DNA of 64,000 bases. It comes from Paenibacillus sp. FSL H8-0548. Its GTDB lineage: Bacteria; Bacillota; Bacilli; Paenibacillales; Paenibacillaceae. The translations under genes were made by a program, and so were the position numbers. The notes under the pieces were generated by a model. That model was not told the DNA's origin. It made no database searches and saw only the letters and a program-made list of their open reading frames with translations. Shown here piece after piece: positions 1 through 64,000 of this stretch; the stretch's first letter is position 1, and each line of letters opens with the position of its first letter. The stretch covers positions 5,786,501 to 5,850,500 of the forward strand of contig NZ_CP152049.1 of the NCBI RefSeq assembly GCF_038630985.1, given 5' to 3'.

Positions 1-1485
1 GCTTATCGTATAATCCATTTGAACCGTGTTTAAATTTGTACTATTCGGAACAAGCAACGTAATGTTCCGGCTAGGGGCATCGATTTTAGCTGCATATCCC
101 CCTATAGTCAATCCGTTCAGTTTCATTTCTTCCTTGGCAAGCACTGTTGCTGTAAATATTTTAGTAGCTGCCGCAATGCCCTTCGTGATTACCGCCGTTA
201 ACGTAACGACACCATTAGCCTGATCGAATGCAGGTCTATTGATGATCCCAGAGCTCGAAATCATATTTGGTTTGTCAGATGACCATACAATCGTTGTTCC
301 ATTAGCCCCATTCGCTGGCAGGCTTAGGTTGCTGACTACTTGTGCTAGCCCCTCTAAAGTGAGTGCCTCCTTCGCATTAGCCACATCCGTACGGTCCAGC
401 TGATCCTGGATTTCTCCTTGATTATCGCCACCAGCATTACCGCTGTCTCCACCATTACCGCCGCTATTATTGCCGCCTGTGCTGCCTCCAGTGTCCCCAT
501 CACCGCTATTCCCACCTGAGGATGGAGGAGGTGCCGGAAGAACCTCCGGTATATCCGGTGTTAAAGAATCCCGAATGACTACTCGCACCCGGCCGTCGCC
601 AACTACATCAATCACTTTCCCACTAATTGTGGCGCTATCGATGAGAATACTATTTTCCCCACCGCCTCTAACATACACATTCCCTTTGACAACAATATTC
701 GAGAGAGTTACCCCTCCTGCCTCAATCCCCTCACCCAAATATAAATCTCCTAGGATGGTCGCATTTTTCAAGCTTATACCCATCCTATTCACAACCAAAT
801 TGCCAGTGAAAATGCCCGTAAATATACCTTGCTCATTCAAAATATAACCAGATACACGATCTAATATCGTAATCGCCTCAGCTAATGTAATCAGTCTCTT
901 AGGTTTTATTTGCCCGTCCTGATAACCTGAGAGATATCCTTCGTTCACCAATAAAGCCATTGCTGGCTTCGCATAATGCGCTATTTCTTGTGAATCTATA
1001 AACTGGTTCAAAGTAGTAGTGGAGGGTGCATCATCCAGATCAGCGTCAAAGCCAAACGCCCGATAAATAATCGCAGCGGCCTCCTGCCGGCTCACCTTCT
1101 GCTCCGCCCTCGCTTCCAACTGCCCCTGCTTATTCCATACCCCCTTCATATAACCGGCAGCCGCAGCCTTAGCTACATCTTCTCTATACCAAGCAGAGCT
1201 TGGCACGTCAGTAAACCTTGTGTAATCTACAGCTATATAATTAAACACAAAATTAATTAAGGCAATGAACTCACCTCTCGTCATTTCCTTATCCGGGTTA
1301 ATCGTGGCGTCTAAACCGACTCTCAATATACCTTGATCGTTCCATTTCTCTAACGCATCAACTGCCCAATGTTTCCCGAAGCTCTCATTCTCATTCTTAT
1401 TTCCTGCTGCTGATCCCAAAGGAATATTCAACATACTAAGACATAAGAGCATGATCAATAACGGGGTAAACCGTCGTTTCAACAT
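1..1485 (-). CDS. SLH-domain surface protein, 3' end outside window
   Basis: This is a secreted protein that continues past the left edge; 495 codons are visible without a stop. It begins MLKRRFTPLLLIML, a signal peptide, after an AGGAGG ribosome site. Unlike the other SLH proteins here its three SLH repeats are N-terminal (about residues 35-210), with motifs such as MTRGEF and VSRQEA. A short stretch resembling a bactofilin-like or parallel-beta region follows (about 215-290, repeated G-x-hydrophobic steps). Then comes a Gly/Asn/Ser-rich linker and an atrophied bacterial Ig-like domain (VANAKEALTLEGLA onward). SLH repeats normally bind pyruvylated cell-wall polymer, so the protein should sit on the wall. 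It lies downstream of, and in the same direction as, the large SLH gene at 1587-5963, with a hairpin between them. The role of the missing C-terminal part cannot be judged. Confidence 0.85.
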   Translation of the reverse strand, partial: MLKRRFTPLLIMLLCLSMLNIPLGSAAGNKNENESFGKHWAVDALEKWNDQGILRVGLDATINPDKEMTRGEFIALINFVFNYIAVDYTRFTDVPSSAWYREDVAKAAAAGYMKGVWNKQGQLEARAEQKVSRQEAAAIIYRAFGFDADLDDAPSTTTLNQFIDSQEIAHYAKPAMALLVNEGYLSGYQDGQIKPKRLITLAEAITILDRVSGYILNEQGIFTGIFTGNLVVNRMGISLKNATILGDLYLGEGIEAGGVTLSNIVVKGNVYVRGGGENSILIDSATISGKVIDVVGDGRVRVVIRDSLTPDIPEVLPAPPPSSGGNSGDGDTGGSTGGNNSGGNGGDSGNAGGDNQGEIQDQLDRTDVANAKEALTLEGLAQVVSNLSLPANGANGTTIVWSSDKPNMISSSGIINRPAFDQANGVVTLTAVITKGIAAATKIFTATVLAKEEMKLNGLTIGGYAAKIDAPSRNITLLVPNSTNLNTVQMDYTIS

Positions 1486-1519
1486 GTATGAATCCTCCTC
1501 GATCATTTCTCATAATAAA

Positions 1520-1561
1520 GAGAAGCTGGAGCCTTAATAACTCAAGGATTTCCAGCTTCTC
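1520..1561 (-). terminator. hairpin terminator after the 1458-residue SLH gene
   Basis: An 11-bp perfect inverted repeat (GAGAAGCTGGA, 1520-1530 and 1551-1561) is followed on the minus strand by TTTATT. It lies between the stop at 1587 and the next start at 1485, so it probably ends or attenuates transcription between the two SLH genes. Confidence 0.7.
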
Positions 1562-1586
1562 ATGTTGGTGCTTTACACGTATACGA

Positions 1587-4500
1587 TTATTGCTTCGCCT
1601 TGTAATCGATTAAAGCCAGGATTAAGGTTACGGCCTCTGCTCTCGTTGTTACCGCATTAGGAGCGAACCTATTGTTGCCTCTTCCCTGGAAGAAGCCTGC
1701 TTCCACTCCAGCTGCTACATAAGGCTTCGCCCATGCAGACACATCTGAAGCATCTGAGAAATTTAGCGCTGCCATCGGATTAACTGGAATCCCAAGCGCA
1801 CGGATAATGACCGCTGCTAATTCCGCACGTGTCATAAACGCATGGACTCGGAAGCTATTATCCTCAAAGCCGTTGAACAATCCTGCATCGACAGCTGCCA
1901 GCACATGACCGCGAGCCCAAGCAGGGATTTGATCAGCATCCTTAAAGGAGATCGAGCTGGAGGTCGCTGTCAGGTCAAGCGCACGACTCAGCATCGCCGC
2001 GAGCTCTCCGCGAGTCACATCTCCATTTGGCTTGAAAGTACCATCCTTATAGCCGTTGACGAAGCCAAGCTCCACAGCCCTTTCGATCGCACTAACAGCC
2101 CAATGGCCTGTAATGTCACTTAACGTAATATCATTCCCGTTCCCAGTATTACTACCGGTTTCACCGCCCGTGCCTCCACCGGTATTTTCACCTGTGTTTC
2201 CGCCTGTGTTTCCTCCGTTATTTCCTCCGTTATTTCCGCCGTTGTTGCCACCAGCAGCTTCCGCTTTCACGGTTACAGTAAATACCTTCGTCATGCTAGC
2301 TTCGCCTTTAGATACCGTTGCGGTAAGCGTCAGCGTTGCATCGCCCTGCGCAGCAGTTGGACGTGTAATCAGCTTGCCATCATTACCAATGTAGGTGCTA
2401 TTCGAGCTCACCCAAGTTATTGCCGTATCGTTCAAGCCCTTTGAAGGCAATGTAATATTGCCCGTTACAGCGCTTGTATCGCCTAAAGTCAGTGCAGTAT
2501 GAGCATCATTAACCTCCGCTATATCCAAGTCCGCAGCATAGTCAGAAGCTTCCCATTGCGGAAGGGCTGCATGAATCACAGAATGTCGCGTTGATAACCC
2601 AGAAAATTGGGCAATTCCTCCCGATAATCCTTCCGAGAATAGCACCGAAACGCTAGAAGCAGCTTCGGTGAGGTTGATTGGTGTCCACACTCCATTGCTC
2701 ATATAATAGCCTGTAAAAGTATCTTCGTTCTTCACGAGCTTTAATTGTGCAGGCAGAGGAATGTATGACCCTGTGACCGCAACAGTAGGTGCTTCATTTC
2801 CTTGACGGCTCTCCATTCTCAGCCTACCCTCAGGGGAGATAGATAGATATACCCAAGAAGCATCTGATGCATTAGAATCGCTCATCATAATGCCAGTACG
2901 ACCATCCAAACCTGCCGCTGCATCTGGAATCTGATACCGGTTCAATGAAACAGACAGCTCATTGATCTTGTCTGCAGCCAATGGTCTATTCACATAAACG
3001 AAATCCTGACTACCCAATCCGGTTCCCGCTGCCTCAACTTGCAGAGCCCCGGAATCCTCCTTGGCGATCCCCCATGCACTACCGTAGGTCGATAGCTTCC
3101 AAGGATCTGTCAAACGATCGACTACGATATCGATCGTCGTTGTATCCGTTCCATCAGCTGTATCAATCTTTATCGTCGCCGTTCCTGGCTTCAATCCTGT
3201 AATTAATCCAGCAGAGCTCACCGTTGCGATCTCTTCATTTAAGCTAGAGAATACCGCATCAGTTAAAGGGAGCAAGCTCCCGCTTCCTTGCCATAAGCCT
3301 ATATTCAATTGGGAAGTAGCATCTACGGCAACGCTTGCCGGTGTTGCCTGAACATGTAAATGCGTACTTAGCTCATGCTCCAAATAGATTTCAAATTCCG
3401 CTATTTGAAATACATAATCCTCATTGTTATCCGGTCTCTGCGTGATGGCTTCAACTTTGACATACCGTGCATTCACGCTGTCGAAGGTAACCTCTTGCGC
3501 TTCGCCTTTGTCTGGCAAGGCAACATCCGTCTGCTTCGCTACCTCTGTCCATATTTGCTTATTCGTGGATACAAGCACCCGATAATCGATCGGGAAGCCT
3601 AAACCGACGGCGAGATTATCATTTCGCGGCCATAGCTTTACTTTATTAACTGGCAATATGCTGCCTAGATCCACACTAATCCATTCGCGCTCGGCAGGCT
3701 GGCTTTTAGCTGGCAGGCTGGTCCATCCACTGTTATTCGAGTCGCCTAATAGCTTGCCATCCACCACATTGTCCTTAAGCCATCCCCATTGGCCAATATC
3801 CGAAGAGGCCTCCACAGGGCGACCAAGTGCAACGTTTAGAAAAGGATTTACCGGATTACTCTCCGGCTGCAGCGTCTCCGGTATCTGAGGTCCATGGAAT
3901 CCCCCCTCGCTTCCAAGGATGACGTATAGCTTACCTTCGCCTGCCTCTAATACGGTTTTAAGCAAACCTGTTTCAGGGTCAAAATCTGTACTTGTTGCTA
4001 GACCCGTCGCATTTGAAATTTCCTCAATACCGCGGACAGATGTATCTAGTGAGAAGCTTAGCTGCTTCGCATCGGTTAACGATTTGTTCACAATCATGAT
4101 ATAGGTTTGCCCATTCGTCTGATGCACAAGATGAGAAATAATTAAATCATCCGATTGTTCCTCTGGCTGGAAGAAAAACGATTTTGGCAAGCTTGGCACG
4201 CCTGCCGGCTTCGAAGGACCCGAATGATACACTTGTACCGCATCCAGGTTGATCAGCGTCTGTCCCAGCTTCGCGATTTTCCCATTGATCTGTTGAAATG
4301 GTACGTATAGGTCTGTTTTATTACCAGCTGCATCTATAATTGCATCCGTGAACGCCTCTGTGCGCTCAGTTGGTGTCCAATACGTAAACCATACGAGACT
4401 TTTCATTCCATACGCCATGTTGGCATAGGCCAAATAATCCATTTCTGTAGCAATAGGCCTTCTTAATCCTCCTGGGATACCGATGGACTGCAGATAGGAG

Positions 4501-5963
4501 GAGGTTTTCACACCATACTCCAATCCCGTCTTGCGAATGATTTCTAGATTGCTGAAATAAGTACCACTAAAGCTATTGCCCATTAGCAGCGGATAATTAT
4601 CGAAAGATAAATATTTTAAGTTTTGAGGTCCAGCCTTCTCCACCCATGCTCTGACATAATTATGTTCGTAACCAGCAACGGCTTGTTCTGGAAGCAAGTT
4701 TACGTAAGGTACCCGATCCGGGTCAACAGCGAGGATTTTGCCATACCTGTCTGCTGCTGCTTGTAGTCCCCCAACCCCTGGCTCATCCTGGATGTAATAT
4801 CCACTAGTCGCCGGATGATCCATATACGTTTGCACCATTTCCTGAATCTGCCGATCTGACCCATTAACACGAGTATCAGCAACGGACACCTTCAGCCCAT
4901 TTGCCTCTGCCAGTTCCAGCATTTCGAGATTTTTCTCCTCGGAGTCGAGTCCCCCGCCGATAACATTCTCAACATCGGTCACATTCGCTTCCTTGATATA
5001 TTTATACTGCTCATCATTCGTGAACTCCCATGTCGGCGGCCAGAAAATTCCGATTTTGAATGAATCAGGCTCGGCTACACGCGCGATCTTTGCCTTCACC
5101 GTTACGGAGAATTCCCGCACCTGCGATTCCTGTCCTCTCTTAACAAGCGCTTCAAGCACTACAGACGCATCAGGCTCGCCTGCTTCCGGTCGTTTAACAA
5201 TAATACCCTCGGCATTCAAATAGCTTGGATTCAAGCTAACCCAGCTAATATTGGATGCCTCCCCGCCAAGGCTGGGCAAGTATAAATTTTTGTATATTGC
5301 CGTTAGATTTCCCAGATCGATTGCTGCTGCATCCGCAGCAACGGCTTCAGCGTCATTTAATGCGCTAGCCGACTGGAATACTTCAATTTCACGGAATTGC
5401 ATAACGTATTGATTCCAATCATCCGCGACTAGCTTAGTCGCTATAACACGGACATATCGAGCTCCGTCTTTGTTGAAATCAATCGTTTGCTGCAGTCCTG
5501 TTGTTGGAGACGGATAGTTCGTATGAACAGCCTTATCGATCCACGTCGTCTTATCGGCTGAGATCTGGACCTTGAAATCTACCGGATAGCCGACTCCTTT
5601 GCTAATCGTTCCGCCATCGTTGCGAGGCCAAAGTACAATCTGATCTACCTGATACTGTGAACCGAGATCAATCATGACCCAGACTGGATTGTTAGCAGAC
5701 GGTTGGTTCGTGGTCGGCGACGAGGTCCAGCCATTGGCAACAGAACCTGTTGCTCTTGGGCCAGTCTTATCCCCATCAACCAGATTCGTAAGGCCCCAGC
5801 CCTCATTGGCCATTTCATAGCTCGATACCGCTGTTACCGTCCTACCGAGGGCTAGATTAATAGGTTGAGCTTCCGCCGCATGTATAACGCCTATTGGAAA
5901 TAATGCAATGATCATACTAAATGCTAGTAATAGTGCTAGTGGTGTCTTCCCATACTTTCTCAT
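1587..5963 (-). CDS. multidomain SLH surface protein with glycosidase-like barrel
   Basis: This is a 1458-residue secreted protein, probably a wall-bound carbohydrate-active enzyme. Visible in order: signal peptide (1-29); F5/8 type C (discoidin) domain (about 35-197); atrophied Ig-like domain (200-295); a TIM-barrel-like region (about 300-620); a second discoidin domain (about 705-850); a Big_2 Ig-like domain; a lectin/LamG-like segment; another atrophied Ig-like domain; a Gly/Asn linker; and three C-terminal SLH repeats (motifs VTRGEL, MTRAEL, TTRAEA). In the barrel, YYIQDEPG (E394) and LSFDNYP (D455) look like active-site strands of clan GH-A or GH42-like hydrolases, but I cannot assign a family. 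The start follows AGGAGG-7-ATG. The gene lies downstream of a sugar-binding lipoprotein, which supports polysaccharide binding or cleavage. The enzymatic role is inference; the domain layout is clear. Confidence 0.85.
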   Translation of the reverse strand: MRKYGKTPLALLLAFSMIIALFPIGVIHAAEAQPINLALGRTVTAVSSYEMANEGWGLTNLVDGDKTGPRATGSVANGWTSSPTTNQPSANNPVWVMIDLGSQYQVDQIVLWPRNDGGTISKGVGYPVDFKVQISADKTTWIDKAVHTNYPSPTTGLQQTIDFNKDGARYVRVIATKLVADDWNQYVMQFREIEVFQSASALNDAEAVAADAAAIDLGNLTAIYKNLYLPSLGGEASNISWVSLNPSYLNAEGIIVKRPEAGEPDASVVLEALVKRGQESQVREFSVTVKAKIARVAEPDSFKIGIFWPPTWEFTNDEQYKYIKEANVTDVENVIGGGLDSEEKNLEMLELAEANGLKVSVADTRVNGSDRQIQEMVQTYMDHPATSGYYIQDEPGVGGLQAAADRYGKILAVDPDRVPYVNLLPEQAVAGYEHNYVRAWVEKAGPQNLKYLSFDNYPLLMGNSFSGTYFSNLEIIRKTGLEYGVKTSSYLQSIGIPGGLRRPIATEMDYLAYANMAYGMKSLVWFTYWTPTERTEAFTDAIIDAAGNKTDLYVPFQQINGKIAKLGQTLINLDAVQVYHSGPSKPAGVPSLPKSFFFQPEEQSDDLIISHLVHQTNGQTYIMIVNKSLTDAKQLSFSLDTSVRGIEEISNATGLATSTDFDPETGLLKTVLEAGEGKLYVILGSEGGFHGPQIPETLQPESNPVNPFLNVALGRPVEASSDIGQWGWLKDNVVDGKLLGDSNNSGWTSLPAKSQPAEREWISVDLGSILPVNKVKLWPRNDNLAVGLGFPIDYRVLVSTNKQIWTEVAKQTDVALPDKGEAQEVTFDSVNARYVKVEAITQRPDNNEDYVFQIAEFEIYLEHELSTHLHVQATPASVAVDATSQLNIGLWQGSGSLLPLTDAVFSSLNEEIATVSSAGLITGLKPGTATIKIDTADGTDTTTIDIVVDRLTDPWKLSTYGSAWGIAKEDSGALQVEAAGTGLGSQDFVYVNRPLAADKINELSVSLNRYQIPDAAAGLDGRTGIMMSDSNASDASWVYLSISPEGRLRMESRQGNEAPTVAVTGSYIPLPAQLKLVKNEDTFTGYYMSNGVWTPINLTEAASSVSVLFSEGLSGGIAQFSGLSTRHSVIHAALPQWEASDYAADLDIAEVNDAHTALTLGDTSAVTGNITLPSKGLNDTAITWVSSNSTYIGNDGKLITRPTAAQGDATLTLTATVSKGEASMTKVFTVTVKAEAAGGNNGGNNGGNNGGNTGGNTGENTGGGTGGETGSNTGNGNDITLSDITGHWAVSAIERAVELGFVNGYKDGTFKPNGDVTRGELAAMLSRALDLTATSSSISFKDADQIPAWARGHVLAAVDAGLFNGFEDNSFRVHAFMTRAELAAVIIRALGIPVNPMAALNFSDASDVSAWAKPYVAAGVEAGFFQGRGNNRFAPNAVTTRAEAVTLILALIDYKAKQ

Positions 5964-5996
5964 GATTAATCCTCCTAATCGTTTAAGTTATAGAGA

Positions 5997-6020
5997 AGGA
6001 CATACCTATCGGTATGCCCT
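5997..6020 (-). terminator. intergenic hairpin, possible attenuator
   Basis: A 10-bp stem with one G-T pair and a GATA loop lies between the binding-protein stop (6045) and the SLH-enzyme start (5963). The minus-strand tail is only moderately T-rich, so partial read-through into the SLH gene is more likely than a full stop. Confidence 0.45.
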
Positions 6021-6044
6021 CATCCTCCTTGCAAGCAGGTATGA

Positions 6045-7364
6045 TTACTTAGCCGCATCCGCCCAAGCTTTATCCATATTCTCTAGCATCACTGCAGGTG
6101 TAATTGCCTTTAGATAGACGCCCTGTGCCGAGGTCATCATTTCCGTAGTTGCTGCACCGCCGTAGAGCCATCCTTGATCCAAGAACGGATAGCTATTGCC
6201 TTGAGCAACAACCGCAGCAATTTCATTAAACGCTTCATCGATATCGCCTGTTTCTCCATTGATCGTCATGAAGCCTTGTTGACTCTTCGTCCATAGCTTC
6301 TGGTTATCCGCTTGGCTCCAGAATTCCAAATACTTCTTCGCTGCATCCGCCACTTTCGTATCTTTGTTAATCGCGAAAGTTGTTCCAACTGCTGCAGATG
6401 CGATTACGTCTTGACCAGCCGCATTAGAAGGCATAGCGAACATTCCAAGCTTCAGATCTGGGTTCGTTTTCTTAATGCCAGCTAATGACCAGCTGCCGTC
6501 GATGTACATTGCCGCTTTGCCTGTCGCGAATGCTTGTTGCGCTTGGTCAAGGCTCACTCCTGTACTTTTCTCTGTCAGGTAGCCTTTGTCAATGAGAGAA
6601 AACCATTTCGCAACCGTATCATCCCATGCCCCAGTAAATGTTGCTGATCCATCATTCAGCTTCGAATCAAAATCCGGAGTCGGACCATAGACGAGTGATG
6701 GAGCAACAGTGTAGAGTGCAGCGAGCGTCATCCAACCATCGTTATTGCCGATTGCAATTGGCAAAGTGCCGGATTGCTTAATTGCTTCCGAAGCTGCTAG
6801 GAACTCATCCCAATTCGTAGGAGTTGCCAGAGACAGCTTCTCAAAAATCTCTTTGTTGTAGTAAACGCCCATGACGTTCATATCATTAGGAATCGCATAC
6901 ACTTGACCGTCCTGTGAAGTAGACTTCAATGCAGCAGCAGTGAAATTGGATATCCAAGATTCTCCTGAAAGATCCATTAGATAGCCTGCTTTACCGTAAG
7001 AGATAACATCTGACAAACCTGGATGCATCAGGATGACGTCAGAAGCATCGCCTGCTGCGAACCGAGTCTTAATGAAATCCTTGAACTGTCCACCCGGCAT
7101 TCCTTCATATACAACTTTAATCTCAGGGTTCTCACTCATAAATTTCTCATTCAACTCTGGAATAGCTCCGAGCTCTGTACCGGATTTAAATCCAGTTACC
7201 TTCAGAGTCACACTCTCTGCGGGAGCGCTTTCAACAGGAGTCTGCGATGATGATTCCGTTGGCGAAGGACTTGCTGTATTTTTATTGTTGCCACCACCAC
7301 ATGCACTTACGACCATAACCAGCATCATTACAATTGCCAACAAACCTAACCCTTTTCTTTTCAT
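6045..7364 (-). CDS. sugar ABC transporter substrate-binding lipoprotein
   Basis: This 439-residue protein is an extracellular solute-binding protein of the family 1 sugar-binder type. It should capture an oligosaccharide outside the cell for the permeases at 10916-12639. The N-terminus MKRKGLGLLAIVMM ends in a lipobox (VVSACGGG), followed by an Asn/Ser/Thr-rich tether. Length and motifs such as the YAIPNDMNVMGVYYNKEIF region fit the family. The start follows GGAGGT at 6-nt spacing. A 39-bp element about 65 bp upstream is shared with the permease operon, so the two are probably co-regulated although separated by the two-component genes. No importer ATPase is encoded nearby, which is usual where a shared MsmX-type ATPase serves several importers. 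The substrate is unknown. Confidence 0.9.
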   Translation of the reverse strand: MKRKGLGLLAIVMMLVMVVSACGGGNNKNTASPSPTESSSQTPVESAPAESVTLKVTGFKSGTELGAIPELNEKFMSENPEIKVVYEGMPGGQFKDFIKTRFAAGDASDVILMHPGLSDVISYGKAGYLMDLSGESWISNFTAAALKSTSQDGQVYAIPNDMNVMGVYYNKEIFEKLSLATPTNWDEFLAASEAIKQSGTLPIAIGNNDGWMTLAALYTVAPSLVYGPTPDFDSKLNDGSATFTGAWDDTVAKWFSLIDKGYLTEKSTGVSLDQAQQAFATGKAAMYIDGSWSLAGIKKTNPDLKLGMFAMPSNAAGQDVIASAAVGTTFAINKDTKVADAAKKYLEFWSQADNQKLWTKSQQGFMTINGETGDIDEAFNEIAAVVAQGNSYPFLDQGWLYGGAATTEMMTSAQGVYLKAITPAVMLENMDKAWADAAK

Positions 7365-7428
7365 TGTCCTACCTCCAGGATGGATTCTAGTTTCTTCTAC
7401 TTCATCCTAAGAAAAAAAAGCGGTTATG

Positions 7429-7467
7429 GAAATCACTTAAAATTCATGTTTCTTCTCTTATTTTCGG
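7429..7467 (-). promoter_or_regulatory. shared upstream element, copy A
   Basis: This 39-bp stretch matches 12709-12747 at 32 of 39 positions without gaps. It lies about 65 bp upstream of the binding-protein start. The conserved core on the plus strand is taaaattcat followed by a CT-rich tract ending ttttcgg. It is probably a promoter-proximal site for a shared activator, plausibly the YesN-type regulator next door. Confidence 0.6.
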
Positions 7468-7546
7468 AACCTTATCCATTAGCGGGAAAAGCTTTTTGCA
7501 GATACAAAAATAAAGAACTAAACCCTAATAAATCATCCCAAGCCAT

Positions 7547-9067
7547 TTATCCTGATTGGCCTTCTCGATACATCGTTGGGGTCACTTGATATTTTTTACG
7601 AAACAGGGTGCTGAAATATTTTGAGCTCGTATAGCCGACGGACAGACAAACCTCATACATCTTCATGTCCGTTTCCAGCAAAATATGACGTGCTTCCTCC
7701 AAGCGAATATCTGTTAAATAGTCGATAAATTTACGGCCGGCTGTTTCCTTAAACAGTTCACTCAAATAGGTCGGATTAAGATGAACAAATAGTGCCGCTT
7801 GCTCAAGAGAAAATTCAGGGTTCATGAATTCACGCCGCATAATCTCCTTAACCTTGCCAATAATCTTCCGCTCGTCGAATAGATCAGATTTAAATTGAGT
7901 AACTCCCTCGATAAATTGATCAATGGCTAACATTAAGGCTCCTAGGTCACCTGTAAATAACAATTGTCCTGAGAGACGAGTAATTTGTTTGTTTATTTCC
8001 GTTAGCAAGGCAGATTGTGATCTTGAGGTTTGCAGTCCAGCAAAAAAAGCAATAAAACGGAACATACGAGTGAACTTCAACAAAGGATTCTGTTCCCTCG
8101 ACTCCTTTAATTCCAATTGCCATTGTTCGAGCAAATGAATAACGCTCTTCAAGTCGTTCATCTCGATGGAGACCATAAGTTTATTCATTCTTTCTGCCTC
8201 ATCCGACGTATCCAGCTCCTTATGGGACTTTACAATCCGATACATCATTTCCTGCGCTTGCCGAAAGGCAACCGGCAGAAGACACAAATCCTCCATTAGC
8301 TCCCCGTAGCCTGTTAGCGTCAATTGAGTAGACTCTCGTCCGGAGATGCGCTCGCACTGCTCTAAACATCCTTCTAGTGAGGACATATTGCGTACCGCAA
8401 CGAAAGTCATCTCACATACGTTCGATATCGTCACATCGACCACTCGGATAATATTTGAGTCCGCATCATGAGGCTGAGTAAAACAGTAGCTTGCAGGTGG
8501 CGTTACTTGCTTTTCCCCCGGTTCCTCGATGCTGCCATATTGAAAACGAAGAATAATTCCATAACGAATATCCTCCCCATGCAGCCCTTCTGCATCCAAC
8601 AATCGCTCAAGCTCAAAGCAGCTTCCTGCTTTCTGGACGGTCACCCATTCTGCGATTTTTTTCTCCAGCTTCAGCTTCCGACGATGTTCACGCTCAGCAA
8701 GTAAGATCTCCACCTTCCTGAATGCCTCTACGAGCTCGTCCCGTTGAACTGGCTTAAGCAAGTAGTCGGTAGCCCCCGCTCGCATCGCCGATTGAATATA
8801 GGAGAATTTATCATAGCCTGTCAGCATAATTTTATTTACTTCGGGCTTTTCATTGTTTAAACGGAGCGCCAGCTCCAATCCGCTCATTCCGACCATGCCT
8901 ATGTCGATGATTGCCAAATCGGGAGAACAAGCATTCACCTGCTCCAAAGCTTGCTCGGCATCCTCACAGCTTCCGATGACCTCCCAGTGGGGAAGCAATC
9001 TATTCACCATGCTCTTCAATCCTATACGAATGGTTTCCTCATCATCCACGATTAGCAATTTCGGCAT
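7547..9067 (-). CDS. YesN-type response regulator, receiver + AraC HTH
   Basis: This 506-residue cytoplasmic response regulator has an N-terminal receiver domain with acidic pocket VDDEE (8-12), phosphoacceptor D55 in LAIID, and the LLKP lysine motif. A long poorly conserved middle follows, then a C-terminal AraC/XylS double helix-turn-helix (about 400-506: MNPEFSLEQAALFVHLNPTY and VGYTSSKYFSTLFRKKY). It pairs with the YesM-type kinase encoded immediately upstream; the reading frames overlap by 26 bp. GGAGG lies 9 nt before the start. Family members sense extracellular sugar through the partner kinase and activate neighbouring importer and hydrolase genes. The likely targets are the operons that carry the shared 39-bp element. 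Confidence 0.92.
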   Translation of the reverse strand: MPKLLIVDDEETIRIGLKSMVNRLLPHWEVIGSCEDAEQALEQVNACSPDLAIIDIGMVGMSGLELALRLNNEKPEVNKIMLTGYDKFSYIQSAMRAGATDYLLKPVQRDELVEAFRKVEILLAEREHRRKLKLEKKIAEWVTVQKAGSCFELERLLDAEGLHGEDIRYGIILRFQYGSIEEPGEKQVTPPASYCFTQPHDADSNIIRVVDVTISNVCEMTFVAVRNMSSLEGCLEQCERISGRESTQLTLTGYGELMEDLCLLPVAFRQAQEMMYRIVKSHKELDTSDEAERMNKLMVSIEMNDLKSVIHLLEQWQLELKESREQNPLLKFTRMFRFIAFFAGLQTSRSQSALLTEINKQITRLSGQLLFTGDLGALMLAIDQFIEGVTQFKSDLFDERKIIGKVKEIMRREFMNPEFSLEQAALFVHLNPTYLSELFKETAGRKFIDYLTDIRLEEARHILLETDMKMYEVCLSVGYTSSKYFSTLFRKKYQVTPTMYREGQSG

Positions 9068-10841
9068 CCTCTGCGGCCTCCTCCATGATTTTCAAGCGAA
9101 TTCTGGCGATCGTCCCACCGCCTAAGCGGTTCATGATCTGCAATCCGTAAGCAGCTCCATAATAATATTGGATTCTGCGATGAACATTGTTAATTCCAAT
9201 ATGATCCGTTGCATCTTCCGAATCGGGAGCTCTCAGAATAGATTGAATCCAATCAAGTCGACTTTCGCTAATACCAATTCCATTGTCAGCGATTTCAATA
9301 ATCAAATCACGTTCGTCTTGCTTGGCCGATACCCGAACCCAGCCTTCTCCCTTCACAGGGGACAGTCCATGGATGATTGCATTTTCAACTAATGGCTGAA
9401 TGGTCCAAGGTAGAATTTCCATCTGCATCAGCGCCGGATCAACCTCGACAATATAGTCCATCTTGAGAAAACGAACGCCTTGCAAGCCCATGAATACGTT
9501 TACATATTCCAATTCCTGAGCGATAGTAATGCGTTCTGTCGTCTGTCGCAGTGAGAGCCTGAACAGCTTCCCCAGTAATGCAACCATGTCAGCCACTTCG
9601 TAATCTTGGTTAATCTCTGCTTTCATATGAATAGATTCCAAGGTGTTGTACAGGAAATGCGGATTAACCTGGCTGCGCAGCACTTTAACCTGAGCCTGCT
9701 GCTGATAGATTTTCATCCGCAATACCTTATTCACCAGCTCGCGAATCTGAGTGACCATCACGTTAAAGCTATGCCCCAGACGATTAACCTCATCGCTAGA
9801 GCGAACCTGGAACTGGACCGCATAATCGCCCACCTCCACACGCCGCATGAGTCTCTTCATTTCTTTCAACGGCTTGATAATCATAAAGGTCAACAGCGCG
9901 AAGAGAATGGTGGAAACAAGCAGCATGACTCCTGTATAGGAAAATAACAGATTCCGCAAAATACCAAGCTCATCTGAAAGCTGATTAACCTCAATGGTGT
10001 TCACGACTGTCCAGCCGGTGACGGGGGAACGAACATAGTGGATCATCGTTTCTACATCATTAATATGGTCTGTATAGTACCCATACGATTGTTCTGCTAT
10101 AAGAGGGAATTCGCTGCGGAGTAGAGTCGAGTCGGGATGATAGACCACCTTGCCTTCACGATCTAGAATAATCATAGTGCCTGCGGATTTACTCTTCATA
10201 TTCCCAACTAAATCTCTTAGTCCATTCATGGAAACATCAAATAGCAGCACTCCGTAGGATTGCCGATTTTTCACATTTACGATACTGCGGGCATAGGAAA
10301 AAACGAATTCGTTAGCTGATTGGTTTTGTGAAAGGTACGGTGGAATAAGAACACCTTTACCGTCCGCCTTGAGCGTCTCACTATACCAATCGCGCTGCTC
10401 GAAATCGCTGTGATCAATCCAATCTCCATTGCCATATTGGGAATACAGCACTTCTCCATCATTGATCCAATAAACACCGAGGATATCAGAGAAGGGAATG
10501 ACGACCAGGATGCTCTTGAGCGCCCGATCGACGGATACTTTCTCCATGAATACATCCTTCGGATTGCTCCGGTCAGGAGTAAGACTGAGGTTTTCCCACA
10601 CATCAAGATAGAAGGTAAGCGACAAGCGGTCGATCTGCTGAATGTATGTGTCTAGGCTTTTGCTAACCTGATCCGTTAAATTCAGACCATACTCCCCAAC
10701 CTTCTGCTTGAGATTTTCATTATATCGGTAAAAGCCGAGTAGAGTAACGATAATGACTGGAATAAATATAGTAAGCAAGTACACGGAGATAAGCTTGGTA
10801 TTGAGATTCCAATTACGAAATGGGACTATCCGAAGTCTCAT
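9042..10841 (-). CDS. YesM-type sensor histidine kinase
   Basis: This 599-residue membrane kinase has an N-terminal transmembrane helix (about residues 14-37), an extracytoplasmic dCache-like sensor, a second helix (about 285-310), a HAMP segment (MIIKPLKEMKRLMRRV onward), a His_kinase region with phospho-accepting histidine in QVNPHFLYNTLESI, and an HATPase domain (N box VENAIIHGL, G box EIADNGIGI). It should phosphorylate the regulator at 7547-9067 in response to a sugar or bound binding protein. A longer reading frame up to 11030 would overlap the permease gene. I chose the ATG at 10841 because GGGAG precedes it and the residues before it are not signal-like. Binding protein, kinase, regulator and permeases form one functional set. 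Confidence 0.92.
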   Translation of the reverse strand: MRLRIVPFRNWNLNTKLISVYLLTIFIPVIIVTLLGFYRYNENLKQKVGEYGLNLTDQVSKSLDTYIQQIDRLSLTFYLDVWENLSLTPDRSNPKDVFMEKVSVDRALKSILVVIPFSDILGVYWINDGEVLYSQYGNGDWIDHSDFEQRDWYSETLKADGKGVLIPPYLSQNQSANEFVFSYARSIVNVKNRQSYGVLLFDVSMNGLRDLVGNMKSKSAGTMIILDREGKVVYHPDSTLLRSEFPLIAEQSYGYYTDHINDVETMIHYVRSPVTGWTVVNTIEVNQLSDELGILRNLLFSYTGVMLLVSTILFALLTFMIIKPLKEMKRLMRRVEVGDYAVQFQVRSSDEVNRLGHSFNVMVTQIRELVNKVLRMKIYQQQAQVKVLRSQVNPHFLYNTLESIHMKAEINQDYEVADMVALLGKLFRLSLRQTTERITIAQELEYVNVFMGLQGVRFLKMDYIVEVDPALMQMEILPWTIQPLVENAIIHGLSPVKGEGWVRVSAKQDERDLIIEIADNGIGISESRLDWIQSILRAPDSEDATDHIGINNVHRRIQYYYGAAYGLQIMNRLGGGTIARIRLKIMEEAAEDAEIANRG

Positions 10842-10915
10842 ATACAACGGCTCCCTACCTGTTATTAGTCGCGCCCGGCCGGGCAAGAGCGATAGATTGT
10901 TAAGATCCACCGCGT

Positions 10916-11746
10916 TCAGCCTTTGACCGACCCCGCTGCAATGCCTTTGATGATGTATTTCTGCAAGAAGAGATAAACAATTAATAGAGGGATTACCGAT
11001 AATACCATTCCTGGAAACAACAGCGACCAATTGGTAACATGCTCACCAACGAACATATAAAGTTCAATCGTAATCGTCCGGCGGCTCTGGTCCTGAAGGA
11101 AAAGCAGTGGGATAATAAAATCATTCCACGTGTTAAGAGCTGTAAGGACAGCAACCGTAGCTGTTGCAGGCTTAATAATGGGGAAAACTGCGACCCAGAA
11201 TGCCCGTATTTTAGAACAACCGTCTATCCATGCTGCTTCCTCTAATTCCTTCGGCGTTGATTTTAGAAAACCGGTAAACAGAAACACTGCAAAGGGCAGA
11301 TTAATTGCCGTGTAGATGAGAATCGCACCATGAAAGGTATTGACTAGATGCAGCGTGTTCACAAATTTGTAAAGAGGAACCATTGCAAGCTGGAAAGGCA
11401 CCATAATGCCTGCTATAAAGTAAATATAAACTAAATAATAAGCGCTGCTTGATTTTCTAGCAAGAGGATAAGAAGCAAGAGATCCAAACAAGATTAGCGC
11501 TAGCACCGTAAACACAGTAATCAGCACTGTATTGCCCAGCACCTGAGGAAACCGCATTAGCTCCCAAGTATCGAAGTAATTCCCAAAGTCCAGCCCGGAA
11601 GGGAGAGAAAGAGGGAAACCCGCCATCTCCTTCGGAGTCTTAAAGGTCATGGACAAGACGAAATAAAACGGGATAAAAAAAACAATAGCTGCTGCGACCA
11701 TAACAATTTCCAGTACATAAGTACCTGCTGCTTTTCCCCTCGTCAT
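10916..11746 (-). CDS. carbohydrate ABC permease, MalG-like
   Basis: This 276-residue inner-membrane subunit has six predicted helices. It carries the EAA loop that docks the ATPase (ELEEAAWIDGCSKIRAFW) and ends GIAAGSVKG, typical of the CUT1 MalG/LacG group. Together with the permease at 11743-12639 it forms the channel for the sugar delivered by the lipoprotein at 6045-7364. Its start overlaps the stop of the upstream permease by 4 bp (ATGA), so the two are translationally coupled. The start is preceded by GGAGG. The substrate is not visible; gene context suggests a plant-polysaccharide oligomer. Confidence 0.93.
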   Translation of the reverse strand: MTRGKAAGTYVLEIVMVAAAIVFFIPFYFVLSMTFKTPKEMAGFPLSLPSGLDFGNYFDTWELMRFPQVLGNTVLITVFTVLALILFGSLASYPLARKSSSAYYLVYIYFIAGIMVPFQLAMVPLYKFVNTLHLVNTFHGAILIYTAINLPFAVFLFTGFLKSTPKELEEAAWIDGCSKIRAFWVAVFPIIKPATATVAVLTALNTWNDFIIPLLFLQDQSRRTITIELYMFVGEHVTNWSLLFPGMVLSVIPLLIVYLFLQKYIIKGIAAGSVKG

Positions 11747-12639
11747 TCCCCAACCTCCCTCCTTCTGAGAACGATAATTTGGATAACGCTAATCACTAAA
11801 ATAATGAGAAACATAATTACGCCCATTGACGTTCCATAGCCGAAATTATCCTTCTTAAACGCCGTTGTGAACAGGAGTGTTGTAATCGTTTCCGTTGCTT
11901 GAAACGGTCCCCCCTTGGTCGTTACATAAATAATATCGAATGCCTTCAACGAGCCAATACTAGCCAAAACAATATTAATGGTCATCGAAGGGGCTAGCAT
12001 CGGGAACGTAATGAAACGAAATTTCCGCCAGCCGCCAGCCCCATCAATATCCGCAGCCTCGTAGAGATCCCCGGGAATCGTCTGCAAATTAGCTAGAAAG
12101 ATAATCATTGAATAGCCAATATATTGCCACAGCATCATGACTACAATCGCATATAAGGCAAAGGCCGGATCTCCTAGCCAGCTTTGCTCCATATTACCAA
12201 GCCCCAAGGAGCGAAGAAGCACATTCAGCAGTCCATTCTGTGGTTCATAAATATAGAGCCAGGTATATCCGACAACAAGCGGGCTAAAAATAGCGGGCGC
12301 GAAGAAGACGACTTTAAGTATTGATTTTGTCCGGATCTTCGAGTCCAGTGCCAACGCCAAAGGGATAGCTAAGCCGTTCTGGAATATCACAATCAATCCG
12401 GCAAATACAAACGTATTGCGCAGCGCCTTCATAAATGTTTTGTCCGTCAGCATTTGTGCATAATTGCTAAATCCGATGAAATCCATCGTTTTTGTGAAGC
12501 CATTCCAATTCGTCATACTGTAGTAAAAGCTTGAAATCACAGGGCCTAGAAATATAACGGTGTAAATCAGAAATGCAGGTGCGATAAAAGCGACCCACCA
12601 CATATGCTCTTTGGTGCGTAGCGACAAATTCGCCAACAT
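11743..12639 (-). CDS. carbohydrate ABC permease, MalF-like
   Basis: This 298-residue inner-membrane subunit of a CUT1 sugar importer has six predicted helices and the EAA loop DLYEAADIDGAGGWRKFRFI. It is the first gene of a unit continuing into the MalG-like permease and probably the kinase and response-regulator genes. The frame is open to a GTG at 12669, but I chose the ATG at 12639 because AAGGAG lies 6 nt upstream and the protein then begins MLANLSLRTK, close to the first helix. The 39-bp element at 12709-12747 lies about 70 bp upstream. No ATPase gene accompanies it. Confidence 0.92.
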   Translation of the reverse strand: MLANLSLRTKEHMWWVAFIAPAFLIYTVIFLGPVISSFYYSMTNWNGFTKTMDFIGFSNYAQMLTDKTFMKALRNTFVFAGLIVIFQNGLAIPLALALDSKIRTKSILKVVFFAPAIFSPLVVGYTWLYIYEPQNGLLNVLLRSLGLGNMEQSWLGDPAFALYAIVVMMLWQYIGYSMIIFLANLQTIPGDLYEAADIDGAGGWRKFRFITFPMLAPSMTINIVLASIGSLKAFDIIYVTTKGGPFQATETITTLLFTTAFKKDNFGYGTSMGVIMFLIILVISVIQIIVLRRREVGE

Positions 12640-12708
12640 GATCCTCTCCTTCATTCGATGCGTGATCACTTCTCTTAGTTATAAGATTACTAGGGATCGC
12701 CCACGATA

Positions 12709-12747
12709 GAAATGATGTAAAATTCATTTCTTTTCTCTTTTTTTCGG
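12709..12747 (-). promoter_or_regulatory. shared upstream element, copy B
   Basis: This is the second copy of the 39-bp element, with 32 of 39 positions identical to 7429-7467. It stands at a similar distance (about 70 bp) from the permease start. Retention of sequence and spacing at two separated operons of one transport system points to a common regulator site. Confidence 0.6.
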
Positions 12748-12830
12748 TTGATTATTGTTCGGTATATTTCCATGGCACCTTCGATGAGACTGAATTAGAT
12801 AACGGGCTTGTCATCCACAAAAGCACAAAA

Positions 12831-12878
12831 AAACTGACCACCAAACGAAGCTCTTGCTCCGTCAGGCCAGCCAGTTTT
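12831..12878 (-). terminator. terminator after the rhamnosidase gene
   Basis: Complementary arms near AAACTGACCACC and GGCCAGCCAGTTTTT flank a 22-nt loop. On the minus strand the stem is followed by a run of seven T. It isolates the GH78 gene from the permease operon downstream. An A/T-rich tail on the other side could let it work in both directions. Confidence 0.7.
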
Positions 12879-12954
12879 TAATGAAATATCGATTTCTGCC
12901 ATGCAGCTGCTTGAACAGTTGAACGCGTTGCTTCTACGAAGTTCTAAGCAAGTC

Positions 12955-15192
12955 TTATTCTAGCTTCATATCGTGAATACCAGGTCCGATCTCCATGACG
13001 ACCTTTCGCTGCGGAAGAGAAATCTCCATTCTCGCGTCGATCGCCGCTGGAATGTTGGCCTTCATTCGAATGCCGCCCCCAGGGAGTTTCTCCCATCGGA
13101 CGTACAGATCACCTTGAACAGTCCAAACCTTCGCCTCTGCAAAGGTTAAGGAATCAGGAAAATAAGGGCGAATGACTGCCTTCCTAAAGCCTGGCGCTTC
13201 TGATTGTATCCCAACTACATATTCCTGCAGAAGTCGAGCCGGATAACCATTCCATGCATGGGAATGGCTTTCGATATCCTCCCAGCCTTCCCACATCGTT
13301 CTAGCACCCTGCGCGATCATATACCCCCATCCTGGATATTCGCGGCGATTCAAAATAGCGAAGGCTTCCGCTTCCCGATCATTCTCGAACAGCATCCGCA
13401 GAAGCGGCAGCGACAGAACCGTGCGGCACTCCCACGGCATATCTGCAACAAAAGCAATCGCTTTCTCCCGGTCGCTACTCGGAATCACATCCGCATACAA
13501 GGCAATCGCAGTCACCCCTTGATGGGCCCGCTTGGACCGATAGCAGTCCTTCACCCGCCCCAACGGCTGATCATATAAATGCTTCAGGATGTTGCTAGCC
13601 AATTGTTCAGCCGACTGCCGATAGGAAGCGGACAGCTCTGTCTCACCAACGAATGCCGCTGTTTCAGCAACAATCCTGATCGCTTGCAGCAGCTTGATCT
13701 GTTGAACAGTCAGAAATTCGCCTTCATGATCTACAGACGGATAAGGCCAATCACTGATGTGCCAGCCTTTATCGAGCGGAACAAGCCCTATAGCCGGATC
13801 AAGCCTGCTTATAAAATAATCCACCATCCTACGCAGCGGAGCATGATAGGTATGCAGCAGCGAGCCGTTTCCAGAAGTCTCGTACAGCTTCCACAGCAGT
13901 GTTGCATAATGCAAATCCCATTCTGGAATTTGCAGTGTAAAGTCTGGGTTGTCATAGTTGGATGGTGCCACAAAAGGGAAAGTACCGTCTTCGAGCTGGG
14001 CATCGGCAAAATCGCTAAGCGTCTTCTCAATGACAGTTAATGCGTTAAAGTTGTAAAATAGCGTCTCCGCCTGCAAATCCGTATCTGCGATATATTGGGC
14101 TTGCTCGCGGTGGGGACAATCTACGGTCTGCCCCAGCGTATTGTTCTTTTGAGTGCGAATACATGCTTCGTATAGGGAGTTCAAATGGTCGTCAGAGCAG
14201 CGGAAGCCTCCCGTGTAGTCGATGTCCGTATAGGCCAGGCAGACGATAAGTTCATTTTCCGTCTCGATCGACAGCGGGTAACCGGTTATTTCGACGTAAC
14301 GGAAAGCCTTGTACGAGAAATCCGGTTGCCACTCCTCCAATGTATCTCCGCGCATCGTGTACTGATCATAATAATGATCCGAGTCCTCGTTGCAAACATT
14401 GTGTTTGACTCTCCCCCAATCATCCAGATCCTCGGAGTATCGCATACGAACCGTCACGCCCTCGATCCCCTTTAGCCTCAGCTTCGGCCAACCGGATACG
14501 ATGACTCCCGCATCGAACACCTGGGGCCTATCCGTCTCATTCCAGCTTCCAGCATGCAGTTCAAGCTTTCTTAAAGGAAGCTCCTCTCCGATCGCTCCTT
14601 CGGGAATCGCCTGCCTTGCCATTGGCCACTCTTCCTTGCCTATTCTCGCTTTCTTGGCCTTCGCTGTAGGCAATGTAGAATTCCAGCCCGCATAACGCCA
14701 AGCCTCATCCCATTTTCTCGCGTCATAATCCTCTATCGCCGATACTCTGCGGTTCTGCTGATAGAGGGTACCTATCCGGTGCGGCATGTCTACAAGCGTT
14801 GTCCAGCTCGTATCGCTCTTCACAATCCTCTTCTTGCCGTCCGCATAGGCTAGATGGAGCTCAAGACGAAACCCGGGCAGGCCATCAACATAATTCTGCC
14901 CCCCTCCCCCTAAATAGTGTGCATCGGCTGTAATGCAATTTGTACCTGTCTGTAACTGATCGGAGATATCATGTTCCATAAATAGCTTTCTCTTCCATGG
15001 GTTTGTTGGCGCCGGTGTGCCGTAACCGCCTATTCTCACCCCATTTATATACACCTGAACATAGTGATGAGCCGATACGTACAGCTGTGCGGAGACTAAT
15101 TCCCCTGCAGCCTTAAATTCCTTGCGAAAATAAGAAAAATCGTTAATCCGTATACGTCGTGATCGCCAGATCCATTCTGAAATTCCATTCAT
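12955..15192 (-). CDS. GH78 alpha-L-rhamnosidase
   Basis: This 745-residue enzyme would release terminal alpha-L-rhamnose from oligosaccharides or pectic and arabinogalactan side chains. The N-terminal half has beta-sandwich domains (VSAHHYVQVYINGVRIGGYG). The catalytic (alpha/alpha)6 barrel carries the family hallmark TVDCPHREQAQYIADTDLQA near residue 370 and the later MWEGWEDIESHSHAWNGYPA segment; a C-terminal beta domain follows. There is no signal peptide, so it probably acts in the cytoplasm on imported oligosaccharide. I start at 15192 (MNGISEW) because GAGGAG lies 9 nt upstream; the longer frame to 15246 has no such site. The gene is divergent from an AraC regulator with a shared intergenic region of about 110 bp. 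The exact linkage cannot be predicted. Confidence 0.9.
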   Translation of the reverse strand: MNGISEWIWRSRRIRINDFSYFRKEFKAAGELVSAQLYVSAHHYVQVYINGVRIGGYGTPAPTNPWKRKLFMEHDISDQLQTGTNCITADAHYLGGGGQNYVDGLPGFRLELHLAYADGKKRIVKSDTSWTTLVDMPHRIGTLYQQNRRVSAIEDYDARKWDEAWRYAGWNSTLPTAKAKKARIGKEEWPMARQAIPEGAIGEELPLRKLELHAGSWNETDRPQVFDAGVIVSGWPKLRLKGIEGVTVRMRYSEDLDDWGRVKHNVCNEDSDHYYDQYTMRGDTLEEWQPDFSYKAFRYVEITGYPLSIETENELIVCLAYTDIDYTGGFRCSDDHLNSLYEACIRTQKNNTLGQTVDCPHREQAQYIADTDLQAETLFYNFNALTVIEKTLSDFADAQLEDGTFPFVAPSNYDNPDFTLQIPEWDLHYATLLWKLYETSGNGSLLHTYHAPLRRMVDYFISRLDPAIGLVPLDKGWHISDWPYPSVDHEGEFLTVQQIKLLQAIRIVAETAAFVGETELSASYRQSAEQLASNILKHLYDQPLGRVKDCYRSKRAHQGVTAIALYADVIPSSDREKAIAFVADMPWECRTVLSLPLLRMLFENDREAEAFAILNRREYPGWGYMIAQGARTMWEGWEDIESHSHAWNGYPARLLQEYVVGIQSEAPGFRKAVIRPYFPDSLTFAEAKVWTVQGDLYVRWEKLPGGGIRMKANIPAAIDARMEISLPQRKVVMEIGPGIHDMKLE

Positions 15193-15305
15193 CTTGTCCA
15201 GCTCCTCGCATTTTTTCCAAGCATAACATAACGTTCTCCCTTGCATATGGGGGTGATTCGTGATATTAATAGGGCAATTACAACTCTATAAAAGGAATGA
15301 TGATC

Positions 15306-16190
15306 TTGAACTTTACTTCATATATTCTCGAGGGCAGGATGTTCTGGGAGCCTGATTTTCCAATGTATGTAACGAGAGAACGCGAGCGCTTCTCTCTGCC
15401 TATCCATGCTCATGATTTTGTGGAAATCCAGTATGTCGCTGAAGGAAAAGGATATCATTATGTAGGAGAAGAAAGACTTTTGGTAGAGAAGGGAGATCTC
15501 TACATTATTCCTATAGGGACTCGCCACGTTTATCGTCCTTCATCCGAAGCACCCAAAGACGAGTTAATCGTATATAACTGCCTCTTTGCCTCTGGGGTTT
15601 TGGAGCTGCTTCAGCGAACCTATCCTCTGCCGACCGAAATCAGAGAACTATTGTCCGATGAGCAGCGAGCCTATCACACTTATAAGGATCTCTACCATGA
15701 AGCACGTATGCATATGGAAGAGCTGCACCGAGAATATAACACAAAGCAGCCGGGTTATGAGGCTGCTTTGTACGCCCTGTTGACCCGGCTGCTCGTTTAT
15801 TTGTACCGTCTAGAATTGAATCTAGTCTCTCCACTTCCTGCTTATACGCAATTCGGCTCCATACTCACATATATCGAGGAAAATTATAATCAGCCCTTGA
15901 CTCTATCCGATATCGCTAAGCTCATTCCCGCAAGTCCGGGTTACGTACAGCGGATGTTCAAGCTGACCACTGGACAGTCGTTCACCGAATATAGGCAAAA
16001 CCTGCGAATTAAGAAAAGCACAGAGCTACTCGAACAATCCTCCCTGTCGATCAAGGAAATAGCCGAGAGGGTTGGATACCAGGATCTGAAGTTCTACCAT
16101 TCGTTATTCCGGAAGAAGACAGGAACTTCCCCCCTGCGTTACCGCTCTAATATTCGCGATTCAGCTTTTAATAGTGACGTTAATCCGTAG
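15306..16190 (+). CDS. AraC-family regulator with cupin sensor
   Basis: This protein of about 294 residues has an N-terminal cupin sugar-sensing domain (LPIHAHDFVEIQYV, EKGDLYIIPIGTRHVYRP) and a C-terminal double helix-turn-helix (QPLTLSDIAKLIPASPGYVQ and ERVGYQDLKFYHSLFRKKTG). It is divergent from the rhamnosidase gene and most likely controls it, as many one-component rhamnose or oligosaccharide sensors do. ATG codons at 15297 and 15300 touch or nearly touch the AAAGGA ribosome site. The TTG at 15306 has normal 9-nt spacing and gives MNFTSYILEGRMFWEPDF, so I prefer it. The difference is three residues. Confidence 0.9.
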   Translation: MNFTSYILEGRMFWEPDFPMYVTRERERFSLPIHAHDFVEIQYVAEGKGYHYVGEERLLVEKGDLYIIPIGTRHVYRPSSEAPKDELIVYNCLFASGVLELLQRTYPLPTEIRELLSDEQRAYHTYKDLYHEARMHMEELHREYNTKQPGYEAALYALLTRLLVYLYRLELNLVSPLPAYTQFGSILTYIEENYNQPLTLSDIAKLIPASPGYVQRMFKLTTGQSFTEYRQNLRIKKSTELLEQSSLSIKEIAERVGYQDLKFYHSLFRKKTGTSPLRYRSNIRDSAFNSDVNP

Positions 16191-16877
16191 TTGTCATGAC
16201 CCGACTGAAGCTGTGACTGGAAGAGCTGTCGAACAAATTGCCGGTTTAGTACCTGTCCGTGTATAGTTAGCTATCCTGCACTTTAGCAGGATAGCAGCTG
16301 GTTTTCCGTGTTCCCACTTGCCTATGTTGTACGCCTGCAATATAGACAGCCTTACAGAGACGTGTCCAGCTGAAATCAACCTATCCTAATGCATATGTGC
16401 AGGATAGGCAGCTGTGTGAGGCTAAAAAGCGCGAAGTTAGTGCGAATGTGCAGGATAGCCTGCGTGCGAGAAAAGTGTAGGTTCGTGTTCGGAGCAATTT
16501 TGCGGCTACCCTGCTGCTAAACTCACTCGAGTGCCGTATTGTCCGTTATCTTAAGAGAGCTCCAGCAGTCTAACCCTCAACCTTGGGTTAAAAAAGACGC
16601 TGCCCGTAAAGATCGCACTTCACGTCCTTCATCACTATCTCTGAACAAACAGAAGCCAACCGTCACTCTTGACCGATTGGCTCTTCGTTCCTTTATTGCG
16701 CTTCTCGCTTCTACTTCTCCAGCTTAATTCTTTTCGTCATTCCAATTATACTTGCTCCAAAGCCGACCTTACTCAGTCCGAGCATTATACCACCGACAAA
16801 ACCAGGAGTCTCCGACGCAATACGAACCTCCCCTTTGACCTTTTAAACTCATTCATTAACGACATACCGAATACTAT
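16191..16877. other. gene-free stretch with hairpin repeats
   Basis: I see no convincing coding frame in these 687 bases. The left part holds repeated GCAGGATAG hairpins, annotated separately. A second hairpin pairs AGCCAACC-like and GATTGGCT arms near 16652-16683 and may be a terminator. The right part (16540-16870) contains short frames without recognisable domains or ribosome sites and looks like decayed accessory DNA next to the insertion sequence. Confidence 0.5.
16270..16458. repeat. GCAGGATAG hairpin repeats
   Basis: The word GCAGGATAG and its complement occur as a tight hairpin at 16270-16295 (GCTATCCTGC / GCAGGATAGC), as a longer hairpin at 16380-16408 (CCTATCCT / AGGATAGG with GCAGGATAGG), and as a single half-site at 16450-16458. 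GCAGCTG follows the first two copies. The layout resembles REP-like intergenic palindromes dispersed in some genomes. Confidence 0.65.
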
Positions 16878-17860
16878 CTGGACAGTCAAAAGTTCTAATG
16901 CTTAAGAAACCAGCAAATCAGCGTCAGAATCAGATGTTTTTTGCTTGGAACAAATAATTTGAGTTATGGATAAGTGCTGGTTTTGAGCAAACAGGCGAAA
17001 AATTGACGTGCGCAAATAAGCGGCAACGGTGGCCTTCGAAACCATGTGCATCCGAGTCGTTCCATGTGCGTTCAACTCGTTTAAGCGCGCCAGCGCAGGA
17101 ACGGACAGGAAATAGCGCTCCAGCAGGAGCATGGCTTTCCCGAATGTCTTGGCAGCCACAAAGCCTTGTTCGATCATCTGCACGACATGGGAATCCTGCC
17201 TCTCTGAGGGTTCTCTCCAACTGAATATGGTTTTCACGCCATCCTGCAGATTCATGAATAAGGGTAGGCAAAACCACTTCTGCGGCGTTCCCATGAGAAT
17301 GCCAACAGCGCCAAACAGATGTCCGAAGATGTACTCCGCCTTGGAAGAATTGTCGGACTCCTGATGAAGTTTTTTGACGCTAGGCATCCGCCGCGCTTCC
17401 TTTGTCTGCTTCATCCCATCGCCTATTAGTACAGCCATTCCATTAACATAGTGAAGTGGAGCTGTTTGCTTCACGACTTGAAGCCATTTCAACCGAAGGG
17501 ATTCCAGAGACCAAGCGGAAGAACGAAAAAAATGGATGAGACTCTCATAGCAACGGGATTGCAAAGACAGATCCCGAATGAAGAAAGTCACACCCAGATG
17601 ATCCGAACGCAACATGAGGCCGAAGATGGTAACAACAAACCAGTGGTAAGCGGCTCCTCTGGAGAAGCAAGGACGAAAATGTTGCATGATAGAATCGATA
17701 TATTTTAGCATGTTATGGTATGGTGAATCGCTAAAAAATCGGATAAACTACTGAATGTAGCCCATACAGCGATTGATCTCCTTTTTGGTGTCGGAACCTT
17801 AGGATATCATGCCTTCGCTTGTTTGGGTTATTTTTCTATGGAAAACTTTTAACTGTCCAG
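16878..17860 (-). mobile_element. internally deleted insertion sequence with both ends
   Basis: The element is bounded by 17-bp terminal inverted repeats that match at 16 of 17 positions: CTGGACAGTCAAAAGTT at 16878-16894 and the complement of CTGGACAGTTAAAAGTT at 17844-17860. It is 983 bp long and carries one transposase frame that stops after the N-terminal half. I see no clear target duplication beside it (left flank aatactat, right flank aatataaa). Intact relatives with about 440-residue transposases should be near 1.4 kb, so about 0.4 kb seems lost from the 3' half of the gene. Confidence 0.8.
16902..17711 (-). pseudogene. truncated DDE (IS4-like) transposase
   Basis: The 269-residue frame keeps the N-terminal part of a DDE transposase, including LIGDGMKQTKEARRMP, which should hold the first catalytic aspartate, and the KAEYIFGHLFGAVG block. 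The segment MLLLERYFLSVPAL appears to replace the expected second aspartate (LLLDRYF in relatives, from memory) with Glu. After MHMVSKATVAAYL the sequence no longer resembles a transposase and stops, so the YREK-type region with the catalytic Glu is absent. The product is therefore almost surely inactive and the element can move only if another copy supplies transposase. It sits between the two carbohydrate loci. Confidence 0.8.
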
Positions 17861-17882
17861 AATATAAATAGTAGTTAGTTAA

Positions 17883-18905
17883 CTACGCACCCATAAGCTT
17901 ATGAAGAACATCCAGAAGAATACTGACTGCTTCGGCCCTGGTTGCCCGATCAAGAGGCGCGAATATGTTACCCCCACGTCCCTGCATTAAACCTTGATCG
18001 ACCGCTAATTTTACTGATGGATTTGCCCAAACAGGGATACTCGCTGTATCCGAAAAGGTCAGGTCAATGATATGGTCTGGTTGTTCCTTTAGAGCACGAA
18101 CGACCATAACGGCCATCTCCGACCTGTTGATCAATCGGTCGCTTTGGAACGTGCCGTCGTCATACCCCTTCACTAGACCTGCTTGTACAGTAGCGGCAAT
18201 GTGTTCTTTGGCCCAATGAGGTATTAGCTTTTCATCGGTAAACTTTAGGACTCCCTGTGCTGCTGGAAGAAGTAGCGTACGCGCCAACAGTGTGGAGAAC
18301 TCTGCTCTGGTAATCGGAAGATCCGGTCTGAACGTCCCATTACTATATCCGGTTACAACGCCCAACTCCAGCGCTTGATTTAATTTCGTTTCAGCCCAGT
18401 GATTTTTAATGTCGTTTATTTTTACGGTCTGCAAATGACTTGGGAATTGCACCTGTTTCTGTTGATTCAACCGCATATCACGGAGAGAAGAGTCGACCAA
18501 TCTGGCTTCCTTGAATACAACATCCGAATTACCGCCCCGAATTCGTTTGAAGCGCAGTTCTGTCATTGTTGCGTTTCCTGAAACCCCTTTTGTGTTACCG
18601 ACCTTAGTGTGCGCGAACAGGATATGCTTCCCCTTAATACTGGGATTAACCGTAAATCCTTCCCACGTGGTACTTGCACCAATAAATTGCAAACGAAGTG
18701 AATCAAATTCAAATTGCAGTTCAAACGCATAAACATCTGACAAGTCCTTTCCTAGCACGGTTAGATGAATTCCATCGTTTGTCTCCAATGTCTTAATTTC
18801 AAATAATGCTTTTTGTTTTTCGGCTGCCTTCACATCCGTGTAAGATAAGCCAGATAAGGTGAAAATCATCACAGCTACTAAAATAAATCTTATGACATTC
18901 GTCAT
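17883..18905 (-). CDS. cohesin + SLH cell-surface anchoring protein
   Basis: This 340-residue secreted protein has a signal peptide (1-28), a single cohesin-like beta-sandwich domain (about 34-150; VYAFELQFEFDSLRLQFIGA) and three SLH repeats (about 163-340; motifs ITRAEF, INRSEM, ATRAEA). SLH repeats bind cell-wall polymer, and cohesins of cellulosome anchoring proteins bind dockerins. The architecture is that of a small wall anchor with one docking module. It is immediately downstream of, and in the same direction as, the GH53 gene whose product ends in a dockerin-like module, so a functional pair is likely but unproven. I start at 18905 because AAAGGA lies 8 nt before that ATG; a GTG at 18929 lacks a site. 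A dyad in the 84-bp gap may attenuate transcription. Confidence 0.85.
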   Translation of the reverse strand: MTNVIRFILVAVMIFTLSGLSYTDVKAAEKQKALFEIKTLETNDGIHLTVLGKDLSDVYAFELQFEFDSLRLQFIGASTTWEGFTVNPSIKGKHILFAHTKVGNTKGVSGNATMTELRFKRIRGGNSDVVFKEARLVDSSLRDMRLNQQKQVQFPSHLQTVKINDIKNHWAETKLNQALELGVVTGYSNGTFRPDLPITRAEFSTLLARTLLLPAAQGVLKFTDEKLIPHWAKEHIAATVQAGLVKGYDDGTFQSDRLINRSEMAVMVVRALKEQPDHIIDLTFSDTASIPVWANPSVKLAVDQGLMQGRGGNIFAPLDRATRAEAVSILLDVLHKLMGA

Positions 18906-18934
18906 CGATTCCATCCTTTCCATAAACACAACGC

Positions 18935-18966
18935 GGGAGGAGACAATTTAACGTCTACCTCCCACC
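18935..18966. terminator. intergenic dyad between GH53 and cohesin-SLH genes
   Basis: GGGAGG-x-AGAC and GTCT-x-CCTCCC arms form a stem with a short A/T loop. On the minus strand the tail is GCGTTGTGTTT, which is weak for a terminator. It more likely tunes read-through from the galactanase gene to the anchor gene, or protects a processed end. Confidence 0.45.
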
Positions 18967-18989
18967 TTTTATGCGAATTAAACACTCAG

Positions 18990-21900
18990 CTACTCATTCA
19001 GCCATTCATCCAGAATCATCTGGGCAATTGCTGCGAGTGTAACGATATCAATGCGCCCTTGCTCAAGAAGATCGGCTTGAGCAATCTCGTTCCAATTCGC
19101 GTCCTCTTCCGTCGCTCCATAGTATTTCGCCACAATCGACAGATCCTTAATCGTCACTTTGCCTGTACCTCCCACAAGTGTAACGATTTTTGAAGCAAAG
19201 GTTTGTACGGCTTCATTCAATGTTTGGGTCGCCTGATTCACTTGCTCCTGTGTAGCGGAACCGCTACCTTGAACCGACTGTGCCGTTTGAATCGCCGCTG
19301 TAAGCATATCCCTTGCTGCTTGCGGATGCTGACCAACTTTATTGCCGGCTACTGAGCGATTCAATTTCGCTTGTGCTATACCAATTGCCGCCTGCAACGT
19401 CGTTTTATCTACAGGTACATCTTGTCGTTGTATGACTGCATCTTGGTAAGCTCTAACTGCATTCGATAGTGCAGTCACAGCCGAATCAATCTCGGCTTGT
19501 GAGGCGGTAGGATTACCGGTTACCCCTACCACTGCTTGAATGGCGGCATGGAATGCTGCTCTTGCTGCAGCAGGATATTGACCCGGCGCGTTACCTTCTA
19601 ACGTGTTATCGTACAGTAGCTGCGCTTCGCCAATACGTTCACCAAGCATTGTTTTATCGGTACGCTTTACGTCGATGTCTAGCCGAGCATCTATCACATC
19701 GACCAAAGCGCTTTCAGATTCAAAGGAAACTTCATAGTCAGAAAGCGAAATATTTAACTGCCCTGATTCAGCGTTCTCTAATATCTTAGCGTGAAGCGTC
19801 AAGAATTCACCTGCTTCAGTCACTGGAGCACCGGTTTTTGCCATGATGATCCGCAATTGACCTTGTTCTGGTTTTACAGCCGTGCCTAGCACTTGCATCG
19901 CGTTGTCATTCAACACGCTCCATGCCGCCTCCGATAGCGAAATGGTTCCCTCGTGATCCACTGTATCAAAAGCTACCTTAAGCGGATCATAGTTCAAGAC
20001 AACATCTAGCGTAGAGAAACCCCCGGTTAGGCTTGATAGGCCTAGCGTCAAATCCAGCGTTTGACCGATATACGCTTCACTCGGTCCACTTACACTTCCC
20101 TTTCCTCCCAGCTTTTCGGGCTCTTCACCACCACTGTTCGCAGAATTGACAGTCAACTCAATTTCTCTGGTGAAAAGGAAACCGCCTGGTATATTACTAT
20201 ATGAATCAACGTTTACTTTGATCGAAGTTGTCCCCGGCTGATGAGCCGTTACGATACCGTGCTCATTTACTGTAGCAACCGAAGAATCGCTGGAGGTCCA
20301 ATAGACTGGCTTGTAATGTGCCGTGGATTGGAAAATACCAATACCCAGCTCAAGTGTTTTGCCAGCATCAAGGCTTACTTTTCTATTCTCTGGTATTTCG
20401 ACTTCGTCTTTGCGATATAACATAATGTCTTCTACGATAATGGGATATTTCACTCCGATTTCAACCGATTGCTCGATACCATTCGAAGCACGTGCCGTAA
20501 TGACGGCCGAACCAATAACCTCGCCTTGATTACCTTCTAACATGGCGGCAGTTACATGCCCATTCTGATCCACACTGATTACAGTCGGGTCAGAACTGCT
20601 CCATGTCAGACTGGTATCAGCGTAGTTCGGAGTAACTGTTGCTTGCAGAGTCGCGTTGTCTCCAATAATGAGTGACGATGGCGCCCCCTGAATAGCAATG
20701 GATTCTGCTGGAACAAGAAAACGGCCAAACACCTGGAATTCTCTCACTCCCGTCCACTGTCCTGGATATATCTTCGTTATCGTAAGACGAATATATCGGC
20801 CTAATACTTGATCTGGGACGTCGTCGGTGGTTGCCATACGTACCGAGCTGCTAGCTGCACTCACCATATCATTGCGAGTGATCACCGTTATGAAATTCGT
20901 GCCGTCCTCTGAAACCTCAATTGTGTAATCCTGCGGTGTCCAACTAACCAGCGCTGTCCGGTCAATGAGTGCCGTCTGTCCCAAGTCGACCGTCAACTTC
21001 TCACCGGCATGGGCACCACCTGAAGACCAAGCCGTACTTTCTTGTCCATCTACCGCATATCTAGCAGGGTTTGAGCCCCCTGCCCGAGTTGCGGTAATCG
21101 ACTTGTTCAGTGACAACAAGTCCGTCACAGTGATTGCCGAGACCGCGGAGAAGCCGCCGTCTTCCGATTTCGTCGTAATTTGCACAGACCCTGCCTTCTT
21201 CGTAAGTACTAGTCCAGACTTATCAACATCCGCCACATCCGAATCGCTAGAATGCCATGTGACCTTCGTATTATCTGCAGTACTTGGAACAACTGCCACC
21301 TCAAGCTGCTGCCATTGTCCTGCAATCAGACTTGCGGAAGATGGTGTTACCGTGATCCCCGTCACCCTGATTTCGTCAGCTACGACAATCGGTATTGAAA
21401 CTGAAGCCCCTCCATCTTTAGCAGTTACGGTTAGATTCGTTGTCCCGTTCTGTAATGCTGTCAATAGGCCACTGTCATTTACAGTTACAACAGAAGTGTC
21501 CTCAATAGACCAAATCAATTCTTTATTCGCCGTATCTACAGGCAGCACGGTCGCCGTCAGCGTCTCTGTATCTCCTTGGCGCATCCGGACGGAAGAAAGG
21601 TTCAGCGTGATCTCCTTCGACTGTACGGGTACGACCGTAATCGTTATGCGATCTGTCAAGCCGGAATCTATAGATGTTGCGGTTATTGTCGTTGACCCTT
21701 CCGTCACCCCTGTTACGAGTCCATTCTCGCTAACAATCGCAACCGAAGCGTTACTAGTAGACCAGTTTACTTCCGGGAAAGAGGCGTTCTCTGGATTAAC
21801 ATCGGCTGTTAACTGCAAGGTACGTCCGAGGCTAAGAGTCGCGTCACCGGGAGAAATCGCGATGCCCTCAACTGGAATTCTGGATACGTTCAACTCAATG

Positions 21901-24743
21901 ATTTGCTGAGCGTTCCCATCTGCAGAAGTAATCGTAATTTGGGTATTACCATCGCGATGAGCAAGAAGTGTGACAGAGTCCGTCACGTTGGTCTGCTGGA
22001 TAAGCTCCCCTGCTCTCGACGTTTCAGCCGCTTCTCCAAGGAAAGAGGCTACATTAGGATCAGAAGATGTGAAGACGATTCGCTGGTCCTTTGCGTCGCT
22101 ATTGCTGATTTTTGCCTTCAGGAGAATACGCTCTCCAACAACGGCTGAGAGTTCTTCTGCAATAGCCGGCATTGTCAGACTAACTCCCGCGGCAAGAACA
22201 GGCACTGCAACGACAACATTTCGAGAATCGGAATAGTTGCCTTCTTTCGTTGTCACCGTAATCGTGGTGGTTCCCTGTCCGACAGCCGTTACAATGCCTT
22301 GCTTATTCACGATTGCCACAGCCTCATTGCTACTTTTCCAGACAAGATTGGAATATGTGAACTGATCTGCAGGCTGTACCGTGGCAACCAGTCGCTCACT
22401 TTCTCCAGCGATCAGCTCCAGCGTGCTCTCCTCCAGTTCCACACCAGTAACAGCTGTAGGTTCTACAGCGTAGGACGCCACGGAATTATGAGAGACTTGA
22501 GCTGTCGAAGGCTTGATAGACGCTTTGCCCCGCCATAAATACGCATACATCCCGTCCATAACATGACCGTCATATGTGAAGAGCGTCCGGTTATCAACCG
22601 TATTACCAATTTCTGTTGTGCTTCCTCCTGGAATCCAAGGAGTGAACCAGTCGTCATGTCCGTCACCTTTGCTCAGCCATTCAGCTGCCCAGTAAAAGAA
22701 ACCAATTTGTGCATTATGCGGGTTAGGCACGTCGCGAAGCGCCTGCATATATTCGATTAACCAGTTGTATTGTCCGCGCTGCGACGTCTCGTAGTACGAG
22801 TTTCCCATGCTCCCCGATACATTCATCGGAGAATATCGGACTGTCGAATGAGCCAGTCCCGTTTCAGAGAAAATCACGTCTTTGTTCGGCCAGCGTGTAA
22901 GATTGTTAGATAATATCCTTACAATGCTGCCAGTCTCTCTGCCGCCATACAAGGAGTAGGCTTCTCCGTCCCACAGCACGTCGTTATTCTCCATATCCGT
23001 ATACCAACTGTTGGTGTATGCGACATCGTAACCATTATTGAGATGGAGGAACCCTCTCGTATTCGGAGACGCATCTTTTATTGCCTGATAGGAGGCATTA
23101 CTCAGTTTCGCGAAGCCTACCTTGTTGTTGGACCAGATCTTTCCATCCGGCCATACATAACCGGCATTCATCTCATTGCCCATTTTGACGGAGTCCGGAG
23201 CGAGCCCCTCATCAACCAAAGTCTTTATAAAATCATAGGTGTAGTTGTACATCGTTGTTTGCAGTTGTTCCATATTTTGGTCGAACCAAGCCAGCGGCTT
23301 CCACGCTTTGCCCACGCTCATCCATTGGTCGCTGTAATGGAACGACACTTCAAACTTCATGCCGTGCTCCTTGGCCCTCCTAGCGATTTCAAGCGCCTGC
23401 TCTTTGCCAAAATAGCCAGGAATCATCTGGCGTGGTTTAGTGACCGTGCCTACCCATGCTAGGTCTCCTGTATACGTCATCGTATCGGTCACCATCACAA
23501 GATCATCCCGAAGGCCCGCATGGTAGTCCTTCCAAGCTTGCTCGTCGTAAATATAGTTCCCGGATTCCACGAAAAACATGGAAGTGACCGCATTAACGCC
23601 TCTGTTGCGAGCTATATCAAAAAAGTCTTGTTCGACGCCGTTTGCTTTATACTTACCACCGTAATCTTCCACGACAAGCAAATAAGATACGTCCACGCCT
23701 TTAACCACAGTCTGATCAATTTGGAACAGATCAATGTTATCGACTTGTCCGTCGCCCGTTCCGTCATTACTACGTTCGACGTAAATCGTAGCCGTTGTTT
23801 CTTCCGGTCCCGTGCGGAAAGCAACAGAGACTAGCGAATATATGGTCGTCGCTGACGGAGCCGAGCGACTTTCATCGATGCCTTCTACTCCGATACGAAT
23901 CCGCTCATTTCCATTTCCGACTTTCGTACGCACTGTCGCGATATAATCCTTCCCCGGTTCGACGGCAACAGTTTGCGAGATACGAGAACCCGGGCTAAGT
24001 TTTGCTGCATAAGCTCCAGCGTCAACACCAGTTGTAATGGCTGAGACACTGCCAGTTGTTGCCCATCCATTCATGTTTCCGCTTTCAAAACCCCAGTTTT
24101 GTAGAGGATTTTGATCAGAATGCTCCATATAAAACTCAACATTGTCTATTTCTATTGCCATTCCCGCAATAGCATCCTGAATATGAATTCCGATTGTCGC
24201 CTGACCGTTATAGACGATAACGTTTCGTAACAGAACATGATTCCAGTCTGTCTTGTTTTTACCGAATAAGTTCAGGAAAGCTCGCATGGGTGGAGCACCG
24301 GTATCCTTCGCTTCGAGAAAAGCCGCTCTTTGCTGCGATGCGCTGTCCGGGGTCGGACTGTTCGTACGGATCCATGCGGACATCGTATAAGTGCCCTGTT
24401 CTAGACCCGTATGTACTTGATAAACCCCTACGCCAGGATTATCGTAATTGCCCGTTCTGCTTGTTGCCGAAAGCTTGAGAGAGTAATTCCCGCTTTGACT
24501 GCTCGACTGAGTTGTAACTGTCCCTGCTCTCGCGTTCGTCTGCCAGCCTGTCGGAGATATCGTTACTTGCTCATCCGCTTCAAATCCTGGATTTATGACA
24601 AGATTTCCTGCCGATGCGAATGATTCGTATGATGCCGCATTCGTTACCTGGCTATTGTTCCCCCCCCAAGCGAATGAAGCAGCAACCAATGCAAAACATA
24701 CAAACGATAATAATGATTGCCGCATGATCTTTCTCAATCTCAT
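18990..24743 (-). CDS. GH53 endo-beta-1,4-galactanase, modular, cohesin and dockerin-like
   Basis: This 1917-residue secreted enzyme should cut beta-1,4-galactan. In order: signal peptide (1-36); two CBM-like beta-sandwich modules (about 45-345); GH53 catalytic barrel (348-745) with acid/base E524 in GNEMN and nucleophile E627 in FSETG; a run of Big_2 Ig-like domains interrupted by a discoidin domain (QYARYAVDGQESTAW-like region, about 1230-1370); a cohesin domain (about 1545-1690, VSGPSEAYIGQTLDLTLGL); two FIVAR repeats (about 1695-1855); and a C-terminal dockerin-like module (1856-1917). Its calcium loops look degenerate. AAGGAGG lies about 10 nt before the ATG at 24743; the frame open to 24809 lacks a signal there. 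It has its own promoter with a cre-like site, and its downstream neighbour is a cohesin-SLH protein. Owning both a cohesin and a dockerin-like end is unusual for one enzyme. Confidence 0.88.
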   Translation of the reverse strand: MRLRKIMRQSLLSFVCFALVAASFAWGGNNSQVTNAASYESFASAGNLVINPGFEADEQVTISPTGWQTNARAGTVTTQSSSQSGNYSLKLSATSRTGNYDNPGVGVYQVHTGLEQGTYTMSAWIRTNSPTPDSASQQRAAFLEAKDTGAPPMRAFLNLFGKNKTDWNHVLLRNVIVYNGQATIGIHIQDAIAGMAIEIDNVEFYMEHSDQNPLQNWGFESGNMNGWATTGSVSAITTGVDAGAYAAKLSPGSRISQTVAVEPGKDYIATVRTKVGNGNERIRIGVEGIDESRSAPSATTIYSLVSVAFRTGPEETTATIYVERSNDGTGDGQVDNIDLFQIDQTVVKGVDVSYLLVVEDYGGKYKANGVEQDFFDIARNRGVNAVTSMFFVESGNYIYDEQAWKDYHAGLRDDLVMVTDTMTYTGDLAWVGTVTKPRQMIPGYFGKEQALEIARRAKEHGMKFEVSFHYSDQWMSVGKAWKPLAWFDQNMEQLQTTMYNYTYDFIKTLVDEGLAPDSVKMGNEMNAGYVWPDGKIWSNNKVGFAKLSNASYQAIKDASPNTRGFLHLNNGYDVAYTNSWYTDMENNDVLWDGEAYSLYGGRETGSIVRILSNNLTRWPNKDVIFSETGLAHSTVRYSPMNVSGSMGNSYYETSQRGQYNWLIEYMQALRDVPNPHNAQIGFFYWAAEWLSKGDGHDDWFTPWIPGGSTTEIGNTVDNRTLFTYDGHVMDGMYAYLWRGKASIKPSTAQVSHNSVASYAVEPTAVTGVELEESTLELIAGESERLVATVQPADQFTYSNLVWKSSNEAVAIVNKQGIVTAVGQGTTTITVTTKEGNYSDSRNVVVAVPVLAAGVSLTMPAIAEELSAVVGERILLKAKISNSDAKDQRIVFTSSDPNVASFLGEAAETSRAGELIQQTNVTDSVTLLAHRDGNTQITITSADGNAQQIIELNVSRIPVEGIAISPGDATLSLGRTLQLTADVNPENASFPEVNWSTSNASVAIVSENGLVTGVTEGSTTITATSIDSGLTDRITITVVPVQSKEITLNLSSVRMRQGDTETLTATVLPVDTANKELIWSIEDTSVVTVNDSGLLTALQNGTTNLTVTAKDGGASVSIPIVVADEIRVTGITVTPSSASLIAGQWQQLEVAVVPSTADNTKVTWHSSDSDVADVDKSGLVLTKKAGSVQITTKSEDGGFSAVSAITVTDLLSLNKSITATRAGGSNPARYAVDGQESTAWSSGGAHAGEKLTVDLGQTALIDRTALVSWTPQDYTIEVSEDGTNFITVITRNDMVSAASSSVRMATTDDVPDQVLGRYIRLTITKIYPGQWTGVREFQVFGRFLVPAESIAIQGAPSSLIIGDNATLQATVTPNYADTSLTWSSSDPTVISVDQNGHVTAAMLEGNQGEVIGSAVITARASNGIEQSVEIGVKYPIIVEDIMLYRKDEVEIPENRKVSLDAGKTLELGIGIFQSTAHYKPVYWTSSDSSVATVNEHGIVTAHQPGTTSIKVNVDSYSNIPGGFLFTREIELTVNSANSGGEEPEKLGGKGSVSGPSEAYIGQTLDLTLGLSSLTGGFSTLDVVLNYDPLKVAFDTVDHEGTISLSEAAWSVLNDNAMQVLGTAVKPEQGQLRIIMAKTGAPVTEAGEFLTLHAKILENAESGQLNISLSDYEVSFESESALVDVIDARLDIDVKRTDKTMLGERIGEAQLLYDNTLEGNAPGQYPAAARAAFHAAIQAVVGVTGNPTASQAEIDSAVTALSNAVRAYQDAVIQRQDVPVDKTTLQAAIGIAQAKLNRSVAGNKVGQHPQAARDMLTAAIQTAQSVQGSGSATQEQVNQATQTLNEAVQTFASKIVTLVGGTGKVTIKDLSIVAKYYGATEEDANWNEIAQADLLEQGRIDIVTLAAIAQMILDEWLNE

Positions 24744-24814
24744 TAGAATCCTTCCTCCTTTGTTATCAATTGCAAACGAGCCTATGATACATAAAAAAGA
24801 CTGGAGCACATAAA

Positions 24815-24828
24815 AGGAAGCGTTTGCA
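24815..24828 (-). promoter_or_regulatory. cre-like catabolite repression site
   Basis: AGGAAGCGTTTGCA matches the CcpA cre consensus at 11 of 14 positions and lies about +9 to +22 relative to the predicted start of GH53 transcription, a usual roadblock position. It is consistent with glucose repression of the galactanase but has not been tested. Confidence 0.5.
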
Positions 24829-24843
24829 AAACGAGTCTCCTAT

Positions 24844-24873
24844 ACTATAAAAGGAATGCAATAGGGGTAACAA
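24844..24873 (-). promoter_or_regulatory. sigma-A promoter of the GH53 gene
   Basis: On the minus strand, TTGTTA (24868-24873) and TATAGT (24844-24849) are separated by 18 bp. Transcription would begin near 24837, giving a leader of about 94 nt before the ATG at 24743. Confidence 0.55.
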
Positions 24874-24970
24874 TAGACTCTTTTCCGTGTATGCACAATT
24901 TTCCAAACCCCTTGATGTACAAGGAAATTAAGATGTCTTTTGCACTTAAGAAGCGCTACAGCACACAAAA

Positions 24971-25008
24971 AAGCAATCTTCATGTTATTGACCAACAGAA
25001 GATTGCTT
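24971..25008. terminator. bidirectional terminator after GH115-like gene
   Basis: A perfect 11-bp stem (AAGCAATCTTC / GAAGATTGCTT) has a 16-nt loop and is followed by six T on the minus strand. It ends the GH115-like transcript and separates it from the GH53 promoter. Confidence 0.85.
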
Positions 25009-25039
25009 TATTCTGAGAGATGTATTCCGGTGTTTACTC

Positions 25040-27139
25040 TTACTCCGACAGATTCACACTTTTTGAGAAAAACACCTTTAATTGTCTCGCCAGCTCATCA
25101 TCAGACAACGGATTGCGATGCGTGTTCTCCAAATAAATATACTTCTCCGTCTCGGGCATTAAATACTCCTTATACCATAAAAAGAAGTCGGGGCTGTCTC
25201 CATGCATCCGGATAAAACGTCTCAAGGTGTCAACATTGTTAACCGTACTCTCGATATTCGTCAGCCAGTCAGCTTTGTAAAACGACTCCCATTTGCCATG
25301 CTCAGCGTCCCGCAGGGCAACGAGACTATCGGAGTAACGCCACATCGACTCTGACGCATAAACAAACGCTTGCGGATACTTTCCGACGGCATAAGCCTCA
25401 TATGCTTTGCAAAGCATATAGAAGCCTTCACAGCCAGACAAGTGCAGCGCCCCGTGGAGCCTTAGATGATCAATAGCTCTGCGTTTGTCTTTGCCATTAA
25501 GCAAGGCTATAGCCTCATCACATCGGAATAACCAAGCTCTCCAAGCCGCTACCCCTTGTTCTGCCTTCTCTCCAAACCGTTTCACCTGTTCTGCAAAAGG
25601 GACGTTTCCCACCGCCCAGAACTGTCTGGAATCAGGTTCATCCGTTTTTCCTTGCAGCCAGTGGCCGATAATTTGCCGCGCAGGGTGATGGTAATACTCG
25701 TCGCCTGCCCAATCGTCTTCATTCGGTCCGTAAGCTATGGCCGCATCTGCATAGCTTTGGTATAGCTCCTCCAAATCGGAATGCCCATTTGTATAGTAAC
25801 ACTTTACAAAATGTTGTAAATGCGTTTTTTCGTTCATTTCACCTGTAAGCCATAATTCCCGAATAATATCTAGAGTATAGATATGAGGACGAATGTTACC
25901 ACAATTAAGCAACAGGTACTCATTGGATCTTGCTGCAAACGCGGATTCGATTTCACTTTTTATGAAGACTGACGAGCCAGGGAACATCGTCAAGTGGTTG
26001 GAAGCCTGCAAATCGTGAAATGTCACATGATAATACAAACCATGTTTGCCTCCATCATCCTCTGACGGTAATGCATGCACACGATAATTTAAATTGTTAT
26101 GCCTCCGGGATACCATCTTGCCATACCCATTATCTGCCCATATTTTAATGACGTCATCCGGCAGCTGCACATATCCGCCTTTATACAACTCGGCAATTTC
26201 TCCGTACAATGCCACGCAGCAGACGGGGTTATCTACCGACTCGTTAATCATATCGTACTGCCGACTGATTACTTTACTAATCATATCGCCACGCTTCTCA
26301 GACGTATCAAAGACTGGGTCGTCAATCCAAAATGGCTTATCGCCCTGCCCACGGAACGACAGTACCCATACGACCTTCATATCCTTCTGTTCCTCGATCG
26401 CTTCACGCCACAAACGCTCAAACAATGCGGGCTCCGTATGATAGCTTGCCGCCCTGCCAGGGAACACACGAAGAAACATCTCCGCGCCTAGCGGCTCGGC
26501 ATGATGATGCGTCACCCATAAACCCATTTCGGCGGCCAACTTGAAATGGATACCATGCCGGGGCAAATCCGTCCCAGGCAAAACCATGTTACCTCCGCAG
26601 CGAAGTAATGCCTCGAACACCGGCTCCCATACTTCTCGTGAAGGCGGATACTCCTCCTTCCATCCGATTAAACATACCTCATCGTTCACAAACCAGCCAC
26701 GAAAGCGAACCTTGGGCGAAGGCGCATCATAATCAACAATGGGAACTATAATTTCACTCTGCCGCTCGATGGCCTGGTCGGCCCAAAACCAGAATGGCTG
26801 TATACCAAGATATTGCCTACTGAACTCAAGCATTCCGTAAATTAGACCGAGATCATCTGAGCCGATAATTTCCATCGTGACTTGTCCTTCTTGGGAAACA
26901 AAACGGTAGCCATACCCTTCCGGCTTCAGATCTAACTGGTCACTTTCTTCGGGCAGCCGGATGCTAATATCGGCAAGCTCTCCTACTTCTGTCACGATCT
27001 TGGCCGATTTCCCCAGTACCATCTCAATATCTCTGGATAGCATACGAAGCCCATGCTGAATCGCTGTTCCTGGCTTGTACAAAAGCCTAATTCGCACCGT
27101 TTCAGACAAGACCAACGTGCCGTTGACTTGTTTATTCAT
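25040..27139 (-). CDS. GH115-like alpha-glucuronidase
   Basis: This 699-residue protein resembles family GH115, which removes glucuronic or 4-O-methylglucuronic acid from xylan or arabinogalactan side chains. The N-terminal beta domain holds GSDDLGLIYGMLEFSRQYLG and PFWFWADQAIE, matching the family entry motif. The TIM-barrel region follows with VRFRGWFVNDE, CGGNMVLPGTDLPRHG (relatives have xNxLWPAMW here) and WVTHHHAEPLG. It lacks a signal peptide, so it probably acts inside the cell. It is shorter than many members (about 900 or more residues) and seems to lack the C-terminal accessory domain. It sits 28 bp downstream of a regulator gene in the LplABC-like operon. Family assignment is fairly firm; the substrate is inference. 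Confidence 0.78.
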   Translation of the reverse strand: MNKQVNGTLVLSETVRIRLLYKPGTAIQHGLRMLSRDIEMVLGKSAKIVTEVGELADISIRLPEESDQLDLKPEGYGYRFVSQEGQVTMEIIGSDDLGLIYGMLEFSRQYLGIQPFWFWADQAIERQSEIIVPIVDYDAPSPKVRFRGWFVNDEVCLIGWKEEYPPSREVWEPVFEALLRCGGNMVLPGTDLPRHGIHFKLAAEMGLWVTHHHAEPLGAEMFLRVFPGRAASYHTEPALFERLWREAIEEQKDMKVVWVLSFRGQGDKPFWIDDPVFDTSEKRGDMISKVISRQYDMINESVDNPVCCVALYGEIAELYKGGYVQLPDDVIKIWADNGYGKMVSRRHNNLNYRVHALPSEDDGGKHGLYYHVTFHDLQASNHLTMFPGSSVFIKSEIESAFAARSNEYLLLNCGNIRPHIYTLDIIRELWLTGEMNEKTHLQHFVKCYYTNGHSDLEELYQSYADAAIAYGPNEDDWAGDEYYHHPARQIIGHWLQGKTDEPDSRQFWAVGNVPFAEQVKRFGEKAEQGVAAWRAWLFRCDEAIALLNGKDKRRAIDHLRLHGALHLSGCEGFYMLCKAYEAYAVGKYPQAFVYASESMWRYSDSLVALRDAEHGKWESFYKADWLTNIESTVNNVDTLRRFIRMHGDSPDFFLWYKEYLMPETEKYIYLENTHRNPLSDDELARQLKVFFSKSVNLSE

Positions 27140-27167
27140 GACGATTAACTTCCCCTTTCATTAAATC

Positions 27168-29393
27168 CTATTCGGCATCTAACTGACTGTGTGAGTCCCG
27201 ATATTGTCCCGGTGACATCCCGACGATCTTTTTGAAAACTCTTATGAATGACGTCGGATTGGCGTAACCCATTCGGTCGGATATCTCCTGAACCGTCACA
27301 CCCGACTCCCGCAGCAGCTTCTTGGCATAATTAACACGGAGCCCGATCAAGAAATCACTAAAATTTTGACCGATGCTTTCCTTAAACAACTGGCTTAAAT
27401 ATTTGGAGTTGATTTGAAACTTGTCACTGAGCAGTGTCAAAGAAAGGTTGGGGTTCATGAACTCCGCCATAACGTAATCGCGGATTTCTCTCATTAGCGT
27501 ATTATGCCGTCTACTTTGTGAAATTGCTTGAATATGATCGAAAAGACCGGTAATTACATTGATAAAACATTGCTCCAACTGGCCAAGTGTATCGCACTGA
27601 CCGATGGCATCTAGCAAACTAGGCTTCGAATCACGTGTCCATAGCTTGACTGCCTCTGGAATCGAATGCTCCAATTCATACTCCAAATGGAATACAAGAT
27701 AGTCTAACAGTCGGTTAACATCTTCCTTTCTCAGTCGTTGAACTTTCATTTCGCCGAATAATCGCGCGAGTTCCATCTTCCATTCGCTCTCAGACATTCG
27801 CACTTGCCGAACGACCGAACGAATGATTTCAAGGTATAAGAACCATTCGCTTTCGGACTTTCCTTTGATTTCAACAGAATCAATAATTTGATTGACCCCT
27901 ACCGAAACCTTTAGATTTACGGCCGCCAACGCATCATCAAATGACGTTCCTATCCCAGACTCGTTATCAGATGACGACCCAATACCGATGGTAACAGTAA
28001 ATTCAAGATGAGACTCCACCCAATGGCGAATACCTTCTGCTAACAATAATAACTGATGCTCAAGCGCGTCGTTTTCGTTCGAGATGAGTAAGACGACAAG
28101 TTGATTTTTTGCAACCCACTCGGCTATGATTCGTTGCCCGTTTTGATCTGCTAATTCAACTGCCACACTGCTGACGATAAATTTAAATAGTGATTGATCA
28201 CTAGGCATATATTTCATGGCGAATTGCCCATATTGGTCGAGTTCTACCACCCCTACGATGAAATGGCCCGCGACTAATCCGAAGATCTCTCGTTCCTTCT
28301 CCCACGTGGCATCACCCTCTTCGTACTCCCCCTTTAGCAAAAGCTGTAGAAACTGTTGTCTGCGAATCACGATGTTTTCCTGGTGCTGCTCCTGAAATGC
28401 CATGTTGTTCGTTATGAGACGCTCAATGGCATGATCAATGAATGAAAACTCATTATCTTTGTCTTTGAAATCTCCTGTCTTCATTGCAGAAGTGAATCGC
28501 TCTATGCGCTGCATAATCGTTTCAATCGGTTTATAATTTCTTCTTGTAACATAAAGTGTAGAGCCAACCGCAAAGACGACTGCGGTCAGACCGAGCAAGA
28601 TCCACAAGGTGCTTCCGTAAAACAGAAAATCAAGAAGTTGGCCCGACTTAATACCAATTCGATATGTCCAACCTGTATAATCCGATACGATCTTGGCACT
28701 TAACCTCTCATTGAAAGCAACTGGCTGGTCTAGACCGAAGAACGGATTTCCTTCTGCATCATAGATCTCTGAAACGGTAATAGCCGGGTCGACCATTTGT
28801 CCAACAAACGTTTGCAAAGAGGATAGCTTAACGTTAATCATCAAATATCCGAGACTTCCACTGTCACGAGGAATTTTGTAGCCTAAAGAGGTTACAGGAA
28901 CCGTATGCTTCGCTGCACCTTCCTTGTCTCGTTGGGAAGACCATACTCCGGTATATGGCAAATCAAGCATCGATCTGACATAAGATTGGTCTGGAAATTC
29001 TTCCAGTGGCCGAATCGCACTCTGATCTAATATTTTCTTATCTTCTACGCGATATAGATAAATCGAATCAATAAGTCCATATCGAACGATTAGGCCGCTT
29101 AACAGATTGGAAGCATCGTAATCCGTAGTCCGATCGGCCGGACTTTCGAGCACTGTTTGAAGCTGCCCACCTTCCTCAATTAAACGCTGTGCGTCGAATG
29201 AAATGCCTTTCAATGAACTGTCCACCATATTGGTTACATAATCGGCAGTTAACGCATTTGCTTGTATCGCATTGCGTACATTTAATTGATTTATAATAGA
29301 GAAAAAAATAAAAATAAACATGCTGACCGTGACGAACAGAATGGGAAGATACGAAAGTAGCATGCGTTTCATATAAGTATGTTTGTTCTTCAT
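27168..29393 (-). CDS. membrane-anchored AraC-family regulator
   Basis: This 741-residue one-component regulator has an N-terminal transmembrane helix (about 8-32), an extracytoplasmic sensor of about 230 residues, a second helix (about 265-290), a cytoplasmic linker, and a C-terminal AraC double helix-turn-helix (MNPNLSLTLLSDKFQINSKY and RMGYANPTSFIRVFKKIVGM). It should sense a sugar outside the cell and act on genes inside without a partner kinase. It lies between the binding-protein and GH115-like genes. I start at 29393 (MKNKHTYMKRM): GAGG lies upstream, and the longer frame (29441) would run through a strong terminator hairpin. Confidence 0.88.
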   Translation of the reverse strand: MKNKHTYMKRMLLSYLPILFVTVSMFIFIFFSIINQLNVRNAIQANALTADYVTNMVDSSLKGISFDAQRLIEEGGQLQTVLESPADRTTDYDASNLLSGLIVRYGLIDSIYLYRVEDKKILDQSAIRPLEEFPDQSYVRSMLDLPYTGVWSSQRDKEGAAKHTVPVTSLGYKIPRDSGSLGYLMINVKLSSLQTFVGQMVDPAITVSEIYDAEGNPFFGLDQPVAFNERLSAKIVSDYTGWTYRIGIKSGQLLDFLFYGSTLWILLGLTAVVFAVGSTLYVTRRNYKPIETIMQRIERFTSAMKTGDFKDKDNEFSFIDHAIERLITNNMAFQEQHQENIVIRRQQFLQLLLKGEYEEGDATWEKEREIFGLVAGHFIVGVVELDQYGQFAMKYMPSDQSLFKFIVSSVAVELADQNGQRIIAEWVAKNQLVVLLISNENDALEHQLLLLAEGIRHWVESHLEFTVTIGIGSSSDNESGIGTSFDDALAAVNLKVSVGVNQIIDSVEIKGKSESEWFLYLEIIRSVVRQVRMSESEWKMELARLFGEMKVQRLRKEDVNRLLDYLVFHLEYELEHSIPEAVKLWTRDSKPSLLDAIGQCDTLGQLEQCFINVITGLFDHIQAISQSRRHNTLMREIRDYVMAEFMNPNLSLTLLSDKFQINSKYLSQLFKESIGQNFSDFLIGLRVNYAKKLLRESGVTVQEISDRMGYANPTSFIRVFKKIVGMSPGQYRDSHSQLDAE

Positions 29394-29435
29394 ATGTCCC
29401 ATCCTCTGTTCATTAGTCTGCTCTTTACGAAAGAC

Positions 29436-29463
29436 GGACAAACCCCTGGGAACGGGTTTGTCC
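29436..29463 (-). terminator. terminator after LplA-like gene
   Basis: A perfect 10-bp GC-rich stem (GGACAAACCC / GGGTTTGTCC) has an 8-nt loop. The tail on the minus strand is GTCTTTCG, only moderately T-rich. It probably raises binding-protein mRNA over the downstream regulator and hydrolase. Confidence 0.7.
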
Positions 29464-29472
29464 TTGTAGATT

Positions 29473-31083
29473 TTATTGATTCATCTCTTGGTAAGCCCCT
29501 CTACGCTCATCAATGACCGCTTGACCTCCAATTTTCAAATACTCCGCGAGATGACCATCAAATTCTTTGTCGAACTGGTCTTGCTTCGACAGGATGCTCT
29601 TCACAACAGCTTCCTCTGCTTTGTCCTTCAGCATCTTGGCGTGTTTGATTTCCGCTTCGATCGGACGTTCAAAGCGAGGCTGCGTGTAACCATCCTTCAA
29701 GCCATTCATAATTGTCTGTTTAGCAAGCTCCGTGTAATTCGGGTATGCAAGCGCCGTCGCCTCAATATTTTTCTCTTGAGAGCCGAAGTCCTTACCATTA
29801 ATTACGAGAGCGATGTCGACATTATTATAAAAGGTTTGTTTAGCTTCATCCGTCGTAATAGCTCTAGGGAAACCATTCTCCAACGTATAGTGCTGACCCT
29901 CAATGCCGTTCGTCAATTGATTCAAAATGTCCGGTTGCGACATCCAGTCTAAATATTTGATTGCTTCTACAGCTCGTTTGCTTGTCTTCGGTATCATAAT
30001 ATGAATGCCGGTTGGATCATAAATGCCCTTCGATGTCTTACCTTCCGCGTCCGTAAAAGGATCAATCGCGATGTACTCCGCACCAGGTACGTTTTTCTGC
30101 AAAGTGTCGAATACATTGCCGCTTTGCATCAAGGTTGGATGAGCTGCCAGTGCAGTAAAAGCAGCTACGCGACCATTAGCTACGTCGCTTTCAAATTGCT
30201 TCCCGTCCTTATCCAGCGCGAAGTCCGGGTTAATCAGGTTTTCCGTATACATTTTATTCAGGAAGCGCACGCCTTCTTTAAAGCCAGGCTTTGTAATTTC
30301 AGGGATATAGTTCGCAAGGGACAGTGCGTAGAAATCTTCATCTGACAATTTCTCCACGAAAGAGCTCATCAAAACACCTGGACTTGTAATCGTTGTGCCG
30401 TTAATAGCGCTGAAGGAATAAGGAATGACTTTGCCGCCCGTTTGCCCCGGATCCTGCTCCTTAAATGCCTTCATCGTATTGTAGAATTCCTCTGTCGTCG
30501 TTGGAGCCGGTAAGCCCAGCTTGTCCAGCCAATCCTTGCGAATATAGGTGGATTGCGTATACTGAAGCGTTCTTTTGGCTGGAATTGTATATTGTTTGCC
30601 GCCGAACACGCCGTATTCAAGCACCTCATCACCCAGGAATGTTTTTAAGTTTTGTCCATGCTCGTCAATGATCGAATCCAACTCCGCCAAGCCGCCATCT
30701 TTCACGTAGTTATAAATTGTATTCATATCATACGTAAATACGAGATCAGGGGCATCGCCTGTGGACATAAGAACGTTCAGCTTATCGACTTCTTGATTTC
30801 GCGGAACAGGCACAAACTCCATCTCTATGTTATTCGGATCACCAAAATTCTCTTGAATCCATTTCGTCCAGTAGTTGTCTGTAACCGGTCCAGCTCCTGC
30901 AGGAGCATTCCCACGATCGAACATTTCTACCTTCAACGTCACTTTCTCTTTAACCGCATTGTTTCCTCCCGTGGCTGCTGGTTCGTTGACTGCGTTGTTG
31001 CCAGAATTTGAACAAGCAGACAGAAGTCCCACCACGAGCATGCCTGCTGTCAGCAGAGCAATGCCTTTTTTAAGTTTTTCCAT
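29473..31083 (-). CDS. LplA-like sugar-binding lipoprotein
   Basis: This 536-residue extracellular solute-binding protein has a lipoprotein signal (lipobox VGLLSACSNSG) and the length of the LplA/YtcQ group that binds large or complex saccharides. It should feed oligosaccharide to the permeases encoded just upstream (31181-32071 and 32084-33034). The start follows AAAGGGGAG at 6-nt spacing. The strong hairpin after it probably gives it higher mRNA levels than the rest of the unit, as often seen for binding proteins. No ATPase is encoded in this operon. Confidence 0.9.
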   Translation of the reverse strand: MEKLKKGIALLTAGMLVVGLLSACSNSGNNAVNEPAATGGNNAVKEKVTLKVEMFDRGNAPAGAGPVTDNYWTKWIQENFGDPNNIEMEFVPVPRNQEVDKLNVLMSTGDAPDLVFTYDMNTIYNYVKDGGLAELDSIIDEHGQNLKTFLGDEVLEYGVFGGKQYTIPAKRTLQYTQSTYIRKDWLDKLGLPAPTTTEEFYNTMKAFKEQDPGQTGGKVIPYSFSAINGTTITSPGVLMSSFVEKLSDEDFYALSLANYIPEITKPGFKEGVRFLNKMYTENLINPDFALDKDGKQFESDVANGRVAAFTALAAHPTLMQSGNVFDTLQKNVPGAEYIAIDPFTDAEGKTSKGIYDPTGIHIMIPKTSKRAVEAIKYLDWMSQPDILNQLTNGIEGQHYTLENGFPRAITTDEAKQTFYNNVDIALVINGKDFGSQEKNIEATALAYPNYTELAKQTIMNGLKDGYTQPRFERPIEAEIKHAKMLKDKAEEAVVKSILSKQDQFDKEFDGHLAEYLKIGGQAVIDERRGAYQEMNQ

Positions 31084-31180
31084 CTTTTTACTCCCCTTTT
31101 CGTATCATTTCAATTTTCCTATATGTTATTCAACTCTGCAAGTGGCAGAGGGATAACCGCAATGAAAAGAAACTTGTGTG

Positions 31181-32071
31181 CTACCCTTTTACTGCGCCAA
31201 TCATGATCCCCGAGACGAAGTAGCGCTGCAGCCAAGGGTACACAATCAAAATCGGTGCGGTGGCAAACATGATGCTAGCCGCTTTGATACCCTCTGGAAC
31301 GACATCCAGCATTGAAGCGCCTTCTTGTGCTGTGAGATCCGTTACCATACTGTTCATAACGATCTGATACAACTTAAGCTGAATCGGATAAAGCTCGGAG
31401 TCCGTGATATAGAACAGTGCATCCATATAACCATTCCACCTCGACACCGCGTAAAACAAGCTAAGAGTTGCTAGAACGGGTAACGATAGAGGTAGAACAA
31501 TTCGAATCAGCGTCCCGATATGGGAGCAGCCATCTAACTGTGCCGATTCCTCCAAACTAGATGGTATAGAGGTGAAAAACGTCCGTAGGATAATGAGATT
31601 GAACGCGCTTATCATTCCCGGTACGATAAGTGACCACAAACTATTCAATAAACCAAGTTCTTTAACGAGCAAATAATCCGGAATGAGTCCGCCGCTGAAA
31701 AACATCGTGAAGACAATCAACAGCGTGAAAAATGCTTTTCCCTTCAGTCTTTCCTTCGTTAGCGGATACGCAGCACAGATACTCATTATCATACTGAGCG
31801 CCGTATAGGACACGGTTAGCACAATTGTCAATCCCATGGACCACAGCATCCTTGTGTCAGTAAACACGATTTTGTATGCCTGAAAGTCCCAACCCATCGG
31901 GAAAATCGTCACTTCATTTGACAATACGGCATGCTTCGAACTTAGCGATATTGCGATAATATGAAGGAACGGCAGAAGACACACAAGTAAAGCTGCCGTG
32001 ATGATTAACATAATGACGATGTCCGAGATACGCATTTTTGAAGTTTTCAACTTAATTTTCACAGCGTTCAT
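31181..32071 (-). CDS. LplC-like carbohydrate ABC permease
   Basis: This 296-residue inner-membrane subunit has about six helices and an EAA loop (SLEESAQLDGCSHIGTLI). It ends SGIMIGAVKG, the usual ending of the LplC/YtcP group. With the LplB-like partner it forms the translocation channel for the sugar bound by the 536-residue lipoprotein. The start follows AGGAGG at 7-nt spacing, and the upstream permease ends only 12 bp away, so the two are co-transcribed. Confidence 0.93.
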   Translation of the reverse strand: MNAVKIKLKTSKMRISDIVIMLIITAALLVCLLPFLHIIAISLSSKHAVLSNEVTIFPMGWDFQAYKIVFTDTRMLWSMGLTIVLTVSYTALSMIMSICAAYPLTKERLKGKAFFTLLIVFTMFFSGGLIPDYLLVKELGLLNSLWSLIVPGMISAFNLIILRTFFTSIPSSLEESAQLDGCSHIGTLIRIVLPLSLPVLATLSLFYAVSRWNGYMDALFYITDSELYPIQLKLYQIVMNSMVTDLTAQEGASMLDVVPEGIKAASIMFATAPILIVYPWLQRYFVSGIMIGAVKG

Positions 32072-32083
32072 GTTTCAATCCTC

Positions 32084-33034
32084 CTACCAAAGTCCTTGTT
32101 CGCCAGAGCGCTTCGCGATCGTATTCGCCCCAACAACGAAGATGAGACCTACTAAAGCCTGAAATAACCCCATAGCCGTCGCGAGCGAAAACTGAGCCGA
32201 CTGCAAGCCTACCTTGTAAACGAATGTACTGATAACCTCAGCATAATCGAGCACGAGCGGATTACCCATGACGAATGGTCGCTCAAATCCGATTGTCATA
32301 ATATGGCCTAACTGCATGATAAGCATGATGACAATTGTCGGCCGGATACCCGGAAGCGTAATATGCCACATTTTCTTCAGCCTGCCTGCACCATCAACTT
32401 CTGCAGCCTCGTACAAGTCCTTGTTAATTCCTGTGAGAGCAGCCAGGTAGATGATTGTTCCCCAACCGGCGCTTTGCCATATTCCTGTACCAAGGTAAAC
32501 AAGCAGCCAATTGTTTTTGTCTGTGAGGAACGGAACCGAATCAATTCCAATCAAGCTCAACATGTTGTTTACCATACCTGTGTTCGTCGAAAACATTTGA
32601 TAGACAAGTCCACCAATGATAATCCAAGAAATAAAGTGCGGAAGATATAAGATCGTTTGGGCTGTTTTCTTGAACCAAACTACTCTCAGTTCATGTAAAA
32701 GAAGTGCCAGCACTATGGGAGCAGGAAACGAGACCAACAGATCTAACAAGTTCAAAAGCAGCGTATTACGTACGACCGTATAAAACTGGCTCATTCCAAA
32801 TAATTGTTGGAAGTTCTCGAATCCAATCCACGGACTACCCGTCACGCCTTTGAATATGCTGTAATCTTGAAAAGCGATCGCGGCTCCATACATCGGTACG
32901 TACTTAAACAAAATGAAATAACTGATGGGGAGAAGAAGCAGCAGATACAGCTGGTAGTCCTTCCATGCCCCTGTTGCCTGACGCCGACCGTCTACATGCA
33001 ATAGAACTTTGTTTTTTTTGCTTTTGTTACTCAT
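32084..33034 (-). CDS. LplB-like carbohydrate ABC permease
   Basis: This permease of about 316 residues has six helices and the EAA loop (DLYEAAEVDGAGRLKKMW). Motifs such as LPISYFILFKYVPMYGAAIA are characteristic of the LplB/YtcP-partner group. It is the first gene of the importer-regulator-GH115 unit. The frame is open to 33115, but AGAAGGG precedes ATGs at 33040 and 33034; I chose 33034, giving MSNKSKKNKV. Two copies of GATAGCTAT (33159 and 33204) lie about 125-180 bp upstream and could belong to the control region. Confidence 0.9.
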   Translation of the reverse strand: MSNKSKKNKVLLHVDGRRQATGAWKDYQLYLLLLLPISYFILFKYVPMYGAAIAFQDYSIFKGVTGSPWIGFENFQQLFGMSQFYTVVRNTLLLNLLDLLVSFPAPIVLALLLHELRVVWFKKTAQTILYLPHFISWIIIGGLVYQMFSTNTGMVNNMLSLIGIDSVPFLTDKNNWLLVYLGTGIWQSAGWGTIIYLAALTGINKDLYEAAEVDGAGRLKKMWHITLPGIRPTIVIMLIMQLGHIMTIGFERPFVMGNPLVLDYAEVISTFVYKVGLQSAQFSLATAMGLFQALVGLIFVVGANTIAKRSGEQGLW

Positions 33035-33330
33035 AAGCATCCCTTCTCCCTGTGACTTACTACTTTGATCTAGCCGTAGCCTGAAAAGATTATCTGTGGC
33101 CGATCGGCTAATCACACTATATGCGGCAGCTTATAGAACTCACAATAGACACATTTCCGATAGCTATCCGATTTCCGAAACCCTTGGTATGACTGGATTT
33201 TTTGATAGCTATGAGCTCTGAAAATAGTTCAGGCAAACCAGTAAAAGCCGCAATATCTTGTGAAGTCATTGAGACAGTATGCTAAAATACTGTTTTTATG
33301 CATTACGAACAAGTGGTCGGCTTCGATACA

Positions 33331-33650
33331 TTTAATTGTTTCATAGCCACGACGATAGTTTCTCATTGTCTAAGCAAATAATATCTGCATTTAATTCTCG
33401 AGTTAGATATTTCCACTATTTAATAATTCCATCGCAAACACGTCCTAGCCTATCTAACGGATCTACGTAAACTAACCTCCTCCTCACGGATCAACAACCT
33501 CATAGTCTGGTATCCTGGTCGTTCAAAATTTTTGCCACTAATCTTGTCTACAAATATATATCGTTCATCGACTCCAAGTTTTCTGAACTTAATAAGTTGC
33601 CGTTCTGGATTCTGATCCTTAGCCGATACCCTACCATATGCAAGTTTCAC
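33331..33650 (-). pseudogene. broken serine recombinase (resolvase-like)
   Basis: From a GTG at 33650 (GGAGGG, 6-nt spacing) the frame reads VKLAYGRVSAKDQNPERQL, the N-terminal catalytic domain of a serine recombinase with the active-site Ser in GRVS. Near 33480 an extra base shifts the frame; the next frame continues LVYVDPLDRLGR, then an in-frame TAG follows IIK, and homology-like sequence resumes (WKYLTRELNADIICLDNE) before being lost. At least one frameshift and one stop have therefore destroyed it, and the C-terminal part is absent. It was probably carried by a mobile element whose remains include the palindromes and XRE gene nearby. Confidence 0.8.
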
Positions 33651-33669
33651 ACTATCCCTCCATGATGAT

Positions 33670-33733
33670 CGTTTCAAAATGTGCTTAGATAATCTGAAAC
33701 GTTCCAAAAATCAATTCACGGCATTTTGAAACG
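33670..33733. repeat. inverted repeat upstream of recombinase remnant
   Basis: CGTTTCAAAATG (33670-33681) and its exact complement (33722-33733) face each other 40 bp apart; a third partial copy TGAAACG lies at 33695-33701. The position just before the recombinase start fits a resolvase recombination or control site, but no crossover core can be named. Confidence 0.55.
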
Positions 33734-33751
33734 TAAAAAATGGGCAACAAA

Positions 33752-33785
33752 AAGCGTCTCAAAAAGCATGCTTTTTGAGACGCTT
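33752..33785. terminator. perfect 34-bp palindrome, probable bidirectional terminator
   Basis: The sequence AAGCGTCTCAAAAAGCA and its exact complement meet at the central GCATGC. Internal A5 and T5 tracts make it A/T-rich in the middle. It lies between the recombinase remnant and the small glycine-zipper gene and would end the latter's transcript. Confidence 0.65.
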
Positions 33786-33842
33786 GGTTTCAATTAAGTT
33801 CCATTTCGATGCAAAACAACTGAGTCCAGTTACTCTTTTGTA

Positions 33843-33995
33843 CTATTTATTGGTTGTTGCAGCTCCGAAACCCATGCCTACCGCGATACCGATCGCAATA
33901 TTATCCAATGCATTCCCTATAGTAACGCCAACACCAATTCCTATTGCAAAACCAGAATTAACTTTGGAATTCTTGTTTTTGTTACTCTTCTCCAC
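33843..33995 (-). CDS. 50-residue glycine-zipper peptide
   Basis: This small gene starts at GTG (33995), with GGAG 8 nt upstream, and ends at a TAG. The peptide has a charged Asn/Lys-rich start (MEKSNKNKNSK) and then GFAIGIGVGVTIGNALDNIA followed by IGIAVGMGFGAATTNK, a near-continuous GxxxG pattern forming one or two membrane helices. I know no function for it. The pattern fits small membrane peptides of toxin or phage origin, but also harmless small membrane proteins. It sits beside an XRE regulator in decayed accessory DNA. Confidence 0.6.
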   Translation of the reverse strand: MEKSNKNKNSKVNSGFAIGIGVGVTIGNALDNIAIGIAVGMGFGAATTNK

Positions 33996-34040
33996 TATTA
34001 CCACTCCAATTAGCAGCTTGACATGCAGCCATTCGGATCT

Positions 34041-34367
34041 CTATTTAACTTTGTTCTTTGCAAACTCCAGAACTTCCAAAACTGCTTTATCCGGGAGTAA
34101 TTTAATCACATCAAGCAAATCATGTTTTGATTGATTAAGTACTTCTCTATTCCCAGTAGGCTACTCCTTATATCCTTTAAGCAACCAGTTGAAACTCACA
34201 TTATAACGCTCTTGTATTGAAACCAATGTCTCAATTGATGGGTTACAATTTCCTTGCTCTATATCACTCAAAGTTCCTTGGGATACTCCGATCTGTTTTG
34301 AAAACTCAACTTGGGTTAATTCAATCTGTTTCCGTAACTTTTTTATATTCTCCCCAACATTACTCAT
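34041..34367 (-). pseudogene. XRE-family regulator interrupted by an in-frame amber
   Basis: From 34367 the frame encodes 68 residues (stop TAG at 34163-34161) with a complete Cro/C1-type helix-turn-helix: MSNVGENIKKLRKQIELTQV, then EFSKQIGVSQGTLSDIEQG. The same frame stays open after the TAG for 39 more residues (PTGNREVLNQSKHDLLDVIK and following, ending EFAKNKVK) to a second stop at 34041. That tail looks like the natural C-terminus of a 108-residue regulator. Either a point mutation truncated it or the short HTH protein alone is still made. The upstream dyad at 34387-34452 could be its operator. Confidence 0.7.
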
Positions 34368-34386
34368 TGATCCACCTTCAATCTGG

Positions 34387-34452
34387 TTCGGAAAGTGCTA
34401 TTTCATATTCAAAGACCGCAAGGTAAGTCACTTTGAATTTGCACTTTCCGAA
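34387..34452. promoter_or_regulatory. nested inverted repeats upstream of XRE gene
   Basis: Outer arms TTCGGAAAGTGC (34387-34398) and GCACTTTCCGAA (34441-34452) are perfect 12-bp complements. Inside them ATTCAAAG and CTTTGAAT form an 8-bp pair. The dyad starts 20 bp before the XRE start codon, so it could be an operator pair or a leader hairpin. Confidence 0.55.
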
Positions 34453-34611
34453 TCCAGAGATTATTGAATCGCAATCACGAAAGAACCCTTGATATATAAG
34501 AAATTTTTGAAGTTTCGGCTCAAACAACAGCGCTAATTCATCTGGTCTCTTGTGACATTAGTACGTAACACGTATGAAAACAATACGTATTACCCACAAC
34601 TTTATTGTCCC

Positions 34612-35919
34612 TTAAATCTTATAAGCCTTCATAGCCTTGCGAAGCTCTTTAAAGCTAGGACGCTTGCCGTACATGAGTACGCCGGTACGGTAGATCTTAG
34701 CCGATACCCATACGGAGGCATAAATCGTAACGAGCAGAATCGCGATGGACGTCCAAACTTGCCACACAGGCGGATCGGTTAAGCCCAGTCTCAGAAGCAT
34801 AACGAATGGTGAGAAGAATGGGACAAAAGAAGATACCTTTACCAATACGCTGTCCGGACTTGAAATGCTGAAGATCGAAATGTAGAAGCCCGCAAGGGAG
34901 AGCATCGTAATCGGCAGCACCGCTTGCCCCAAGTCCTCTGTCCGACTGACGATGGAACCTACTGCTGCAAAAAGAGTTGCGAACAAGAAGTAGCCTGTCA
35001 GATAGAACAACACGGAGTACAACAATAGCATAGGATCAATTTGTGTTAAATCGATATTGAATTCGCCCAACATTTTATCATTATGCGGCAGCTTCACATT
35101 CACAATAATGACAAGGACATAGATCGTAATTTGGATAAGTCCTACCAGGAACATCCCTACAATTTTACCGAACATTTGCTTGAGTGGAGATACACTTGTA
35201 ATAAGCAGCTCCATGACACGGGAGCTTTTTTCTGCTGTAATTTCAGATGCAATTAATTGGCCGGTAATCATAATCGCCATAAACAAGAGGATTACGATGA
35301 AATATACGAGGCCCATATTAACTGCTTGCTCCTCTGGCGTCTTGCCTTCACTGGCACTACCCGGAGCTTCTGTGGCAGAAATTTGTACCGATGCGATATT
35401 AATAGGTGCGTTTAGCAAAGCCATTTGCACTTCAGTTAAGCCAGCGTCCTGCAAAACAGTCGCCTGACGAATCACTTGCAGACCATTCTTGATTGAGCTA
35501 GTCAGCTCAAATTCCAGCAGCTTCTCGGATTTGTACGTCATTTCTGGAAAACCGCTGTCTGTCATCTGACCAAATGTCAGGTAACCCTTAATGTCTTTAT
35601 CCGTTATCGCTTGCTTCAGCTGCTTCTCGTTATCAGCCTCAGATCCCTTATCTGCATAAGGAACCAGCTTTACGCCAGGCTTTTCTTGCAATTCAAAATA
35701 AGCTTTCAACTGATCGCCCGTTGCTGAGCCTTCTGCTTGCTCCGATTGAATATAGCCGATGCTAGTTACTTTATCGCCATTGTTAAACTGAGAAAAGATA
35801 TAAGGAAGATTAATAGCAATTGTCATAATACAGGCGATAATCAGAGTTGTAATTACAAATGCTTTGCCTCTGAATTTGTTTTTCAACGTAAAGCTAACGA
35901 CCGTCCAAAAGTTATTCAT
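34612..35919 (-). CDS. ABC-2 type export permease, NatB/YhaP-like
   Basis: This 435-residue membrane protein has one N-terminal helix, a large outside loop (about 45-190) and a C-terminal bundle of five or six helices, the shape of NatB/YhaP sodium- or drug-extrusion permeases. It contains the IASEITAEKSSRVMELLITS motif characteristic of that family. Its ATPase partner is encoded immediately upstream with an 8-bp overlap. I start at 35919 (MNNFWTV) after AGGTGG. It is the last gene of a five-gene operon started by a membrane protein and a GntR regulator. The exported substrate is unknown. Confidence 0.88.
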   Translation of the reverse strand: MNNFWTVVSFTLKNKFRGKAFVITTLIIACIMTIAINLPYIFSQFNNGDKVTSIGYIQSEQAEGSATGDQLKAYFELQEKPGVKLVPYADKGSEADNEKQLKQAITDKDIKGYLTFGQMTDSGFPEMTYKSEKLLEFELTSSIKNGLQVIRQATVLQDAGLTEVQMALLNAPINIASVQISATEAPGSASEGKTPEEQAVNMGLVYFIVILLFMAIMITGQLIASEITAEKSSRVMELLITSVSPLKQMFGKIVGMFLVGLIQITIYVLVIIVNVKLPHNDKMLGEFNIDLTQIDPMLLLYSVLFYLTGYFLFATLFAAVGSIVSRTEDLGQAVLPITMLSLAGFYISIFSISSPDSVLVKVSSFVPFFSPFVMLLRLGLTDPPVWQVWTSIAILLVTIYASVWVSAKIYRTGVLMYGKRPSFKELRKAMKAYKI

Positions 35920-36817
35920 GGCTATCACCACCTACTGTTTTAATAAAAATTTCATTTAATGTTGGTTCCTTAATTTCAAATCTTGTAATCGCTGTTTGCC
36001 CTAGCGCATGATGCAAGATATGGGCACCTACCGATTCGTTCGCAATCCCTACCTCGTAGCCGTATTCATGGCGATTCACATTCGTCACGCCGCTGATTCC
36101 TTCCAGACCGGACACTTCCTTCTCTGTGCTCAAAATAACGCGTTCCTTCGGAAATTGCTTTTTGATCTCCTTCAAATTTCCTTTTAGGACGGCGTTCGAG
36201 CGATGAAGAATCGTTATATTCCTGCAAAGCTCCTCGACATGCTCCATACGGTGAGTAGAGAATAGAATGCTTGTGCCTGAGTCACGCAGCTCCTTTACCG
36301 TTGACTTAAGCAGCTCAACGTTGACCGGATCGAGACCACTGAACGCTTCATCGAGAATAACGATTTTTGGCGAGTGAATGACAGCGGCGATGAATTGAAT
36401 TTTCTGCTGATTGCCCTTCGAGAGCTCCTCGACCTTCTTGTTGTAATACTCCGGTACCTCGAAACGATCCAGCCATTTCTTCAAGCTTAGCTCAGCATCC
36501 TTCTTCGACATGCCGCGCAGCTGAGCCAGATAAGTGAGCTGATCACAGACACGCACCTTCGGATACAAGCCTCTCTCCTCTGGCAAATATCCAAGATTAC
36601 GGAGCTGATCGTTGCTGTATGCTTTCCCGTTGTACAATATTTGACCCTCATCCGGAAAAATAAGGCCAAGCACCATCCGCATTGTAGTCGTTTTTCCTGC
36701 ACCATTGGCGCCGAGCAGGCCATAAATCTCTCCTTCGCTTACCTCAAAGCTGATGCCGTTGACTGCTCTTTTATCTCCGTATTGCTTAATAATCTTTTCT
36801 ACTTTTAATGGATTCAT
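35912..36817 (-). CDS. ABC transporter ATPase, NatA/YhaQ-like
   Basis: This 301-residue ATPase has Walker A GANGAGKTTTMR, signature LSKGNQQKIQFIAA, Walker B IVILDEAFSGLDP and the H-loop STHRMEHVEEL. A C-terminal DUF4162-like domain follows and ends EIFIKTVGGDSHE. It powers the overlapping NatB-like permease. It lies 17 bp after a second, different ATPase gene, so the operon encodes two ATPases and two membrane partners. Confidence 0.93.
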   Translation of the reverse strand: MNPLKVEKIIKQYGDKRAVNGISFEVSEGEIYGLLGANGAGKTTTMRMVLGLIFPDEGQILYNGKAYSNDQLRNLGYLPEERGLYPKVRVCDQLTYLAQLRGMSKKDAELSLKKWLDRFEVPEYYNKKVEELSKGNQQKIQFIAAVIHSPKIVILDEAFSGLDPVNVELLKSTVKELRDSGTSILFSTHRMEHVEELCRNITILHRSNAVLKGNLKEIKKQFPKERVILSTEKEVSGLEGISGVTNVNRHEYGYEVGIANESVGAHILHHALGQTAITRFEIKEPTLNEIFIKTVGGDSHE

Positions 36818-36834
36818 ATTGTTGATCCCCTCAC

Positions 36835-37749
36835 TTAGTTTGATCTTATACTTAATCGGTCTTGCAGCAGCAATGTACTCATAATCTCATCCAGTTCAAG
36901 CCCCTGCCGGCTAATGATTTGATACCCTTGTGAAGCGCACCATTTCTCGGCATCGACCGCTTTATTCGTTGTAACCCGGAAAGTCGTCCCTCCCGTGTGC
37001 TCCACAGCACAGTGGCCTGGCATAGCTGCAGCCTGCTTCGCAGTAAGCTCAGCTCCGCTAATGAATAACGTAAACCAGCTGCCAAACAGCTCATCCTTTT
37101 CGTACATCCCGAGCACTCTTCCTTGTGCCATAAATACGATAAAATCGGCAAGCCGTTTAACCTCTTCGATAATATGGGAGGTCATTAAAATGGTACGATC
37201 TCCCCGGTCCATGTAACGATGCAGCACCTCAATCATCGTCTTCCATGCGATTGGATCAAGCCCTGAGGATGGCTCATCCAGCAGCAGCAGCTCGGGACCG
37301 TGTGCCATCGCCAATGCGAACTCGAATTTACGACGCATCCCTTTTGACATTTTCCCTAGAAGCTGATTATCGTCTACCTCAAGAATATGCAGCAGCTCGC
37401 GATATCTATTCACATCCCAGCTGTCGTACCAGAACCTATGAAACGCCGCTTTCTCCTCTCCCTTCATACTGTCCTCATGGGAGGAGGATTGATCGTGCAA
37501 ATATCCGATTCGTTTCTTTAGCTCCAAATCCAGTCCTTGCTCCACATGTGATCCAAGCAGCTCGATTGAACCCTGATCAGCCTTATCCAGTCCAAGCATC
37601 AACCGGAAGGTCGAGCTCTTGCCGCATCCGTTTGGTCCTACAATTGCCGTAATATACCCAGCTGGAATATTCATATGGAGCGGTCCTAGCTTGAAATTAG
37701 AACGATTCTGTACTATACCATTCAATTGAATAGCAGACTCATTCATCAT
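36835..37749 (-). CDS. ABC transporter ATPase, YtrB-like
   Basis: This 304-residue ATPase has Walker A GPNGCGKSSTFR, signature MSKGMRRKFEFALA, Walker B LLLLDEPSSGLDP and the H-loop TSHIIEEV. It is probably the partner of the 241-residue membrane protein at 38178-38903, as in ytr-type operons driven by a GntR repressor. AAAGGA lies 8 nt before the ATG at 37749. The GntR gene ends 12 bp upstream. In Bacillus subtilis ytrABCDEF responds to cell-wall antibiotics; similar use here is inference. Confidence 0.9.
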   Translation of the reverse strand: MMNESAIQLNGIVQNRSNFKLGPLHMNIPAGYITAIVGPNGCGKSSTFRLMLGLDKADQGSIELLGSHVEQGLDLELKKRIGYLHDQSSSHEDSMKGEEKAAFHRFWYDSWDVNRYRELLHILEVDDNQLLGKMSKGMRRKFEFALAMAHGPELLLLDEPSSGLDPIAWKTMIEVLHRYMDRGDRTILMTSHIIEEVKRLADFIVFMAQGRVLGMYEKDELFGSWFTLFISGAELTAKQAAAMPGHCAVEHTGGTTFRVTTNKAVDAEKWCASQGYQIISRQGLELDEIMSTLLLQDRLSIRSN

Positions 37750-37761
37750 GCGTCCCATCCT

Positions 37762-38148
37762 TTAGTCGAAATGTTTATTCATCGCTTCCTTAAACAGTTT
37801 CTCCAGCTCATCCTCTGTGCACTGTACTCTTTTTCCCGCAATGACTGCTTGCTCCAGAGCTTCGACAACAGCAGAGAGTCGGTTGCGGTCACGTTCCTGC
37901 TCCCCAAGCTGCGCAACATAAGTACCCGTCCCTTGCCGTGTTCGGAGCAAACCCTCCGCCTCTAAATCGTTATATACCCGCTTTACCGTTATAACACTGC
38001 ACTTTACGGTTTGAGCCAGCTCGCGGATAGAAGGCAGCATCGTACCCTCTATCAATTGTCCGCTGACAATTAATGCACGCAGCTGGACCTCGATCTGATG
38101 ATAGAGCGGCTCGGCGCTTTGCTCGTTAATTTGTATTGGCAGCCGCAT
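37762..38148 (-). CDS. GntR-family regulator, YtrA subfamily
   Basis: This 128-residue repressor is the short YtrA type. It has an N-terminal winged helix (MLPSIRELAQTVKCSVITVK, YNDLEAEGLLRTRQGTGTYV) and a short helical dimerisation tail. It should bind operators upstream of its own operon, and dyads overlapping the promoter at 38933-38986 are candidates. It lies second in the operon, after the membrane protein gene. Cell-envelope stress is a common inducer in the family; here the signal is unknown. Confidence 0.93.
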   Translation of the reverse strand: MRLPIQINEQSAEPLYHQIEVQLRALIVSGQLIEGTMLPSIRELAQTVKCSVITVKRVYNDLEAEGLLRTRQGTGTYVAQLGEQERDRNRLSAVVEALEQAVIAGKRVQCTEDELEKLFKEAMNKHFD

Positions 38149-38177
38149 GGGCCTCACCTTCTTCCGTTCCCAATTGC

Positions 38178-38903
38178 CTAAGCTCTATAGGTGCGATTCT
38201 CAAGTCGATTCCCGATTCGATTAACACCTACCCAGAAAGCGACAGCACTTACTGCAATTACGGCTAATGTAATCCACCAGTTTCCACTTTCAATCTCATT
38301 CAATGTTGTAACCACTACGTTTCCAATCTTGAATAAGGTTAAGCAAAGCGATATGACAAGCAGCACGATGATGTAGATAAAATTAAACAAAAAGTAAGTT
38401 TTTCCAGAATGACCGACTTCCCAATATACGTAAGCAATCGCCATCGTCAGGGAGTATCCGAACCAGAACAGTCCATAAAGTATGAAGCTTCCAGCGTCTA
38501 TATCCGCCCCCATACCTCGTACAAACAAAAATTGAAGTGTGAAGAATACAAGCTGTGATAAAAACAATACAATCGTAAGCTGGATAATCCGGCCTAGCGC
38601 TATTTGTTTAGACGAGATCGGTAATGTCCGCCATTGTCCCAGCTTCTTCGTATACGTATCTTCTTTCCAGTAGCGCATCATCGTTTGATTCATTACAAAG
38701 CCTAGACAAGGCAGAATGGTCAAATAAATAAAGTCTGCTGCCCAGGTTGCCATGCCGCCTTCTTCACCTTGAACGACATCATTGATTAAAGGAACCGTGA
38801 ATAACAATACATAACCGATCATTACTAATGTAAATAAACTTTTCCATCGGTCCTTTACCAGCTCATGCTTCGCTAAGTACCAAGCGCCCTTCCATAGCCC
38901 CAC
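38178..38903 (-). CDS. ABC-type membrane protein, YtrC/D-like
   Basis: This 241-residue integral membrane protein has about six helices (for example LFTLVMIGYVLLFTVPLI and TYFLFNFIYIIVLLVISLCL). It resembles ABC-2 type permease subunits and is probably the membrane partner of the YtrB-like ATPase in the same operon. I start at a GTG at 38903 because AGAGGAG lies 8 nt upstream; the frame open to 38999 would overlap the promoter. It is the first gene of the operon. Confidence 0.8.
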   Translation of the reverse strand: MGLWKGAWYLAKHELVKDRWKSLFTLVMIGYVLLFTVPLINDVVQGEEGGMATWAADFIYLTILPCLGFVMNQTMMRYWKEDTYTKKLGQWRTLPISSKQIALGRIIQLTIVLFLSQLVFFTLQFLFVRGMGADIDAGSFILYGLFWFGYSLTMAIAYVYWEVGHSGKTYFLFNFIYIIVLLVISLCLTLFKIGNVVVTTLNEIESGNWWITLAVIAVSAVAFWVGVNRIGNRLENRTYRA

Positions 38904-38957
38904 AGCATTTGCTCCTCTCAAGCAATCAGTCAATATACTGTATATATCTTTATACAC

Positions 38958-38986
38958 AGCATACTCACTGTACACACCTTTGTCAA
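38958..38986 (-). promoter_or_regulatory. promoter of the GntR/ABC operon
   Basis: TTGACA (38981-38986) and TATGCT (38958-38963) are 17 bp apart on the minus strand. An imperfect dyad TACAG-8-CTGTGTA overlaps the -10 region, and ATATACTGTATAT (38933-38945) lies just downstream of the start. Both are candidate GntR operators. Confidence 0.75.
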
Positions 38987-39002
38987 CACTTGCCAACAAG
39001 GT

Positions 39003-39043
39003 GAAACGGCTGTCGCCGTCCTTTGGCGGCGACAGCGCGTTTC
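39003..39043. terminator. GC-rich hairpin between operons
   Basis: Arms with CTGTCGCCG and CGGCGACAG, extended by GAAACG and CGTTTC with one bulge, form a very stable stem between the cta operon end and the GntR/ABC promoter. No U-tract follows, so it may insulate rather than terminate. Confidence 0.5.
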
Positions 39044-39102
39044 ATTCCGGAGAAATATAGAGAAAGTATGGCGTAATGATATACTTTCCTATATTTTAAA
39101 AA

Positions 39103-39146
39103 AAGTCATACTGCCGAAAGAGTTGTCTCTTCCAGAAGTATGACTT
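39103..39146 (-). terminator. rho-independent terminator of the cta operon
   Basis: AAGTCATACT (39103-39112) and AGTATGACTT (39137-39146) form the stem, with an inner CTGGAAGAG/CTCTTTC pairing. On the minus strand seven T follow directly. It ends the transcript just downstream of the DUF420 gene. Confidence 0.9.
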
Positions 39147-39165
39147 CTAGTCCCGCCGTTCTATT

Positions 39166-39627
39166 TTATCCGAAAATAGCATCTAACATTGGCTTCGTAT
39201 GACCGCCTGGATACATGAGGTATAACATAATATATACCATCGTTCCCGTAATAGCAGTTACAAACCAAATTAACGAAGTCACCTTGCCCCACTTGCGATG
39301 CTTGGCGAATTTCTTCTTATAACCGAGCGTAAGTGTAGTGATCCCGAATACGGCGGCAACCGTAGCGAGCACAATGTGGAACAATAAGAAGACCAGATAA
39401 TAGGGCTTCAAGCTATCTGGCCCGCCCCATGCCGTATTGCCAACAAATATGGTTCGAGAGGAATAGATAATAAAAAAGATGGTTGCAGATATCGCTGCAT
39501 AGAACATCACCTTCTGATGCTCCTCCAGCCTGCGTTTAATCGCTAATCTCCATCCAATGGCTACCAGAACTGCACTAAGCACGATGAAAAAGGTGCTAAT
39601 TGTCGGCATAATATTATAAATGTTCAA
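39166..39627 (-). CDS. DUF420 membrane protein, YozB/CtaM-like
   Basis: This 153-residue membrane protein has four or five helices. YozB-type DUF420 proteins, named CtaM in Staphylococcus aureus, are needed to mature heme-copper oxidases, and its place at the end of the caa3 operon fits that. I chose a TTG start at 39627 because GGTGGGG lies 5 nt upstream and the protein then begins MNIYNIMPTIST, matching the family start; ATGs at 39648 and 39642 lack a site. It lies downstream of ctaG with a small gap and before the operon terminator. Confidence 0.85.
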   Translation of the reverse strand: MNIYNIMPTISTFFIVLSAVLVAIGWRLAIKRRLEEHQKVMFYAAISATIFFIIYSSRTIFVGNTAWGGPDSLKPYYLVFLLFHIVLATVAAVFGITTLTLGYKKKFAKHRKWGKVTSLIWFVTAITGTMVYIMLYLMYPGGHTKPMLDAIFG

Positions 39628-39665
39628 TGTTACCCCACCCATGTTCATATAATGATGAGTACGAG

Positions 39666-40562
39666 CTACGCCGTACCAGTATTCGTATTAGGCATTTCAT
39701 CGTCTACATGCTCGCGCTTGAACCATTGTTTGAAAATATACCACAAAATAGCGCCGTACATAATCTCTTGAACAAACTTCATCACAATGCCGCCAAGCTG
39801 CTGATCCTCTACGATATCCATCAAGTTAAAAAACTGTGGTCCGCTAAAGCTCTCTAGCAAACGGTTTGGATCGCCCGATACGCAATAGCCCATCGCAGTC
39901 ACCCAAACGTTTGGATCGCTATAAATGCTATACATTGACGTTTTCGCAAAAATAATTAACGCACATGCCGGTGTGAGGAGTATACCGTTCGCGAAGACAT
40001 AAGCCATTCTCTTCACATCGCTAAGCTTGGCCCACTCCGGAACTGGAACTGTAATTTGCCACCACATCATAAACGAGGTGATAAGCAAAATAAAATAATA
40101 AAGACGATGCACTGAAAAATGCGTCATCACATAGTCATGGACAATTGGAATATGATAGACCGAAAAAAGAAAGTTAAACAACAAGAGACAAATAATAGGA
40201 TGCATCAAAAAACGAAACTTTTTCCAAAATGGAGCGGAAAAGCTTTTGCGCCAAATGAAGCTCGGCACACCAAGCAATACTAGAGGCGGTACAACCAAAT
40301 AAGATAGTGACATATTGACCATATGAAACGTAAACATTAGATGACCTAATAGATTAAGCGGACCACCATGTGCCAAATAAAACAAAATAGCAGCTGATAT
40401 AAACATCGTCTTCTGCAGCCTAGTTGCAGGCGGTGCCTTCGGATCATGCTTCTCCCGCCATGGGCCAATTAAATAAAAATATAGAATAACAATAGCCGCC
40501 ATCCCGAACAAAAACATTGGGGTCCACAATTCCTCGAAACTAAAATATTGTAAGCCAAGCAT
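39666..40562 (-). CDS. ctaG: cytochrome c oxidase assembly factor CtaG
   Basis: This 298-residue membrane protein of the caa3_CtaG family has about seven helices and conserved histidines in VHDYVMTHFSVHRLYYFI and in the MFTFHMVNMSLSYL segment, thought to help copper delivery to oxidase in Bacillus. AAAGGAG lies upstream of the ATG at 40562. It follows ctaF, separated by a strong terminator hairpin that may lower its expression relative to the structural subunits. Confidence 0.92.
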   Translation of the reverse strand: MLGLQYFSFEELWTPMFLFGMAAIVILYFYLIGPWREKHDPKAPPATRLQKTMFISAAILFYLAHGGPLNLLGHLMFTFHMVNMSLSYLVVPPLVLLGVPSFIWRKSFSAPFWKKFRFLMHPIICLLLFNFLFSVYHIPIVHDYVMTHFSVHRLYYFILLITSFMMWWQITVPVPEWAKLSDVKRMAYVFANGILLTPACALIIFAKTSMYSIYSDPNVWVTAMGYCVSGDPNRLLESFSGPQFFNLMDIVEDQQLGGIVMKFVQEIMYGAILWYIFKQWFKREHVDDEMPNTNTGTA

Positions 40563-40603
40563 CGTGGATGCTCCTTTCAATAACAACTACTTTTTTTCTA
40601 AAA

Positions 40604-40636
40604 AGAGGAGGGACCCAAGCCTTGGGACCCTCCTCT
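40604..40636 (-). terminator. attenuating terminator between ctaF and ctaG
   Basis: A near-perfect stem of about 15 bp (AGAGGAGGGACCCAAG and its complement) is followed on the minus strand by TTTTTAG. It should reduce transcription into ctaG and the DUF420 gene. Confidence 0.85.
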
Positions 40637-40655
40637 CCTCCAATTCATTAAACGA

Positions 40656-40973
40656 TTACCACCAAGCCCAATACTCGGCCATAATGACACAAGTGAAAAC
40701 AATAAACACACCAGACAATATTCCGATGATCGCGAATGTATGTCCACGATCCTTCATATGCATCCAAAACGCCATTTGAATGAATACTTGCAATATAGCT
40801 AAGCCAATCAAAATGATGTAAGTGAAATCCTTGTTAATCTCTCCGCTAATTACAGTCGCGAAAGCGATAAACGTAAGCAAAACCGAGAATAAAAAAGCGA
40901 TAACATGCTTCTTAGGTCCTTCGACTCTATGACGCTTGGGGACTTCATCAGTGGATGTATGATTGTTCGCCAT
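40656..40973 (-). CDS. ctaF: cytochrome c oxidase subunit IV (CtaF)
   Basis: This 105-residue subunit IV of the caa3-type oxidase has three helices and the WMHMKDRGHTFAIIGI segment typical of the family. It stabilises subunit I and supports assembly in the cytoplasmic membrane. It begins 3 bp after the ctaE stop, with GGTGG upstream, so the two are translated as a pair. Confidence 0.92.
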   Translation of the reverse strand: MANNHTSTDEVPKRHRVEGPKKHVIAFLFSVLLTFIAFATVISGEINKDFTYIILIGLAILQVFIQMAFWMHMKDRGHTFAIIGILSGVFIVFTCVIMAEYWAWW

Positions 40974-40976
40974 GGA

Positions 40977-41594
40977 TTAAACCACCTTTCCCATCAAGTA
41001 AACGACGGTGAAAATGAATACCCATACAACGTCGATAAAGTGCCAGTACATACCAGCGACATATACCTTCGGTGCCGTAACAACAGTCAATCCTTTTCTT
41101 GACAATTGAATAATGATCAAAGTGATCCATGCAATACCAAATGCAACGTGCGCACCATGGAAGCCGACTAATGTATAGAACGAGGAGCTAAAAGCACTCG
41201 TTGTAAAGCCATGGCCTTCATGTAAATAATGAGCGAACTCATAAATTTCAAGTCCAAGAAAGGCTGCGCCAAGAATGACTGTAACGATCAGCCAATTAAT
41301 TAACGCCTTCACTCTATTCGTATGAAGCGCATGAACAGCGAAAACGCTAGTCAAGCTTGAAGTGAGCAATAGTGCAGTTGCAAGCGCAACAAGCGGCAAC
41401 TGGAACAGCTCATTTTCAGTTGGACCATCCAGCACTTGATGACGCAATGCCAAGAACGCTGAGAACAACGTTCCGAACAATACCGTCTCGCCACCAAGGA
41501 AAAGCCAGAAGCCTAATACTTTATTGCGACCCTCGAGGGTCGCCTTTTCTGGCTCATGAGGCAATTGCCCCTCTACATGCGAGTTTGCACTCAT
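40977..41594 (-). CDS. ctaE: cytochrome c oxidase subunit III (CtaE)
   Basis: This 205-residue subunit III has five helices, as in other bacterial caa3 oxidases, and motifs GFHGAHVAFGIAWI and YWHFIDVVWVFIF. GGAGGGG precedes the start, and the ATG overlaps the ctaD stop by 4 bp. It belongs to the ctaCDEF unit that makes the terminal oxidase reducing oxygen to water. Confidence 0.95.
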   Translation of the reverse strand: MSANSHVEGQLPHEPEKATLEGRNKVLGFWLFLGGETVLFGTLFSAFLALRHQVLDGPTENELFQLPLVALATALLLTSSLTSVFAVHALHTNRVKALINWLIVTVILGAAFLGLEIYEFAHYLHEGHGFTTSAFSSSFYTLVGFHGAHVAFGIAWITLIIIQLSRKGLTVVTAPKVYVAGMYWHFIDVVWVFIFTVVYLMGKVV

Positions 41595-43483
41595 GCTTTC
41601 CCCTCCATGTCTTTAAGAATTTCGTCTTCTTCAATGTGGAAGCCATGATCATCAATAACCGACCGTAGGAACATACTGCCGAACACGATCAGCAATCCAA
41701 CAATACCAAGTGCATAGCCTGTTTTGAATGAACCAAACAAATTGCCCCAGTCCTTAGCATACATAAAGCCTAGTCCCGCAACGAACAATCCAGCGCCCAT
41801 AAAGAACGGTAAAATGGATGGGGATGGCATATGAATTGGACCAATTGGCTCAGCAGGCGTCATACCTGTGTGGCCGTCCATTTTTTCTTTCCAATAAGCG
41901 TCATAACCACGTACAAGCGGCGTTTGAGCAAAGTTGTACTCTGGCGGTGGAGAAGGAATCGACCATTCCAGCGTACGCCCATCTTCCCAAGGATCTGCCG
42001 GTGCATTTTGCGGTTTGAAAGCTGTAATAACAACGTTCAACAGGAAGAAGATCGTACCGAAGCCCATCAAGAATGCTCCGACTGTACTAATCATATTCAT
42101 TTCATTAAAGCCTAGACCGTCAAGATATGTCCAGATACGACGCGGCATACCAAGCAATCCAAGGAAATGCTGAATGAAGAACGTCATATGGAATCCGATA
42201 AAGAATGTCCAGAATGTCAGCTTACCGAGCGTTTCATTCAGTATGCGTCCAAACATTTTCGGCCACCAGTAGTGAAGCCCTGAGAATATCCCCAGAACCA
42301 GACCTCCTACAATTACGTAGTGGAAATGCGCTACGACAAAGTAAGAATCGTGATACTGGAAGTCAGCAGGTGCTGCTGCTAGCATAACGCCGGTAACGCC
42401 GCCCATTACGAAGGTTGGGATAAATCCAACAGCGAACAAATTAGCTGCTGTGAATTTAATCGATCCGCCCCACATCGTGAAGAGCCAGTTGAAAATTTTG
42501 ATACCTGTTGGTATCGCGATAAGCATCGTTGCAATAGAGAACAATGCGTTGGCTACTGGTCCAAGTCCTACAGTGAACATATGATGCGCCCAAACCATGA
42601 AGCCTAAGAAGCCGATCAGGATTGTAGCGAATACCATGGAGCTGTAACCAAACAACCGTTTACGCGAGAATGTACTTATTACCTCGGAAATAACGCCGAA
42701 GGCTGGCAGGATGAGGATATACACCTCAGGATGCCCGAATATCCAGAAAATATGCTCCCATAGCACTGCGTTACCGCCGCCAGAAGGATCAAAGAAGTTA
42801 GCATCAAACAATCGGTCGAACATAAGCGCTGCAAGTCCAACTGCTAGAGCAGGGAATGCGAAAAGGATAAGCGCTGAAGTAATGAATGCTGCCCATGTAA
42901 ACATTGGCATACGCATGAATGTCATGCCTGGAGCACGCATGTTGATAATCGTTACAAGGAAGTTAATCCCCCCGATTAGTGTACCTATACCAGCAATTTG
43001 CAAGCCGAGAACGTAGTAGTCCACGCCATGATCACCGCTATAGGTTGTACCAGCCAGCGGAGCATATGACGTCCACCCCGCATCGGGAGCACCGCCAGTA
43101 AACCAGCTGACATTAAGCAAAATACCACCGAACAAGAAAGTCCAGAAACCCAATGAGTTAACGAATGGAAATGCTACGTCTCGCGCACCAATTTGCAGCG
43201 GAATAACTGCGTTCATTAGTGCGAACAAGAGCGGCATCGCCGCAAGGAAGATCATGGTCGTACCATGCATCGTAAGTAACTCGTTGTATGTATCCGCGCT
43301 AACAAAGTTATTAAGCGGCTTCCATAATTGAATTCGGATCAAAATCGCTTCCAAACCGCCGACTAGAAAGAAAAATCCGCCTGCGATCATATACAATATT
43401 CCAATTTTCTTGTGATCAACCGTTGTTAGCCAGTCCATTAGACCGGTATGACGCTTGACCGTATGCGTATGCGCATGAGCCAA
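41591..43483 (-). CDS. ctaD: cytochrome c oxidase subunit I (CtaD)
   Basis: This 630-residue catalytic subunit binds heme a and the heme a3-CuB centre and pumps protons. Visible ligands are the HPEVYILILPAFG motif with the His-Tyr cross-link, VWAHHMFTVG (CuB histidines) and HDSYFVVAHFHYVIVGG (heme ligands). It has twelve or more helices. The start is most likely TTG at 43483: AAGGAGG lies 8 nt upstream, whereas the ATG at 43501 itself contains that Shine-Dalgarno. It follows ctaC by about 30 bp. Confidence 0.95.
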   Translation of the reverse strand: MAHAHTHTVKRHTGLMDWLTTVDHKKIGILYMIAGGFFFLVGGLEAILIRIQLWKPLNNFVSADTYNELLTMHGTTMIFLAAMPLLFALMNAVIPLQIGARDVAFPFVNSLGFWTFLFGGILLNVSWFTGGAPDAGWTSYAPLAGTTYSGDHGVDYYVLGLQIAGIGTLIGGINFLVTIINMRAPGMTFMRMPMFTWAAFITSALILFAFPALAVGLAALMFDRLFDANFFDPSGGGNAVLWEHIFWIFGHPEVYILILPAFGVISEVISTFSRKRLFGYSSMVFATILIGFLGFMVWAHHMFTVGLGPVANALFSIATMLIAIPTGIKIFNWLFTMWGGSIKFTAANLFAVGFIPTFVMGGVTGVMLAAAPADFQYHDSYFVVAHFHYVIVGGLVLGIFSGLHYWWPKMFGRILNETLGKLTFWTFFIGFHMTFFIQHFLGLLGMPRRIWTYLDGLGFNEMNMISTVGAFLMGFGTIFFLLNVVITAFKPQNAPADPWEDGRTLEWSIPSPPPEYNFAQTPLVRGYDAYWKEKMDGHTGMTPAEPIGPIHMPSPSILPFFMGAGLFVAGLGFMYAKDWGNLFGSFKTGYALGIVGLLIVFGSMFLRSVIDDHGFHIEEDEILKDMEGKA

Positions 43484-43514
43484 AGTAGGTACCTCCTTCA
43501 ATCACCGATATTTA

Positions 43515-44561
43515 TTATTCGTAGTTAAGCTTCAGTTCAGATAAATATTTAGCAATACCTTCAATCTCTTGATCAGTTAAATCATAAGCCCCACTCATTT
43601 GGTTGCCCGGTTTAATTTCCTCCGGATCTTTGATCCAACGGTAAAGGTTATCATATACTGAACCTTCGTTTGAATATTGCGGATCATCGGTGTTAATAAG
43701 TATACCTCCGACAGACTCACGGCTACCGATTCCTGTTAGGTTAGGATAAGCCGGTCCGCCAAGATCGCCAACTGCGTGGCATGACAGACATTTGCTTTCG
43801 AACGTTTTAGCAAGTTCTGGATCGCTCGGAAGTGCTACAGGCTCTTGAAGAGCTGCAACCCAACGATCAAATGAAGACTCGTCCACTGATTTGACCTTAA
43901 AGTCCATCAGTCCGTGTGAAGGTCCGCAAAGCTCAGCACATTTACCAAGGTAAACGCCTTCTTTAGGAGCCGAGAAATACATTTTGTTTACGTTAGAGCC
44001 AGGGTTTGTATCGATTTTACCGGCAAGCGATGGAACCCAGAACGAGTGAAGCACGTCTGCAGACTTCGCTGTAATCGATATCGTTTTACCTTTAGGAATG
44101 ATAAGCTCTTGCGCTGTTTTCACTCCATACTCCGGATATTCAAATTCCCACCAGTATTGGTGCGAAGTAACGATTACTTGAACCGCCTCCGGATCCTTGC
44201 TGTAATCTTTAGCTAAGTTAAAGACAGATTGCACAGTCGGAACGCCCAAAATAACTAGCATAATAACTGGAATAACTGTCCAAATAATCTCCAGCTTATG
44301 ACTTCCTTCTACTTGCTTAGGAATCGTTTTGTCTCCCTTGCGTCTGCGGAAACGAATAATTACATACAAACAAATCCCAAATACGGCAACAATTACGATC
44401 ATCATGATCCCTATTGCCAGCTTCATCAGTCCGAATTGTTCTTCCGCTACAGGTCCCTGAGGATTAAGCGTTGACAAATCGCTCCGCCCGCAAGCCGCTA
44501 GAACCAGTACCATCATGGCCATAAGCGGCGCAAGCCGTTTTACAAATCGCCACCGTTTCAT
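43515..44561 (-). CDS. ctaC: cytochrome c oxidase subunit II (CtaC), caa3 type
   Basis: This 348-residue subunit II is a lipoprotein-like precursor (lipobox VLAACGRS) with two transmembrane helices. Its outer cupredoxin domain has the dinuclear CuA ligands (LGKCAELCGPSHGLMDF), and a C-terminal cytochrome c domain has CLSCHAVG for covalent heme and a methionine in KPGNQMSG. Fusion of cytochrome c to subunit II marks the caa3 class. It is the first gene of ctaCDEF-ctaG and lies downstream of a clear promoter. Confidence 0.95.
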   Translation of the reverse strand: MKRWRFVKRLAPLMAMMVLVLAACGRSDLSTLNPQGPVAEEQFGLMKLAIGIMMIVIVAVFGICLYVIIRFRRRKGDKTIPKQVEGSHKLEIIWTVIPVIMLVILGVPTVQSVFNLAKDYSKDPEAVQVIVTSHQYWWEFEYPEYGVKTAQELIIPKGKTISITAKSADVLHSFWVPSLAGKIDTNPGSNVNKMYFSAPKEGVYLGKCAELCGPSHGLMDFKVKSVDESSFDRWVAALQEPVALPSDPELAKTFESKCLSCHAVGDLGGPAYPNLTGIGSRESVGGILINTDDPQYSNEGSVYDNLYRWIKDPEEIKPGNQMSGAYDLTDQEIEGIAKYLSELKLNYE

Positions 44562-44677
44562 CATTAATCAACCCCACTTTTGACGTTATCGCAGCTGCCT
44601 ATCTTTCATGTGGCATACGGCTGACTGCGTGTTTCACAGATGTTTTTACAACTCCTGCAACTTAAATCACTTTATTA

Positions 44678-44706
44678 AATATAAAGTTGAACCCCTTATT
44701 TGTCAA
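44678..44706 (-). promoter_or_regulatory. promoter of the caa3 operon
   Basis: TTGACA (44701-44706) and TATATT (44678-44683) are separated by exactly 17 bp on the minus strand, about 115 bp upstream of ctaC. The leader is long enough for further control. I see no second clear signal in the rest of the 370-bp gap to the lipoprotein gene. Confidence 0.75.
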
Positions 44707-44932
44707 TGTTCCACAGAGAGTTCACAAATTGTTCTCAAAGCTGTCAAAAACGCATAAATTCAGCGTTTTTCGGATAAATGAGCTTGAAGTTTTGCCTCTG
44801 TGAAACAGCCTTCTCTCTACTCTACATTGTGCACCAAACCTATGGTCAATTATGTATGCTCAGTAAAACGTATATTTATAAAACTTAAACAAAAACTAAA
44901 GCTATTATCGTATGAATGGGGGTCCGTTCTAA

Positions 44933-45661
44933 ATGTCAAAACGAATGGCTACGCTGCTGCTCACCATCTTAATGCTTACGGCTGCAGCCGGCTGCAGCTA
45001 CGAGGAGCATGCCCAGAAAAGCGATACCGATTATGGAAGCCGGCAAGCAAATGATCCAAAGATGCTGGGAGGCAAATCCTATGGATCTACGTCAAAAAAC
45101 GCCGATCAGCATGATAATTCCTTTTTCGAGTATAGTTCCGTCATTTCACGGAAAGTCACAGAGCTTAACGGTATCGCCTCTGCAATTGTCATGCTGACAG
45201 ACAAAAATGCCTACGTCGGCTTGATGCTGGATTGGACGGCGGTAGGCACACGCAACTCAGGCGGGAAAAGCGAGCAGGACAACACCGGAACGAACGAAGG
45301 CGTCTATAATCATGACACAGGCAGTCCGTATGGCAATGATCGCGTGCTTGTATCACCGTATAATTCTTATTTTTCAGTCAATGATATTAATGATTTGTCG
45401 CCTGAATTGAAACAAACGGTAGCGCTTCGAGTTCGTGAGCTTGCACCAACGGTACAAGAGGTTCATATTTCAGCAAATATGGAGCTCGTTAATTACTTTA
45501 ATGAATTTGCCAAAGAAGCTTGGGGAGGCCGTTCGCTGATGCCATGGCTGGACCTATTCAATACGGTCGTTACCTATCACTTTGCTGGCGGCAAGGTGAT
45601 GCCTGCGCCAATTACTCAGCCGGGCACCTATAGCCCTTCTGAGTCGCAAATGGATCAATAA
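44933..45661 (+). CDS. YhcN/YlaJ-family sporulation lipoprotein
   Basis: This 242-residue lipoprotein has a lipobox (TAAAGCSYEE) and the YhcN/YlaJ domain (SVISRKVTELNGIASAIVML and following). Members sit in the forespore membrane and affect germination or spore outgrowth. A GGGGGT ribosome site precedes the ATG. A bidirectional terminator follows. The gene points away from the oxidase operon. The function is assigned by family only. Confidence 0.85.
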   Translation: MSKRMATLLLTILMLTAAAGCSYEEHAQKSDTDYGSRQANDPKMLGGKSYGSTSKNADQHDNSFFEYSSVISRKVTELNGIASAIVMLTDKNAYVGLMLDWTAVGTRNSGGKSEQDNTGTNEGVYNHDTGSPYGNDRVLVSPYNSYFSVNDINDLSPELKQTVALRVRELAPTVQEVHISANMELVNYFNEFAKEAWGGRSLMPWLDLFNTVVTYHFAGGKVMPAPITQPGTYSPSESQMDQ

Positions 45662-45690
45662 AAAAATCACTTCCTATTAAATAGCACAAA

Positions 45691-45717
45691 AAAAGCTCTT
45701 CAAAATGAAGAGCTTTT
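45691..45717. terminator. bidirectional terminator
   Basis: AAAAGCTCTTC (45691-45701) and GAAGAGCTTTT (45707-45717) form a perfect 11-bp stem with a run of T on either strand. It ends both the YhcN-like gene and the convergent aldo/keto reductase gene. Confidence 0.9.
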
Positions 45718-45743
45718 TTTTGCCATTCCAGTATATGCGTCTG

Positions 45744-46718
45744 TCAGCGCATTGGAGAAAAGCTGCTTACCTCTGCCAAAATAGCATCTGCTTGTCTTAT
45801 TATTTCGTCTGTCAGATCCAGCTCCACTGCCCTCACGTTTTCTTCAATCTGTGCGGGCCTGCTGGAGCCTATAATTGCAGAGCTTACATTGCTTTGACGA
45901 AGTACCCACGCTAATGCAAACTGTGATAACGAAGCGCCAATCGTTGCAGCAAGCTGCTCAAGCTTATCAGCAACTACAAGGACATCCTCACGTAAATAAC
46001 TGTTGATCACACCATTTGTTTTATCATTTGATGCCCGGCTGCCTGTCGGTACAGCTTGGCCTGGTTTATATTTACCTGTCAGAATACCTTGAGCAAGCGG
46101 GGAAAATACGACCTGCCCCATTCCTTCCTTCTCGCAGGCCGGAATGACATCGCGCTCAATATAACGCTCAAACATATTGTAAATTGGCTGGTTTGAAATA
46201 AGCGGACGGAGATTAAGGCGCTTGCCTGTTGCAGCTGCATCTGTAATTTGTTCAGCCGTCCATTCACTAATTCCTGTATAAAGCACCTTCCCTTGCGCAG
46301 TTAGATCATCAAGCGCGCGCAAAGTTTCTTCAACAGATGTCTCCGTATCGAAGCGATGACATTGATAGAGATCAATATAGTCCGTACCGAGACGCTTTAA
46401 GCTCGCCTCGCATTGCTCAACAATATGCTTTCTTGATAACCCACGATCATTAGGTCCTGATCCCATTGGGAAGAAAACCTTTGTCGCAAGCACATAGCTG
46501 CTTCTCGTATACGCTTTCAAGGCATCGCCCATAACCTTCTCAGCAGCGCCATTATTATAGGCATTCGCCGTATCAAAAAAATTAATACCTAGCTCATATG
46601 CTTTATGTATACACTCCTGAGCTGTTTCTGCTTCTGTCGCTGTACCGTAGGTTAACCAGCTTCCAAGACCAATTTCACTAACCTTTAGGCCACTCTTGCC
46701 AAGCTTTCTATATTTCAT
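45744..46718 (-). CDS. aldo/keto reductase, Kv-beta/YccK-like
   Basis: This 324-residue NADPH-dependent reductase has the catalytic tetrad visible in FFDTANAYNNG (Asp, Tyr), VLATKVFFP (Lys) and DLYQCHRFD (His), and a cofactor loop AIIGSSRPAQIEENV near the C-terminus. It likely reduces small aldehydes or ketones in the cytoplasm. AAGGGAAG lies before the ATG at 46718. It is divergent from an HxlR regulator, which may control it in response to an electrophile. The substrate is unknown. Confidence 0.92.
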   Translation of the reverse strand: MKYRKLGKSGLKVSEIGLGSWLTYGTATEAETAQECIHKAYELGINFFDTANAYNNGAAEKVMGDALKAYTRSSYVLATKVFFPMGSGPNDRGLSRKHIVEQCEASLKRLGTDYIDLYQCHRFDTETSVEETLRALDDLTAQGKVLYTGISEWTAEQITDAAATGKRLNLRPLISNQPIYNMFERYIERDVIPACEKEGMGQVVFSPLAQGILTGKYKPGQAVPTGSRASNDKTNGVINSYLREDVLVVADKLEQLAATIGASLSQFALAWVLRQSNVSSAIIGSSRPAQIEENVRAVELDLTDEIIRQADAILAEVSSFSPMR

Positions 46719-46872
46719 TTGCACTCTTCCCTTCTTAGCAGCACGCTGCTCTTAGTGAGTAGTGTATAGCAGTTCAAGTTATTTTAAAAGTAGTGAATGT
46801 TTTTTCATTTTATTATCTTAAATATATATACTATACTAAATGGAAGTAGTAAACAAAGGAGGAAACTAACAA

Positions 46873-47205
46873 ATGAGTGCTCATAATTACATTCCGAAAG
46901 AACCAATACATATTGAGTGCAATATTGAAAAAACATTAGATGTCATAGGTGGTAAATGGGCGTTTCTCGTGCTCAGAGAGCTGTTTTGCGGTACCAAGCG
47001 TTTTGGACAAATACAGCGGTTAATTCCAGCGGTAAGTCCGCGCGCATTAACAAGCACGCTCCGTCATTTGGAAGAGAAGGGCGTGCTTGAACGCAAAGTA
47101 TTCCCAACAGTCCCCGTCACGGTCGAGTACACATTGACACCGAAGGGCGAGGATTTACATCATATCCTAAAGGAAATGAAGCTTTGGTCAGCAAAATGGA
47201 CCTAG
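46873..47205 (+). CDS. HxlR-family transcriptional regulator
   Basis: This 110-residue winged-helix regulator has the HxlR pattern IEKTLDVIGGKWAFLVLREL and SPRALTSTLRHLEEKGVLER. A cysteine at residue 18, just before the helix-turn-helix, is conserved in the electrophile-sensing YodB/HypR branch. AGGAGG lies about 10 nt upstream. It is divergent from the aldo/keto reductase and may repress or activate it in response to thiol-reactive compounds. That link is inferred from position and the cysteine only. Confidence 0.92.
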   Translation: MSAHNYIPKEPIHIECNIEKTLDVIGGKWAFLVLRELFCGTKRFGQIQRLIPAVSPRALTSTLRHLEEKGVLERKVFPTVPVTVEYTLTPKGEDLHHILKEMKLWSAKWT

Positions 47206-47206
47206 C

Positions 47207-48076
47207 CTACGGCTTTATAGCATGATCAGGCAGAGATCTAGTGCTTTCTTGAAAACGATCACGCGCTGTCTGATAAATTCGTCGATCACTCTCATTGCGG
47301 GATAGCTGTTCAAGGCGGAGCAGCTCCGCCTCAAACTGCTCAATCAGCATGATGATTCGATCTTTTGGTTTGGTTTGACTATTTTGCGGCTGCTTGTGTT
47401 CAACACCTGTTTCAAGCAGCAGCTCTCCATTACTGTCAATTTGAGCGAATAATACTTCATCCTGCTTTAACTTTCTCTTTTCCAGCTCATGCAGCAGCCA
47501 TTGTCGATTATGTCCTATCTGCTCCAGCACCTCATCTTGAATGTCGCCATCCATTAACACGGTCATTGCCTGCCGTTCCTGAGCTACCTGCCAGCCAAGT
47601 AGGTCCGCTGTTATCGGCTGATATTCCTTCTTTAGCAAAACATTGACTTCACCGCTTGATTCCATGACTGCAAACTCCACATCAGCCACGCGATAGACGT
47701 CCTTTTTGCGCAATTGTTCGAGCATCTCATCCATAGTCAACCGTTCTTTGTGCATATTCTTTTTGATCAGCTGTCCATCCTGAATGAGTACTGTACCTTT
47801 TCCATCTATTACATCACGAACTTTTTTGCTTTTCATTGTCAAAAACTCCAAACCAACCGACACAGCAGCCCATACAGCTAAAGAAATAAACCCTAAATAC
47901 CATAAATTATCCAGATCAAGCGAAATATAGCCAACAATATTACCGATCGAGATACCAGTTATGTACTCGAAGAGCGACAATTGAGAAATTTGACGTTTGC
48001 CTAAAATTTTAGTCATCACAAACAAGATCACGATTGCAGCGGTTGTTCTAACAACAATTTCGAGCCAGTTTGGCAT
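47207..48076 (-). CDS. DUF421 (YetF-type) membrane protein
   Basis: This 289-residue protein has three N-terminal helices (about 5-80), two cytoplasmic DUF421 folds (DGKGTVLIQDGQLIKKNM and ADLLGWQVAQERQ segments), and a charged C-terminal coiled tail. YetF-like proteins are common in spore formers, and some affect the spore or the membrane; no enzymatic role is settled. It converges on the HxlR gene with almost no gap. Confidence 0.88.
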   Translation of the reverse strand: MPNWLEIVVRTTAAIVILFVMTKILGKRQISQLSLFEYITGISIGNIVGYISLDLDNLWYLGFISLAVWAAVSVGLEFLTMKSKKVRDVIDGKGTVLIQDGQLIKKNMHKERLTMDEMLEQLRKKDVYRVADVEFAVMESSGEVNVLLKKEYQPITADLLGWQVAQERQAMTVLMDGDIQDEVLEQIGHNRQWLLHELEKRKLKQDEVLFAQIDSNGELLLETGVEHKQPQNSQTKPKDRIIMLIEQFEAELLRLEQLSRNESDRRIYQTARDRFQESTRSLPDHAIKP

Positions 48077-48144
48077 TTGCCTGCCCCCTCTCCATCCCTA
48101 TAATGTCCAGAATAAAAAAACTCATGCGTAATGTTCTTTTATTG

Positions 48145-48350
48145 TTGCATTCCTTCGCTGAATATGTTATTATAAGAATATTGTTTTATATTTAACCCCA
48201 GCAAATCCCCAGTAAGATTCAACATTACCCACGAATTTTGATTTCTTTGCTGTTAATTCCAAACCTGTTTCGTGATGTATTTCTGATTCACACTGGCGCG
48301 GTCATCGGAGCCGCGAGGACGAAAGAGAGGTAGGGCTTTCGTTGTTTTAG
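48145..48350 (+). ncRNA. candidate small RNA with its own promoter and terminator
   Basis: TTGCAT (48145-48150) and TATTAT (48168-48173) are 17 bp apart. The transcript would start near 48180 and run about 170 nt through a stem CGCGG/CCGCG (48299-48317) to a hairpin ACGAAAG/CTTTCGT followed by TTGTTTT. There is no convincing reading frame, and no start or ribosome site continues into a gene. I do not recognise a known RNA class; it may also be the leader of a lost gene. Confidence 0.4.
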
Positions 48351-48454
48351 AATGCGAGTTTCTCCAACTTGGTACACATGCTGTTTGCTGTTAACAAGGG
48401 GATTCCTAACGGCCTTTCACTATACGAGGTCCGGTTAAATATAAGCTACACTTC

Positions 48455-48496
48455 AGGGCTGTCTGCTAACGCATTTATGTGTTAATGGACAGCCCT
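48455..48496. terminator. hairpin terminator-like repeat
   Basis: AGGGCTGTC and GACAGCCCT form a long stem with inner TAAC/GTTA pairing. It lies downstream of the SDR gene at 48537 on the minus strand. The tail is only weakly T-rich. It may serve converging transcripts from either side. Confidence 0.6.
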
Positions 48497-48536
48497 ATCC
48501 AATTTTCACTACATACATTGTGATGCTGCTTGGCCC

Positions 48537-49289
48537 TTATTCCTCATATATCATCTTTCTCGTCATCCCGCCATCCAACGTAATATGAGTGCCCGTCACA
48601 AAATCATTACGCGGATCGGTCAAATAAAAACAAGCACGAACCACATCCTCTGGTCTTCCGACTCTTTGAGATGGATGCTGTGTATGGTCCTCTGCCCGCA
48701 GACTGCTATAATCACCTGTTTCAATCCAGCCTGGACAAATCGCATTAACCTTAATTCGATCTGGTCCAAGTGATACGGCCATGGCATGTGTAAGCGACAG
48801 AATACCTCCTTTAGAAGCTGCATACGCCTCCGAATTCGGCTCAGACATCATCGCTCTGGTTGAGGAAATATTAACGATCGCCCCACCGCCAGTCGTACGC
48901 ATGAGCCTCGCTGCCTCTCTCGAACAAATAAATGTTCCTCTCAAATTAGTATTCACGACGCTATCCCACTCTTCAATGGATAAATCATAGGGCGACTTCC
49001 AGATCCCAAACCCAGCGTTGTTAATAACAATGTCCAATCTTCCCGCAAGTGTTTCTACATCCCGAATCATCCGAACAACTTCTTCTGACTGGCTCATATC
49101 CACGACAAAGGATAAGGAATCGTAGCCTGCCTCCTGCAGCAGAGCTCCCGTTTGCTCCAAGCCTGCTTCATTTTTATCGACTAAAATAGTAACTGCCCCT
49201 TGCTCAGCATACGCAAGCGCTAGCGCTTGGCCAATTCCAGCTCCGGCACCTGTAATCAAAACCATTTTATCGTTGTAAGCTGCTTCCAT
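48537..49289 (-). CDS. SDR-family oxidoreductase
   Basis: This 250-residue short-chain dehydrogenase has cofactor motif GAGAGIG, the NNAG motif (VINNAGFG), catalytic Ser in VNISST, and YxxxK in YAASKGG. It ends TGTHITLDGGMTRKM, typical of classical 3-oxoacyl-ACP reductase or glucose-dehydrogenase relatives. The substrate cannot be told. It stands alone between gene-poor stretches, and a terminator-like dyad lies downstream. Confidence 0.92.
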   Translation of the reverse strand: MEAAYNDKMVLITGAGAGIGQALALAYAEQGAVTILVDKNEAGLEQTGALLQEAGYDSLSFVVDMSQSEEVVRMIRDVETLAGRLDIVINNAGFGIWKSPYDLSIEEWDSVVNTNLRGTFICSREAARLMRTTGGGAIVNISSTRAMMSEPNSEAYAASKGGILSLTHAMAVSLGPDRIKVNAICPGWIETGDYSSLRAEDHTQHPSQRVGRPEDVVRACFYLTDPRNDFVTGTHITLDGGMTRKMIYEE

Positions 49290-49675
49290 AAAAGTACCTC
49301 CTCAGGGCTATATAAGCTGAACTAAACATTTACGCGCAGTGGGAGCTGCGCGAGAAGATCATTCTTACGATCGCTGTTGCAACCAGATTCTTTGATTTTC
49401 TAAGACATTTAAAGGTGAGAATATGGCTGCAAAGGCGAACACTTCGTTTCTCCAGAACGATCTTCTCGCTTCGCTTAAGCTTCATTTTTTAAGTTCAAAT
49501 TATATAGTTCATACTTACTCCAAAGTTTAATCTAATCACCATAAAAAAGAAAATCAATCGCGCGTTTGAAGGCATTCATTTTGTAATCGCGCGTTAAAAA
49601 GATAGGCCCGCTAAGAACCCTCCACTCCATAGGCGAATATCATGCTACAAATAGAACTCCCAGGAGGGATCATGT
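49290..49675. other. 386-bp gap with inverted repeat and direct repeats
   Basis: No coding frame is convincing here. Arms of 16 bp with one mismatch (49350-49365 and 49454-49469, GCGAGAAGATC and its complement) surround 88 bp. The word AATCGCGCGTT occurs twice, at 49556 and 49585, 29 bp apart. GCGCAG/CTGCGC (49334-49351) forms a small hairpin. AGGAGG near 49662 serves the next gene. Confidence 0.55.
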
Positions 49676-50575
49676 TTGTACCCTAGCTATCCATATTACA
49701 GCTCTCAATTCACTTGTGAGCAAAGCCCGCTCTCATTTCCACCACAAAAACAAAACAGGCAGCCAGGCATTGAATCGATCATGGTGCCGCGTCCGATCTT
49801 TGATAATCCTAATTATGTGGGCAGCGGGAAACTACAGGATAAGGTTGCCATTATTACAGGAGGAGATAGCGGCATTGGAAGAGCGGTCGCGGTAGGCTTT
49901 GCCAAAGAAGGAGCAAATGTCGTTATTGTATATCTCTACGAGGATTCAGATGCAGAGGAAACCAAGCAGGCGGTAGAGAGCTATGGCGGACGTTGCCTGC
50001 TTATCCGCGGTGATTTGCGACATGAGGCTGTTTCCATTCAAACCGTTCAGCACACCCTTGCTGCCTTTGGAAAAATCGATATTCTCGTCCTCAATCAAGC
50101 TGTCCAGTTTCCACAAAATTGTATTACGAATATTTCTACAGAACAGCTCTTAAATACGTATCAAACGAATATATTTCCCCATTTTTTCATGACTAAAGCA
50201 GCTCTCCCGTTTTTGGCTCCAGGCAGCGCCATTATCAGTACCGCATCCATCACTGCCTATCAAGGCAACAAGGAACTGGTCGACTACTCGTCTACCAAGG
50301 GAGCCGTCGTTTCATTTACCCGTTCACTTTCACTTCAGCTGGCAGACAAATGTATTCGTGTAAATGCGGTTGCTCCAGGCCCGATATGGACTCCTTTGAT
50401 CGTATCCAGCTACTCTGAGCAGGAGGTTGCAACCTTTGGCCTGAATACGCCAATGAAGCGTGCAGGGCAGCCTTTTGAATTGGCTCCTACCTATATTTAT
50501 CTTGCATCGGATGACTCGAAGTATGTTTCGGGACAGGTGCTGCATGTGAATGGCGGCTCCATAACAGAAACTTAA
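49676..50575 (+). CDS. SDR oxidoreductase, general stress protein 39-like
   Basis: This 299-residue SDR belongs to the extended GSP39/YdaD/YhxC group with a proline-rich N-terminal tail, cofactor motif ITGGDSGIGRAV, and active-site Ser (ISTASI) and Tyr-Lys (YSSTKGAV). It differs from relatives at the NNAG motif, which reads LVLNQAVQ here and may weaken cofactor-loop hydrogen bonds. The start is TTG at 49676, reached from AGGAGG; an upstream ATG runs into a stop. In Bacillus relatives are under the general stress sigma factor. The substrate is unknown. Confidence 0.9.
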   Translation: MYPSYPYYSSQFTCEQSPLSFPPQKQNRQPGIESIMVPRPIFDNPNYVGSGKLQDKVAIITGGDSGIGRAVAVGFAKEGANVVIVYLYEDSDAEETKQAVESYGGRCLLIRGDLRHEAVSIQTVQHTLAAFGKIDILVLNQAVQFPQNCITNISTEQLLNTYQTNIFPHFFMTKAALPFLAPGSAIISTASITAYQGNKELVDYSSTKGAVVSFTRSLSLQLADKCIRVNAVAPGPIWTPLIVSSYSEQEVATFGLNTPMKRAGQPFELAPTYIYLASDDSKYVSGQVLHVNGGSITET

Positions 50576-50592
50576 GCTGAACAAGGGAAAAG

Positions 50593-50613
50593 AGCCTTGC
50601 TAAGGCTTTTTTT
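50593..50613 (+). terminator. short terminator after SDR gene
   Basis: AGCCTT-gct-AAGGCT is a 6-bp stem followed by a run of T. It lies about 20 bp after the SDR stop. Confidence 0.75.
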
Positions 50614-50766
50614 CTTGTTCACGAAGAAATAATCCACTCCCCCGCTTACTTTCAAGTTGTGGCAATATCATGTCAAATAATCTGAATATTATATTTATTA
50701 CATTGAAAATGCCGTAATTGCCCTTGCCATCCTTTTCAAAAAGGCATATGATAAAGCAAGAAAAGG

Positions 50767-50813
50767 TTGTGATTTATTTCACATAATAATATAGTTTGTG
50801 AATTAATTCACGT
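50767..50813 (+). promoter_or_regulatory. tandem Rex operators
   Basis: TTGTGATTTATTTCACAT (50767-50784) and TTGTGAATTAATTCACGT (50796-50813) match the Rex consensus TTGTGA-N6-TCACAA with one and two mismatches. They are spaced 29 bp apart centre to centre, 60-106 bp before the NADH oxidase start. Rex senses the NADH/NAD ratio, and release when NADH is high would allow oxidase expression. Confidence 0.75.
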
Positions 50814-50872
50814 TATAAGGAGCGCCGCTTCTAATCATTGGGCGCAATTCACACCTACACTAGGAGGAATTT

Positions 50873-52210
50873 ATGATGACGATCAACATTGCTGTTATCG
50901 GTTGCACCCACGCAGGAACAGCTGCAATTACCCAAATGGCTAAGCTTTATCCTGAGGCTCGTATCACAGTATACGAACGAAATGACAATATATCGTTTCT
51001 CTCGTGTGGCATTGCGCTTCATGTTGGCGGTGTTGTAAAAAATGCCGATGAGCTTTTTTATGCTACACCTGACCAGCTCGCTAAGCTGGGAGTCCACACG
51101 CATATGCGTCATGATGTGCTTAACATAGATACCGATGCAAAAACGATTAAAGTCCGAAACCTATTAACTGGAGACGAGTTTACGGATACATTCGACAAGC
51201 TTGTTGTCACAACTGGCTCGTGGCCGATCATTCCGCAAATGGACGGCATCGACCTTGAAAACATTTTGCTTTGCAAAAACTTCAATCATTCGCAAACGAT
51301 TATTGAAAAGGCGAAAACAGCCAATCGCATTGCCGTCATCGGTGCTGGATATATCGGTATTGAGCTCGTTGAAGCATTCGAACAGCTTGGCAAGGAAGTC
51401 ACGCTGATCGACAATATGGAGCGCATTTTATATAAATATTTGGATAAAGAATTTACCGATATAACCGAACGGGCATTAGTTGAAAAAGGCGTTGCGATCG
51501 CTACCGATCAGACCGTTACAGCGTTTAAGGGCAGCGAGGGACGCGTTACGACAGTCGTTACGACTGCCGGGGAGTACGAAGCCGATCTCGTAGTACTCTG
51601 CATTGGCTTCCGCCCCAATACTGAGCTTCTACAAGGGCAAGTTGATATGCTTCCTAACGGGGCGATCATTGTTGACGATTATATGAGAACGAGCAAGCCC
51701 GATATATTTGCCGCTGGCGATAGCTGCGCTGTTCACTATAACCCTACTGGTCAAAATGCTTATATTCCGCTTGCAACGAATGCGGTTCGGATGGGCTCGC
51801 TTGTGGCCAAAAATCTAATGCAGCCGACTGTCAGATATTTGGGAACGCAAGGCACATCGGGCCTTAAGCTGTTCGACTACAATATTGCATCGACAGGCAT
51901 TACAGAAACGGCAGCGCTCGCTGCGGGAATGAATGTGAAAAATGTCACAATCATTGACAACTATCGTCCTGAGTTTATGCCTACCTACGAGCAAGTCACC
52001 TTGAAGGTTGTATATGATGCGGAGACTCGTAGAATTGTAGGTGCTCAGCTGATATCGAAGGTTGACCTCACTCAATCGATTAATACACTTTCGGTCTGCA
52101 TTCAAAATGGGATGACGATGGACGAACTCAGCTACGTCGATTTTTTCTTCCAGCCTCATTACAATAAACCATGGAACCTGCTCAACCAAGCCGGCTTGCA
52201 AGCAGGATAA
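50873..52210 (+). CDS. nox: NADH oxidase / CoA-disulfide reductase-type flavoprotein
   Basis: This 445-residue FAD-dependent enzyme has an N-terminal FAD-binding GCTHAGTAA fold, a redox-active cysteine near position 42 in NISFLSCGIALHVGG, an NADH-binding AVIGAGYIGIELVE fold, and a second FAD motif (DIFAAGDSCAV). Its C-terminal dimer domain contains YVDFFFQPHYNKPWN. These fit water-forming Nox enzymes that regenerate NAD with O2, rather than CoA-disulfide reductases, though the two are close. AGGAGG precedes the start (an alternative ATG is 3 nt later). Two Rex boxes upstream support redox control. Confidence 0.9.
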   Translation: MMTINIAVIGCTHAGTAAITQMAKLYPEARITVYERNDNISFLSCGIALHVGGVVKNADELFYATPDQLAKLGVHTHMRHDVLNIDTDAKTIKVRNLLTGDEFTDTFDKLVVTTGSWPIIPQMDGIDLENILLCKNFNHSQTIIEKAKTANRIAVIGAGYIGIELVEAFEQLGKEVTLIDNMERILYKYLDKEFTDITERALVEKGVAIATDQTVTAFKGSEGRVTTVVTTAGEYEADLVVLCIGFRPNTELLQGQVDMLPNGAIIVDDYMRTSKPDIFAAGDSCAVHYNPTGQNAYIPLATNAVRMGSLVAKNLMQPTVRYLGTQGTSGLKLFDYNIASTGITETAALAAGMNVKNVTIIDNYRPEFMPTYEQVTLKVVYDAETRRIVGAQLISKVDLTQSINTLSVCIQNGMTMDELSYVDFFFQPHYNKPWNLLNQAGLQAG

Positions 52211-52228
52211 CATCGATAATATCTCAAA

Positions 52229-52272
52229 AACAGCAGCAGCAACAGGCACCTTCGCCTATCGCTGCTGCTGTT
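52229..52272. terminator. bidirectional terminator nox / copper operon
   Basis: AACAGCAGCAGC and GCTGCTGCTGTT form a 12-bp stem with inner AGGC/GCCT pairing, flanked by A/T tracts on both sides. It ends nox and the converging YtkA-like gene. Confidence 0.85.
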
Positions 52273-52289
52273 TATCTATTCACACTCAT

Positions 52290-53159
52290 TTACTTCACTT
52301 CAATCGTGAATGGAACGATGAACGTTTTCCCTTCACGCTGAAATTGGCCCCATATTTTATACAGACCCGGCGCTGGAAATTCAGTTGAGAATTCGGCAGT
52401 TGGACCGCTTTCGTTAATATTTTTCGGATGAACATGCAAATAGCTATTTAGGTCCTCGCTCAAAATAACGACATGTCCAATTGCCCCCAAGTACGGCTGC
52501 AAATCGGTAATGGGCTGCTGCGTCTTTTCATCCTTTAATGTAAAGGTTAAATCGACCGTTTGTCCCGACTGAAACGAGGTCAAGGATAATGAAGCGACGA
52601 CGTCATCTACAGTTCGCAGCAATGCTGCATCCTTCTCCAGCGGCTGCTCTGCTTGCTTCGCGCCAGACACCTTCAACTGAGAGGTGATTGTCATTTGTGA
52701 GTAACCCGACGGAATGATGTCAGCAAACAGCTTATACGATCCACTTTTAGCAAAGGACGTCACGATCTCAAATTTCCCTTTGCCCTTGTACTCTGGATGA
52801 ATATGGCTAAATTCTGTCATATCCTCGTTCACAACAATCAAATGCATCAGCTTCTCATGATTTATGTCATATTTCTCTATCGGTTTTCCGGACGGCTGAT
52901 AAAGGAACAGCTCGATTCTCGTCTCTTCGCCTGCCTTCGGACGCTCAGGAGAGTAACGCCATTCTACCTTTATATCAGACAGATCAGACTTTGTCGTTTG
53001 CTCGTGGCTGCTGTGTCCACTATGCTCGTTCCCCGCTGTCTCTGCTGCATTACCGCCTGCATGCTGCGAATGCTCGTCCTTTGCAGCACTGCCGCAGCCT
53101 GCGGCAAGCAGGCACAGCGCGATTACTGCTGCCGCTGCTGATCGCTTGCTATATTTCAT
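52290..53159 (-). CDS. YtkA-like lipoprotein of the copper cluster
   Basis: This 289-residue lipoprotein (lipobox LAAGCGSA) has a His-rich linker (EHSQHAGG, HSGHSSHE) and two YtkA/FixH-like beta-sandwich domains with HIHPEYKG and LHVHPKN motifs. Such proteins bind metal or act in oxidase or copper handling outside the membrane. It follows copA by 30 bp on the same strand, so it is probably transcribed with it. The histidine-rich tether suggests copper binding, which is inference. Confidence 0.82.
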   Translation of the reverse strand: MKYSKRSAAAAVIALCLLAAGCGSAAKDEHSQHAGGNAAETAGNEHSGHSSHEQTTKSDLSDIKVEWRYSPERPKAGEETRIELFLYQPSGKPIEKYDINHEKLMHLIVVNEDMTEFSHIHPEYKGKGKFEIVTSFAKSGSYKLFADIIPSGYSQMTITSQLKVSGAKQAEQPLEKDAALLRTVDDVVASLSLTSFQSGQTVDLTFTLKDEKTQQPITDLQPYLGAIGHVVILSEDLNSYLHVHPKNINESGPTAEFSTEFPAPGLYKIWGQFQREGKTFIVPFTIEVK

Positions 53160-53189
53160 ACGCTCCTACACCTTCCTTCGCATGTGAAT

Positions 53190-55403
53190 TTATTTCATCC
53201 TTTGCAGCCTTAGTGCATTTAGCACAACTGATACCGAGCTTAATGCCATAGCTGCTCCTGCCAGCCATGGCGCAAGGAAGCCTGCTGCCGCAATCGGTAT
53301 GCCGATGACATTATAGGCAAGTGCCCAGAATAAGTTTTGTTTAATATTAGCCATCGTCAACCGGCTCATCCGAATAGCATCGGCTATGCTGCTTAAATCA
53401 CCGCGCATCAGCGTAATATCCGCGGCCTCAATCGCTACGTCAGTCCCTCCGCCAATTGCCATGCCAATATCAGCCGCAACTAGGGCAGGAGCATCATTCA
53501 TGCCGTCACCCACCATGGCGACTTTTCTGCCTTCAGCCTGCAGCTCCTGTACCGCCTTTGCCTTCTGTTCAGGCAGCACCTCAGCAAGCACCCGATCAAT
53601 GCCAACGAGACTTGCAATTGCATTTGCTGTGCGTTCATTATCCCCAGTGATCATAATGACGTCTAAGCCCATCTTCTTCAAGCTCTCAACCGCTGCTGCT
53701 GACGATTCCTTTACCGTATCAGCGACCGCAACAAGCCCTGCATATCGTCCGTCAACGGCAATCAGCATAACCGTCTTGCCCTCAGCTTCGAGCTCCTGCT
53801 GCTCCTGAATGACAGATTGAATGCTAATGCCGTGCTTCTCCATCAGCCTCCGAGTACCTACTAGCAATTGTTGACCATCTACCTGTGCTTCAATCCCATA
53901 GCCGGGTACCGCCTCAAAACTTTGAGCCGCTGGCATGTCAATCGAGCGTGCAGCTATGCCTGCAACTAAAGCCTCTGCAACCGGATGCTCAGAATTCCTC
54001 TCAGCTGCACCCACTAAGCCAAGCAGCCTTGCTTCATCAAATCCTGTCCCTACACGAACGTCGGTTAGCTCCGGTTTTCCTTTCGTTATGGTACCTGTCT
54101 TATCCAGCACAATCGTATCGACATGATGCGTACTCTCCAGATGCTCTCCACCCTTAAATAATACACCTAGCTCCGCGGCGCGGCCCGAGCCCGCCATAAT
54201 CGAAGTAGGAGTAGCAAGACCCAGCGCACAGGGACAAGCAATAACGAGTACAGCGATAGCCTTCTCCAGCGCATTAGCGACATCGCCGGGCTCTACAATA
54301 AAGTACCAAACGAGAAATGCAATTGCAGCTAATACAGTTACGATTGGAACAAAAATACCTGATATCCGGTCCGCAACCCGTTGGATAGGTGCCTTTGAGC
54401 CCTGCGCTTCCTCCACCACTCTTATAATCTGCGCGAGTGCCGTTTGCTTGCCTACCTTCTCAGCCTGCATGCGAAGCACGCCATTTTTGTTTATTGTTGC
54501 ACCGATTAAGCTGTCGCCCTGACGCTTCTCAACAGGCATGCTCTCTCCGGTCAGCATCGATTCATCAACCGTTGTAGCCCCTTCCAGCATGATGCCGTCA
54601 ACTGGAATTTTCTCGCCTGGCTTCACAATTAGAACATCGCCTGCCACAACCTCCATAATGTCCACACGCAGCTCTGCGCCATCTCGAATGACGATGGCCG
54701 TTTGAGCCTGCAGGCCCATTAATGTCTTAATCGCTTCGGAGGATCTCCCCTTTGCTAAAGCCTCAAGCAGCTTTCCTAGTACAATCAACGTTATGAGCAC
54801 AGCGCTCGTCTCATAATAAAGCTCTACCTCATGAGCACCATGTCCAGATGCGCCTAATGCTTCCAGCGTCCCATAAAGACTATAAAAGAATGCTGCTGAC
54901 GTGCCGAGCACGACAAGAACATCCATATTGGCGCTGCCGTTCCGAAGTGCCTTGTAGGCACCAATATAGAAATGCCAGCCAATAATGAACTGCACAGGTG
55001 CTGCTAACGCCAGTTGAAACCATCCATTCATAAATAGCTCAGGTACGGGCAAAAAGCTCGTAAACGAGAAATGTCCTGCCATCGCCCATAGAAGAGGCAG
55101 AGAGAGGAGCAAGGAGACGGTGAAGCGCTGCTTCAAGCGTCTAATTTCCTGCTTCTTATACTCACCGGCATCCTCATCTGAGTCGCCAGTCAGCTTTATC
55201 GCACCATAACCCAAATCAATAATTTTCTGTTCCAGCTTGGCATCGTCCACCATAAGGGGGTCATAGCTGACGGAAGCCCGCTCTAAAGCTAAGTTCACAT
55301 TAGCTTCCACGCCCTCCATCCGATTGAGTCCCTTCTCAATCCGAGTGGCACAAGCCGCACAGGTCATTCCTGTAATCTGAATCGTCGTTTGCGTTTTATC
55401 CAT
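53190..55403 (-). CDS. copA: Cu(I)-exporting P1B-ATPase CopA
   Basis: This 737-residue pump has one N-terminal heavy-metal domain ([14 protein letters not shown]), eight helices, a CPC metal motif in [14 protein letters not shown], phosphorylation motif [15 protein letters not shown] motif SEHPVAEAL, and hinge [10 protein letters not shown]. It expels cytosolic copper. A CsoR-type box at 55424-55443 lies just before the start. It lies beside copZ and csoR on the same strand but with its own operator and a terminator between. One HMA domain, not the two of Bacillus subtilis CopA, is present. Confidence 0.95.
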
Positions 55404-55423
55404 AGCTGCTCACCTACCGTTCA

Positions 55424-55443
55424 CATACCCTCATGGGGTATAT
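55424..55443 (-). promoter_or_regulatory. CsoR operator upstream of copA
   Basis: CATACCCTCATGGGGTATAT holds the dyad ATACCC-N-GGGGTAT typical of CsoR sites, placed 20-40 bp before the copA start. Confidence 0.75.
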
Positions 55444-55459
55444 TTTTTTGTAAAAAAAG

Positions 55460-55486
55460 AGAGGCTATAACAAGCCTCTTCCTCAT
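55460..55486 (-). terminator. terminator after copZ
   Basis: GAGGCT and AGCCTC form a short stem followed by seven T on the minus strand. It separates csoR-copZ from copA. Confidence 0.8.
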
Positions 55487-55492
55487 CTCGTA

Positions 55493-55693
55493 TTAAACGA
55501 CATCGTAGCCTTGGTTCTCAATTGCAGCCTTGACCGCTTCAATCGTTACCTTCGCCTCATCATACTCAACGGATACCTTCTTGGACGCCAGATCCACCTT
55601 GCCTACCGCGCCTGCTGTACCTACCGCTTTCTCGACCGCGCTGACGCAGTGTCCACAGGTCATACCCTCTACCTTCAATACTGTATTCGCCAT
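55493..55693 (-). CDS. copZ: copper chaperone CopZ
   Basis: This 66-residue HMA-type chaperone has the metal motif GMTCGHC near residues 10-16. It carries Cu(I) to CopA. GAGGGG lies 10 nt before the ATG at 55693; a longer frame to 55714 would overlap the csoR stop region. It is in one unit with csoR. Confidence 0.95.
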   Translation of the reverse strand: MANTVLKVEGMTCGHCVSAVEKAVGTAGAVGKVDLASKKVSVEYDEAKVTIEAVKAAIENQGYDVV

Positions 55694-55713
55694 TATTAAC
55701 AATCCCCTCTCCA

Positions 55714-56067
55714 CTATTTCATTAATTTGTTAACGGTAACGAGCAATTCATCGATAACTTCGCTCTCTCCCGCTTGAATACGCTCAACGACACAGCTTTT
55801 CAAATGACCTTCAAGAAGCAGCTTCCCTACACTGTTCAGCGCCGATTGTGCTGCTGCTATCTGATTGAGAACATCATCACAATACGTATCCTTCTCGATC
55901 ATCGCCTTCACGCCTCTAATTTGTCCCTCAATACGATTGAGACGCTTCGTCAGATTGTGCTTCGTTTGATCAGAGTGATGACTCTTGCGCGGAGCAGCCA
56001 AATCACAGTGCTTACTTGAAGCATGTACATGTTCTTGCTGCCCATGGTTTATTGTTTCTTCATTCAT
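55714..56067 (-). CDS. csoR: copper-sensing repressor CsoR
   Basis: This 117-residue all-helical repressor has the Cu(I) ligands C63, H88 and C92 (DTYCDDVL, EGHLKSC), placing it in the CsoR branch. It has a His-rich N-terminal tail. It should bind the dyads at 56073, 56112 and 55424 and release them with copper. It is divergent from a membrane-protein gene that shares these operators. Confidence 0.95.
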   Translation of the reverse strand: MNEETINHGQQEHVHASSKHCDLAAPRKSHHSDQTKHNLTKRLNRIEGQIRGVKAMIEKDTYCDDVLNQIAAAQSALNSVGKLLLEGHLKSCVVERIQAGESEVIDELLVTVNKLMK

Positions 56068-56072
56068 CCTAC

Positions 56073-56128
56073 ATACCTCCAGGGGGTATATGCTTCTGAA
56101 TCAATCATATCATACCCCCATAGGGTAT
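56073..56128. promoter_or_regulatory. two CsoR operators between csoR and the membrane gene
   Basis: ATACCTCCAGGGGGTAT (56073-56089) and ATACCCCCATAGGGTAT (56112-56128) match the copA box. They lie just before csoR and could also influence the divergent gene at 56250. Confidence 0.75.
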
Positions 56129-56249
56129 GTAAATATTCTTTTTGAAAATATGTGGCTATCCCGTTTCAGCTACTTTTAATATAAGGAGCAATGTGCTACG
56201 ATCCTCATAAACAACTACTAAAGATTTGTATTCGGGGGAGTTATTGCTT

Positions 56250-57194
56250 ATGGATTATTATGCACATGTCAAATGGTTTACAGACGTCATAGCAGAGAAG
56301 GAATCGATTGCTGCCGTTCTCTCTCCTTTTTTCATGACGCTGGCTTTATTTGTTGCCGTGCTGCTCGCGGTGCTCACCCAGCTTCTTCCCACGCTCTCCA
56401 AATCGAAGCTTTCGAACCGCTTCGATACTGAGCTCGATAAGCTGAGGAAATATTCCATGCCTATTCTTAAGTATGGAACGGCTGCCGCACTCATCATACA
56501 AGCGGCATCCGGCACACGCTTCGCTCTGGAATTTGAGCTTACAGAGGGCTGGCAAACGCTATTAATGTGGGCTGCCGTCGTATTGCTTCTTATTCCGCAT
56601 CATTATGCAACAAAGCTCGGCGCGCTTGCCATGCTCGTACTCTTTATTGATACCGGCATAGAGGCTGGACTGTTCCATATGCTTGACTACGGCTTTTACC
56701 TTGCTATTATTGGCGTGCTATTGCTTGAACAAACGAAGGAATCAAGATGGGGCTTCCCTCTGCTTTATTTGGGAACCGGTCTCTCCCTCTGCTGGGTAGC
56801 TGTCGAGAAATGGATTTTCCCTACGATGGCCGAGGATATCATCGTCAATCACGGCGTACCAACGTTTGGCTTCGAGCCTGCGGTGTTCATTGTCATGGCG
56901 GGCTTTATCGAGTTTGTCGTTGGATACCTGCTTGTAGTCGGCATTTTAAACCGAATGCTATCGGTCGTGCTGACGCTAATCTTCATCTCCACAACGATGC
57001 TGTTTGGCATGATGGAGCTCGTTGGCCATTTTATGATCCATATCGTGCTGATCCTGTTCATTATCGAGGGTGCCAGCTTCTATAAGCCGCCGGTCTCCAT
57101 GCACCGTACCGTTGTTGATCAAATGGTATTCGTATCGCTCAACTTTATTTTTGTGTTAGCTACTTTTATACTCATTTATTATCGCTTCGCTTAA
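56250..57194 (+). CDS. polytopic membrane protein, DoxX-like C-terminal half
   Basis: This 314-residue protein has about eight helices. The second half (LLYLGTGLSLCWVAVEKWIF, FIMAGFIEFVVGYLLVVG-like) resembles DoxX-type membrane proteins; the first half is unfamiliar. GGGGGAG lies 9 nt before the ATG at 56250, and a TTG at 56226 is less likely. Its divergence from csoR and the shared operators suggest a copper link, but nothing in the sequence shows metal binding. Function is unknown. Confidence 0.75.
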   Translation: MDYYAHVKWFTDVIAEKESIAAVLSPFFMTLALFVAVLLAVLTQLLPTLSKSKLSNRFDTELDKLRKYSMPILKYGTAAALIIQAASGTRFALEFELTEGWQTLLMWAAVVLLLIPHHYATKLGALAMLVLFIDTGIEAGLFHMLDYGFYLAIIGVLLLEQTKESRWGFPLLYLGTGLSLCWVAVEKWIFPTMAEDIIVNHGVPTFGFEPAVFIVMAGFIEFVVGYLLVVGILNRMLSVVLTLIFISTTMLFGMMELVGHFMIHIVLILFIIEGASFYKPPVSMHRTVVDQMVFVSLNFIFVLATFILIYYRFA

Positions 57195-57226
57195 GTACAC
57201 AATTGACCCTCAGGAGAAACATCAAC

Positions 57227-57282
57227 AACCGCTTGCAGCTATCGCAAAACTAACAGATTGCGCAGCAACAAAGCGGTTTTTT
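57227..57282 (+). terminator. terminator after the DoxX-like gene
   Basis: AACCGCTT and AAGCGGTT pair across about 36 nt, with inner GCAGC/GCTGC-like pairing, and seven T follow. Confidence 0.7.
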
Positions 57283-57360
57283 TATTTCAATTTAATACAG
57301 AATGAATATTTCTACTGTATGATTGCCTAGAAATCATGAGATCAGAGAGGATGTTTTCTT

Positions 57361-58107
57361 TTGAAAAAACCGATTATTTTTGCTCATCGCGGCGCCAGCG
57401 GCTACTGTCCCGAAAATACGCTAGCAGCCTTCAAAACAGCGCTGGAGCTAGGTGCAACAGGCATTGAAATCGATGTTCAGCTTACCAAGGATGGCCGGAT
57501 TATCATTATTCATGATGAGTCATTCGCAAGAACGACCGGACTTAACAAGCTTGTTAAGGATACCAATTATGAAGAGCTTGCGATGCTGGATGCGGGGAGC
57601 TGGTACGGCCCTGCCTTCCACGAAGAGCGGATTCCAACGCTTGAGCAGCTGCTCGAGCTGTTGCAGCCAACTTCTATCCTCCTTAATATCGAGCTCAAAA
57701 ATGGCATATTCCCTTATCCTGGCTTAGAACAAAAGGTCATCGATACGGTTAGAGCTTATCAAATGACGGAGCGTGTCATCATCTCAAGCTTCAATCATTA
57801 TTCGCTCGTGCTATGCAAACAATTGGCACCTGAGATTCGAACCGGTATTTTGTATATGGAGGGCCTCTATCGTCCTTGGGATTATGCTGCTTCGCTTCAA
57901 GCCGACGCCCTGCATGCGAGCAAGCATGCCATTACACCAGAATGGACGGCAGAGGCATCTGCTCACGGCATTGCTTACCATCCATTTACCGTTAACGAAA
58001 CGAGTGAAATGGAACGGCTTATCGACGCAGGCGTAGCCGGTATTATTACGGATTATCCCGACCGTCTAGTTGAAGTCCTGACAAGGAGAGGAGCAATCAA
58101 AGGATGA
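57361..58107 (+). CDS. glycerophosphodiester phosphodiesterase
   Basis: This 248-residue cytoplasmic GDPD-family enzyme has catalytic FAHRGASGYCPENTLAAF (His and Arg), metal ligands in GIEIDVQLTKDG, and IIHDE. It hydrolyses glycerophosphodiesters to glycerol-3-phosphate and an alcohol. The TTG start at 57361 follows AGAGAGG. It overlaps the next gene (an MFS permease) by 4 bp, so the two are coupled and may take up and split a phosphodiester. Confidence 0.93.
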   Translation: MKKPIIFAHRGASGYCPENTLAAFKTALELGATGIEIDVQLTKDGRIIIIHDESFARTTGLNKLVKDTNYEELAMLDAGSWYGPAFHEERIPTLEQLLELLQPTSILLNIELKNGIFPYPGLEQKVIDTVRAYQMTERVIISSFNHYSLVLCKQLAPEIRTGILYMEGLYRPWDYAASLQADALHASKHAITPEWTAEASAHGIAYHPFTVNETSEMERLIDAGVAGIITDYPDRLVEVLTRRGAIKG

Positions 58108-59306
58108 AAAAAGCTTGGCTGCTCGGATTTGGCTTTTTCAGCATCAGCATTACCTGGGCGCTCTACAACGCTTTCGTCCCTTTTTTCCTCGAAAAGTTTT
58201 TGACAAGCACTGCACTCATTGGGTTCATGATGACTATCGACAATTATTTTGCTTTGTTCCTACAGCCATGGATCGGCAGCCGCAGCGACCGTACGAAGAG
58301 TAAACTGGGCAAAAGAATGCCTTATCTCCTTATCGGCATGCCGCTCGCTGCATTATTTGGCGCGCTTATTCCTTGGCATACCAGCTTATTAACGCTCGTT
58401 TTATTTATGGTTCTTATGAATTTATCGATGAGCCTATACCGTTCTCCCACCGTCGCGCTTATGCCTGATATAACGAAGGAAGGCAAACGGACACAAGCTA
58501 ATGGCGTCATTAACTTTATGGGTGGGATTGGCTCTATCATTGCCTTCGCAGGAGGCTCTTATTTGTATGATAAGCACTCCTCGCTTCCATTTCTATCCGC
58601 TTCCATATTGACACTTATTTGTTTAGCTATTCTCTTATATGCGATCAAAGAAAAAAGAGATACCCTCGTGTATGCCCCTGCCGAGGAGAAAACTAAAATT
58701 TCCTTCAAGGGACAATGGAACCGACCTACTATTTTTTTGCTATGTGCAATCTTTTTCTGGTTTCTCTCCTATCAAGGCGTTGAAGCCTTCTTCACCCTTT
58801 ACGGAAAAAATCATTTGCAGCTATCCGAGAGTGAGGCCTCTTTCTCTCTTGCGTTCTTCTCGCTTGCCTTTGTGGTTGCGGCTATTCCAAGCGGCTTATT
58901 AGGGAATCGCTATGGCAAGAAGCTGATTATTACGATAGGCGTCATTGGGCTTATTATTATTTTTGCCGCTATCTCCCTCGTAGATGCCTTGCTCCCACTG
59001 CGCGTGCTGCTTCTGTGTGGCGGCATATGCTGGGCAATGATTAACATTAACTCATATCCCTTTATTGTCTCGCTTGGAGAGGAGAAGAGCATCGGCACGC
59101 GCACAGGCATCTATTATTTGTTCGCCTCGCTTGCTGCCATCACTTCTCCGCCTTTGATGGGCGCCTTGATTGATTTGCTTGATTACTCGGTATTATTTTA
59201 CGTTTCGTCGGGCGGCATGGTCATTGCTCTGCTATTCCTGCTATGTGTGAAGGATAAGGGGTTGGCACGGACAGCAATGAAGACGGATGCAACAACAAGC
59301 GTTTAG
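58104..59306 (+). CDS. MFS transporter, SLC45-like
   Basis: This 400-residue transporter of the major facilitator superfamily has about twelve helices and an RSDRTKSKLGKRMPYL loop close to the glycoside/sugar symporter group. Its overlap with the GDPD gene suggests a role in uptake of the substrate or export of the product. The substrate is not visible from sequence. Confidence 0.88.
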   Translation: MKKAWLLGFGFFSISITWALYNAFVPFFLEKFLTSTALIGFMMTIDNYFALFLQPWIGSRSDRTKSKLGKRMPYLLIGMPLAALFGALIPWHTSLLTLVLFMVLMNLSMSLYRSPTVALMPDITKEGKRTQANGVINFMGGIGSIIAFAGGSYLYDKHSSLPFLSASILTLICLAILLYAIKEKRDTLVYAPAEEKTKISFKGQWNRPTIFLLCAIFFWFLSYQGVEAFFTLYGKNHLQLSESEASFSLAFFSLAFVVAAIPSGLLGNRYGKKLIITIGVIGLIIIFAAISLVDALLPLRVLLLCGGICWAMININSYPFIVSLGEEKSIGTRTGIYYLFASLAAITSPPLMGALIDLLDYSVLFYVSSGGMVIALLFLLCVKDKGLARTAMKTDATTSV

Positions 59307-59349
59307 ACATATCCAGAAGTGAATTATGAAGAGGCGGGAGCTTTGAACC

Positions 59350-59910
59350 ATGTCATTTCTCTATCATTACTTCGATCAATCAACCGGGCCTTTTTGCAAT
59401 TTGTCAGATCTCGCGCCAGTGGACGCAGAGCGAATTCTGGAACAAATAAGGCTGCAGAGCAAGGGCTTTGCGAGTAAAAGATCATTAGATTACCTTGAAA
59501 TTCGGCGAAGCCTTGAATTACAAGCACATGAGCTATTTATTCATAAAGGCGGCAAGCCGGTACGAGGCCTCCCTCATTACATGACCTTAGGAAGCTGTCC
59601 GTGGCTGCTCGATTGGTACCCTAACGGCAGAGAGCTTCAAATCGCGTTAGCGGAGTTTGATCCGAATACCATCAGCTTTACTTACGGCGATTTGTTTCCT
59701 ACTATGCGCTATAATGACGGCAAGACATATCGGGGTCAGATATATACGGCGGGTGAGATTTGGGATGTAATACACAAGTTCGGCTGGCCTCAAGAGTGGA
59801 ATTCCAATGGTGATCAAGGGCCGGAACGATACATCGAAGTTCAAATTTGGGATGACAGGCCCTTGCACAAATACAGAACGGATTTTCTCGCGGAATCGCA
59901 GCATACATAG
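59350..59910 (+). CDS. conserved hypothetical protein
   Basis: This 186-residue soluble protein has no signal or helices for membranes and no domain I can name. Trp- and Pro-rich blocks such as CPWLLDWYPNGRELQIALAE and WDVIHKFGWPQEWNSNGDQG suggest a globular fold. It follows the MFS gene by about 45 bp and is probably in the same unit; GGGAG lies upstream. A terminator follows. Confidence 0.75.
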   Translation: MSFLYHYFDQSTGPFCNLSDLAPVDAERILEQIRLQSKGFASKRSLDYLEIRRSLELQAHELFIHKGGKPVRGLPHYMTLGSCPWLLDWYPNGRELQIALAEFDPNTISFTYGDLFPTMRYNDGKTYRGQIYTAGEIWDVIHKFGWPQEWNSNGDQGPERYIEVQIWDDRPLHKYRTDFLAESQHT

Positions 59911-59928
59911 AACTAGGCTATTTTCAAA

Positions 59929-59968
59929 AAAAATCCGGCTCGGCGTCTTATGACACCGGTGCCGGATT
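59929..59968. terminator. bidirectional terminator
   Basis: AATCCGGC and GCCGGATT form an 8-bp stem with inner GTC/GAC pairing and A/T tails on both sides. It separates the hypothetical gene from the convergent yitT-like gene. Confidence 0.8.
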
Positions 59969-59983
59969 ATTATCGTTATAACT

Positions 59984-60850
59984 CTAGTGAATACTGCCTT
60001 TACTGAAGCCGCCGCCCATGACATCCGACACATGCTCAATGGCAATAAATGCCTTCTCGTCGATGGATTGCACGATGGATTTAAGCTTTGCCAGCTCCAG
60101 ACGAGAAACGACGCAATAAATCATCTGCGTTTCCTCTTTCGAGTAGCCCCCGCGCGCGTGAATAAAGGTTGTCGACCTGCCTAATCGATCGATAATTGCC
60201 TGTGAAATTTCCTCGAACTCACTTGAAATAATAGTGACTGATTTCGATTCATCAAGTCCCTCTACAACGATATCGATCAGTTTAATCGCAATATAGTATG
60301 TGAACATCGAATACATTGCTGAATCCCATTCAAACACAAAACCCGCGATAACAAAAATAACTACATTAAAAATCATAATAATTTGTCCGACAGGCATACG
60401 AAGCTTCTTCGAGACTAGAATCGATACGATTTCCACACCATCCAGCGAGCCTCCGAAACGAATAACCAGACCCACACCTGCTCCCAAAATAAGACCGCCG
60501 AACAATACAGCGAGCAGCTTCTCCTCTGTGAATGCATGTACATGATGGAGGAATGATGTCGTCACAGACATTACGATGATGCCATACAGCGTGGATATTG
60601 CAAATGTTTTCCCAATTTGCTTATAGCCAAGAATAAGAAAAGGCACGTTCACGATAAATAAATATACACTCAGAGGGAGAGGAGTTAAATGAGCCAACAT
60701 AATAGAAATACCGGCGATGCCCCCGTCGATAACATTGTTCGGCACAAGAAACAATTCCAAGGCAAGACCCATAAGAATTGAACCAATCGAAATGAATATA
60801 AACCGTTTAAAAATTTCTAAAGTCGATAACCCTCTATGTGCCTTCGCCAA
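59984..60850 (-). CDS. YitT-family membrane protein
   Basis: This 288-residue protein has five helices in the YitT (DUF161) part (NNVIDGGIAGISIMLAHLTP, GGSLDGVEIVSILVSKK) and a C-terminal DUF2179 soluble domain (STTFIHARGGYSKEETQMIY). The start is TTG at 60850 with GGAGGT 7 nt upstream. No transport substrate is known for the family. Upstream at 60851-61147 I see only A/T-rich sequence and small hairpins. Confidence 0.9.
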   Translation of the reverse strand: MAKAHRGLSTLEIFKRFIFISIGSILMGLALELFLVPNNVIDGGIAGISIMLAHLTPLPLSVYLFIVNVPFLILGYKQIGKTFAISTLYGIIVMSVTTSFLHHVHAFTEEKLLAVLFGGLILGAGVGLVIRFGGSLDGVEIVSILVSKKLRMPVGQIIMIFNVVIFVIAGFVFEWDSAMYSMFTYYIAIKLIDIVVEGLDESKSVTIISSEFEEISQAIIDRLGRSTTFIHARGGYSKEETQMIYCVVSRLELAKLKSIVQSIDEKAFIAIEHVSDVMGGGFSKGSIH

Positions 60851-61096
60851 CAGCCTTACCTCCGTTTTTTCTGAATCTCTCTTTTGACTTTAGCACAAAA
60901 ATGGCACTTTTTCAAAAAAAGTGTGCATTTCAGCTATATGTTTTGGCAGAGAAAACTGTTCTCCCCTCCTAAAACAACACTAAACCTCACATATAAAAGA
61001 GCGGTTTCCGCTTAAAATGGTACTAAAAGGAATTTAAACCACTCAAAAACTAGATTGATAACATAGATATGTCATATATGAGACCTCACAAGACAT

Positions 61097-61133
61097 AAAA
61101 GACTCATACCGGAATAAATGCGGCATGAGTCTT
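61097..61133 (-). terminator. terminator after small hypothetical gene
   Basis: AAAGACTCAT and ATGAGTCTTT form a 10-bp stem. It lies just downstream of the 92-residue gene on the minus strand. Confidence 0.8.
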
Positions 61134-61147
61134 TGAATTTCTCTATT

Positions 61148-61426
61148 TTAGTCCACGTAGCCTGCTAGTCCCTTATCCATAAGGTAGTCCATCTCTGCAT
61201 CCAAAATAGCTTCAACGACTAGCTCGTTCGATTTAACATCTGGACGACTGAGTACATAATCAACCAATTCGTCTCCATCAATGTCGACCTCACCGTTCTT
61301 ATCTTCCTTCGCATCATTGATGAAGGCATGCTCATGCTTCAATACAAGCTTGATCAGCTGCTCATCCGCACTCGTCTTGTTTGCAATGTATTGCAATTGC
61401 TCTTGCTCGTTCAATTGTTCACTCAT
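61148..61426 (-). CDS. small acidic hypothetical protein
   Basis: This 92-residue soluble protein is very acidic (NDAKEDKNGEVDIDGDELVD, NGDIDG-like loops), which is compatible with calcium binding or protein binding but not diagnostic. It has no membrane helix or known domain. AGGAG precedes the start. Its reading frame and a terminator support it as a real gene. Function is unknown. Confidence 0.75.
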   Translation of the reverse strand: MSEQLNEQEQLQYIANKTSADEQLIKLVLKHEHAFINDAKEDKNGEVDIDGDELVDYVLSRPDVKSNELVVEAILDAEMDYLMDKGLAGYVD

Positions 61427-61587
61427 CGTTAGTCATCTCCTAGTTCAATTGCTCGTACCATTATACCACATTCATTTCATCTTTATTAGGTAGAGAAGCT
61501 AAGCATTTTGTAAAAAATGGAACCCAATTTTTGAGAGTACTCGTTTTCTCTCTCTTTTATTGTTAAAATAAGAGAAGCATCTCAAAG

Positions 61588-61656
61588 CTGTGCGTAACTG
61601 GCGGAGCATGGGGAACCATGAGGAAGCGCGCAGAATATTAGCCGTACGCCTGGGCA
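61588..61656 (+). ncRNA. ZTP (pfl) riboswitch aptamer
   Basis: The leader holds the two conserved blocks of the ZTP riboswitch: GTAACTGGCGG near 61593, with GGGGAACC nearby, and CGCCTGGGCAAAGG near 61647. It senses the folate-stress alarmone ZTP and controls one-carbon genes, here folD. A -10-like TAAAAT lies at 61564-61569. Confidence 0.9.
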
Positions 61657-61687
61657 AAGGTAAGGGGGATATATCCCCCTTGCCTTT
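61654..61687 (+). terminator. riboswitch expression-platform terminator
   Basis: GGCAAAGGTAAGGGGGAT and ATCCCCCTTGCCTTTTT form a long stem followed by U, overlapping the aptamer end. ZTP binding should disrupt it and permit folD transcription. Confidence 0.88.
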
Positions 61688-61728
61688 TTATGTTTTTCGA
61701 CGACCATTCGAAGGAGCTGGGGTAAAAG

Positions 61729-62574
61729 ATGACAGACAAATTGATTTTGGACGGTGCACGTGTAGCAGAGTCGATCAAGGATGAACTCAAAGCTAAAATT
61801 GAAGCATTAAGTGCTCAGGGTATCATCCCCTGCTTAGCAACGATTCTCATAGGAGAAGATCCAGCCTCTGAAACCTATGTACGAATGAAAGGCAACGCCT
61901 GCAAACGGCTTGGCATCACATCAAGGCGCATTCATTTGGATAAAGCTACCTCGACTGAGGAGCTAATTGCTGTCATTTCACAGCTCAACGAAGATCCGCT
62001 CGTTCATGGCATCCTATTGCAGCATCCCGTACCGCATCAAATTGATGAGCGAGCTGCTTTTGAAGCGATAAGCATTCACAAGGACGTCGACGGCGTTACG
62101 GCACTAGGCTTTGCTCAAAATGCTTTTGGCTATGCTGACTATCCATCCTGTACGCCAGCCGCTATAATGGCTATCCTTGATTATTATCGCATCCCGATTG
62201 AAGGCAAGCACGCTGTCATCATTGGACGAAGCCCCATTCTCGGCAAGCCTGTATCTCTAATGCTGCTTAACCGCAACGCTACGGTCACAATCTGCCATTC
62301 GAAAACTTTGAATTTAGCAGATATGGTCGGGCTCGCAGATATCATCGTCGCCGCTGTTGGCAAGCCAAAGTTCATACAAGGGAACTGGCTACGCTCAGGA
62401 GCAGTTGTCCTAGACGCCGGCTACAATGCTGGGAACGTTGGCGATGTAGATTATGAGGCTTGCTTGCTTAAAGCCAGCGCTATAACCCCCGTGCCGGCAG
62501 GTGTCGGCCCAGTCACGATCGCGATGCTGCTCAAACATACAGTCGCCGCCGCAGAAAAACTAGCACTGCACTAG
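61729..62574 (+). CDS. folD: FolD methylenetetrahydrofolate dehydrogenase/cyclohydrolase
   Basis: This 281-residue cytoplasmic enzyme interconverts methylene-, methenyl- and formyl-tetrahydrofolate with NADP. The catalytic YVRMK motif (Lys), LLQHPVPHQIDE, CTPAAIMAILDYY and the NADP site GRSPILGKPVS are present. The start follows AAGGAG about 11 nt upstream. The ZTP riboswitch in its leader links it to purine and folate supply. It is a single gene here. Confidence 0.96.
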   Translation: MTDKLILDGARVAESIKDELKAKIEALSAQGIIPCLATILIGEDPASETYVRMKGNACKRLGITSRRIHLDKATSTEELIAVISQLNEDPLVHGILLQHPVPHQIDERAAFEAISIHKDVDGVTALGFAQNAFGYADYPSCTPAAIMAILDYYRIPIEGKHAVIIGRSPILGKPVSLMLLNRNATVTICHSKTLNLADMVGLADIIVAAVGKPKFIQGNWLRSGAVVLDAGYNAGNVGDVDYEACLLKASAITPVPAGVGPVTIAMLLKHTVAAAEKLALH

Positions 62575-62627
62575 AGTAATCTAGCGCTTCAATTCACTCT
62601 TCCACCGCAAATTCACGCTCTTCAATA

Positions 62628-62668
62628 TAAAAAACGTCCCTAACCACTCTTTACGGGTGGAAAGGGAC
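62628..62668 (-). terminator. terminator after 5'-nucleotidase/SLH gene
   Basis: CGTCCCT and AGGGACG pair across a loop containing CCAC/GTGG, and six T follow on the minus strand. It is between folD and the converging SLH gene and could act on both. Confidence 0.8.
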
Positions 62669-62680
62669 GCCTCAGGTTAT

Positions 62681-64000
62681 TTATATGCGCGCATTATTCA
62701 TATGATCCAAAGCTGCCAAAATAAGTGCAACCACCTCTGCTCTTGTTGCATTTACTTGTGGCGCAAAACGATTGTTTCCTACTCCTCCAACAAGTCCGGC
62801 AGACTGTGCAGCAGCAATAGATGGTTTTGCCCATGCCGGAATGTCACTTGTATCCGCGAATGATGGCTTCGCATTCGGATCAACCTTGATGCCGAGTGCA
62901 CGAACCAGCATAACGGTCATTTCAGTGCGTGTTAGCTTATTGGATGGCCTCAGCGTGTTATCCTCGTAGCCTGCTATCACCTTATCCTCGATAAGCTGCG
63001 CAAAGAAGGAGCGCGCCCAAGCTGGAACCTGATCGGCATCAGCAAAATTAAGCGTACCCGCTGTCGATTCAAGCTTAAATGCTCTGCCCATCATCGTTAT
63101 AAACTCTGCTCTTGTCGCGTTATCCTTAGGATGGAAAGTGCCATCTCCATAACCGCTAACAATGCCCAGCTTTACAGCTGCTTCAATCGCTTGTGCTGCC
63201 CAGTGATTGCCAACATCGCTAAACTTCGGCGACGAACCTTCGTTACCGCCTGGTGTCGGTGTCGGAACCGGCGTTGGCGTCGGTGTTGGTGTTGAAGTCG
63301 GAGGCGACGTTGGCGCTGGCGTCGGTGTTGGTGTTGTTCCACCATCTGGAATCGGACTGCCCTTCAAATCAACGATTCGACCTTCAACAGCCGATGTTGC
63401 TGCCGTGATTGCACCAAGCTTCTGAATATAGTTTGTAAACACCTCATAGTCCGGCAAATACAGTAGGTTTACGCGCCCTTCATTATACGCCTTCTCAAGA
63501 GAAGCGTAGAAGTCTCCGCCTTTGGCTGTAAATGCATTTGTCGCTACTTCATAGGTCTTATTCATATCCAGTGGCACATAGCTGCTGCCGCTTTTCACCT
63601 GAATACGAATGATCCGCTCATTGACCGGCTTCGTTGAATCATAATCAAATCTCATCCCTGCAATATGCGGGAAGCGGCCATCCTTGGTCGTAGTAATGGT
63701 AGAAACGCCGTTCTCCATTGCATCCTTAATTTCTTGCCCGGTTAAAGTGATCGTAACCAGATCATTATTGAATGGAAGCACAGTCAATACTTCCCCTTGT
63801 GTAATCGGGCCTGCGTTAATAGAGTCGCGGATACCACCGCCATTTTGCAGTGCGATAACAGCATTTGTACCCGCTGCTTTTGCTGCATAAAGCATACCAT
63901 CAGCGATCAGATTGCCGAGGTTCGTTTCCATAGAGCGCACATCAGCACGAACGCCGTTCAATACTACTTCTGTATTCCCGACCTCAAGATTCGATAGCTC
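62681..64000 (-). CDS. 5'-nucleotidase C-terminal domain + SLH protein, 5' end outside window
   Basis: This reading frame enters at the right edge and has no real start inside; a TTG at 63961 is internal. Visible parts are the 5'-nucleotidase C-terminal domain (ALQNGGGIRDSINAGPITQGE, FDYDSTKPVNERI), a Pro/Thr-rich linker with repeating PTP, and three SLH repeats (motifs ATRAEF, LTRTEM, ATRAEV) at the C-terminus. It should be a wall-bound nucleotidase or UshA-like phosphoesterase that salvages extracellular nucleotide. The N-terminal metallophosphatase domain should lie just beyond the window. Confidence 0.9.
   Translation of the reverse strand, partial: ELSNLEVGNTEVVLNGVRADVRSMETNLGNLIADGMLYAAKAAGTNAVIALQNGGGIRDSINAGPITQGEVLTVLPFNNDLVTITLTGQEIKDAMENGVSTITTTKDGRFPHIAGMRFDYDSTKPVNERIIRIQVKSGSSYVPLDMNKTYEVATNAFTAKGGDFYASLEKAYNEGRVNLLYLPDYEVFTNYIQKLGAITAATSAVEGRIVDLKGSPIPDGGTTPTPTPAPTSPPTSTPTPTPTPVPTPTPGGNEGSSPKFSDVGNHWAAQAIEAAVKLGIVSGYGDGTFHPKDNATRAEFITMMGRAFKLESTAGTLNFADADQVPAWARSFFAQLIEDKVIAGYEDNTLRPSNKLTRTEMTVMLVRALGIKVDPNAKPSFADTSDIPAWAKPSIAAAQSAGLVGGVGNNRFAPQVNATRAEVVALILAALDHMNNARI

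Follow-up and report, generated by a model that had tools for sequence, protein, structure and literature searches.

The galactanase gene and the anchor gene that follows it on the minus strand would make up an operon-like unit within a scaffoldin-poor, dispersed system for cell-surface display in Paenibacillaceae, and the enzyme ends in a dockerin of a class in which both calcium loops lack most of their ligands. The two genes lie in a 64,000-nucleotide stretch of the genome of Paenibacillus sp. FSL H8-0548, called the window below. In the mechanism that we propose, SLH repeats would hold the anchor protein in the cell wall with one cohesin presented, and the exported galactanase would dock onto that cohesin via its C-terminal dockerin. 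Dockerin proteins of this genome have a cohesin of their own, so that each docked enzyme would provide a new one, and enzymes of the same class could add head-to-tail; the outcome would be wall-tethered enzyme chains, joined within a class. The class II dockerin, defined below, should keep its shape without calcium. As a whole (anchor docking, head-to-tail chains and calcium-free class II dockerins), we regard this model as fairly probable.

The galactanase gene comes first and is separated from the anchor gene by a 60-base spacer (Table 1). Around the pair are genes for a GH115-like protein and a GH78-type rhamnosidase, together with AraC-type regulators, a two-component system and parts of a sugar ABC transporter, a content that fits a plant-glycan utilisation locus. 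A transposase-like reading frame that resembles the IS701 family in part (57.7 bits against a cut-off of 170) is found just downstream of the anchor gene, at positions 16902-17711 of the window. The anchor frame encodes 348 amino acids from a GTG and 340 from the ATG at 18905, the likely start codon, and the best database match to the protein is a 340-residue entry. Likewise, the enzyme frame encodes 1939 amino acids from a GTG and 1917 from the ATG at 24743, the likely start, which is also where the preliminary description had placed the end of the locus. Hydrophobic N-termini and domain content suggest that both proteins are exported, the anchor to the wall.

Table 1. Features of the galactanase-anchor pair (positions are those of the window)
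Feature	Position	Strand	Basis
Cohesin-SLH gene, putative wall anchor	17883..18929	-	ORF list, Pfam, homology search
Three SLH repeats (approximate limits)	17895..18422	-	Pfam 122.8 bits, 3 stretches
Anchor cohesin, N-terminal	18429..18815	-	Profile searches, hhalign, segment scan
GH53 galactanase gene, multi-domain, apparently secreted	18990..24809	-	ORF list, Pfam, PDB comparison
Class II dockerin, enzyme C-terminus	18993..19214	-	Profile comparison, loop residues, segment scan
FIVAR repeat 2	19200..19409	-	Pfam and repeat search
FIVAR repeat 1	19449..19610	-	25.8 bits, under cut-off alone
Enzyme-borne cohesin, class II, with insertion relative to class I	19716..20081	-	PF00963, alignments
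F5/8 type C domain, residues 1238-1357	20739..21098	-	Pfam
GH53 catalytic region	22515..23717	-	Pfam and alignment to solved galactanase

The enzyme is a GH53 endo-beta-1,4-galactanase by its domain (197.5 bits in Pfam), by its similarity to solved GH53 galactanases (E 1.5e-32 in a PDB sequence search) and by the presence of the GNE and SETG motifs, which align to those of a solved galactanase and which we take to be catalytic. Pfam also detects CBM4_9, Big_2, F5/8C and FIVAR domains. Whole-protein scans with Pfam and NCBIfam did not report the enzyme cohesin, nor the two weak domains of the pair, which are the anchor cohesin and the dockerin. The enzyme cohesin was recovered by a segment scan and by a search of the strain's own genome, and scores above the PF00963 cut-off of 24.1 in both (40.4 bits as a segment, 39.8 bits in the genome search).

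The anchor cohesin falls below that cut-off (13.3 bits), and a phmmer search of the PDB with the single domain gave weak matches only, to antibody chains. Profile comparison resolved the matter. A profile built from the nine anchor cohesins of this genome matched 15 PDB sequences at E<=1; most matches are weak, and the best of them (E 1.4e-5) draws on two weak domains in a single chain. All 15 are scaffoldin or cohesin chains or the NagJ module, a cohesin too. When aligned with hhalign, class II anchor cohesins matched class I enzyme cohesins with a probability of 97.65% (E 2.6e-12) and class II enzyme cohesins with 92.4%. The anchor thus combines a cohesin and SLH repeats in one protein, as SLH-anchoring cohesin proteins do.

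The dockerin of the window scores 14.5 bits with PF00404, below the cut-off of 22.9, and its calcium loops are not those of a type I dockerin; its homology to dockerins is nonetheless clear. The class II and class I dockerin profiles align over 55 columns that cover both repeats (hhalign 99.4%, E 1.1e-21), and SLH and enzyme-cohesin controls both stayed under 1%. PDB searches were less informative: phmmer with the single window dockerin yielded weak matches only, including EF-hand proteins and two dockerin-bearing scaffoldin chains, and the class II profile retrieved weak EF-hand and dockerin matches plus one unrelated chain, with a best E of 0.02. The class I profile finds the hyaluronidase chain of the Clostridium perfringens entries 2jnk/2ozn (E 4.3e-8), and 2ozn also turned up in the search with the anchor-cohesin profile. 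Hence, the two proteins have the composition that the preliminary description had read from the sequence: a protein of about 340 residues with one cohesin-like domain and three SLH repeats, and a GH53 enzyme with its own cohesin, two FIVAR repeats and a dockerin-like end. The check on domain families proposed there places the anchor cohesin and the dockerin-like end with cohesins and dockerins (hhalign, PDB profile search).

A PF00963 search of the FSL H8-0548 genome found 30 cohesin matches at E<=1, 25 of them above cut-off, spread over 29 reading frames. These comprise 18 large cohesin-dockerin proteins, one protein with a duplicated cohesin-dockerin unit, nine cohesin-SLH anchors and one phosphoesterase-SLH protein. 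The idea of a two-gene system must therefore be abandoned, since the pair of the window is one among nine anchor loci and 18 cohesin-dockerin proteins. The large proteins end in cohesin-(FIVAR)-dockerin, and 17 of the 18 have a recognisable catalytic domain (GH43, GH127, GH51-like, GH3, PL11, GDSL esterase, GH5, GH30, GH2, GH141, GH53 or alginate-lyase-like); the exception is a 2439-residue protein of locus L082. All 19 matches that the class II dockerin profile has in this genome (E<=1e-6, class I cross-hits included) lie inside cohesin-bearing frames. The same is true for 18 of the 20 PF00404 matches, the other two being weak (E 0.6-0.8) and in short frames.

None of the cohesin matches in this genome belongs to a multi-cohesin primary scaffoldin, the maximum being two cohesins per frame. 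The protein that reaches this maximum (L084:9671-10948; genome positions 2667670-2668947) has 425 amino acids, two cohesins and two dockerins without a catalytic domain, and is possibly an adaptor; by the simple rule of PMC11557425 (two or more cohesins, as far as its accessible text describes it), this protein would qualify. A 550-residue frame of similar composition is present at locus L111. The phosphoesterase-SLH protein (L092:3496-7620; genome positions 6073495-6077619) has 1374 amino acids, a metallophosphoesterase domain, three SLH repeats and a weak cohesin match below cut-off (21.7 bits). The anchors of L085, L090 and L091, and listed anchors with frames of 550-630 residues, represent a second form in which a long stretch separates the cohesin from the SLH repeats. 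Loci L085 and L091, at about 2.74 and 5.70 Mb, are paralogous and carry a GH3 enzyme, a long cohesin-SLH anchor and a 478-residue solute-binding protein; the printed ends of the two solute-binding proteins are identical, and the loci are an apparent segmental duplication.

The distribution of such anchors extends well beyond this strain. Of 197 Paenibacillaceae-type genomes, 79 match the anchor-cohesin profile at E<=1e-8, and these belong to 14 of the 19 genera. We examined 80 regions around listed anchors, taken from the upper part of the match list; together with the strain's own genome and Paenibacillus sp. SY21-1 (L093), where the GH53-anchor pair is conserved in synteny, they provided 91 anchors, one of which is counted twice because two loci overlap. 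A dockerin gene lies directly upstream on the same strand for 76 of the 91 and directly downstream for nine. Six anchors have no adjacent dockerin gene (L089 in the own genome, L115, L130, L139, L149 and L160), an observation that speaks against our explanation. The scan of genome contigs returned two loci, L093 and L094, the latter matched through its SLH part only, and a search of the plasmid collection gave no match.

Anchors and dockerins also co-occur across genomes. Dockerins were found in 66 of 79 genomes with an anchor and in 12 of the 118 others (p 1.5e-26, relatedness ignored); if the 12 genomes that have weak anchors only are moved out of the first set, the figures become 66/67 and 12/130 (p 1e-38, relatedness again ignored). 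Together with the upstream pairing, this co-occurrence supports the cellulosome-like display system that the preliminary description had envisaged.

Calcium dependence is the usual hallmark of dockerins. The upstream pairs include 75 distinct ones, and 74 were classified after one was left out because no enzyme cohesin was detected in it. The residues at loop positions 1, 3, 5, 9 and 12 split them into 37 class I and 37 class II pairs. Class I loops are mostly DND(S/T)D and DNDDD, with three rows in which loop 1 was not parsed by the pattern. In class II, loop 1 mostly resembles LPQTD, and loop 2 is mostly DFxTE. With D, N, S and E counted as calcium-type residues at positions 1, 3 and 5, the first loop of class II retains no more than one out of three, and the second loop one or two. 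The window dockerin belongs to class II and keeps none in loop 1 and one in loop 2. This loss, which the preliminary description did not mention, turns its proposal to measure binding with and without calcium into a specific prediction about calcium dependence.

Could a dockerin without ligands be a decayed remnant that binds nothing, with anchors and enzymes being ordinary, separate surface proteins? The loss of most ligands in both loops and the score of the window dockerin below the Pfam cut-off would agree with such decay. The conservation of the class is, however, difficult to reconcile with it. At 90 bits or more, the class II profile finds at least 58 copies in at least 33 of the 197 family genomes (training rows included; up to 29 candidates scored per genome), and the class II alignment has 15 invariant columns in 19 rows. 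In addition, the median dN/dS of class II dockerins is 0.20, compared with 0.30 for the enzyme cohesin and 0.28 for the anchor cohesin of the same 48 non-independent pairs; the class I medians, from 14 pairs, are 0.14, 0.19 and 0.26, respectively. Purifying selection acts on class II dockerins, and we consider decay very improbable.

All 33 genomes with class II dockerins at 90 bits or more carry a strong anchor. In a sample of 299 genomes of the phylum, the class II profile matched the own genome and gave one further, weak match (E 5.1e-8) only. Below the 90-bit group, the next scores are 75.3 and 69.8; the former belongs to a dockerin (G017:C107:78446-78652) that falls between both classes and is possibly an intermediate. 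Two points about the ligands count against our explanation. Class II loop 2 retains some calcium-type residues, as given above, and ligand loss is not wholly confined to class II: a GH30 protein of the own genome (L088:5892-8270) combines a class I cohesin with an overall class I dockerin that has no loop 1 motif, the sole case found among 62 class I tails. A possible interpretation is that this dockerin represents a step toward calcium independence.

The class of the dockerin coincides with that of the cohesin in the same protein in all 101 distinct tails (62 class I, 39 class II). The profiles first used for this comparison had been trained on pairs labelled by dockerin class, which account for 74 of the 101 tails, so the test was repeated without labels; label-free clustering of each domain and leave-one-out scoring both gave 101/101. 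The distance from cohesin to dockerin varies in steps of about one FIVAR length, and the FIVAR number read from it is 0-1 in class I and 1, 2 or 3 in class II.

These data lend themselves to a reading in which the dockerin's sole partners are enzyme cohesins, whether its own or that of a sibling, to form closed monomers or soluble chains as in Clostridium perfringens, while the SLH anchor binds another ligand. Besides the full concordance of tails, dockerin distances track those of the enzyme cohesin (r 0.834) above those of the anchor cohesin (0.451) or the SLH region (0.287), and the partial correlation with the anchor cohesin, given the enzyme cohesin, is -0.16. Similarly, class labels change once on the enzyme-cohesin tree and eight times on the SLH tree; on the anchor-cohesin tree they change five times, where shuffled labels give about 25 changes. 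However, the enzyme cohesin and the dockerin sit on one polypeptide, and joint inheritance inflates their correlation. The FIVAR repeats, used as a control, also show one class change, against two for the anchor cohesin in the same 52-row subset; the tail may thus be inherited as a block, and for this reason we rejected tail concordance as proof of binding. Binding to enzyme cohesins alone also leaves aside that anchors adjoin dockerin genes in 85 of 91 cases and co-occur with them across genomes. Altogether, we find it unlikely.

One observation in favour of docking onto the anchor, our preferred reading, comes from re-pairing dockerins and anchors within genomes (2000 permutations): the correlation between dockerin and anchor cohesin dropped from the observed 0.451 to 0.198 ± 0.042. 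The SLH control also exceeds its re-paired value (0.287 against 0.120), so that linked inheritance explains part of the signal. Within class II, the dockerin correlates more with the anchor cohesin (0.651) than with the SLH region (0.419); within class I, the two correlations are equal (0.692 and 0.689).

Anchors follow dockerin class more loosely than enzyme cohesins do. At L106 and L107, the class I anchors show 66-76% identity to the class II anchors of L109, L113, L119, L120 and L126 and form one clade with them, which counts against our explanation and weakens the case for a strict class code in anchors. One example involves L107 (class I) and L109 (class II), which lie about 27 kb apart on contig 18 of genome G072: their anchor cohesins are 76% identical and their dockerins 34%. 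Either few residues suffice to switch class, or the anchor recognises a surface that the two classes share.

The second option amounts to saying that anchor cohesins accept both dockerin classes, which would then reflect stability with or without calcium and not separate recognition codes. The 76% identity of the anchor cohesins at L107 and L109, against 34% for their dockerins, fits this proposal, as do the helix motifs that class I and class II dockerins share in the hhalign alignment. Class is, however, strongly clustered on the anchor-cohesin tree, with the five changes mentioned above, and certain anchor residues tell the classes apart (position 31 is A in 32 of 37 class II anchors and G in 32 of 37 class I anchors). 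Acceptance of both classes is compatible with docking onto the anchor and overlaps our explanation; we consider it a real possibility, albeit short of an even chance. Somewhat more doubtful is the most elaborate version of our model, in which each cell would run two parallel cohesin-dockerin codes, one calcium-dependent and the other calcium-free, in scaffoldin-free, wall-tethered, head-to-tail chains of enzymes that degrade polysaccharides, each seeded by an operon-encoded SLH anchor. As suggested in the preliminary description, the enzyme might perhaps also self-assemble through its own cohesin.

In enzymes of C. perfringens, FIVAR adjoins the dockerin, and the dockerins have canonical calcium loops. 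The window enzyme matches that type in having a cohesin and a FIVAR-dockerin on a catalytic protein. The accessible text of PMC12997984 reports that X82 cohesins and dockerins sit on glycosidases in this species, with both in one GH31 protein, and counts five cohesin enzymes, compared with the 18 cohesin-dockerin proteins of the FSL H8-0548 genome. Unlike the system described here, that of C. perfringens has no SLH anchor, and 'slh' is absent from the main text of PMC12997984.

The closest precedent is Paenibacillus guangzhouensis, whose genome is termed 'scaffoldin-containing', with 35 cohesin proteins, 28 of which have one dockerin-cohesin pair, many with glycoside hydrolase domains; it also has five SLH-anchoring cohesin proteins, and every dockerin but one is on a cohesin-bearing protein (PMC11557425, in its accessible part). 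Its authors propose a cell surface rich in enzymes that differs from conventional cellulosomes (PMC11557425). The general architecture is the same; the accessible text of PMC11557425 covers one species, however, and does not deal with operon pairing, a calcium-less class or spread across the family. As in Acetivibrio-type cellulosomes, a cohesin on an SLH protein would hold a dockerin-bearing partner at the surface (PMC11557425, same part). The differences are that the FSL H8-0548 genome search found no multi-cohesin primary scaffoldin, which together with its CBM3 marks a conventional cellulosome, and that the catalytic proteins carry their own cohesin. A multienzyme complex of P. curdlanolyticus S1 likewise involves an SLH-bearing, scaffold-like protein together with enzymes, but the accessible part of PMC6823336 ties its assembly to glycosylation, with no cohesin or dockerin modules.

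Partial loss of calcium binding has a parallel in Ruminococcus flavefaciens, where group 2 dockerins and ScaA have one recognised calcium-binding repeat, whereas the other is absent or escapes recognition (PMC2930009, accessible part). In class II, by contrast, most ligands of both loops have been lost, and both helices are kept and conserved. No report of dockerins without both calcium loops was found among the matches listed from the open-licence literature exclusive of preprints, as judged from titles and the starts of abstracts. The accessible part of PMC5301203 contains nothing on calcium loss in dockerins, and a 2025 review (PMC12484212) names Paenibacillus once in its accessible text, for an X2-CBM3 study. 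On the accessible content of these sources, the architecture is already known in outline for one Paenibacillus species, and the calcium-less dockerin class is the new point.

If class II dockerins bind, calcium dependence would be a dispensable property of dockerins, and the class could supply calcium-free connectors for designed enzyme assemblies. Classes that occur in natural pairs, with closely related anchors serving one or the other, would open the evolution of cohesin-dockerin specificity to direct tests, and the L107/L109 pair is a natural test of specificity switching. For the family, binding by class II would mean that many members display hemicellulases and pectinases by a scaffoldin-poor route, one that can escape screens requiring multi-cohesin proteins.
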